A stretch of DNA of 33,597 bases, taken from positions 1 to 33,597 of the forward strand of contig JACRLQ010000044.1 in assembly GCA_016215155.1 (NCBI GenBank), read 5' to 3'. Position 1 is the first letter of the stretch; each line of letters starts with the position of its first letter. The DNA comes from Nitrospirota bacterium (GTDB lineage Bacteria > Nitrospirota > Thermodesulfovibrionia > Thermodesulfovibrionales > UBA6898). Below the pieces are notes generated by a model. It saw only the letters and a list, made by a program, of their open reading frames with translations, was not told where the DNA came from and ran no database searches. Position numbers and translations under genes: made by a program. This document shows, piece by piece, positions 1-33,597 of this stretch.

Positions 1-1
1 C

Positions 2-70
2 GAGCGGCCGATGAAACTCACTCGGTCACAATTCAAGGCGGTCCTTGAAGAGGATGCATGGGACCTGTAA
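2..70 (+). CDS. C-terminal end of an unrecognised protein, possible antitoxin (partial)
   Basis: An open frame enters from the left edge and ends at TAA 68-70. It encodes about 22 residues ending FKAVLEEDAWDL; a Met codon lies at 11-13 but the true start is probably outside the window. It overlaps the ATG of the following PIN-domain gene (58-60) by 13 bases, the usual translationally coupled arrangement of an antitoxin upstream of a VapC-like toxin. The antitoxin role is inferred only from this overlap; too little sequence is visible to name a family. Confidence 0.45.
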   Translation, partial: ERPMKLTRSQFKAVLEEDAWDL

Positions 71-570
71 ACCTCGACGATATTCCTGACGGCAGCCTAT
101 GCGTTATAGACACAAATGTCTTGCTCTATGCTGAGCAGGGGGTTTCAGATCAGGCACAAAGACTTCTCAGACGCTGTACACGAGGTGAGCTATCAGGCAT
201 TCTGCCCCAGACGGTCTGGCAGGAGGTGACTCACAAACTCATGCTTGCCGAGGCCATGGCAAAGGGGCTTATTTCCGGAGGCAATCCGGCCGGTCGTCTT
301 GCTGCAAAGCCGGATGCCATACGAAGCTTGAGCCTATACAGGGCCAAGGTGCAGGCGCTTGTTGATCTTGGGCTCGGGTTTGAGGCTTGTACTCTCATGG
401 ATTTGACCAAGACCGCCTTCGGGCTTCAGGAGAAATACGGGTTTCTAACGAACGATGCGATGGTGCTGGCTGTAGCGATAAGACTGAAGGCGGATGCCCT
501 TGTATCAAGTGACAAGGCGTTTCATGGGGTGACTGAGGTGGCGGTCCATGCGCCTACGGATTTGTACTGA
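58..570 (+). CDS. PIN-domain protein, VapC-like candidate toxin
   Basis: A 170-residue protein with the acidic residues of a PIN-fold RNase: D18 in the strand-1 motif VIDTNVLLYAE, E56 in WQEV, D133 in TNDAMVLAVAIR and D152 in LVSSDKAF. PIN proteins of this kind usually cleave RNA with Mg2+ or Mn2+ and act as toxins neutralised by an upstream antitoxin. The gene overlaps an upstream frame by 13 bases, which supports a toxin-antitoxin pair. At 170 residues it is longer than a minimal VapC (about 130); the extra length lies around residues 65-105. The frame is intact, unlike the toxins further along the window. RNase fold is well supported; the toxin role and RNA target are inferred. Confidence 0.8.
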   Translation: MGPVNLDDIPDGSLCVIDTNVLLYAEQGVSDQAQRLLRRCTRGELSGILPQTVWQEVTHKLMLAEAMAKGLISGGNPAGRLAAKPDAIRSLSLYRAKVQALVDLGLGFEACTLMDLTKTAFGLQEKYGFLTNDAMVLAVAIRLKADALVSSDKAFHGVTEVAVHAPTDLY

Positions 571-589
571 TGAGTTTCAGGTCCGTAGG
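553..589. terminator. Inverted repeat between convergent PIN and cysM genes
   Basis: Perfect 8-base arms CCTACGGA (553-560) and TCCGTAGG (582-589) are separated by 21 bases that hold the stop codon of the PIN gene. It sits exactly where two convergent genes meet, so a bidirectional terminator is plausible, but there is no clear T-run and the loop is long. Confidence 0.35.
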
Positions 590-591
590 GC

Positions 592-1500
592 TTAAGGCGG
601 GCATTTCGCGCATACTGACGTAAACAGCGCGGTGCTTAAATAGCGGTCTCCCCTGTCCGGCAGAATAACAACTATGGTTCCTTTGCCTATCATGCCGGCC
701 ACTTTGACAGCGCCTGCCATGGCGGCCCCGCTGCTCATCCCGACGAAAAGGCCCTCCTTAAGGGCAAGCGTCCTTGTCATCGTGAAGGCATCCTCATCAT
801 TAACATTAATCTTTTCGTCAAGCGCAGCCGGCTGGTAAATCTTGGGCACTATCGATTCGTTCATATTTTTGAGACCTTGAACCTTGTGTCCGAGCAACGG
901 CTCGACCCCGATTATCCTGATCGCCGGGTTGAACTCCTTCAGCCTCCTGCCCGCGCCCATAAGTGTGCCTGTAGTGCCCATCCCTGCAACAAAGCAGTCT
1001 AATCTGCCTTTGGTCTGCTCGATGATCTCTTTCCCGGTAGTCTCATAATGCGCCTTTATGTTTGAAGGGTTATCGAACTGGTTAGGCATGAAATACTGTC
1101 CCTGAGATTCATTATAAATCTTATGGGCCAGCTTAATCGCGCCGTCAGTGCCCTGATTACCGGGGCTCAAAACAAGCTCCGCGCCGAAGGCCTCAAGCAC
1201 CTTTCTGCGTTCCATCGATACGCACTCAGGCATCACTAGCCTGACTTTATAGCCCTTTGCCGCGCCGACCATCGCAAGCCCGATGCCGGTGTTGCCCGAG
1301 GTCGCCTCAAGGATGGTGTCGCCCGGCTTTATAAGCCCGGCGTCCTCGGCGTCTTTTACCATATAGAGGGCTATCCTGTCTTTGACCGAACCGCCGGGGT
1401 TATTGCCCTCAAGCTTTGCGTAGATCTCGACGGACGGATGAGGATTGACGGCCTCAAGTCTCACAAGAGGGGTGTTTCCTATGCAGTCAAGAATTCCCAT
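592..1500 (-). CDS. cysM: Cysteine synthase, CysM type (PLP-dependent)
   Basis: A 302-residue fold-type II PLP enzyme expected to make L-cysteine from O-acetylserine and sulfide or thiosulfate in the cytoplasm. Visible motifs are the PLP-lysine segment GGSVKDR (K40), the phosphate/substrate loop TSGNTG (67-72), the glycine loop MGTTGTLMG near 175, and SSGAAMAG near 255. [13 protein letters not shown] and [12 protein letters not shown] resemble CysM more than CysK, and the length matches CysM (about 303). No sulfur-carrier or serine acetyltransferase gene lies beside it. It is divergent from hcp. No clear Shine-Dalgarno precedes the ATG; a TATATT lies 6 bases upstream, so a very short leader is possible. 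The CysM/CysK distinction is less certain than the enzyme family. Confidence 0.92.
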
Positions 1501-1567
1501 TCAGAAAATATAACAGATTCCGCAAAAAATTTCCGCCGTATGACCTTCATCATATTAATCCCAAAGC

Positions 1568-1589
1568 TTGAGTTATATACTTAACTCAA
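1568..1589. promoter_or_regulatory. Perfect inverted repeat, probable CRP/FNR-family operator upstream of hcp
   Basis: Arms TTGAGTTA (1568-1575) and TAACTCAA (1582-1589) are exact reverse complements around the 6-base spacer TATACT. Size and symmetry fit a dimeric CRP/FNR-family site. Family members such as HcpR, NnrR or DNR commonly control hcp in response to nitrosative stress. The site is 53 bases before the hcp start and 68 bases before the divergent cysM start, so it could affect either gene. The identity of the bound regulator is inferred. Confidence 0.6.
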
Positions 1590-1607
1590 ATCATGCATAG
1601 ACATGAT
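1590..1607. promoter_or_regulatory. Second perfect inverted repeat upstream of hcp
   Basis: ATCATG (1590-1595) and CATGAT (1602-1607) form a perfect dyad around the 6-base spacer CATAGA. It directly abuts the first inverted repeat, with the same 6-base spacer but a different half-site. It may bind a second regulator or lie between promoter and transcription start. No function can be assigned from sequence alone. Confidence 0.4.
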
Positions 1608-1641
1608 CTTCAAATAAACAGCATTTCGGAGGTTTTAAAAA

Positions 1642-3309
1642 ATGTTTTGTTACCAGTGTGAGCAGGCATCAAACGGTAAGGCATGCACAAAGATCGGAGT
1701 TTGCGGCAAGGACCCGGAGTTATCGGCGCTTCAGGACCTTTTGGTCTATTCCCTTAAAGGACTTTCACTCCTTGCGGTCGAGGCGCGAAAGGCCGGCATC
1801 GTCGATCAGGACGTTAATATATTTACGACCAAGGCGCTTTTTTCGACACTTACCAATGTGGATTTCGACCCGAAGCGGTTCGAGACCCTGATTCACCGGT
1901 GTATTGAACTGCGTGACAACCTGAAGGCACGGGTCAAAGCGGCGGGAGGAAAGACGGACTTCACCCATGGGAGTGTCTCCTTCACGCCTCAGACCACGGT
2001 CGAGGGTCTTTCGAAACAGGGCAGACAGGTCGTAGAGAAGGTCTCCGACGTCCTGATCAATCCCGACATTCAGTCCCTCCAGGACATCCTGATATTCGGA
2101 TTGAAGGGCGTTGCCGCATATGCCGACCACGCGCATATCCTGGGTAAAACTGATGAATCCGTCTACGCCTTCATGCATGAAGCGCTTGCAGGTACGACCA
2201 GGACAGACCTCGGACTCGACGAATGGGTATCCCTCGTCCTTAAATGCGGAGAGGTCAATCTCAAGGCCATGGAGATCCTCGATTCCGGCAATACCGGCGC
2301 ATATGGGCATCCGGCGCCGACGAAGGTCCCGCTTGGGCATAAGGCCGGCAAGGCGATTCTTGTCTCCGGTCATGACCTAAAAGACCTTGAGAACATCCTT
2401 AAGCAGACCGAGGGTAAAGGGATCAATGTCTATACCCATGGCGAGATGCTGCCGGCACACGGCTATCCGGGTCTTAAAAAATATCCGCATTTTTACGGTC
2501 ACTATGGCACGGCATGGCAGAACCAGCATAAGGAGTTCGCGCACTTCCCCGGCGCTATCGTGATGACCACCAACTGCATACAAAAGCCCCTTGCCTCCTA
2601 TAAAGACAACCTCTTCACCTGCGGCCTCGTGGGCTGGCCTGATGTGGCCCATATTGCGGATGGCGACTTCACACCTGTCATCGAAAAGGCCCTGGCGCTG
2701 CCGGGATTCACCACGGACCAGCCCGGCAAAGAAGTCATGGCCGGCTTTGCCAGAAATGCCGTGTTAGGGGTTGCGGACAAGGTGATCGAGGCGGTAAAAA
2801 ACAGGCAGATCCGTCATTTCTTCCTCGTAGGCGGCTGTGACGGCGCAAAGACAGGCAGGAACTATTACACGAAATTCGTTGAAATGGCCCCCAAGGACAC
2901 GGTCATCCTGACACTCGCCTGCGGCAAGTTCAGGTTCTTCGACAAGGACCTGGGGGACATCGGAGGCATCCCGAGACTGCTCGACATCGGCCAGTGTAAT
3001 GACGCGTACTCAGCCGTCCAGATAGCCCTCGCCCTCTCGAAGGCCTTTAACGTCGGGGTGAATGAACTGCCTCTTTCCCTGATACTTTCTTGGTATGAAC
3101 AGAAGGCCGTGGCGATCCTCCTTTCGCTGCTTTCACTGGGCATCAGGGACATCCGCCTCGGGCCGACGCTTCCGGCCTTCATCACGCCGAACGTCCTGGA
3201 GGTGCTTGTGAAAAACTTCGGCATCAGGCCGATCGCCCAGACCCCTGAAGAAGACTTAAGGACGATCCTGGGCGAAGACTGCTGCCCGGACATTGCCGCG
3301 GCGGCATGA
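1642..3309 (+). CDS. hcp: Hybrid cluster protein / hydroxylamine reductase, [4Fe-4S] class
   Basis: A 555-residue cytoplasmic iron-sulfur enzyme that reduces hydroxylamine in vitro; in E. coli Hcp acts as an NO reductase and S-nitrosylase in nitrosative stress. The N-terminal cysteines C3, C6, C15 and C21 have the C-x2-C-x8-C-x5-C spacing of the [4Fe-4S] (Desulfovibrio) class, not the longer spacing of the [2Fe-2S] enterobacterial class. Hybrid-cluster ligand segments are all present: SGHDL, THGEMLPAHGYP, TTNCIQKP, VGGCDGAKTGR, TLACGKFRF, DIGQCNDA and the late Glu in ILSWYEQKA. A strong GGAGG (1628-1632) precedes the ATG. No hcr reductase gene follows, so the electron donor is encoded elsewhere. 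It is a single-gene unit with a strong terminator after it. Confidence 0.97.
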   Translation: MFCYQCEQASNGKACTKIGVCGKDPELSALQDLLVYSLKGLSLLAVEARKAGIVDQDVNIFTTKALFSTLTNVDFDPKRFETLIHRCIELRDNLKARVKAAGGKTDFTHGSVSFTPQTTVEGLSKQGRQVVEKVSDVLINPDIQSLQDILIFGLKGVAAYADHAHILGKTDESVYAFMHEALAGTTRTDLGLDEWVSLVLKCGEVNLKAMEILDSGNTGAYGHPAPTKVPLGHKAGKAILVSGHDLKDLENILKQTEGKGINVYTHGEMLPAHGYPGLKKYPHFYGHYGTAWQNQHKEFAHFPGAIVMTTNCIQKPLASYKDNLFTCGLVGWPDVAHIADGDFTPVIEKALALPGFTTDQPGKEVMAGFARNAVLGVADKVIEAVKNRQIRHFFLVGGCDGAKTGRNYYTKFVEMAPKDTVILTLACGKFRFFDKDLGDIGGIPRLLDIGQCNDAYSAVQIALALSKAFNVGVNELPLSLILSWYEQKAVAILLSLLSLGIRDIRLGPTLPAFITPNVLEVLVKNFGIRPIAQTPEEDLRTILGEDCCPDIAAAA

Positions 3310-3342
3310 CGTTTTGACGGCAGTATAACGATTATTCTCTCC

Positions 3343-3371
3343 AAAGAGGTCCGGGGTCTCCGGACCTCTTT
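3343..3371 (+). terminator. Intrinsic terminator after hcp
   Basis: A perfect 12-bp stem, AAAGAGGTCCGG (3343-3354) with CCGGACCTCTTT (3360-3371), and a 5-base loop, followed by GCTTTTAT. It lies 34 bases after the hcp stop. The rest of the gap to ychF (3372-3554) shows no gene. Confidence 0.85.
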
Positions 3372-3554
3372 GCTTTTATGGCCCTTCATGCTTCTTATCT
3401 GTTATCATATGGGTTAAGTAAATCCCAGCACGTTGCCGGTAATTGGCTGCTCTCAGGACCCTCCAGGTTTCCTCCGTGCCCCTCGTGAATAGGATGAAAT
3501 AATTGCGCTTTTATCAGCTGCAATAATAAACAGTTTCAATACAGGAGAATACAA

Positions 3555-4655
3555 ATGGCTTTAAGTATCGGTATCGTCGGACTTCCCAATGTGGGGAAGT
3601 CTACACTTTTTAACGCGCTTACAAAAAATCAGATCGCGGTCGCGGCAAATTATCCTTTTTGCACCATAGAGCCTAACAAGGCGATTGTAGCAGTGCCGGA
3701 CAGGCGCCTGGACCAGTTATCGGACATCGTAAACCCCCAGAGGGTCCAAAATGCTATCGTCGAGTTTACGGACATCGCGGGACTGGTAAAGGGGGCCTCA
3801 AAAGGAGAAGGGCTGGGCAACCAGTTCCTTTCGCACATCCGGGAGACCTCGGCCATTGTCCATGTGGTGAGATGCTTTGAAGACGACGCGATTATACACG
3901 TTGACGGCACTGTGGACCCATTGCGCGATATCGAGGTGATAAACACGGAACTCGTCCTTGCCGACATCCAGACGCTCGAAAACAGGATAACGCGCCTCGA
4001 CAAACAGGCCAAAACAGACAAAAAACTCCAACCTCTCCTTGAAGTCTCAAAGAGGCTGCTTGACCACCTCAATACCGGCGCCCCTGCCATACTTTTTGCC
4101 GAAAAGGAATCCGAGATATTTACCGAGCTGACGAGGGAGACGAGGCTGATCTCCCTCAAGCCTGTCATATACGCCGCCAATGTCGATGAGGCGGGTCTCT
4201 CTGAAGACAATGAAAAAGTCAGGGCGGTCCGTTCGTTTGCGTCTGAGCATAATGCCGAAACCGTGAAGATCTGCGCCAGGGTCGAAGAGGAGATGGCCGG
4301 GATGAGCGATGCCGAACGCGCTGAATTTCTGGATTCGCTCGGCCAGTCCGAGGGCGGCCTCGACCAGATCATCCACCACGGTTATCACGCGCTCGGACTG
4401 ATCAGCTACTTCACGGCCGGGGTCAAGGAAGTGCGCGCCTGGACTATAGAACGGGGATGGAAAGCGCCCAGGGCCGCTGCTGTTATTCACGACGATTTTG
4501 AGCGCGGCTTTATCCGGGCCGAGGTCATGGCCTTCGAAGACTTTATTGAAGGCAGAGGCGAGGCAGGGGCGAGGACCGCCGGGAGACTCCGCACCGAGGG
4601 TAAGGAATACGTCGTCAACAACGGAGACGTGATGCATTTTCTGTTTAACGTATAA
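3555..4655 (+). CDS. ychF: Obg-family ATPase YchF/OLA1
   Basis: A 366-residue P-loop NTPase of the TRAFAC class that binds ribosomes and hydrolyses ATP in preference to GTP. The P-loop is GLPNVGKST (9-17), the Walker B-like segment is FTDIAGLVKGASKGEGLGNQ, and the base-specificity motif is NVDE (YAANVDEAG) in place of NKxD, the substitution that gives YchF its ATP preference. A coiled-coil segment lies around residues 130-175, and a C-terminal TGS domain ends at VNNGDVMHFLFNV. Length matches the family (about 363). AGGAG at 3542-3546 is the ribosome binding site. Confidence 0.97.
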   Translation: MALSIGIVGLPNVGKSTLFNALTKNQIAVAANYPFCTIEPNKAIVAVPDRRLDQLSDIVNPQRVQNAIVEFTDIAGLVKGASKGEGLGNQFLSHIRETSAIVHVVRCFEDDAIIHVDGTVDPLRDIEVINTELVLADIQTLENRITRLDKQAKTDKKLQPLLEVSKRLLDHLNTGAPAILFAEKESEIFTELTRETRLISLKPVIYAANVDEAGLSEDNEKVRAVRSFASEHNAETVKICARVEEEMAGMSDAERAEFLDSLGQSEGGLDQIIHHGYHALGLISYFTAGVKEVRAWTIERGWKAPRAAAVIHDDFERGFIRAEVMAFEDFIEGRGEAGARTAGRLRTEGKEYVVNNGDVMHFLFNV

Positions 4656-4750
4656 GGGCGCGCCCCGGGAACATCCGGCTGAAAGATATTTGTTGAACTT
4701 CCCCTCCGTTGGTGATAACCTGTAATCAGGAAAACTATTAAGGAGGCGAT

Positions 4751-4948
4751 ATGTTTAAAGATGACGACAATAAAGGCGCGGAGATACTGGTTTCTTTTCT
4801 TATCGGCGGGATAGTGGGGGCGGGCCTTGCTATCCTGTTTGCCCCCCAGTCGGGGAAAAAGACCAGGGCACAGATAGTCGATATGGCGGATGACATCAGG
4901 GATTCAGCCTCAGACTACGCAAAGAGGCTTAAGAAAAAGGTTTCCTGA
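4751..4948 (+). CDS. Small YtxH-family membrane protein
   Basis: A 65-residue protein with one hydrophobic segment rich in small residues (about 13-30, LVSFLIGGIVGAGLAILFAP) followed by the typical SGKKTRAQI and a charged helical tail. This is the YtxH layout: an N-terminal membrane anchor, a P-x-S-G-K/R-x-T-R motif, then an amphipathic helix. The function of the family is not established beyond a stress association in Bacillus. AAGGAGG is placed ideally before the ATG. It is separated from ychF by 95 bases and probably has its own promoter. Confidence 0.8.
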   Translation: MFKDDDNKGAEILVSFLIGGIVGAGLAILFAPQSGKKTRAQIVDMADDIRDSASDYAKRLKKKVS

Positions 4949-4983
4949 ACTTTGCCCTGCCTCCGGCGCCCTTTAATGCCTTA

Positions 4984-5027
4984 TCTACTGCGGGACTGCC
5001 ATCTGCCGCACGCGGTCCTGCAGTAGA
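4984..5027. terminator. Stem-loop between convergent ytxH-like and SurA-like genes
   Basis: TCTACTGCGGGAC (4984-4996) pairs with GTCCTGCAGTAGA (5015-5027), giving 13 pairs including one G-U, with an 18-base loop. It fills the 87-base gap between two convergent genes and may act in both directions. There is no strong T-tract on either side, so the terminator call is moderate. Confidence 0.45.
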
Positions 5028-5035
5028 AGACATAT

Positions 5036-5533
5036 TCATTTCAGCTGTATCTTAATAAACGCGTTATTTCTTAGTTCCTTTATCGTCGCCTTAAGTTTTT
5101 CGTTCAGGAGTTTCTCTGAAAGATAGTTTTCGATCTCAGCCCTGACATCATCGTACTGCAGTCCCGGGAACTCCCTGCTGTTGGCCAGATAGAATTCCTC
5201 GATCTCCCTGTCGCTGACCGTAAGCAGCGCCCTTATCTTGAGGTTTATATATTCCTTTATAAGCTCCTCTTTCGTCGGCGCTTCGATCCGGTATTTCTTC
5301 GCCTCCCTCAGGAGTAATATACGGTTGATCATCGTATTGAGCACTTCCTCCCCGGTCACCGTAGCGGTGACCCTCAGGGTGTTTTTATACTGTTCCTCAA
5401 ATTCGCTCAGTGTGATGGCCTGGTTGTCCACAAAGGCCACGACACGGTCGTTAATCGGCGCCGCCCATCCCGTGCCGCAACTGATTAATAAAGCCAGGCA
5501 GCTGATTGTCAGAGTCCTTCGCAGCGCTTTCAT
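5036..5533 (-). CDS. Short SurA-like periplasmic protein lacking a PPIase domain
   Basis: A 165-residue exported protein with a Sec signal (basic start, hydrophobic core LTISCLALLISCG, cleavage likely near GWA-AP). The mature start, NDRVVAFVDNQAITLSEFEEQ, is the SurA N-terminal signature, and a long helical chaperone-like segment follows. A C-terminal helix (VRAEIENYLSEKLLNEKLKATIKELR) resembles the segment that completes the SurA core, but no parvulin domain is present; E. coli SurA is 428 residues with two. It follows the Omp85 gene by about 70 bases on the same strand, suggesting a chaperone that delivers outer-membrane proteins to that machine. The SurA relation is well supported, the client role inferred. 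Confidence 0.8.
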   Translation of the reverse strand: MKALRRTLTISCLALLISCGTGWAAPINDRVVAFVDNQAITLSEFEEQYKNTLRVTATVTGEEVLNTMINRILLLREAKKYRIEAPTKEELIKEYINLKIRALLTVSDREIEEFYLANSREFPGLQYDDVRAEIENYLSEKLLNEKLKATIKELRNNAFIKIQLK

Positions 5534-5603
5534 TATATTTTCACCATATAGCTTTCATTGACCTTTCAGTTACATAAATAAAGGGAAATGCCCTATTGCC
5601 GTC

Positions 5604-8321
5604 CTAAAACGCATGTCCTATGCTGAAGTGCAGCGCGCCCCTGCTCTCTCCCTCCTGCCTTTTGAGTTTAAAGCCATAATCGACCCTCAGCGGCCCGACG
5701 GGTGTTTCATACCTAAGCCCCAGACCAGAGGTGTATCGTATTTCCGACACTATAACGTTCTTCGCGCTCACCCAGACATTCCCCATGTCAACAAAGGGCA
5801 CCAGTCCGAACCCCTTCCCCAGGGAGGCCCTCAATTCCAGGTTGCCCATCAGGAAGAAATTGCCCCCGGTGGGGTTTCCGTCGGCGCCTTTGGGACCGAG
5901 GGTGTCCTGTTCAAATCCCCTGACAGTAGACCGCCCGCCGAGAAAAAACCTCTCGACGATCGGGAGTTCGTGGGTAGTTCCGAAATGATATGCCACCCCG
6001 CTTCTGACGGATGCGGCGAGGACGAGGGCCTTGGACAGCCGATGGAACCTGCTTGCGTACACCTCCAGCTTGGCAAAATTTGTCTCGGACAGAAGCAAAC
6101 TTGAAGCAAGCTTAAGGGAAGCGCCTGCCAGCATACCCTTGCCAGGGTCAAAGGGGTTGTCCCTGGTGTCGTAAACTATCGCAGGCTTTATGCTGCTGAT
6201 CGCGAGGGTCCCGGTGTCCTCCTTGCTGAGGACCACATCCGGCTGTACGTCAGCCGTCCTTACCAGCGAAAATTCATAATAAAATTCGGCCTTCATGATA
6301 CCGCTTAATTTCTTCTCCACCCCGGCCGTAAACGAGTACCGGGTCAGCTGATAAAGTATCTCCTTTGACGCGCCGTTTAACTCTTTTTTCCTGTCATATT
6401 GAAGAAAAATCCTCAGCGGCAGCGGCCTGTTCAGAAACCACGGCTCATTGTACTGAAGAAGGAAACGCCTCTGGAGGGAGCTCACCTCCGCCCTCACGAG
6501 CCCCTCCCTGTTCATCCCCCAGAGGTTCCTGTAGCTCACTTGAAGAAAGCCCCTGAACTTGTCCTGTTCCGCATACCCCGCCCCGAACTCAACGGACCCC
6601 GCGTTGCCTTCCTTCACCTTAATGAGGACATCGCTTCTTTCATCATCGAGATCGACCGCCTCTATCTCGACGTCCGTAAAAAGACCGAGCCTGTACAGCT
6701 TCTGTTTCTCTTCCGCAAACACCCCGAGATTGTAGGGTCCCCCTTCCTTGTGCAGAAGCTCACGCCGGATGATCCTGTATTTAGTCCTGTTGTTGCCGAA
6801 GACGACGGTCCTTCCAAGATACCTCTTGCCTCCTTCGGTCACTGAAAAAACTATGGCGGCCCTGTGGTTCTGGATAGTGCTCTGCACGCTGACGCTTATG
6901 TTCACATGGCCTTTCTTATTGTAATATTCAAGTATCCTGAGTCTCGCGTCGGAGATATCGACCTCATTATACGGATCGCCGGGTTTTATGCCCGCGGCCG
7001 AGGCAAGTACGTCCCTGATATCGGTCCCGGCGCCCGATATTTCGACGGATGATATCTCGGTTTTTTCCCCCTCGTCTATAGCGATCAGCAGATCTACCGA
7101 GCTCCCCCCTTCGGCCGGCCTGACCTCGATATTCCTGACAGCGGCCTCAAGATACCCGAGGGCCCCGTATAATTCCCTAAGGGCTTCCCTGTCCTTTTCG
7201 ACAAGATCGGGGTTGTAATATTCGTTTTCCTTTAACGTCATGACCGCCTTGAGCTTATCATGGGGAAGACCCGAACCGTCAAATGTTATCGAAGCTATTT
7301 TTTGTCTGTCGCCCTCAAATATGAAAAAAGAGAGGTTTATGGTCTCCCCGTCCGTCCTTGTGACCGGGGCCGCCTGTGCGCTCGGATAGCCCTCGGCATG
7401 ATACAGCGCCAGAATCCGGTCAACTGTTTCCGCTATGACATCGTCACTGAAATCTTCGATCTCAGGCAGCGCAATGGCCTTGAGAATTGTCTTTGTGGAC
7501 AGAGCGCTGTTGCCCTCGATGTCCACCTCAAGCCTCCGTCCCGGGTCAACCGGTATTTCAAGATCACCGTCAGAAAATTTGTGGGGACCGACCTGAGGTT
7601 TGATATGGCCCTGTTTTTTCAGAAACTCCCTGATGCGGGTTATGTCCTTTTCAATCTTCTCGGAGTCATACACATCGCCGGGGGTGACTTTCATAAGATC
7701 ATAATAAGCCGTTCTCTGCCGTTCCCCCGAAGCAGCCGGGGCGGAAAGAAGGTCGAGCCTGATCGTTTTGATGGTAAGCGGAGGGCCTGTGTCGACCTTA
7801 ATATACACGTCAACCCTGTACGGCGATCCGGTCGTCTTCGTTTCGATCGAGATATCGGCTGAGGGAAAACCTTTCTTTCCAAGCATCCTTTTCATATCGT
7901 CTATCGAAGGCCGGATGAGGTCATATCTCATGATGTCATCTTCTTTAAATACCGAGTAGGCCCTGAGCAGTTTCCCCGAAAGCTGGAAGTCTCCGGAGAG
8001 ATATACCTTTCTTATCCGGTCCCTTTCCCTGACAGTAATCACAACGTCCGCCGGATCACCCTCGCCGACAGACACTGAAATGTCCTCGAAGATGCCTTTG
8101 AGGAAGGCCGTCTTGATGCCCCTTCTGACACTGGCGCCGTCCGTTACCGTCCCCGGTCTCAGGCCGAGCATATCGAGCAGCTCCTCTTCCCCGATCGAAT
8201 ACAGTCCCCTTACAGTCACGCCGGCGGCGGTCGTGCCTGCGCCAAGGACATGCCCCTCAGCAAAAAAAATCCCCGAGAAGACCAGAAGTCCGATAAATAC
8301 CGCTTTCAGATAATCCTTCAT
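5604..8321 (-). CDS. Omp85/BamA-TamA family outer-membrane assembly protein with about seven POTRA-like repeats
   Basis: An outer-membrane insertase of about 905 residues. The ATG at 8321 was chosen because the protein then starts MKDYLKAVFIGLLVFSG, a signal peptide, 17 bases after the tamB stop; an upstream ATG at 8369 would overlap tamB and add a polar extension. After the signal come about 540 residues that divide into seven POTRA-like units, each with the pattern beta, helix, helix ending in a G-[YF/H]-x-x-A/V turn (KKGFPSADI, KQGHIKPQV, AEGYPSAQA, ALGYLEAAV, KKGHVNISV, RLGLFTDVE). E. coli BamA has five and TamA three. A 16-strand-type barrel follows, with ERFFLGGRSTVRGF as the conserved Omp85 loop 6 region and a C-terminal Phe (HFSIGHAF). 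Location directly after tamB suggests a TamA-like role, but a BamA role is also possible. Confidence 0.9.
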   Translation of the reverse strand: MKDYLKAVFIGLLVFSGIFFAEGHVLGAGTTAAGVTVRGLYSIGEEELLDMLGLRPGTVTDGASVRRGIKTAFLKGIFEDISVSVGEGDPADVVITVRERDRIRKVYLSGDFQLSGKLLRAYSVFKEDDIMRYDLIRPSIDDMKRMLGKKGFPSADISIETKTTGSPYRVDVYIKVDTGPPLTIKTIRLDLLSAPAASGERQRTAYYDLMKVTPGDVYDSEKIEKDITRIREFLKKQGHIKPQVGPHKFSDGDLEIPVDPGRRLEVDIEGNSALSTKTILKAIALPEIEDFSDDVIAETVDRILALYHAEGYPSAQAAPVTRTDGETINLSFFIFEGDRQKIASITFDGSGLPHDKLKAVMTLKENEYYNPDLVEKDREALRELYGALGYLEAAVRNIEVRPAEGGSSVDLLIAIDEGEKTEISSVEISGAGTDIRDVLASAAGIKPGDPYNEVDISDARLRILEYYNKKGHVNISVSVQSTIQNHRAAIVFSVTEGGKRYLGRTVVFGNNRTKYRIIRRELLHKEGGPYNLGVFAEEKQKLYRLGLFTDVEIEAVDLDDERSDVLIKVKEGNAGSVEFGAGYAEQDKFRGFLQVSYRNLWGMNREGLVRAEVSSLQRRFLLQYNEPWFLNRPLPLRIFLQYDRKKELNGASKEILYQLTRYSFTAGVEKKLSGIMKAEFYYEFSLVRTADVQPDVVLSKEDTGTLAISSIKPAIVYDTRDNPFDPGKGMLAGASLKLASSLLLSETNFAKLEVYASRFHRLSKALVLAASVRSGVAYHFGTTHELPIVERFFLGGRSTVRGFEQDTLGPKGADGNPTGGNFFLMGNLELRASLGKGFGLVPFVDMGNVWVSAKNVIVSEIRYTSGLGLRYETPVGPLRVDYGFKLKRQEGESRGALHFSIGHAF

Positions 8322-8337
8322 TCGAATTTCATCCGCG

Positions 8338-11300
8338 TCATTTGAACTCGAACCTGAACTGTACGTCACCGCCCATTATACCGCGCTCATCCCTTACCCC
8401 TACCAGAGAAACATTTTTATTAATGAAATACTCGAGTTTGATGATCTGTTCTTCCGCCGATCCGACCGCGGAGGCGTAAGTGACGAACATCTTCTCACCC
8501 AGAAGCCTCTTCGAAACAGTGACCCGCGGCTCGACGGCGCCCGTGGTCCTCGACAGATGGGGGTCAACCTGGAACCTGTCCAGACCTGTTATCGATTTAA
8601 GCCTCTCCTCCACGACGTCCTGCAATTTACCGGTTACGAAGGCGGTCGCCTCACCCGCGCCGACCCCGCCTTCGAGACCTTTTAACTGCCCGCCGGTCTG
8701 TCCCAGCGTAAGGAGCGCCAGAATGTCCATCTCTTTGAGTACAGGATCGGAGGAGAGCGACATATTAAACTGGTTCAGCCTCCCCTCAAGGTTCATCTTG
8801 ATCTTGTAGCCTTTGACTACGGTCTCGGCGGCTATCTGGATGATCGGATTGATCCGGTTAGGGTCCGAAAAATCCGAGCTGGCGTGCAGTATACGGAACT
8901 CATTGTTCCTGAAATATACCGTGCCTTCCTTCGACTCTATCCTGCCGTAAAGCACCGGACGAAAGATGTTACCGCGCAGCAGGAGGTCAGCGGTGACCTC
9001 CGCCCTCGCCACGTTATTGTCGATACTGATATTTTCCCTGCCGACGATCCTGAGATTCAGCGCGGCCTTCTCAAGGCCCGAGATTTCGGACTTAATCTTC
9101 TCGACCTTTTTGGTCTTAAGGAGCCAGCTTTTCCATTCGATCCGTTGTTTGTACCGCGCCCGGTTTATCTTAATGTCACCGGAAATGATCTGATCGCTCA
9201 GAGACCCTTTATAGAGCACCTCGCCGTCGAAATTAACATTGATGTCACTCGACGGGGTCGCGGAGATATTTTTCATCGCCGCCTCCACATAAAAACGGTT
9301 TATGGCGAATTTCTTCAGGTAAAGGACCCCGGAGAGATCGACCGTCCCGCCTCCTAAACTGCCTGTCAGTTTTTCGAGTGTGACCCTGTCGTTTTCGAGC
9401 GACAGATACCCGTTCAGGGAACTGATCCTGTAGGGATATTCCTTCAGACTAAAGCCCCCGTTTGTAACGTTTACCCCGCCGTTTATCATCGGCCTTTCCC
9501 AGTCACCCGTTATATTAAGACTAAACTCAGCGTCCCCTTTAAGGCTGCCGATTTTGCTCGACAGGCTCTTAAACGGGGACAGCGAAGAAGTCCCCTCGAT
9601 GACAATCCCGTATTTCCGTCCTATGTCCAGTCTGCCGTCCATCCGTAAGGACGTACTGCCGCTCCTCATCACGATCCTCTCGAACCTGAGGTCCCCGTTG
9701 TGAAGGTCGAGTTTTATCTCACTTTCATTCGTGAAGCTGTAGCCGTACATGGAAAGGTTCAGCTGCTTCATGACGGCCGAGGCGGACATATTTTTCCTGT
9801 CGCCGCGCATCATCAGGGTCCCGTTCATGCTTAATATAAGGTCCTCGGGAACGTCCTTGAGAAATGCGCTTATCAGCTGGTCATATCTTCCGGACTGTAT
9901 ATTCACATCGGCTTCCCAAGGGACCTCTTTTTCGAGTCTTCCCCTCGCAACAACAGTGATCCTGTTGTTCATCAGAGAGGCCCTGGCGGAAAAAGCCCTG
10001 TCTTTGAGTTCCGCGCTTACCGTGCCGCCGCCGACAGGCTTGTCCCTGAACCTCCCCTCTATCATGTCCGCCTTAAGGACAAAAGAGTGCCTGTCGATCG
10101 TCCCCCCCCCGCTTACCCTGGCGTTGAATACCGCGTCGCCCTTGATCTCCCTGCCGAGCAGGTCGCTGAGATAAATCTTCTCCGAGGCGGCCTTGAGGGA
10201 CATTTTTCCATCCTGATCCATATCGGCATCGACCGTTATGACCGATTTCCCTCTGTGCACCCGGGCGTCGGATATGTACAGCATTGAATCCTTGTAAGTC
10301 CAGCCCAATGAGGCCTTATCAAAAGGCAGACCGTAAAGCGTCCCCTTATCTATGACCGCCCTGCCCCTCACATCGGGTTTGAGCTGACGGCCCCGGATCT
10401 CGAAATCCGTCCTAAAAAGGCCCTTGCCCTCGAAGTCGTCGTAAAATAACCTCGCGAAATTTCCAAGGTCCGCGTTCCTGACGCTCCCATTTAAATCGTA
10501 CTCAGGGTCGCCAAGTTCGAAGAGCTCCTTTGCGTTCCTGAAAAAAATCGTGCCGTTCATGGTATACGAATCGCCGGCGCCGGCGGCGGACATGTCCTTT
10601 ACGACCAGATTGCTCATCCTGTATCTTATTTCAGCGGAAAGGGTGTCCGCGGCGTACTGCCTGAGCCTGGGCTTATCGACCCTTACCTTTCCGCTTACGA
10701 CCGGGTCTCCGAACGGTCCGGCGATCTTGCCCTCAAATATTCCCGTTCCAAAAAAATCGGTGTAGTAGGGTGAGCTCAAATCCCGTATGTCCCGCGTTTT
10801 AAAGACCCCGTCCATTTCAAGGTATTTTTTTTCGAGGTCAGCCGTGCCGTTCATTATCGCGTCCGACAACCCTGTATTGAGTTTCAGGCCGGAAAGAGTC
10901 ACCAACTGTCCCTTCATGCTGTAGCCGCCGGAAACCTCGCTTATGCGGCCCAGGACATTATTGCCCGTGGCCGAGCTTTTATACTGAAAGGTCCCCTCGG
11001 GGTTGAAGGAAGACCCAGCCTGGATCAGGGTTCCCCAGACCCTGCCGGACTGGACCCCGGGGTCCCAGCCTATGAGTTTAAACAGAGGACCGCTTTCCAC
11101 ATCCGAAAATTCTATATTCAACGTGTAATAGTCCACGACCGGAAGAGAGATCGACGCGTTCACTTTTGCGCTTCCTTTATAAAACCTTCCAGCGCCGTCG
11201 CTGAACGTCATCTTCCCGTTGGAATACGATACATTGGCCTTCAATGAGTCAACGTCAACATCAAACAGGTTCCCTGTCCTGAGTTCCGCCGTCCCCTTAC

Positions 11301-12267
11301 CCGTCAGATTATCGATCGGCCCTTTCACGGTACCCTCCGCCTCCAGAAACCCCTCTACCCTTTCTTTGACCTCAATAAGCTCCATGAGCGTCTGGATATG
11401 GAAGCTGCCCTTCAGCTTAAGGTCGAGATGCGCCTTCTTCCGGGCGTACGTGATCATTCCGCTGACGGAGAGGGAACCCTCGCCGTCTCTCCGGAGATTG
11501 AACATCTTTTTGAGCGTGCCGAACAACAGGGACAGATCAAGCTTGAAGCGCGCGCTTTCCCCTCCGAATTCTCCGGAACTCTCGATCCGTGATCCCGACG
11601 ACTCGACGGTCAGTCTTTTTATCTCCACTGCCCCATCCCTGATCAGCATCGCGACAGCGACGTCAAGCGACGCCTCGGGCAGTCCTTCCTTTTTGATCGT
11701 GACCTTCGGCGCCGCGGCCCTGATCTTCTGCGTGTCCCCGATGATGCCCTCTCCGTCGAACCCCCTGACGCCGACGGAAATCCCGCGTGACTCATCAGAG
11801 AGGGCTGCGCCGCCATTTTGGATTTCGACCGCAAGGACCTTCACCTTCAACGCATCAGGCCTCGTCTCGGCCAGATATTTTTCTATGTTCACGGCTATCT
11901 CATCGGCCTTATCTTTGCTTAAGATCAAATCGGGCCCTTTAATGACAAGCCGACGTATAATAAGCCGCCTGCTGAAAAGCCCCGAGATGTTCATATATGC
12001 CTTGACCCTCTCTGAGACCATCACCCTTTCCCCTTTATCATCGAAGACCTTCAGCCCCCTGGCCTCGATATAGAGAGGGAAGATATTGAGGTATATCCGC
12101 TGCGCGATCACCCTTCTCCCGAGCATAAGCTCGAGCTCGGGTAGGACCATCTTCTTGAGGGCGTTCGAAACATTAGGCCCCCTCAGAAGGAACATCGCGG
12201 TCCCGAGGATAAGCACCGGGACCAGAAGTAATGCTGCCTTTTTTATTCTTCTTTTAGAGTCGTCCAT
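8338..12267 (-). CDS. tamB: TamB-family translocation/assembly protein (DUF490)
   Basis: An inner-membrane-anchored periplasmic protein of 1309 residues. AsmA-like TamB proteins form a long beta groove bridging the two membranes, used for outer-membrane protein assembly or phospholipid transport. The start at 12267 gives MDDSKRRIKKAALLLVPVLILGTAMFLL, a basic N-terminus plus one membrane segment; an earlier ATG at 12300 lies deeper in glnD. The middle is repetitive beta-rich sequence typical of AsmA-like proteins. The C-terminal TamB domain is clear: ILALLTLGQTGGQL, then SITGLDRFQVDPH, VTVSKRLLGEKMFVTYAS, and a terminal FRFEFK. Its start overlaps glnD by 25 bases and its stop is 17 bases before the Omp85 start, so the three genes are probably co-transcribed. 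Confidence 0.93.
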   Translation of the reverse strand: MDDSKRRIKKAALLLVPVLILGTAMFLLRGPNVSNALKKMVLPELELMLGRRVIAQRIYLNIFPLYIEARGLKVFDDKGERVMVSERVKAYMNISGLFSRRLIIRRLVIKGPDLILSKDKADEIAVNIEKYLAETRPDALKVKVLAVEIQNGGAALSDESRGISVGVRGFDGEGIIGDTQKIRAAAPKVTIKKEGLPEASLDVAVAMLIRDGAVEIKRLTVESSGSRIESSGEFGGESARFKLDLSLLFGTLKKMFNLRRDGEGSLSVSGMITYARKKAHLDLKLKGSFHIQTLMELIEVKERVEGFLEAEGTVKGPIDNLTGKGTAELRTGNLFDVDVDSLKANVSYSNGKMTFSDGAGRFYKGSAKVNASISLPVVDYYTLNIEFSDVESGPLFKLIGWDPGVQSGRVWGTLIQAGSSFNPEGTFQYKSSATGNNVLGRISEVSGGYSMKGQLVTLSGLKLNTGLSDAIMNGTADLEKKYLEMDGVFKTRDIRDLSSPYYTDFFGTGIFEGKIAGPFGDPVVSGKVRVDKPRLRQYAADTLSAEIRYRMSNLVVKDMSAAGAGDSYTMNGTIFFRNAKELFELGDPEYDLNGSVRNADLGNFARLFYDDFEGKGLFRTDFEIRGRQLKPDVRGRAVIDKGTLYGLPFDKASLGWTYKDSMLYISDARVHRGKSVITVDADMDQDGKMSLKAASEKIYLSDLLGREIKGDAVFNARVSGGGTIDRHSFVLKADMIEGRFRDKPVGGGTVSAELKDRAFSARASLMNNRITVVARGRLEKEVPWEADVNIQSGRYDQLISAFLKDVPEDLILSMNGTLMMRGDRKNMSASAVMKQLNLSMYGYSFTNESEIKLDLHNGDLRFERIVMRSGSTSLRMDGRLDIGRKYGIVIEGTSSLSPFKSLSSKIGSLKGDAEFSLNITGDWERPMINGGVNVTNGGFSLKEYPYRISSLNGYLSLENDRVTLEKLTGSLGGGTVDLSGVLYLKKFAINRFYVEAAMKNISATPSSDINVNFDGEVLYKGSLSDQIISGDIKINRARYKQRIEWKSWLLKTKKVEKIKSEISGLEKAALNLRIVGRENISIDNNVARAEVTADLLLRGNIFRPVLYGRIESKEGTVYFRNNEFRILHASSDFSDPNRINPIIQIAAETVVKGYKIKMNLEGRLNQFNMSLSSDPVLKEMDILALLTLGQTGGQLKGLEGGVGAGEATAFVTGKLQDVVEERLKSITGLDRFQVDPHLSRTTGAVEPRVTVSKRLLGEKMFVTYASAVGSAEEQIIKLEYFINKNVSLVGVRDERGIMGGDVQFRFEFK

Positions 12268-14759
12268 AGTTCCGACAATACCTTCTGTCCCGAATAACAA
12301 TCAAGTTTCCTGCCGTCCGACTGCACATAGAAAATGTCCTGTGCCAGACCGGCCTCCGTGTTGATCCTTGCCGATGAAATATCGATATCGTTTTTCAGCA
12401 TGACATCCGAAATTTGATAAAGGAGCCCGAGTCTGTCAGGAGAGAAGACTTCAATAATCGTGAATTCTTCGGACGCCTCATTGTCGATTTCTACAAATAT
12501 GTCAAAAGGCGAACTGACCCTGTCATTTCTCCCTCGTATCGTGAAATGACCGTTTCCGGTCACCGCTTCACGGAGCCCCTCAGTGAGAGAGGCCGCGAGA
12601 CCTTCCCACCACACCTCCTGCCAGTTAGAAACTGAAATTTTATCAATAACAAGACCGTTTCCGCCAGTAAATATTCTGCCGTTGACTATATTTAACCCCC
12701 TGGAGGATATAAGGCCGACTATCCTGGAAAAAAGTCCAGGGGTGTCGGCTGTTGAAACTGATATGTCCACAAGTCCGTCGGACCTGCTGTCTATGCGCAC
12801 GGCGAACCCTGTCTCACGCGCCAGCCCGAAAAGCCGGAAATCATCAAGGATCTTGACTCTGGACGTAGAAAGCAGATACTTGCCGGGCATTCCACTTATG
12901 AACTCTTGAAGATCGTCCGCGTCGGCCCCACGTGAATTGCTCAGAATACCTTTTATATATTCGGTCCTGTTGAGGCCGACCCCGTTTAAATAGTCAAGGG
13001 TGTTGAGATATAGTTCCCTCAAAAGATAAGCCTTCCATGAGTTCCAGAAACCTGGATTGACGGCCGACATGTCGGCGTAGGTGATGAGATAAATCGCCTT
13101 AAGGTTCTCCTCATCGCCCACCGACTCGGCGAACCTTGTAATCACTTCGATATCCGAGGCCTCCCTTTTAAGGGCCATTTCAGACATGAGGATATGGTTT
13201 CTCACGAGAAATTCTATCCTCAGCCTTTTTTGGACATTGAAGTTGAACCTCTCCGTGATATTTTTGAGCCTTTTATAGCCCTCTTCCTCATGATGACGGC
13301 CGGCGGCCTTGCCTATGTCGTGAAGCAGGAGCGAAAGGAAAAGAATATCCGTCCGCTCGACCGTGTTCATTATATTATGGAGGTCCTCAAGATTTTTATA
13401 GCTGGTCGTCCTCAACTGCTCAAGGTTTCTTATGGCGATCAGGGTATGTTCATCGACCGTATACATATGATACGGCTCATGTACTACCAGCATTCGGAGG
13501 GCCCCGAACTCGGGGATGAACCTCCCCAGCACACCTGTTTCATGCATAATCCGGAGTGTTTCATAGACCCTTCCGCCCTTGAGGACCTCAAGAAAATGCT
13601 GCACGGACTTTTTGGAATTCCTCGTACTTTTATTGATCCTTACGAGGGTCCTCCTGATATTTTTTCCAAGGGCCTCGCTGAATCTCCTGCCGGTCTTTCC
13701 ATAGAGATAGAAGGCCTCCAGTATCCTGTCCGGGTTTTCCCGCAGAAGGCCCTGAGCGGTCGTGATGAGGCTCCCTCCGGAAATCGAAAACCCGTCATTG
13801 ATATTTTTTACCTCCATGTCCTTTCTGCCCGTTACATACGGCCTGCTGCATTTGGAAACAATTTCCGATGTGACGTCCAGGATGGTCCGGCCCTTAAGGT
13901 AGTAATAGCGCAGCATCCTCTCGGTCGCGCTGAATTTGCTTGAGTCCCTGAACCCGAGCATCTCCGCGACAGGCCGCTGGAATTCGTATGAAAGGACGTC
14001 GTTTTTCCTTCTTCCCGTGAGGTGCAGGCAGAACCGGGTGCGAAGAAGAAACTCATAGGCGTCAGAGAACCTCCTTCTGTCGGTCACGCCTATGTCTCCA
14101 AAAAATCCTGTATAAGACTCCGTCCTCACCGCGACTTTCGAGAGCCAGTACGCGGTGTGTATGTCCCTCAGACCGCCCTCGCCCTCCTTTACATGCGGCT
14201 CGAGCAGGAAGACCGAACTTCCGGAACTCAGGTGGCGCCTTCCGCTTTCCCTCAATTTTTCTCTCACGAAGTCCTTCTGCTTCCGGAAGGCGATCTCCGG
14301 ATAAATATCTTTTTTGAATTTCTCGAAAAGTCCGGCGTTACCGCATATAAACCTTGATTCAAGAAGCGATGTCCTCGTCCTTATGTCTTTGAATGCCTCG
14401 TCCAGGCAATCCTCAGGGGTCCTGACGCAATGGCTGATATCGAGTCCTGTATCCCAAAGGCTGTAAAGAATCCGCTCGATCCCTGACGTGTCATCCCTGT
14501 CACCGACAAGAAACATAATGTCAACATCGGAATAAGGGGCCATTTCCATGCGGCCGTATCCGCCGGTTGCGACAAGGGCCGGATTTTTAGCTGCCTCTCC
14601 ATGAGCGGAATTGACCGCTCCGGCGCCCTGCGCCTGATTGTTTTCGTATACCTCCCTGATCATCGAATCAATTTTTGAGGTCAACCTGCCGGTAAGGACC
14701 AGACCGTTACAGCCGTCCTTCACCCATAGGCCAAGTTCTGTCAGTGCCGCATCATTCAT
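12243..14759 (-). CDS. glnD: GlnD, bifunctional [PII] uridylyltransferase / uridylyl-removing enzyme
   Basis: A cytoplasmic nitrogen-status sensor of 838 residues that modifies PII proteins when glutamine is low and reverses this when it is high. Domains in order: nucleotidyltransferase with GGYGRMEMAPYSDVDIMF (66-83, catalytic SDVD 77-80); helical GlnD domain (about 110-330); HD domain with LLLHDIGKAAGRHHEEEG (HD near 475); and two C-terminal ACT domains (about 660-740 and 770-838, RLGLLYQISDVMLKNDIDISSARI). Length is close to E. coli GlnD (890). The ATG lies 8 bases inside the upstream permease gene, and tamB starts inside its 3' end. This envelope-gene context is unusual, and no glnB/glnK is visible. 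The activity assignment is strong by motifs; PII is the assumed substrate. Confidence 0.94.
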   Translation of the reverse strand: MNDAALTELGLWVKDGCNGLVLTGRLTSKIDSMIREVYENNQAQGAGAVNSAHGEAAKNPALVATGGYGRMEMAPYSDVDIMFLVGDRDDTSGIERILYSLWDTGLDISHCVRTPEDCLDEAFKDIRTRTSLLESRFICGNAGLFEKFKKDIYPEIAFRKQKDFVREKLRESGRRHLSSGSSVFLLEPHVKEGEGGLRDIHTAYWLSKVAVRTESYTGFFGDIGVTDRRRFSDAYEFLLRTRFCLHLTGRRKNDVLSYEFQRPVAEMLGFRDSSKFSATERMLRYYYLKGRTILDVTSEIVSKCSRPYVTGRKDMEVKNINDGFSISGGSLITTAQGLLRENPDRILEAFYLYGKTGRRFSEALGKNIRRTLVRINKSTRNSKKSVQHFLEVLKGGRVYETLRIMHETGVLGRFIPEFGALRMLVVHEPYHMYTVDEHTLIAIRNLEQLRTTSYKNLEDLHNIMNTVERTDILFLSLLLHDIGKAAGRHHEEEGYKRLKNITERFNFNVQKRLRIEFLVRNHILMSEMALKREASDIEVITRFAESVGDEENLKAIYLITYADMSAVNPGFWNSWKAYLLRELYLNTLDYLNGVGLNRTEYIKGILSNSRGADADDLQEFISGMPGKYLLSTSRVKILDDFRLFGLARETGFAVRIDSRSDGLVDISVSTADTPGLFSRIVGLISSRGLNIVNGRIFTGGNGLVIDKISVSNWQEVWWEGLAASLTEGLREAVTGNGHFTIRGRNDRVSSPFDIFVEIDNEASEEFTIIEVFSPDRLGLLYQISDVMLKNDIDISSARINTEAGLAQDIFYVQSDGRKLDCYSGQKVLSELWTTLKEE

Positions 14760-15960
14760 ATCTCAGCGCTTTGATAGGGTCATACAATGACGCCTTGCGG
14801 GCCGGATAGACCCCGAAGAAGATCCCGACCGAGGCCGAAAAAAAGAAGGCGATCAGGACTGCCCACCACGATATCTGGGAGGGCAGGAATTTCAGGAAAA
14901 AAGGGAGTCCGACGGCAACGGATACGCCCAGCGCTATTCCGACGGTCCCCCCTATAATGCTGAGCGTCATCGATTCCACGAGAAACTGGACCAGTATGTC
15001 ACGGTTTTTCGCGCCAAGGGCCTTTCGTATCCCGATCTCCCTGGTCCTTTCCCTCACGGACACCAGCATAATATTCATGATCCCGATGCCCCCTACCACA
15101 AGAGATATCCCGGCTATACCGGCAAGGACTGCGGTCATGATATTGAGGACCCTGGTCATGACCCCCAGCATCTCGTCCTGGCTCATGACGGTAAAGTCCT
15201 CCCTGCCTGCGTGGCGCCTGATCAGGATCTGCCTGATCTCCTCTATGGCCTCTTTTATTTCCTGTGAACTCCTGACCTTGATCGTAATATTGAAGAGCCT
15301 GTCGGTGTCAAACAGCTCCTGTGCCGATGGTGTAGGCATGAAAACGATGTCGTCGAAGTCTATGCCGAGTGTGACCCCTTTTTTCTCCATGACGCCGACC
15401 ACCCTGTATTTGCTGTCGCCGATACTGACCAGTTCCCCCAGGGCGCTCCTGTCGCCAAACAGGTCCTTTTTTACAGTCCTGCCCAAGATGCAGATCTTCC
15501 GCTTCGAGTCGACATCCGAGGCGCTGATAAACCTCCCCGACTCTACCGACAGGTTACGCATCTCAAAATAGGTCTCCGTCGCGCCGACGACGGAGTTGTC
15601 ACGGCTCTGGTTAAGATACTTGACCTTCGCCGACCCCAGCACGACAGGGACGGCGTCGGCGATATGCCTGGACCTTCTCTTTATAATGAGCGCGTCATCA
15701 TAGACAAGCTTTCTGATCGTGCTGGACTCGGGCGGGTGGAAACCTCCTTTTGCGGACGTCTTACCGGGAACTACAATTAGAATATTCGTGCCGAGGTTCC
15801 CCAGTTCCCTGTGTATGTATGTCCGTGCCCCTTCGCCGATAGACACGAGCATGATGACCGAGGCCACCCCGATGATTACACCCAGCATGGTAAGGAACGA
15901 CCTGATGCGGTTACTCATCAGGGAGTCCTTCGACAGGCTCAGTATCTCAACTATATCCAT
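14752..15960 (-). CDS. MacB/LolE-type ABC transporter permease (FtsX superfamily)
   Basis: A 402-residue inner-membrane protein of type VII ABC architecture. There is an N-terminal membrane helix (about 18-42, FLTMLGVIIGVASVIMLVSIGEGA), a large periplasmic domain (about 45-275), then three C-terminal helices around 280-305, 330-355 and 365-385, with the FtsX signature MLVSVRERTREIGIRKALGAKNRDI. No ATPase domain is fused; that is supplied by the next gene upstream in the operon, as in split MacB or Lol systems. The ATG lies 28 bases after the ATPase stop and its end overlaps glnD. Substrate cannot be read from sequence; neighbours suggest an envelope component (lipid, lipoprotein or peptide). 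Confidence 0.92.
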   Translation of the reverse strand: MDIVEILSLSKDSLMSNRIRSFLTMLGVIIGVASVIMLVSIGEGARTYIHRELGNLGTNILIVVPGKTSAKGGFHPPESSTIRKLVYDDALIIKRRSRHIADAVPVVLGSAKVKYLNQSRDNSVVGATETYFEMRNLSVESGRFISASDVDSKRKICILGRTVKKDLFGDRSALGELVSIGDSKYRVVGVMEKKGVTLGIDFDDIVFMPTPSAQELFDTDRLFNITIKVRSSQEIKEAIEEIRQILIRRHAGREDFTVMSQDEMLGVMTRVLNIMTAVLAGIAGISLVVGGIGIMNIMLVSVRERTREIGIRKALGAKNRDILVQFLVESMTLSIIGGTVGIALGVSVAVGLPFFLKFLPSQISWWAVLIAFFFSASVGIFFGVYPARKASLYDPIKALRYE

Positions 15961-15988
15961 AGGGACTTCTCCACGGTATATTTAAAGG

Positions 15989-16660
15989 TCATGCGCACCC
16001 GCTGAAGCAGACACCGTCTTTAATCGTGATGATCCGCCGCGCGCGCCGCGCGATGTCCATCTCGTGCGTCACCAGCAATACGGTCACCCCTTCCTTGTTG
16101 AGATTCCCGAAGATCGCCATGATCTCTTCCCCCGACCTGCTGTCGAGGTTGCCGGTAGGCTCATCGGCAAGGAGCATGACCGGGGAGGTCACGAGCGCCC
16201 TGGCTATCGCCACCCTCTGCTGCTCTCCGCCCGAGAGTTCGGACGGTTTATGGTCAGCCCTGTCTTTAAGCCCCACCCTTCCCAGCATCTCGATCGCGCG
16301 TTGCCTCCTTTCGGACGCCCTGACACCGCTATAGAGCAGCGGCAGTTCGACATTCTTCCAGGCCGGAAATCTCGGCAGCAGGTTAAAGCTCTGGAACACA
16401 AAGCCTATATATTTGTTCCTTATTTCAGCGAGCGCATTGTCCGACTGGCCCGACACATCGATGCCGTCGAGCAGATAGGCGCCCGAGGTGGGCCTGTCAA
16501 GACAGCCGATTATATGCATAAGTGTGGATTTGCCGGACCCTGAAGGCCCCATGACGGCGACAAAATCACCATTTGTCACATCGAGGCTTATACCTTTGAG
16601 CACTTCGACCGTGATCTTTGGAAGTTCATATGAACGCCTGACATCCCTGAGAGTGATCAT
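15989..16660 (-). CDS. ABC transporter ATP-binding protein, MacB/LolD type
   Basis: A 223-residue ATPase with Walker A GPSGSGKST (38-46), Q-loop in FVFQSFNLLPR, signature LSGGEQQRVAIAR, Walker B MLLADEPTGNLD, and switch His in LLVTHEMD. FNLLPR and DEPTGNLDSRSG are typical of the LolD/MacB/FtsE group that couples to FtsX-like permeases. The ATG overlaps the adaptor stop in an ATGA arrangement (16657-16660), so adaptor and ATPase are translationally coupled. Confidence 0.95.
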   Translation of the reverse strand: MITLRDVRRSYELPKITVEVLKGISLDVTNGDFVAVMGPSGSGKSTLMHIIGCLDRPTSGAYLLDGIDVSGQSDNALAEIRNKYIGFVFQSFNLLPRFPAWKNVELPLLYSGVRASERRQRAIEMLGRVGLKDRADHKPSELSGGEQQRVAIARALVTSPVMLLADEPTGNLDSRSGEEIMAIFGNLNKEGVTVLLVTHEMDIARRARRIITIKDGVCFSGCA

Positions 16661-17895
16661 TTATCCGTCTTTATGACCCTCACTCGCGCCCCCTCGGTGA
16701 GACCCGAATCATCAGGGTTAAGGATGACAATGTCCCCTTCTTCTATTCCCTCGGTAATGCTCACGTAACTCCAGTTGTATGGACCTGTTTTGACGGTTTT
16801 TTTCAGGGCCTTGCCGTTTCTTGATATAAATACCGATTTATTTTCGCTCCGTTCGATAACCGCCTGTGAAGGCACGAGGACAACATTCTTTATTGTGTCT
16901 GTAATCACCTCGACGTCCGCCGACATCCCCGGTTTGACGACGACGTCCCTGTCGAGGAGTCTCACCCTCACCTCGAAGGTCCTTGCCTCAAGTTTACCTC
17001 CAAGCACTACGGGTGAGATCATGTAGACCTCCCCCCTGAAGACCTTCCCCTGATAGGCGTCCATGGTTACATTCACCGCCTGTCCTATCCTGATCTTTGC
17101 GACGTCCGCCTCATCGATAAACGACTCTATATAAAGTGAATCCCATGACACCACCGACGCTACTAACGAACCCGTTATTACCGTCTCGCCGAGTTTCACC
17201 GGCCTTGCCGTCACATACCCCGGCATGGAAGTCCTGACGAATGAATAATCATAATTAATGCGGGAGAGTGCATATTCGCCCTCAGCCTGCCTCAGTGCCG
17301 CGCTCTGGGCCTTTATCTCCTCATCCCTGGACTTTATCATTTCCCTTGAGGCAAGAGCTGAGGTATAACCGGCCCTGGCCACCTCGACCTCCTTACGGAC
17401 CGCGTCCACGTCGATATCGGCGAGGTACCCCTTGTCCCTCAGTTCACTGAGCCTCCGGAACCTTGCCTCGGTCTCTGTAACAAAAGACCGGGCCTTCGAA
17501 ATATTGGAGTCGATCTCAGCCTTATAAGAACCGTAGGCCAGCCTGAGGGCCTCAAGTCCGGCCCTCAGGCGCTCCACGTTGGCGGCGGCAACATGCTGAC
17601 GCTGAAGCGCCTCTTCAGAATCGAATTCGGCTATAAGGGCGCCCTTTTCAACTTCAGTGCCTTCTTCAACAGGAAGCCGGATGATCCGCCCTACACGCTG
17701 GGCCGTCAGCTTCAGTTCCCGGTCGGACTTTATCGTGCCGGTGGAAGTCGCGGTCACGCCGATGACCAGGTCCTTTCTGCTGACCTGATAACCTTTGACA
17801 TCGACAGCTTTCCGCGATTTCACCGAGATAATGACAACAACGGCAATTACCAGGAGGAAAACCCAGAACCGGAGCCTCTTATAAAAATTCATTTG
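16657..17895 (-). CDS. Periplasmic adaptor (membrane fusion protein) of a tripartite ABC exporter
   Basis: A 412-residue protein with an N-terminal membrane anchor (FWVFLLVIAVVVIISV, about 8-23), a barrel-sandwich domain (GRIIRLPVEEGTEVEKGALIAEFDS), a coiled-coil hairpin (about 80-200), and the returning lipoyl half (FVRTSMPGYVTARPVKLGETVITG). A beta-barrel and membrane-proximal domain follow (DRDVVVKPGMSADVEVIT, LVPSQAVIER). This is the MacA/HlyD arrangement. ATG 17895 was preferred over GTG 17916 because it yields the anchor directly and has AAAGGA upstream. It is first in the operon; no TolC-like gene is in the window. It is probably a MacAB-type efflux or lipid export system. Confidence 0.9.
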   Translation of the reverse strand, partial: QMNFYKRLRFWVFLLVIAVVVIISVKSRKAVDVKGYQVSRKDLVIGVTATSTGTIKSDRELKLTAQRVGRIIRLPVEEGTEVEKGALIAEFDSEEALQRQHVAAANVERLRAGLEALRLAYGSYKAEIDSNISKARSFVTETEARFRRLSELRDKGYLADIDVDAVRKEVEVARAGYTSALASREMIKSRDEEIKAQSAALRQAEGEYALSRINYDYSFVRTSMPGYVTARPVKLGETVITGSLVASVVSWDSLYIESFIDEADVAKIRIGQAVNVTMDAYQGKVFRGEVYMISPVVLGGKLEARTFEVRVRLLDRDVVVKPGMSADVEVITDTIKNVVLVPSQAVIERSENKSVFISRNGKALKKTVKTGPYNWSYVSITEGIEEGDIVILNPDDSGLTEGARVRVIKTDK

Positions 17896-17999
17896 TAGGT
17901 CATGTCCTTTCAACACACTGCAATATATAGCTTTTTTATTATATCAGTTTAGGTGAGGCAAATGAGGGGAACGGGCAATTTTTGAGTGATGTTAAGAAC

Positions 18000-18013
18000 C
18001 CTGTTGTAACAGG
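18000..18013. promoter_or_regulatory. Short inverted repeat in the gap upstream of the exporter operon
   Basis: CCTGTT and AACAGG flank GT in a perfect 14-base dyad, about 105 bases upstream of the adaptor start, inside an otherwise gene-free stretch (17896-18202). It could be an operator for the minus-strand operon. Nothing else is recognised in this gap. Confidence 0.25.
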
Positions 18014-18202
18014 CACAGGTTTGTTATAAGCTGACCTATGGCGGGGATGAAGGTTAATCTGACAGTTGTGGGAAGGTCCTGAATAAAGCAAATCATTTTC
18101 ACAAGTAATTGAATAATATGACTGATAAGACAGGAAGTATTTTGCAGATTACTTTCAAACCGGTTTTGTGTAGAATATAGGCATATGCATGGAGGTTGAG
18201 AA

Positions 18203-18466
18203 ATGAAAACAGTTTCTATCCCATATCCTGAAGGGCTTCCCCAGTCGCTCAAGCTGTCGGATTCAGAGTTTGCCGGGGAGATAAGGTTTCTTGCGGCTGG
18301 AAAACTTTATGAGTTAGGCAAAATATCTTCAGGTAAGGCGGCAAAAATGGCCCTTATGGACAGGGTGTCTTTCCTCGAAAAACTTGGCCGATATAAGATG
18401 CCGGCAATAAATATACAGGCAGAAGAAACGGATAAAGAAATAGAAGCGCTCCAGTCGCTGAAATGA
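18203..18466 (+). CDS. UPF0175-family antitoxin
   Basis: An 87-residue protein with the UPF0175 pattern: an N-terminal strand, then EIRFLAAGKLYELGKISSGKAAKMALMDRVSFLEKLGRYKMPAINI, a helix-turn-helix-like segment (about 30-60) followed by a conserved [VI]P-x-[FIY]-x tail. These small DNA-binding proteins are commonly paired with DUF3368 PIN toxins, as here: the stop overlaps the next ATG (ATGA at 18463-18466). GGAGGTTGAGAA precedes the start. The gene reads through intact, in contrast to its partner. Confidence 0.85.
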   Translation: MKTVSIPYPEGLPQSLKLSDSEFAGEIRFLAAGKLYELGKISSGKAAKMALMDRVSFLEKLGRYKMPAINIQAEETDKEIEALQSLK

Positions 18467-18967
18467 AAGTTGTTGTCAATACCGGCCCTCTCGTGTTCCT
18501 TTCAAAAATAAACAGACTCGCTTTCCTTCAAAGTTTCGGTAAAATAATCATTCCAAAAACTGTTCTCTCAGAAATCAAATTTAAGAAAGATGATGTTTCA
18601 GTGAGGGTAAGCGAGGCAACAGGGGATTGGCTTACCATCAAGGCAGCAAAAGACAATAATCTCCTCAAGGTCCTGACAAACGAACTGGATGGTGGTGAGG
18701 CTGAAGTCATCTGCCTTGCCCTTGAAGAAAAGGCAGCATGGGTTGTACTCGATGATCAGGATGCGCGGCGATACGCACACAGATACGGGATACGGGTTGA
18801 ATGTCATCGGCACTCTGGGACTCATCGCATGGGCAAAAAAGAAAGGGATGATAAAGAACTTTAAAAACGAGGTCGAGAGACTTCAGAAGGCCGGCTTTTA
18901 TGCAACTGCCGATCTTGTGGGGAAATTGATGAGGGAAGTGGGAGAGGGACAAAAGAAACATGTCTGA
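18463..18967 (+). pseudogene. DUF3368 PIN-domain toxin with a +1 frameshift
   Basis: The first frame (18463-18864) begins MKVVVNTGPLVFLSKINRL and carries E37, GGEAEVICLA and VVLDDQDARRYAHRYGIRV, the DUF3368 PIN order. After V112 (codon 18796-18798) it changes to an unrelated tail, while the next frame continues the family sequence from 18800 (NVIGTLGLIAWAKKKG, then VERLQKAGFYATADLVGKLMREVGE) to a TGA at 18965-18967. One surplus base near 18799 explains this. The restored protein is about 167 residues, the normal size. Either the toxin is inactivated or the base is a sequencing or assembly error. Its UPF0175 partner directly upstream is intact. Confidence 0.85.
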
Positions 18968-19006
18968 TTATTCTGTAGAAATGATAATCTTGGGTAACCA
19001 ACGATA

Positions 19007-22000
19007 ATGTCCGAAAACCCGATAGAGCAATATCTTACCGATATGGCGGAGGTCCACGCGACACGGGCCAATGCTCCTGAAACCTCTTTTTATCCTGCTC
19101 TGGAGAGACTGCTCACGCACATCGGGCAGAAGCTGAATCCCAAGGTCAGGTGCGTAATAAACCTCGCAAACCAGGGCGCCGGTCTTCCGGATGGGGGACT
19201 CTTTACTTCTGACCAATTCCGTCGCAAATCACATGACACTGAAGGGCAGGACAATCTTTTTCTTTCTCAAAGCCCGGCGCGTGGCGTCATAGAGGCAAAG
19301 GCCCTGAGCGCCGATGTCGGGAGCGTGGCCGTGACCGAACAGGTCGAGCGATATTGGAAACGGTACGGGATGGTGCTTGTCACTAATTTCCGGTCTTTCG
19401 CTCTCATAGGCAAAGGGCCTGCCGGACAACCCTGTATTCTTGAATCTTTCTCTTTATCTAGTTCGGAGAGTGAATTCTGGAGGCTGGCGGCACATCCCAG
19501 AAAAACCGCAACCGAGCGCGGAGAGCGCATGCTGGAATACCTCCGACGGGTCCTGCTCCATAATGCCCCGCTTGCTCAGCCAAAGGACGTAGCTGCCATC
19601 CTCGCCTCCTACGCCCATGATGCGCGCTTGAGAATAGAAAGCGCTGATCTACCTGCGTTGAAAAGTCTGCGTCAGGCACTTGAGGAAGCGCTCGGTCTGC
19701 ATTTTGAGGGTGACAAGGGTGAACATTTCTTCCGCTCGACCCTCATTCAGACCCTTTTTTATGGTGTCTTCTCCGCTTGGGTCCTGTGGGCCAGACGTCA
19801 GGATGACATGCATGTTAAAAAGACCTTTGCCGATGCGATACGCGAACCGTCCTCTCCTTATGGCGGCGCCGGCCTCTTTGACTGGCGATCAGCCCACTGG
19901 CTCCTGCGTGTCCCCATGCTTCGCGCCCTTTTTGTACAGGTGGCCGATCCTGACCGCCTTGGAGCGCTGGGGCTTGTAGAAGCTCTCGACTGGACCGCTG
20001 CCGCCCTTAACCGCGTGGAACGCGCGGAGTTCTTCAGCTCCTTTGACGAAGGCCATGCCGTTCAGTATTTCTATGAGCCTTTTTTGCATGCCTTCGATCC
20101 TGAGCTGCGTAAGGAACTCGGCGTCTGGTATACCCCAGATGAGATCGTCCGCTATCAGGTAGAACGTGTTGATGCGGTGCTCCGGTCTGAACTTGGGCTG
20201 GCAGACGGCCTGGCCGATCCGAATGTCGTTGTTCTTGACCCCTGTTGCGGTACGGGCGCTTATCTGCGCGCTGTCTTGCGGCGTATCGCGGCAACGCTGC
20301 ACGACAAGGGCGGCGATGCCCTCATTGCGCACGACCTCAAAAAGGCGGCGATGGAGCGTGTTTTCGGCTTCGAAATCCTCCCGGCCCCGTTTGTGATAGC
20401 GCATTTGCAGCTTGGATTGGAACTCGAAACCCTTGGCGCGCCCTTGAGCGACCGGAGCGACCCTCCGGAACGTGCCGGGGTCTATCTGACCAATGCACTC
20501 ACAGGATGGGAACCGCCAAAAGAGAGACCGAAGCAGATTACCTTCCCCGGATTTCAGGAAGAGCGAGACGCTGCAGGCAAGGTGAAACAGGAAAAGCCGA
20601 TCCTCGTCATTCTTGGTAATCCGCCATATAATTCTTTTGCCGGCGTGAGCCCGGAGGAAGAGAACGGGCTGGTCGAGTCCTACAAAAAGGGGCTTATCTC
20701 CGAGTGGGGGATAAAGAAATTCAACCTCGATGAACTTTATGTGCGGTTCTTCAGGCTTGCTGAGCGACGCATTGCAGAAAAAGGCGGTAGAGGTGTAGTT
20801 TCATTTATCTCGAATTTCTCATATCTCGGTGATCCATCGTTTGTGGTGATGCGCTCGCGGTTTTTAGCTGAATTCGATTCGTTATGGTTTGATTGCATGA
20901 ACGGAGACAGCCGGGAGACCGGTAAGGTGACACCTGAGGGCAAACCTGATCCGTCGGTGTTTTCAACGGAATGGAACCGTGACGGCATTCGCGTCGGCAC
21001 TGCCGTAGGTTTGCTGGTAAAGACCGGCAGGCAAAGAAATGTCGATGAGTCTCCGGTAGTGAGGTTTCGTCACTTCTGGGGGGCGGGTAAACGGGCGGAA
21101 CTTCTCAGTAGTCTTGATGTGAAAGACTTCGACGCTCAATATGCGGTTACTAGTCCTTCAAAAGAAAATCGCTTGAGTTTTAGGCCTAGTGATATCGGCC
21201 ATTATTACCTTTCATGGCCTAAACTTGATGATTTGTGCTCAGTAAAAAGTGATGGATTATTCGAGAAAAGAGACGGTGCCTTGATTGATATAGACCGTAG
21301 CGCTCTCGAAGCACGCATGAAACAATACTTTGACTCTTCGCAAGAATGGGCTGATTTGAAAACAGTGGGACACAAGTTAACGGTGGACGCGGCACGTTTT
21401 GACGCAAGAAAAGCCAGGGACAAGGTTCTTAAGAGTGAAAGTTTCTCGGACGTACAGATTCGGCGCTATGTTGTCCGGCCTTTCGATGTTAGGTGGTGCT
21501 ATTACAGTCCGACCCGTCCTTTGTGGAACGAGCCGCGGCCTACTCTCTGGAAACACTCGGTGACTGGAAATAGCTGTCTTGTTAGCAGACTCAAGTCTGG
21601 TAAGACATCAAAGGGCAGTCCGCTGTTCTTCTCTACTGCATTGGTCGATGGACAAGTCATTTCCGTGAACCCTTCGGCGTTTCCCATGCGACTGATTTTA
21701 CATGGGGAAAAAAAGGCAACGCTTCCAGGTTTGCAGGAAGTAGACTCGATTACCGGCAACCTCTCCCCAACATCGCGCGCATATTTATCGTCGCTCGGAT
21801 TTCATGACCCTGACACAGACCGCGAGACTTCTGAATTGATCTGGCTTCATGCTTTGGCAATAGGATATTCCCCTTCTTACTTGGCTGAAAATGCGGACGG
21901 TATTCGTCAGGACTGGCCGCGTATTCCTCTGCCTCAGGGCAAAGACGAACTTCTCGCCTCCGCCATTCTTGGCAGGCAGATTGCGACGCTGCTTGATACC

Positions 22001-22462
22001 GAACACCCTGTATCTGGTGTGACCTCCGGCAAGATACTCGATGACCTGAAGGGAATCGCGGTCTTTCAACGTATTGACGGGAAACCCGCGAACCCTGAGA
22101 CAGGTGACCTTGATATAACTGCCGGTTGGGGTCACGCCGGAAAAGGCGGAGTCACGATGCCGGGCAAAGGAAAGTTGATCGACAGAGGCAACGGGTCATA
22201 TGACATATTTCTCAATGAGAATACTTGTTGGTGCAACGTGCCTAAGGATGTCTGGGAATATACAATCGGAGGATATCAGGTCATCAAAAAATGGCTCTCT
22301 TACCGCGAAAAAACACTGCTCGGACGCGGGTTGACGCCCGATGAAGTCCGGTACGTAACCGAAATGGCGAGGCGGATTGCCGCGCTTATCGCCCTTCAGC
22401 CGAAATTGGATGATAATTATCGTATGGTGACAAAAGCAGCATATCCGTGGCCGAAAAAATAA
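19007..22462 (+). CDS. Single-chain restriction-modification enzyme (type IIG/ISP-like, no helicase)
   Basis: A 1151-residue protein. The N-terminal part fits a PD-(D/E)xK nuclease: GLPDGG (D62) followed by GVIEAKA (E96, K98) and EQVERYWKRYG. A helical linker (about 150-380) leads to YEPFLHAFDPELRKELGVWYTPDEIVRYQVE and an N6-adenine methyltransferase with motif I DPCCGTGA (411-418) and catalytic NPPY (538-541). The C-terminal 500 residues match in outline the specificity region of type ISP enzymes (VRRYVVRPFDVRWCYYSPTRPLWNEPRP, DVWEYTIGGYQVIKKWLSYRE). No Walker A or helicase motif lies between nuclease and methylase, so the translocating motor of true type ISP enzymes is absent. It should methylate adenine and cut unmodified DNA; the recognition site is unknown. 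The next gene starts 1 base after its stop. Confidence 0.9.
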   Translation: MSENPIEQYLTDMAEVHATRANAPETSFYPALERLLTHIGQKLNPKVRCVINLANQGAGLPDGGLFTSDQFRRKSHDTEGQDNLFLSQSPARGVIEAKALSADVGSVAVTEQVERYWKRYGMVLVTNFRSFALIGKGPAGQPCILESFSLSSSESEFWRLAAHPRKTATERGERMLEYLRRVLLHNAPLAQPKDVAAILASYAHDARLRIESADLPALKSLRQALEEALGLHFEGDKGEHFFRSTLIQTLFYGVFSAWVLWARRQDDMHVKKTFADAIREPSSPYGGAGLFDWRSAHWLLRVPMLRALFVQVADPDRLGALGLVEALDWTAAALNRVERAEFFSSFDEGHAVQYFYEPFLHAFDPELRKELGVWYTPDEIVRYQVERVDAVLRSELGLADGLADPNVVVLDPCCGTGAYLRAVLRRIAATLHDKGGDALIAHDLKKAAMERVFGFEILPAPFVIAHLQLGLELETLGAPLSDRSDPPERAGVYLTNALTGWEPPKERPKQITFPGFQEERDAAGKVKQEKPILVILGNPPYNSFAGVSPEEENGLVESYKKGLISEWGIKKFNLDELYVRFFRLAERRIAEKGGRGVVSFISNFSYLGDPSFVVMRSRFLAEFDSLWFDCMNGDSRETGKVTPEGKPDPSVFSTEWNRDGIRVGTAVGLLVKTGRQRNVDESPVVRFRHFWGAGKRAELLSSLDVKDFDAQYAVTSPSKENRLSFRPSDIGHYYLSWPKLDDLCSVKSDGLFEKRDGALIDIDRSALEARMKQYFDSSQEWADLKTVGHKLTVDAARFDARKARDKVLKSESFSDVQIRRYVVRPFDVRWCYYSPTRPLWNEPRPTLWKHSVTGNSCLVSRLKSGKTSKGSPLFFSTALVDGQVISVNPSAFPMRLILHGEKKATLPGLQEVDSITGNLSPTSRAYLSSLGFHDPDTDRETSELIWLHALAIGYSPSYLAENADGIRQDWPRIPLPQGKDELLASAILGRQIATLLDTEHPVSGVTSGKILDDLKGIAVFQRIDGKPANPETGDLDITAGWGHAGKGGVTMPGKGKLIDRGNGSYDIFLNENTCWCNVPKDVWEYTIGGYQVIKKWLSYREKTLLGRGLTPDEVRYVTEMARRIAALIALQPKLDDNYRMVTKAAYPWPKK

Positions 22463-22463
22463 G

Positions 22464-23024
22464 ATGACAAGTTTTCTTGTTATTGCTGCCATTGTCTTCT
22501 GCGTAACTTCTTACATAGGCAGACGTAAGGCCCGAAGGATGGAAAAGGATAAGACTTGTCAGAAGATCTATTTTGGAGCCAAGTATCCTGATATAGAACG
22601 GGCGATTAATGAGGCGACTGATATTATCAGCAGGACAAAAGACATTGAGACAGGAATAATACAGTTTGCCGCAGTACGACGCAATATTGCAAAGCTTTCA
22701 GCTATGTCACCCTACCGGCTACGTATCAACATTGCCCTGAATGGCAAGGAAGTGGGTAAAGGAATAGAGATAGGTGGCTCAGAGTCTGATGATTCCGTAA
22801 AAAGGCTCGAAAAGGATTGGATACGTGAGACTTCCATCGAAAAGATCGAGACCTTGATGAAGCACGCGGAAGCAATGTCTGATCATGTCATGTATGCCGA
22901 GTTGTTGCGTGACTCACTGAGAGCGGCCCTTAAGGGTCTGGAATATCTTCCGGGCGATAAATTACTGCAGGCGCAGGCCGCTCTTGTGGAGGGAAGGTTG
23001 AAGTTTCTCACCGAAAACGGATGA
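22464..23024 (+). CDS. Unrecognised membrane-anchored protein, partner of the RM gene
   Basis: A 186-residue protein I do not recognise. One N-terminal hydrophobic helix (residues 3-19, SFLVIAAIVFCVTSYIG) is followed by basic RRKARRMEK, which suggests an anchor with the rest in the cytoplasm. The remainder is polar and mostly helical (AINEATDIISRTKDIETGIIQFAAVRRNIAKL, then IEKIETLMKHAEAMSDHVMYAELLRDSLRAAL). No catalytic motif is visible. Its ATG lies 1 base after the RM stop, so the two genes are almost certainly translated from one transcript. Whether it helps restriction or only rides along cannot be told. Confidence 0.7.
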   Translation: MTSFLVIAAIVFCVTSYIGRRKARRMEKDKTCQKIYFGAKYPDIERAINEATDIISRTKDIETGIIQFAAVRRNIAKLSAMSPYRLRINIALNGKEVGKGIEIGGSESDDSVKRLEKDWIRETSIEKIETLMKHAEAMSDHVMYAELLRDSLRAALKGLEYLPGDKLLQAQAALVEGRLKFLTENG

Positions 23025-23085
23025 ATTCTATAATGAAAGCACTTTTCTCAGGCGATGACATGATAAGCAAGATATCAACCTATGT

Positions 23086-23118
23086 AGGATAGACGGGGTC
23101 AGGATAGACGGGGTCAGG
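23086..23118. repeat. 15-bp tandem repeat, REP-like remnant
   Basis: AGGATAGACGGGGTC occurs twice head to tail (23086-23100, 23101-23115) and a third copy starts (AGG) before diverging into TCTTGTAAGTTGACAT. The GGGGTCAGGTCTTG-type string resembles repeats I associate with REP-associated (Y1) transposases in environmental bacteria; that is a memory-based impression, not a search result. The gap 23025-23299 holds no convincing gene; short coding-like strings in two frames between about 23156 and 23270 may be decayed coding sequence. Confidence 0.5.
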
Positions 23119-23299
23119 TCTTGTAAGTTGACATAAGCATATGCTCAAGAAAAATAATTCTTCTGAGAACAAATATTGGAAAAGATGTGCTTGATAGACT
23201 GGCGCATACATTGCCTTTCACTTTGCACTGACAGAGATGGCGGATGGTTACACATCAACCGGCTGATATAGAATATATTAGAGCGAAAGGAGGTATTTC

Positions 23300-23500
23300 A
23301 TGCATGGAATGAAAGAACTAATTCAGGAGGCGGAATCTCTTCCTGTGGAAGAAATGGCTATGGTTATCGATTCTTTACTAAGAACGCTTAACCCTCCATC
23401 AGCGGAGATTGATGCAGAATGGGCGAAAGTTGCCAAACGCCGTCTTTCAGATTTGCGGACCGGCAGCGCTCAGTCCGTCCCTGTCAAGGTGATGCCATGA
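23300..23500 (+). CDS. Addiction-module antitoxin-like protein (PF09720 type), slightly truncated orphan
   Basis: A 66-residue protein with the family pattern: ELIQEAESLPVEEMAMVIDSLLRTLN, then EIDAEWAKVAKRRLSDLRTGSAQSVPV. Family members usually run about 8-10 residues longer, and a ParE/RelE-type toxin normally follows. Here the tail ends abruptly at VKVMP and the stop overlaps the start of a nucleotidyltransferase remnant (ATG at 23497), with no ParE-like gene. AAAGGAGG sits well before the ATG. The truncation and missing toxin suggest a recombination scar at its 3' end. Antitoxin family likely; activity unknown. Confidence 0.75.
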   Translation: MHGMKELIQEAESLPVEEMAMVIDSLLRTLNPPSAEIDAEWAKVAKRRLSDLRTGSAQSVPVKVMP

Positions 23501-23643
23501 TTTCTTGAAATGACCTTAAAATCGCAGGAGAGTTAAAGCAGAGGCTTTCTCAGGTTGTTGCACTCGTTGACTTCAAGGTCTATGGCTCTCGTGCAAAGGG
23601 CTCTGCAGCTGAAGATTCTGATATGGATATTTTTATGCCTTGA
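23497..23643 (+). pseudogene. MNT-type nucleotidyltransferase remnant (N-terminal part)
   Basis: Frame 1 from ATG 23497 reads M-I-S, an in-frame TGA (23506-23508), then NDLKIAGELKQRLSQVVALVDFKVYGSRAKGSAAEDSDMDIFMP and a stop at 23641-23643. GSRAKGSAAEDSDMDIF is the minimal nucleotidyltransferase signature GS-x(n)-D-x-D. Intact MNT proteins are about 100-140 residues; this one stops just after the metal-binding DxD. It therefore has both an early nonsense codon and a lost C-terminal half. It overlaps the upstream antitoxin-like gene by 4 bases and runs into a HEPN remnant, its usual partner. Confidence 0.85.
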
Positions 23644-23894
23644 TGGTATTGTTCATCAAAGCAGGTGTGCGACTGACCACATGCAAACATCAGGGTGTTA
23701 TTTCCTTGTTCGACAGGGAATTCGTCAAAACAGAGCTCTTTGATAAAAAGTACTCGGCAATGCTTCACGGAACATTCGATGAGAGGCTGGAGGGTGACTA
23801 CAAAGAGTTTGCCGAGTTATCGAGGGATGATGCGCAAAGAGCTATAGGCCATGCCAAAGAATTTCTTGTGGCAGTAAATGAAAAAGGAGTATGA
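23622..23894 (+). pseudogene. HEPN-domain protein remnant (C-terminal part)
   Basis: Frame 3 reads YGYFYALMVLFIKAGVRL, then CKHQGVISLFDREFVKTELFDKKYSAML, FDERLEGDYKEFAELSRDDAQRAI and VNEKGV, ending at TGA 23892-23894. This matches the second half of HEPN proteins (a YYA-x(n)-ALL helix, then KSHKGVIxxFxxxFVK, then the ER-x-x-x-DY segment). The first helices and any start codon are missing, and an in-frame TGA lies just upstream at 23619-23621. The sequence abuts the MNT remnant in a different frame, so a deletion has joined the front of the MNT gene to the back of the HEPN gene, with the junction at about 23622-23640. A short product from TTG 23640 or ATG 23643 is possible. Confidence 0.82.
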
Positions 23895-24081
23895 CTTCTC
23901 AAAGGCAGAGCAGGGGAAATTCTACAGACCATTGAAAGAGCTCGAAATCCCTATTTATCTGAACAAGGAGGTTAAAGAGTTCTTCAGCAAGAAGGCAATA
24001 GCCCGCAATGTTAAACTTGATAAGGTGATCAACACTATTTTACGCAAGGAAATGGAGATACTGAAGGAAATAGGGGCATAA
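23878..24081 (+). CDS. Small RHH-like antitoxin candidate
   Basis: A 67-residue protein, MKKEYDFSKAEQGKFYRP..., followed by LEIPIYLNKEVKEFF and a helical end (LDKVINTILRKEMEIL). A short strand (IPIYL) followed by two helices fits the ribbon-helix-helix class of CopG-like antitoxins, and proteins beginning with this KxEYDFSKxxxGKFY string are common in toxin-antitoxin regions. It starts 17 bases inside the end of the HEPN remnant, so it was part of the same unit. Its toxin partner is not evident. The frame is intact. Confidence 0.65.
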   Translation: MKKEYDFSKAEQGKFYRPLKELEIPIYLNKEVKEFFSKKAIARNVKLDKVINTILRKEMEILKEIGA

Positions 24082-24109
24082 GGCTACCGGGGAACAAGCG
24101 TATTCTATT

Positions 24110-24397
24110 ATGAAAAACCTTTCACTCGGCGCTGACACAGCCTGGCGGATAGCTGCTCATGAAGCAGCTGCCTCCGGATACCGATTCTCCGAGGAAGCAG
24201 CGTTATTTCTTGCTCAGAAGGGAGTCAGCCCGGAGTATGGCGCAAGGGACCTCCGCCGCACGGTCGAGAAATACGTTCAGATGCCTTTAAGTAATATGAT
24301 TTTGAGCGGCAGGTTTCGTGTGCATAATTCCTGGCTGGCATATTTGGAAAACGGGGGCATATTGTTTCAACCCGAAGAAGAGGTTAAAGGTTTATAG
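24110..24397 (+). pseudogene. Internally deleted Clp-type AAA+ ATPase (N-terminus joined to C-terminal D2-small domain)
   Basis: A 95-residue open frame. Residues 1-26 (NLSLGADTAWRIAAHEAAASGYRF) resemble the first helix of a Clp N domain. Residues 27-70 (EEAALFLAQKGVSPEYGARDLRRTVEKYVQMPLSNMILSGRF) are the C-terminal small domain of ClpA/B/C, including the GARxLRR sensor-2 motif. The region between, which should hold the AAA+ modules with Walker motifs, is absent, so an in-frame deletion is likely. It might still be expressed as a small protein, but it cannot hydrolyse ATP. I am confident of the C-terminal match and less so of the N-terminal one. Confidence 0.7.
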
Positions 24398-24409
24398 CTC
24401 CGAAATGAC

Positions 24410-24438
24410 AGGTCGGGCGATGGCCCGGCTTGTTTTTT
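24410..24438 (+). terminator. Intrinsic terminator after the Clp remnant
   Basis: AGGTCGGGC (24410-24418) pairs with GCCCGGCTT (24423-24431) with two G-U pairs and the loop GATG, followed by G and a run of seven T. Confidence 0.8.
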
Positions 24439-24458
24439 TATATCCATATAGATATAAT
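24430..24458 (+). promoter_or_regulatory. Sigma-70-type promoter for the higBA pair
   Basis: TTGTTT (24430-24435), a 17-base spacer, and a consensus TATAAT (24453-24458). The -35 element lies within the T-tract of the preceding terminator. Predicted transcription would start near 24465, leaving a short leader with GGGAGCGGG before the GTG at 24481. Confidence 0.6.
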
Positions 24459-24480
24459 CAACCATGGGAGCGGGTAGAAA

Positions 24481-24832
24481 GTGAAGCCCTTATTTTGGGT
24501 GGCGGCAGCTAAAAAGGACCTTCTGGAAATGCCAGAACAAGTGGTCGATCTTGTGGGTTACGCTTTGTATTTGGCGCAGCTCGGCCTTAAGCATCCGCAG
24601 GCCAGGCCACTCAAGGGTTTTGGTTCTGCCGGAGTGTTGGAGGTAGTGGAAGATGATGACGGAAATACCTATTCGTGCGGTGTATACCATCAGATTCAGT
24701 AACGGAGTCTATGTTTTGCACTGTTTCCAGAAAAAATCACGAAAGGGTATTGAGACATCGAAACAAGATATAGATTTGATTGAGGCGAGGCTTAAACTGG
24801 CCCGTCATGATTCGGAAGGAGCAAAAAGATGA
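24481..24832 (+). pseudogene. higB: HigB/RelE-type toxin (Gp49-like) with a +1 frameshift
   Basis: From GTG 24481 the first frame reads KPLFWVAAAKKDLLEMPEQVVDLVGYALYLAQLGLKHPQARPLKGFGSAGVLEVVEDDDGNTY, the phage Gp49/HigB pattern, then ends in an unrelated tail at 24702. From 24674 the next frame continues the family exactly (RAVYTIRFSNGVYVLHCFQKKSRKGI, TSKQDIDLIEARLKLAR) to TGA 24830-24832. One surplus T at 24672-24673 explains it. The repaired protein has about 117 residues, the normal size, and its stop would overlap the antitoxin ATG (ATGA 24829-24832). The break removes the C-terminal half of the mRNA interferase. Real inactivation and sequencing error are both possible. Confidence 0.88.
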
Positions 24833-25149
24833 AAGAAATCGAAAAAGGCAGCGCAAATGTTTATGAGGATCTTGGCATGCCGGATGCAGAAGAAATGCTG
24901 GTCAAAGCCCAGCTGGCGACCAAAATTGCCGAGATTATAAAACAACGTAAAATAACTCAAATGCAGGCGGCGGAACTGCTCGGACTGCCTCAACCCAAAC
25001 TTTCCAATATGCTGAGGGGACGATTTCGCGGCATTTCGGAAGCCAAGATGCTGGAGTGCCTGACCAAACTGGGCCGTGACGTTCAGATCGTGATCAAGAC
25101 GGCGTCCCGGTCGCGCAAAACCGGCCATGTATCGGTGCTCTCAGCTTGA
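24829..25149 (+). CDS. higA: HigA-type antitoxin, XRE-family helix-turn-helix
   Basis: A 106-residue DNA-binding antitoxin. After an acidic N-terminus (SANVYEDLGMPDAEEMLVKAQL, typical of this HigA-like group) comes a lambda-repressor-type HTH around residues 43-70: ITQMQAAELLGLPQPKLSNMLRG. A tail (LGRDVQIVIKTASRSRK) follows. Such proteins neutralise the upstream toxin and repress their own promoter. It overlaps the repaired toxin frame by 4 bases and is intact while the toxin is not. Confidence 0.88.
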   Translation: MKEIEKGSANVYEDLGMPDAEEMLVKAQLATKIAEIIKQRKITQMQAAELLGLPQPKLSNMLRGRFRGISEAKMLECLTKLGRDVQIVIKTASRSRKTGHVSVLSA

Positions 25150-25209
25150 GATAATTTGCTGGGCCCAACTCGCTAAAAAATAATTATAATTTCGTCGGGT
25201 CACAAAAAA

Positions 25210-25247
25210 GGGGCACTGTTTTATGAATACAGTGCCCTCTTTTTTTG
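25210..25247. terminator. Bidirectional intrinsic terminator between higA and amtB
   Basis: GGGCACTGT (25211-25219) and ACAGTGCCC (25229-25237) form a perfect stem with a 9-base loop. On the plus strand it is followed by TCTTTTTTT; on the minus strand the same stem is followed by CTTTTTT. It can therefore end both higA and amtB, which converge here. Confidence 0.9.
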
Positions 25248-25262
25248 AATCTACTCAGAAAA

Positions 25263-26570
25263 CTACATCGTATATCCGCTTTCTCCGTGCTGGCTTAGAT
25301 CAAGCCCTTCGAACTCGTCTTCGGGACTAAGCCTAAGGCCGATAGTCCAGTCGATAAGTTTAAGGATGACCGCCGTGACTATAAACGAATATACGACAGT
25401 TACCGCTATACCGGTTGCCTGTGTCACCAGAGTTCCGGCGTTTCCGTATAACAGTCCGTCCGCTCCAGCCGGGTTTATGAGCTTGCTGGCCAGAAAGCCC
25501 GTGGCCAGAGTACCGATTATCCCGCCGACCCCGTGCACCCCGAAGGCGTCGAGAGAATCATCGTACCCCAAGCGGCTTTTCATGTTAAGCGATAAATAGC
25601 AGACCGCCCCCGCGAGGACACCGATCGACATGGCGGAAAGCGGACTTACAAACCCGGAGGCCGGAGTAATGGTCGCAAGGCCCGCTATCGAACCGGTCGC
25701 CGCGCCGAACATCGTGGGCTTCCCCCTGTGCAGCCACTCGATGACGACCCAGACAAGCGTCGCGGTAACGGCTGAGGCATGAGTAGCTACAAACGTAGTA
25801 ACGCTCAGAGTGCCGGACGAAAGAGCGCTTCCGGCGTTGAACCCAAACCAGCCGAACCATAGCAGACCGGCCCCGACAACCGTCATCGGCAGGTTATGGG
25901 GCGTCATGGCGTCGTGCATGTACCCCTTACGCTTACCGATAATGACGGCAGCGGCAAGGGCCGAGATACCGGATGTGACATGCACTACCACACCGCCTGC
26001 AAAGTCGAGAAGACCCATGTTCTTCAGCCATCCACCGGTCCCCCATACCCAGTGAGCGACAGGGTCATAGACAAGGGTGGTCCATGCTAGTATAAAAACA
26101 AGGAAAGCGGAAAACTTCATCCTCTCGGCGATTGCTCCCGAGATAAGCGCCGGGGTTATTACCGCGAACATCATCTGATAGACCATAAAGGCCATGTGCG
26201 GCACCGTAGCGGCATAGTCAGGGTTTGGCAGAAGGCCGACCCCGTTGAGGCCTATCCAGTCGAGATTTCCTATAATACCCATAACGTCAGGGCCGAACGA
26301 CAGGCTGTAGCCGCAGAATATCCACTGGACTGACACAAGAGCTATTGCAACATAACTCTGCATATATGTGCCGAGTACGTTTTTTCTTCTGACCATGCCT
26401 CCATAGAACATCGCCAGCCCAGGCGTCATCAGCATTACAAGTGCCGTCGAAACCAGCACAAAGGCCGTGTCCGCGGCATCGACCTTTACGCCGGTGTCTG
26501 CATTCACATTTAGAGGCAAGATAAGAGCCAGAACTGCCAACAGAAATAAACAAAAAAATATTTTTCTCAT
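25263..26570 (-). CDS. amtB: Ammonium transporter AmtB
   Basis: An inner-membrane channel of 435 residues. ATG 26570 was chosen over 26591 because AAGGAG stands 8 bases before it and the product begins with a clean signal sequence (MRKIFFCLFLLAVLALILPLNVNA), as in other Amt proteins. About 11 membrane helices follow. Pore signatures include ALVSVQWIFCGYSLSFG, the first pore His in DPVAHWVWGTGGW and the second in FGVHGVGGIIGTL. The C-terminal tail ends LRLSPEDEFEGLDLSQHGESGY, the conserved cytoplasmic segment that contacts PII. No glnK is adjacent, though glnD is in the window. I saw no sigma-54 promoter in the 284-base gap upstream. Confidence 0.97.
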   Translation of the reverse strand: MRKIFFCLFLLAVLALILPLNVNADTGVKVDAADTAFVLVSTALVMLMTPGLAMFYGGMVRRKNVLGTYMQSYVAIALVSVQWIFCGYSLSFGPDVMGIIGNLDWIGLNGVGLLPNPDYAATVPHMAFMVYQMMFAVITPALISGAIAERMKFSAFLVFILAWTTLVYDPVAHWVWGTGGWLKNMGLLDFAGGVVVHVTSGISALAAAVIIGKRKGYMHDAMTPHNLPMTVVGAGLLWFGWFGFNAGSALSSGTLSVTTFVATHASAVTATLVWVVIEWLHRGKPTMFGAATGSIAGLATITPASGFVSPLSAMSIGVLAGAVCYLSLNMKSRLGYDDSLDAFGVHGVGGIIGTLATGFLASKLINPAGADGLLYGNAGTLVTQATGIAVTVVYSFIVTAVILKLIDWTIGLRLSPEDEFEGLDLSQHGESGYTM

Positions 26571-26840
26571 TTTTTGCTCCTTATAACCCAATAGTAAATT
26601 GTTATCAAGATAGCGAAAACCATGCCTGCTAAAATATCTCTATTTTTCAAGGAGATACGACCAGCCTATTATATCTCTGTCATACATATTTGTAGCCTTT
26701 CCGTTATTGAGAGCATAATTTTCAATAAAATTAACAGGTTATAAAGATTTTCTACAATTTTGTATTTAATACATTTATGTAGGAGTGGCGCTTTGCTCCT
26801 TGAGTTGCTGCAGACACAACCTAAACCCTGAATTTTAGAC

Positions 26841-26869
26841 TTGACATCATCATATCATTATAATATTAT
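26841..26869 (+). promoter_or_regulatory. Strong sigma-70-type promoter of the GntR-family gene
   Basis: Consensus TTGACA (26841-26846), a 17-base spacer, and TATTAT (26864-26869). Only 6 bases separate the -10 element from the ATG at 26876, so the predicted transcript starts at or next to the start codon and no ribosome binding site is visible. This suggests a leaderless message. The rest of the gap 26571-26840 is AT-rich with no gene or other clear motif. Confidence 0.7.
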
Positions 26870-26881
26870 ACTAATATGATG
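26848..26881. promoter_or_regulatory. 34-bp near-perfect palindrome over the GntR promoter and start codon
   Basis: CATCATAT (26848-26855) and ATATGATG (26874-26881) are exact reverse complements, and the centre TATAATATTATA (26859-26870) is itself a perfect palindrome on the same axis; only the two 3-base linkers (CAT and CTA) break full symmetry. It covers the spacer, the -10 element and both candidate ATGs. This is the expected position for an autorepressor site of the GntR-family protein encoded immediately downstream. Confidence 0.65.
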
Positions 26882-27637
26882 CATTCTGAAACACCAGCGT
26901 TGCAATTTAATACAATCGACCGGTTTAATCGCGAAAAACTCTATATCCAGCTGACCAGGGTCTTTCTTGACGAGATACACTCAAAAAGATGGAAGCTCAA
27001 TCAGAGGATACCCTCTGAGGATGAACTCTGCAAACATTACAATGTCAGCAAGATTACGGTCAGACAGGCCATAAGCAACCTCGTAGCGGACGGGTACCTG
27101 ATGAAAATTCAGGGCAAGGGAACGTTCGTGACGAGCGTATTGCCCGTCGTCGGCCTTGCGATGAAGACAAGATTTACGGAGGAGATGTTCGGTAAGGAGG
27201 TGATGGCGGAGAAGGAGATAATTTATAAGGGTATAAAGGAGCCGGGCCCGGAAATACGAGGATATCTTAATACGAGCGACGAAATCTACCAGATAGTCTG
27301 CAGAAGGCTGGTCAACAAGCAGCCGGCATATTTGGATGAGTCTTACATCCCCTATTTCATGCTGCCGGGGATAGAGACCCTCGATATAGCGGCCATGTCG
27401 CTCTACTCATTTCTGCAGGAGCACGGCGTGAAGAAGATATTCAGGGTAATACAGACCATCGAGGTCCAGGCGGCCTCTGAGGACCTGTCCCGGCACCTTG
27501 ATCTGATTGAAGGCGTCCCGGTACTGGTCGTCCACAGACTGCTTCTGAGTTCCGACAACATGCCTGTGGGCTATACACGATTTCTTGGAAGAAGCGATAG
27601 ATACAAGTTTCAGTCCGACTTTGAAAGAATACGTTAA
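26876..27637 (+). CDS. GntR/HutC-family transcriptional regulator with UTRA domain
   Basis: A 253-residue cytoplasmic repressor-type regulator. The winged-helix domain (about 20-88) shows LYIQLTRVFLDEI, then NQRIPSEDELCKHYNVSKITVRQAI and the wing GYLMKIQGKGTFV. A UTRA ligand-binding domain occupies about 105-248 (YQIVCRRLVNKQPAYLDESYIP, GVPVLVVHRLLLSSDNMPVGYT, then RSDRYKF), the HutC subfamily layout. Two consecutive ATGs (26876, 26879) are possible starts; neither has a Shine-Dalgarno. Only 29 bases separate its stop from the TSUP exporter gene, so it probably heads and controls that operon. The ligand is unknown; an organic acid or sulfonate would fit the transporter but is a guess. Confidence 0.93.
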   Translation: MMHSETPALQFNTIDRFNREKLYIQLTRVFLDEIHSKRWKLNQRIPSEDELCKHYNVSKITVRQAISNLVADGYLMKIQGKGTFVTSVLPVVGLAMKTRFTEEMFGKEVMAEKEIIYKGIKEPGPEIRGYLNTSDEIYQIVCRRLVNKQPAYLDESYIPYFMLPGIETLDIAAMSLYSFLQEHGVKKIFRVIQTIEVQAASEDLSRHLDLIEGVPVLVVHRLLLSSDNMPVGYTRFLGRSDRYKFQSDFERIR

Positions 27638-27666
27638 ATCATGATTGAGGAGGAGAAAAAATCTTT

Positions 27667-28641
27667 ATGACAGGAAAATACGTAAAAATCATTTCGCTCG
27701 TGGTGCTGGCCCTATCGGTCCTTGTTGCGACCGGGATTGCCCTGGCATCAGGCGATCCGTCCGGAGCGGCAGCGCCGGTCCAATCAGGTTCAAGCCTGCC
27801 CTGGTGGGCCTGGCCGTCCATTCTCTTTGTTGTAACCTTTGTGCTGGGTATCGTCGCGGTGCTCGGGGGGGTCGGAGGAGGAGTGCTCTTCGTCCCCATA
27901 ATAGGCGGCTTTTTCCCCTTTCATATCGATTTTGTAAGGGGAGCGGGGTTACTTGTCGCGCTTGCGGGCGCCCTTGCCGCCGGTCCCGGCCTGCTGAAAA
28001 AAGGCATGGCCGATCTGAGGCTGGCCCTGCCCGTGGCCCTGATAGCCTCTTCATGCGCCATAGTAGGCGCGATGCTGGGCCTGGCCCTGCCGGCCAATGT
28101 CATCAATATCGCACTGGGAGGCACAATCCTAGGTATAGTAGGCATAATGATCGTGGCAAAAAAATCCGAATATCCTGAGGTAAAACAGGCCGACAACCTC
28201 TCAACCGCCCTGAGGATCAGCGGCATATATCATGAGGTCTCAACCGGGCAGGACATAAACTGGAAGATCCATAGAACACCGCAGGGGCTTGCCACCTTTA
28301 TCCTCATTGGCGTAATGGCCGGCATGTTCGGACTTGGCGCAGGATGGGCAAACGTCCCTGTTCTTAATCTTATGATGGGCGCGCCGCTTAAGGTATCCGT
28401 GGCGACCAGCAAGTTCCTTCTTTCGATCACCGACACATCCGCGGCCTGGATATATGTCAATAACGGCGCGGTGCTTCCGATGATGGTCGTACCATCCATT
28501 ATCGGCATAATGCTCGGCTCGATCGTCGGCGTGAAAATTCTTGCCACTACAAAGCCGGCCGCGATCCGCTACATGGTCATCGGGCTGCTGCTGTTTGCAG
28601 GGCTCCGGGCGCTTCTGAAGGGCCTCGGCATCTGGAACTGA
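27667..28641 (+). CDS. TSUP (TauE/SafE) family anion exporter
   Basis: A 324-residue membrane protein. An N-terminal hydrophobic segment (about 7-27, ending ALAS) may be a signal or first helix. The first TauE/SafE repeat begins WWAWPSILFVVTFVLGIVAVLGGVGGGVLFVPI, a glycine-rich motif typical of the family, and a second repeat begins GVMAGMFGLGAGWANVPVLNL. Around eight helices in total flank a soluble loop (about 160-200). Members export sulfite, sulfoacetate or related organosulfur anions, or take them up; the substrate here is not readable. GGAGGAG lies somewhat far (about 14 bases) from the ATG. DUF1634 and UspA genes follow closely. Confidence 0.92.
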   Translation: MTGKYVKIISLVVLALSVLVATGIALASGDPSGAAAPVQSGSSLPWWAWPSILFVVTFVLGIVAVLGGVGGGVLFVPIIGGFFPFHIDFVRGAGLLVALAGALAAGPGLLKKGMADLRLALPVALIASSCAIVGAMLGLALPANVINIALGGTILGIVGIMIVAKKSEYPEVKQADNLSTALRISGIYHEVSTGQDINWKIHRTPQGLATFILIGVMAGMFGLGAGWANVPVLNLMMGAPLKVSVATSKFLLSITDTSAAWIYVNNGAVLPMMVVPSIIGIMLGSIVGVKILATTKPAAIRYMVIGLLLFAGLRALLKGLGIWN

Positions 28642-28669
28642 CAACTCATATACTCTAAAGGAGATAATC

Positions 28670-29086
28670 ATGAACGATAAATTAAAGGCAACGGAAGAAC
28701 AGCTGGCATACGCCAAGCTTCTGGATTTGGGCATGAAGGCTGGTATAATCCTCCTTTTCATCACATTTGTCCTGTACGTATTCGGAATTCTCACCCCGCA
28801 TCTGCCCGTCAATGACCTGCCGAAATACTGGTCCATGTCAGTGAAGGATTACCTTAAGGCTACCGACATACATACAGGGTGGTCCTGGCTCTATATGCTC
28901 GGCAAGGGTGATTTCGTTAATTTCCTTGGCATCGCCTTTCTCTCCGGCATCACCATTCTATGCTACATCAGGATCATCCCGATATTTATTAAGAAAAAAG
29001 ACACCGTCTATGCCGTGTTTGCGGTCATAGAGGTACTGGTGCTGGTGCTTGCCGCATCGGGCCTGCTCAAATCAGGAGGACACTAA
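28670..29086 (+). CDS. DUF1634-like three-helix membrane protein
   Basis: A 138-residue protein with three hydrophobic helices at about 24-45 (GMKAGIILLFITFVLYVFGIL), 82-104 and 114-133, and a short soluble loop between the first two. Size, topology and its position directly after a TSUP gene fit DUF1634, a family often encoded beside TSUP exporters and of unknown function. AAAGGAG precedes the ATG. It ends 1 base before the UspA gene, so translation of the two is probably coupled. It is possibly an accessory subunit of the exporter; this is inferred from context. Confidence 0.72.
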   Translation: MNDKLKATEEQLAYAKLLDLGMKAGIILLFITFVLYVFGILTPHLPVNDLPKYWSMSVKDYLKATDIHTGWSWLYMLGKGDFVNFLGIAFLSGITILCYIRIIPIFIKKKDTVYAVFAVIEVLVLVLAASGLLKSGGH

Positions 29087-29087
29087 T

Positions 29088-29537
29088 ATGACGGATTCAA
29101 CAGCCTGTCCGATCACCGGACTCAAAAAGATCCTTTATTCAACAGACGGTTCGCTTCATAGCGAAAAGGCCTTAAAAGAGGCGGTCAATATGGCGAAGAC
29201 CTGCGGCACGAAGCTTTATGTGATAACGGTCGTGGATGTGAATCCCGAATACGCGACCATGGCCCCGAATGTTATCGAGAGGGCCGAAAAAGAGGCCGGG
29301 GAACTCCTTGAAGAGGTCAGAAAGTGTGCTGCGAAGGAAGGCATCGATGTCGAATTGATCATGCACGAAGGCGACGAGCCCTGGAAGTTTATCGTCGAAG
29401 AGGCAAAAGAAAAAAACGTCGATATGATAGTGATGGGCAGCCACGGACGCACGGGCCTGGCCCGGCTGCTTATGGGAAGCGTCACGGAAAAGGTGATCGG
29501 ACATGCGCCCTGCAAGGTGCTGGTGGTGCCGGCCTGA
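29088..29537 (+). CDS. Universal stress protein, UspA family
   Basis: A 149-residue cytoplasmic protein. ATG 29088 was chosen because AGGAGG lies just before it, and the frame upstream overlaps the previous gene. It has the Usp fold signatures: ILYSTDGSLHSEKALKEAV at the start, a central helix-rich part, and the ATP-binding G-x2-G-x9-G-[ST] motif in MGSHGRTGLARLLMGSVTEKVI, followed by CKVLVVPA. It is the last gene of the gntR-TSUP-DUF1634 unit, before a strong terminator. It probably binds ATP and modulates stress survival or the transporter; the role is inferred. Confidence 0.93.
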   Translation: MTDSTACPITGLKKILYSTDGSLHSEKALKEAVNMAKTCGTKLYVITVVDVNPEYATMAPNVIERAEKEAGELLEEVRKCAAKEGIDVELIMHEGDEPWKFIVEEAKEKNVDMIVMGSHGRTGLARLLMGSVTEKVIGHAPCKVLVVPA

Positions 29538-29569
29538 TTTTTCAAGTCCGATACGCTTTATAATCTCAC

Positions 29570-29598
29570 AAAAAACCCCGCAAAAAGCGGGGTTTTTT
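29570..29598. terminator. Intrinsic terminator after the UspA gene
   Basis: AAAAAACCCCGC (29570-29581) pairs perfectly with GCGGGGTTTTTT (29587-29598) around a 5-base A loop. The symmetric A and T tracts would allow termination in both directions. Confidence 0.93.
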
Positions 29599-29653
29599 GC
29601 CCATATACCCGATCAATCCTCACAGGATAATAATCCGGCCCACATTAAAGTAT

Positions 29654-29682
29654 TTGAAACTCGTATGCCGGTTATGTAGAAT
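29654..29682 (+). promoter_or_regulatory. Sigma-70-type promoter of the hybrid histidine kinase
   Basis: TTGAAA (29654-29659), a 17-base spacer, and TAGAAT (29677-29682), with 9 bases to the ATG at 29692. The predicted leader is only about 2-4 bases, and no Shine-Dalgarno is present. Confidence 0.55.
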
Positions 29683-29691
29683 GTAATTGAT

Positions 29692-32493
29692 ATGCCGGAC
29701 AAAAAACTAAGACAGAAGGCTGCCCAGAAGAAAAAAGACGAAAATCCGGCAGCGCGGCAGTCCCAGCCGGTGAAGGAGACTCAGAAACTTCAAAAGAGTG
29801 TGTCTCAAACTAAAGAGAAAAAGGAACCCTTCAACCTTTGCGAAGAACGCTGGCGCTATCTGCTTGATACCTCTTCGGCCTGGATCTGGCAGACTGATGA
29901 GAATATGCGTCATATCTATACAAATGCATTCGTGACAAAATGTCTTGGGTACGAGCCTGATGAGTTTCTTAATTTTGATATCCTGGAATTAGTCCATCCC
30001 GACGACCACGTTATTATGAAGGGGATTGTGGAGACCGCCACTGGACAGAAAAAGGGCTGGTCCAATGAAGTGCTCCGCTGGAGACATAAAGACGGCTCAT
30101 GGCAGTTTATAGAGACGAGCGGTTCCCCGCTCTTTGACAGTTCCGGCAAGTTTATGGGACTTCATGGCGTTGACCACGATATCACGGAGCGCAGACAGGC
30201 CGAGATTGCGCTTCGCGAAAGCGAGAGCAGGACGCGGAGCATCATAGAGTCGATACCTCTGGGTATGCATATGTACCGTCTGGAACCCGATGGCCGCCTT
30301 ATATTTACCGGAGCAAATCCGGCGGCTGACCGGATACTGGGTCTTGACAACCGCATATTTATCGGCAAGCCCATCGAGGAGGCCTTTCCGCCATTGACGA
30401 ATACCGATATACCTGAGCGATACCGGGAGGTTGCCCTTTCCGGAAAGGCATGGAAGAAGGAAGATGTCGAGTATGAGGGAGATACCATCAAGGGTGCTTT
30501 CGAGGTCCACGCGTTTCGAACCGCTAACAACTGCATGGTCGCGGCATTCGAAGATATCAAGCACCGCAGGCGCAATGACGCGGAGTTAAGGGAAAAGGAA
30601 CTGAAGTACCGCACACTCTTCGAGTCCGCTAATGACGGCATATTCATTTATGGCAATACGGGGTTCATAGACTGCAACCAGCGGGGCGCTGAAATGTATG
30701 GGCTCCCGAAAGAGAGGATCATCGGACGTTCTCCCGGAGAGTTTGCGCCGGAGCGGCAGCCCGATGGAAGGCTTTCGTCCGAGGTTGCAGATGAAAAGAT
30801 CCGGCTGGCGCTTAACGGCGTCCCTCAGGTCTTCGAGTGGCAACCCCTGCGCGAGGATGGAACCCCTTTCGACGTGGAGATCACCCTGAACCGGCTTGAG
30901 CTTAAGGATTCAGTCTGCCTTCAGGCCATAGTACGGGACATTACCGAAAGGAAAAAGGTCGAAAATGCCCTAAGAGAAAGCGAAGGGCTGGTAAGGTCCA
31001 TAGGTAATAATCTGCCCAACGGCATGCTCTACCAGATCATTCGCAGTGTGGACGGCACGAGGAGGATGTCTTACGTCAGCGAAGGGGTACGCAAGCTGTA
31101 TGGCTGCTCACCCGAGGAGGCTATGGCCGATCCGAACCTTATATATGGTCGAATAGCAGAGGAAGACCGTCAGCGGCTTTGGGAAGAAGAAGAGGCGGCA
31201 TTCGCCTCATTCACCAATTTTTATACCGAGGCCAAAATGGTCAACCCTGACGGGCGTATTCGCTGGTCATCGTTCGCGTCAAGTCCCCGGAGACTTCAGG
31301 ACGGATCAACCTGCTGGGACGGAGTTGAAATTGAAATTACCGAACGCAAGCAACTGGAAGAGGAACGTCTAAAATCTCAGAAACTGGAATCCATTGGCAC
31401 TCTTGCCGGCGGCATAGCCCATGACTTCAATAACCTGCTTCAGGGCGTGTTTGGATACATCTCGATGGCAAAGATCACCTTTGATCAGAAGGACAAATCG
31501 CTTGCCATGCTTAAGCAGGCAGAAGAGGCCCTTCATATGTCAGTCAATCTCGCCGCCCAGCTCCTGACCTTCTCAAAAGGCGGCAAGCCGGTTAAAAGGC
31601 TGATCAGACTTGAAACGGCAATCGAAAATGCCGCGAGGTTCGCCCTAAGCGGCTCTCATTCGGACTACAGGCTGGAGATTGCGCCGGACCTATGGCCTGT
31701 TGAGGCTGACGAGGGGCAGTTGGCGCAGGTCATTCAGAACATCGTTCTGAACGCGAACGATTCGATGGCTGGAAACGGCACTGTCTTCATAAGGGCCGGA
31801 AATGTCCATCTCCAGCGCGGAAAAAACGTTAGACTGCCTCAGGGGGGCCGGTTCGTGCGCATAGATATTGAGGATTCCGGAATAGGCATATCAGGGCAGA
31901 CTTTGGAAAAAATCTTCGATCCGTATTTCACAACCAAGCAGAGGGGAAGCGGCCTTGGGCTTGCAACATCCTACTCTATAATAAAAAACCATGGCGGCCT
32001 GATCGATGTTAAATCTGAAATTAACAGGGGCTCTACCTTCGTCATCTATCTTCCTGCCGCGGCTGGTGAAGCGCATGAGTCCGGGACCGCTTCTCCCGTT
32101 GTCAGGGCCGGCAGCAGAAAAGCCAGAATACTTCTGATGGACGATGAACAGATGGTCAGGACCGTCGCCCGCGAAATGCTCGCCGCTTTGGGGCATGACG
32201 TAGTAAGCACCGAAGACGGCAGAAAAGCGATTGATCTTTTTCGGCAAGAAAGGGAGGCCGGCAGGCCTTTTGATCTGGTTATCCTCGACCTCACGGTTAA
32301 GGGCGGAATGGGAGGAGAAGAAGCTATCGCAAGGATTCGGGACATCGACCCCAACGTAAGGGCTGTAGTATCGAGCGGTTATTCCGATAACCCGGTAGTT
32401 GCAGACTATCATAAATACGGGTTTTCAGCCGTGCTGAGTAAACCCTACAGCATCGACGCACTAGAGGACTGCCTAAATATGCTCGTAACCTAG
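29692..32493 (+). CDS. Soluble hybrid sensor histidine kinase with four PAS domains and a receiver
   Basis: A 933-residue protein without membrane helices. A basic, low-complexity start (about 1-47) leads to four PAS/PAC units: about 50-165 (ending VDHDITERRQ), 172-292 (ending FEDIKHRRR), 300-422 (ending VRDITERKK) and 430-552 (ending EIEITERKQ). The kinase core has the phospho-acceptor His in GGIAHDFNNLL (H577), the N-box QNIVLNANDSM, and G-boxes DSGIGIS and RGSGLGLATSYSIIKNHGG. A C-terminal receiver has MDDEQ, phospho-acceptor D866 in LVILDLTVKGGMGG, and the Lys in LSKPYS. It senses a cytoplasmic or diffusible signal. No separate response regulator or output gene is adjacent. The stop codon lies within an inverted repeat that begins at 32492, so the last residues may have been altered by insertion of that repeat. 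Confidence 0.95.
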   Translation: MPDKKLRQKAAQKKKDENPAARQSQPVKETQKLQKSVSQTKEKKEPFNLCEERWRYLLDTSSAWIWQTDENMRHIYTNAFVTKCLGYEPDEFLNFDILELVHPDDHVIMKGIVETATGQKKGWSNEVLRWRHKDGSWQFIETSGSPLFDSSGKFMGLHGVDHDITERRQAEIALRESESRTRSIIESIPLGMHMYRLEPDGRLIFTGANPAADRILGLDNRIFIGKPIEEAFPPLTNTDIPERYREVALSGKAWKKEDVEYEGDTIKGAFEVHAFRTANNCMVAAFEDIKHRRRNDAELREKELKYRTLFESANDGIFIYGNTGFIDCNQRGAEMYGLPKERIIGRSPGEFAPERQPDGRLSSEVADEKIRLALNGVPQVFEWQPLREDGTPFDVEITLNRLELKDSVCLQAIVRDITERKKVENALRESEGLVRSIGNNLPNGMLYQIIRSVDGTRRMSYVSEGVRKLYGCSPEEAMADPNLIYGRIAEEDRQRLWEEEEAAFASFTNFYTEAKMVNPDGRIRWSSFASSPRRLQDGSTCWDGVEIEITERKQLEEERLKSQKLESIGTLAGGIAHDFNNLLQGVFGYISMAKITFDQKDKSLAMLKQAEEALHMSVNLAAQLLTFSKGGKPVKRLIRLETAIENAARFALSGSHSDYRLEIAPDLWPVEADEGQLAQVIQNIVLNANDSMAGNGTVFIRAGNVHLQRGKNVRLPQGGRFVRIDIEDSGIGISGQTLEKIFDPYFTTKQRGSGLGLATSYSIIKNHGGLIDVKSEINRGSTFVIYLPAAAGEAHESGTASPVVRAGSRKARILLMDDEQMVRTVAREMLAALGHDVVSTEDGRKAIDLFRQEREAGRPFDLVILDLTVKGGMGGEEAIARIRDIDPNVRAVVSSGYSDNPVVADYHKYGFSAVLSKPYSIDALEDCLNMLVT

Positions 32494-32539
32494 CAGGCTG
32501 TTGAAAAAGTGCTTTCAGATGCTTTTTCAACAGCCTGCT
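32492..32539. repeat. Perfect 18-bp-arm inverted repeat at the kinase 3' end
   Basis: AGCAGGCTGTTGAAAAAG (32492-32509) and CTTTTTCAACAGCCTGCT (32522-32539) are exact reverse complements around a 12-base spacer. The kinase stop TAG (32491-32493) overlaps the first arm. It would form a strong hairpin and may double as a terminator for both converging genes. The GCAGGCTGTTGAAAAA string is one I associate with dispersed repeats or insertion-sequence ends in environmental Gram-negatives; this needs a search. No second copy was noticed in the window. Confidence 0.85.
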
Positions 32540-32564
32540 GGGGGAAACGGAACTTAACTGGAAA

Positions 32565-33272
32565 CTATGCCGCTTTTTTCAAATGGTGCGCCTTCTGTTT
32601 TTCATCGTGTGAACCCAGGTCGATCAGCTCGAACCTGCCGGTGCCGAGATAGTATTCGGCCCCGATAACTTTGAGCTTCCCTTCATGCACCAGTTCTCTG
32701 ACTATTTTGCTCTTCATAACATCCTTATATGTGTTTTTAACATTCTCCTGGACCGCGATGTTCAGGGTAGCGCCGGGATCTTTACTGGCCTTTTTCGCTG
32801 TACTGACTGCCGGCATGATCTTCTTCAGTATCGCCCCTATGTTCCCCCCGGGGCTTCCCTTGGCATCCATAGCGGCCTTGACCGCCCCGCATGATTCATG
32901 TCCCAGTATGACAAGAAGCGGGGTATGAAGATGTTCGACCCCGTATTCAATACTGCCCAATGTAGTCGGCTCCACAACATTCCCCGCGACCCTCACTACG
33001 AATATATCTCCCAGCCCCTGATCGAAAATAATCTCCGGCGCCACCCTCGAATCCGCACAGGAAAGGACCGTTACAAATGGATTCTGTCCCTTTGTAAGGT
33101 CCTGCCTCCTGCTTTCCCCAATATCTTTTTTCGTCATTTCTCCGTACATAAACCTCTTGTTTCCCTCGATCAATTTCATCAGAGAACCCTGCCCTGCCTC
33201 ATTGCCGGCGTATACAATCCCGACAACCGCAATCAAAAAAGCAACGATAACCAAAGCCCTTTTTTTACTCAT
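32565..33272 (-). CDS. Exported beta-class carbonic anhydrase
   Basis: A 235-residue zinc enzyme interconverting CO2 and bicarbonate. It starts with a Sec signal (MSKKRALVIVAFLIAVVGIVYA, cleavage after about residue 22), so it acts in the periplasm. Zinc ligands are C72, H125 and C128 with the catalytic dyad D74 and R76: CADSRV and GHESCGAV are the beta-CA signatures. The C-terminus is basic (HHLKKAA). Most beta-CAs are cytoplasmic; exported forms are known in several lineages. It converges with the kinase gene and diverges from the partial gene at the right edge. Confidence 0.94.
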   Translation of the reverse strand: MSKKRALVIVAFLIAVVGIVYAGNEAGQGSLMKLIEGNKRFMYGEMTKKDIGESRRQDLTKGQNPFVTVLSCADSRVAPEIIFDQGLGDIFVVRVAGNVVEPTTLGSIEYGVEHLHTPLLVILGHESCGAVKAAMDAKGSPGGNIGAILKKIMPAVSTAKKASKDPGATLNIAVQENVKNTYKDVMKSKIVRELVHEGKLKVIGAEYYLGTGRFELIDLGSHDEKQKAHHLKKAA

Positions 33273-33416
33273 CGATAAATCCCCTTTATAAAATATAGTC
33301 AGGTAACTCTCATGGCATTATAACATCGGTAAAGATATCACCTGAACTGGAAAATATCAAGCGCTACCTGTGCCAAATTGAAACAGTTAAGCCTCCGGTC
33401 ATATGACTATTGATTT

Positions 33417-33433
33417 AACCCCAAAGAGGGGTT
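33417..33433 (+). promoter_or_regulatory. Small hairpin overlapping the ribosome binding site of the last gene
   Basis: AACCCC (33417-33422) pairs with GGGGTT (33428-33433) around the loop AAAGA. The G-rich arm is also the only Shine-Dalgarno-like sequence (AGAGGGG) before the ATG at 33445, so pairing could hide it. Alternatively it is simply a weak terminator followed by a T-rich stretch. Confidence 0.35.
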
Positions 33434-33444
33434 TAATATTTTTC

Positions 33445-33597
33445 ATGAGATATATCTTGTGTTACTGCATTTTAATCATCCTGGCTTCGCGCAGCAACAA
33501 GCCGGCCTACCCTTTGGTTCCCTTCAACGACAACCGGATCTCTGTTGATATTCGCAAGCTGAAGGAAGGACTGCCTGAGTTTTATTCTGCGGCGGTA
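33445..33597 (+). CDS. Start of an exported protein, possible DUF2318 family (partial)
   Basis: An open frame of 51 codons runs off the right edge. It begins MRYILCYCILIILASRS, a short signal-like hydrophobic segment, followed by YPLVPFNDNRISVDIRKLKEGLPEFYSAAV. The pattern of a strand, [IV]-x-[IV]-x2-L-x-[ED]-G, then FY resembles the start of DUF2318 domains (exported Fe-S or metal-binding proteins with a later cysteine cluster), but the diagnostic cysteines would lie outside the window. The start is reasonable but its ribosome binding site is 13 bases away. Confidence 0.5.
   Translation, partial: MRYILCYCILIILASRSNKPAYPLVPFNDNRISVDIRKLKEGLPEFYSAAV

Follow-up and report, generated by a model that had tools for sequence, protein, structure and literature searches.

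A candidate leaderless promoter–operator module at the start of a GntR/HutC-type regulator gene in Nitrospirota

1. Introduction

The described operon that most closely resembles the locus analysed here is acuR–acuI–dddL of Rhodobacter sphaeroides. According to the report on this operon, the transcript mapped by 5' RACE begins at the AUG and carries no Shine–Dalgarno (SD) sequence, and an inverted repeat overlaps the promoter, forming an operator whose mutation leads to derepression (PMC3017554). Moreover, the same text describes that the leaderless regulator is translated less than the downstream genes and that this arrangement has been reported in other bacteria (PMC3017554). At the protein level, a counterpart is found in NagR/YvoA of Bacillus subtilis, which controls GlcNAc genes. 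According to the corresponding paper, NagR is an operator-bound repressor whose effectors abolish repression and whose residues Arg38 and Arg48 read two guanines (PMC4333415).

The locus considered here lies in a 33,597-bp stretch of DNA from a Nitrospirota bacterium (henceforth, the window), whose contig belongs to a 3.43 Mb assembly. On the evidence of sequence comparison, we consider it highly likely that positions 26841–26881 constitute the promoter–operator of a self-repressed leaderless operon with the gene order gntR–tauE–orf138–usp.

2. Promoter and Palindrome in the Window

The interval 26841–26881 reads TTGACA, 17 bp, TATTAT, 6 nt and ATGATG, and comprises the following elements:

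26841–26846, plus strand: −35 element TTGACA (promoter scan; TTGACA with a 17-bp spacer in 37 of 42 orthologous sites)
26848–26881, no strand assigned: 34-bp near-palindrome, proposed operator with flanks (axis between 26864 and 26865, 15 of 17 pairs)
26855–26865, plus strand: TCATTATAATA, the most conserved stretch of the candidate operator, invariant or nearly so (per-column counts, 30 orthologues)
26858–26871, no strand assigned: TTATA-N4-TATAC, putative 14-bp dimer core common to paralogues (deduced axis, with competing axes)
26864–26869, plus strand: −10 element TATTAT, within the palindrome (sequence, promoter scan and orthologue scoring)
26876–26878, plus strand: start codon ATG and predicted transcription start, +1 being the A of ATG (6 nt after the −10 element; no SD-like motif)
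26879–26881, plus strand: second ATG, in frame with the 253-aa open reading frame, as is the ATG at 26876

The promoter matches the consensus at 11 of 12 letters and is the top one among the ten matches returned by the promoter scan for 25500–33597, an interval where promoter-like sites are not significantly more frequent than expected by chance (10 vs. 7.6 ± 2.8). The arms of the palindrome (26848–26864 and 26865–26881) have 17 nt each and are complementary at 15 of 17 positions without a gap. This is the sole gapless 15/17 inverted repeat of the window. Dinucleotide shuffling of the whole window (60 times) and shuffling of the local 500 bp (3000 times) never yielded one of that quality. A sequence-only reading of this DNA had described a 34-bp palindrome over the promoter that spans spacer, −10 element and both ATGs; the search confirms the palindrome, and its arms do cover these elements. 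The interval that had been given for it, 26841–26881, is right in that promoter, palindrome and ATGs all fall within it, but the palindrome itself begins at 26848, whereas 26841 is the start of the −35 element. A further inverted repeat of the window (32494–32537, 16 of 17 pairs with a gap of 10) lies just 3' of a PAS histidine kinase gene and is probably a terminator.

3. The GntR Regulator and Its Predicted Operon

The genes of the predicted operon are the following:

26876–27637, plus strand: GntR/HutC-type regulator of 253 aa with winged helix-turn-helix (wHTH) and UTRA domains (PF00392, 2.6e-15; PF07702, 9e-25)
27667–28641, plus strand: TauE/SafE-family transporter of 324 aa (PF01925, 1.1e-34), with the SD sequence GAGGAGGAG at 27647–27655
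28670–29086, plus strand: 138-aa protein without a family match, with the SD sequence AAAGGAG; it adjoins TauE in relatives too
29088–29537, plus strand: universal stress protein (PF00582, 4.5e-37), with the likely ATG at 29088 after CAGGAGG (TTG at 29049 in the list of open reading frames)

Both domains of the regulator score well above their cut-offs, namely the N-terminal GntR wHTH with 56.3 bits (cut-off 27) and the C-terminal UTRA effector domain with 87.6 bits (cut-off 23.8). Among the named HutC-type equivalogs (HutC, PhnF, TreR, PhnR and others), none of the 21 listed families reaches its NCBIfam cut-off, the best score being 125.8 bits against 269. The nearest named relative found is a counterpart with 84% identity in the Nitrospirae MAG SCQH01000093.1, while, among solved structures, NagR/YvoA is nearest in sequence, aligned over residues 21–251 (E 7e-23). 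The pair of base-reading arginines of NagR is absent from the window protein, where Asp49 and Lys59 take the positions of Arg38 and Arg48; among 75 homologues, the first position is Asp or Glu in 68 and the second is Lys in all. This absence is not family-defining and leaves membership unaffected. AraR retains one of the two arginines, and the pair is not universal in the GntR family (PMC4333415). The replacement of both residues is in line with a candidate operator that is AT-rich and lacks GG.

Strong SD sequences precede the tauE, orf138 and usp genes of the window, while gntR is without one. The 324-aa type of TauE adjoins gntR at 31 of the 41 loci with at least 52% identity. A second type of about 415 aa is found at seven (L076, L078, L085, L089, L112, L113 and, via the overlapping locus L048, L099), being followed at the first six by a 242-aa protein and then a stress protein. 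At one locus (L086), gntR is followed by genes for a CBS protein and a DASS symporter, and the other two (L097 and L114) end too early to show the neighbour. Several side observations concern these neighbourhoods. The stretch L086:1398–6013 encodes the CBS protein, the DASS symporter, an LCIB-type carbonic anhydrase and an ArsB/NhaD-like transporter; a carbonic anhydrase is also located nearby in the window (32565–33272, minus strand); and, in G331 (L112:7090–7270), a first-type TauE gene is divergent from gntR, with the operator in between.

TauE-type and DASS-type proteins carry anions, and TauE proteins are named after sulfite export. Since such anion-type transporters accompany the regulator, and an outer-membrane porin is associated with the f11 paralogues (Section 6), a small anion, or else a derivative of one, is the probable GntR ligand.

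4. Orthologues and Conservation of the Module

A protein search of 150 relatives yielded matches in 78 of them, and a search of 295 phylum genomes yielded matches at 1e-40 in 44. With an orthologue threshold of 52% identity or more, 31 orthologues from the former and five from the phylum (G162, G163, G316, G331 and G339) make up 36 protein-found orthologues, and six more (G156, G157, G158, G160, G164 and G165) raise the total to 42; since these six came only via the DNA pattern, they are not independent for site counts. Two fragments, G010:C157 (25 residues) and G089:C2 (59 residues), were dropped before counting, and L014 is counted among the 42 sites but is absent from the 75-row table and the tree.

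The core CATTATAATA[TA][TC]AT, or a one-letter variant of it, is present in 36 of 36 protein-found orthologues and in 42 of 42 when the pattern-found ones are included. TTGACA stands at a distance of 17 bp in 37 of the 42 sites, with one change in two more and at 20 bp in another two; L114, which was read separately from the 41 sites covered by this scoring, has no recognisable −35 element. The mean pairwise identity amounts to 0.886 for the −35 element, 0.872 for the spacer and 0.874 for the −10 element, compared with 0.302 for the 40 nt upstream, 0.487 for the 6 nt before the ATG and 0.443 for third codon positions (60 codons in 38 genes, four of the 42 having no anchor). Thus, the 17-bp spacer is kept like the −10 element, far above the upstream sequence and the third codon positions, as expected of an operator. 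We know of no reason for a plain sigma70 spacer to be conserved like its hexamers and, therefore, a protein probably reads it. A search for the palindrome near orthologues, which the sequence-only reading had put forward as a check, supports that reading: the promoter geometry, the operator core and the 6-nt distance between −10 element and ATG are kept, with the qualification that the full 34-bp symmetry is weaker in the family, with a mean of 70% of pairs.

5. Symmetry and Extent of the Candidate Operator

Across 30 orthologues, none of the other centres tried is as symmetric as the axis of the window palindrome, at which 70% of pairs are complementary in 17-bp arms. The window, with 15 of 17 pairs, exceeds this family mean because ATG codons make up part of its outer arms and the 6 nt ahead of the start codon vary among orthologues. 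Conserved as a unit is a core of about 16 bp, while the palindrome's outer arms lack strict conservation. No clear compensating changes were seen in the covariation across the palindrome in these 30 orthologues, the freely varying column pair 13/34 being complementary in 20 and not in 10.

A possible but rather doubtful explanation is that autorepression is real while the 34-bp palindrome arises in part from the combination of an AT-rich promoter with ATGATG, so that the operator would be shorter or on another axis, e.g., ATTA/TAAT in the spacer or tandem half-sites. The start codons in the outer arms and the variable 6 nt before them are compatible with it, as are the competing axes, since several score alike with 8-bp arms (0.63–0.69) and the orthologue L012 has a 15/17 palindrome on another axis. 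However, the 34-bp axis outscores all other centres tried, and the bases conserved in the paralogues follow TTATAA on its right-hand side (ATTATAAaGAcaTgA), so that the centre of their conserved block comes to lie close to the axis of the window palindrome. Given that the outer arms owe some of their symmetry to ATG codons and that the axes compete, the 34-bp axis is probable, not proven.

6. Paralogues, the f11 Element and the Tree

Distant paralogues across the phylum bear the TTATAA core at their own gene starts. Among the 34 paralogues with less than 52% identity, ATTATAA occurs upstream in 26 (shuffle mean 3.3, maximum 9 of 300) and TTATAN4YATR in 18 (shuffle mean 1.1, maximum 4), both patterns having been picked after inspection and the 34 rows being related to each other. 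In the family f11, the same core is located about 17 nt after TGGCAY-N5-TTGC, which we take to be a sigma54-type promoter by its consensus.

Genomes of the family f11 contain a 33-bp element, TTATAAAGACATGAANTAATAAGCATATRARGA, behind a sigma54-type promoter; it was located at 14 places (L158–L171) in 7 of 150 genomes, with none for the reversed-pattern control. Eight of the 14 elements overlie the start codon of GntR (CATATGA). The other six precede another gene and show CAYATAA at the same place, the gene start lying 89–154 nt from the beginning of the element. Three of these six downstream products were scanned, giving Porin_O_P in one and DUF3373 in two, and the other three resemble the scanned ones over stretches of about 80–140 residues. 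Since the element keeps its letters where the start codon is lost, it is to be read as a binding site and not as coding sequence. It provides the best evidence that clan members control their own genes via a site at the gene start, and the GntR paralogue and the porin-like gene apparently form a two-target regulon. Three of the 12 places of the pattern that joins the sigma54-type promoter to TTATAAAGA (L152, L156 and L157) are at unrelated genes, probably by chance. Separately, at L082:5494–6771 (minus strand), a gene for a sigma54 activator (NtrC-like, with AAA and Fis-type HTH domains) is found just upstream of a GntR paralogue (4291–5016), and both stand between two TauE operons.

In a maximum-likelihood tree of 75 proteins, the 41 leaderless-type rows fall on one branch with a support of 97/98, and this branch sits among paralogues with different-looking promoters. 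The simplest reading would be one single change to the leaderless form.

7. Sites Elsewhere in the Genomes

Up to three mismatches, the own genome has a single site of the 29-bp module, at gntR, and no second one. An own-genome regulon was also sought with a looser 16-mer and two mismatches and was rejected, since the 13 + 11 matches against 8 + 10 in the control are near chance. Order-wide, the pattern has 11 matches off GntR genes, one of which is the opposite strand of an orthologue's palindrome, a number similar to that of the reversed control (7 in 176 genomes), and the zero-mismatch matches are at GntR genes wherever checked. In G094 (L126:3040–3063), an operator core is located 185 bp before a TauE-type operon without an adjacent GntR gene, and may be a site acting in trans, the remnant of a lost regulator or a chance match.

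This distribution bears on a further explanation, in which promoter and leaderless start are real while the conserved element serves a different regulator as its operator. Sequence conservation cannot name the binding protein, but the restriction of the element to gntR in its own genome, the zero-mismatch matches at GntR genes and the core variants that GntR paralogues bear at their own starts make this explanation very unlikely. An activator role for GntR at this site is formally conceivable.

8. The Predicted Leaderless Start

The ATG is found exactly 6 nt after the −10 element in 35 of 36 protein-found orthologues and in 41 of 42 overall, the exception being L113 (9 nt), and none of the 42 sites has an SD-like motif in the 20 nt before the gntR ATG. 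The second codon is ATG in just 25 of the 42 orthologues, so the first ATG is the constrained one. With the ATG only 6 nt past the −10 element, the A of the AUG should be the first nucleotide transcribed. The claim that a consensus promoter directs the start to the ATG is thus upheld as a prediction, given the 11 matching letters and the 6-nt distance. Another alternative, which we consider very unlikely, is that transcription begins upstream, gntR has a leader and the proximal promoter is unused; two sites scoring 10 of 12 each (TTAACA...TACAAT at 26731–26758 and TAGACT...TATAAT at 26836–26864) could serve it, but the sequence 5' of TTGACA is unconserved (0.302 identity), SD-like motifs are lacking at all 42 sites and the distance from −10 element to ATG is fixed.

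In about 334 kb of the own genome together with the window, leaderless-like promoters with at least 9 of 12 letters precede 11 of 248 ORFs, and those with at least 11 precede three, including gntR (null of 0.9% and 0.04% per position, respectively, with up to four starts tried per ORF). These 11 ORFs rule out that the leaderless start is unique in the genome; leaderless starts are a minority in it. Two further candidates in the own genome, L141:10428 and L151:9086 (both plus strand), have promoters of 12/12 and 11/12, a −10 element 5–8 nt before the ATG and no SD sequence. The leaderless message had been called unusual, which holds insofar as such starts are a minority, but other leaderless-like starts are present and the acuR operon supplies a close experimental precedent (PMC3017554). 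Among the open-licence literature entries listed, no leaderless autoregulated GntR/HutC operon was found.

9. Proposed Mechanism

In the self-repressed leaderless operon that we favour, transcription by RNA polymerase would begin with the A of the first ATG, and translation of the gntR mRNA would be that of a leaderless message. A GntR dimer would bind the TTATA-N4-TATAA-type core across spacer and −10 element, excluding RNA polymerase, until a UTRA-bound ligand, probably an anion linked to the TauE/DASS substrate, releases it. Moreover, with gntR as a leaderless first gene, little repressor would be made compared with the products of the transporter genes, an effect that has been reported for acuR. 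The idea of the sequence-only reading that a bound repressor shuts out RNA polymerase is very probably right.

10. Significance

Similar arrangements of promoter, operator and start are already known for other repressors, and leaderless regulators are usually described singly. Here, orthologues from three families of the own order, and from another three elsewhere in the class, have the leaderless arrangement as a fixed feature. We see about even chances for a broader interpretation, namely, a phylum-wide clan of GntR/HutC regulators of anion-type transporters in which an AT-rich operator stayed fixed at the start of the regulator's own gene and the promoter type beneath it changed, being sigma54-type with a short leader in one family and sigma70, fused with the start codon, in the leaderless clade of the window. 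Operator, −10 element and AUG would then form a module of about 41 bp in which no function changes alone, with the guanine-reading arginines absent to match. What the analysis adds is a module fixed across families, with a core that is part of a wider clan of own-start operators and a promoter type that changed beneath it. Since the leaderless module is fixed and related paralogues are not leaderless, the timing and route of the change from leadered to leaderless can be read from the tree. Furthermore, an uncharacterised HutC-type branch of Nitrospirota-type bacteria is thereby provided with a candidate operator. The association of this branch with transporters of the TauE/DASS kind and with universal stress proteins, as well as with outer-membrane porins in one family, narrows the search for the ligand.

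11. Comparison with Known Systems

As in acuR, the window regulator gene heads its own operon, the −10 element is TATTAT, and an SD sequence is missing for the first gene and present for later ones (PMC3017554); an inverted-repeat candidate operator likewise lies over the promoter and is conserved at orthologues. The two systems differ in that the −35 element of acuR is TTGATT, its operator reads TAATAGAC-n6-GTCTATTA and its co-inducer is acrylate (PMC3017554). In addition, the acuR genes encode enzymes, whereas a transporter gene comes next to gntR in the window. AcuR belongs to the TetR family, whereas the window protein is GntR plus UTRA by Pfam; hence, the latter would work alike without being a member. 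With NagR/YvoA, the window protein shares the wHTH and UTRA architecture, although its candidate operator is AT-rich without GG and Asp49/Lys59 replace the arginines (PMC4333415).

Other repressors share the leaderless message. PxpR of Corynebacterium glutamicum is, like the window protein, a GntR-type repressor from a leaderless gene, but it is divergent from its target operon and autoregulation was judged unlikely there (PMC13274462). CvkR of Anabaena is a MerR-type repressor with a leaderless mRNA that differs in family and targets (PMC9938897), as do lambda cI and the tetR product of Tn1721, which are also made from leaderless mRNA (PMC9938897, PMC3017554).
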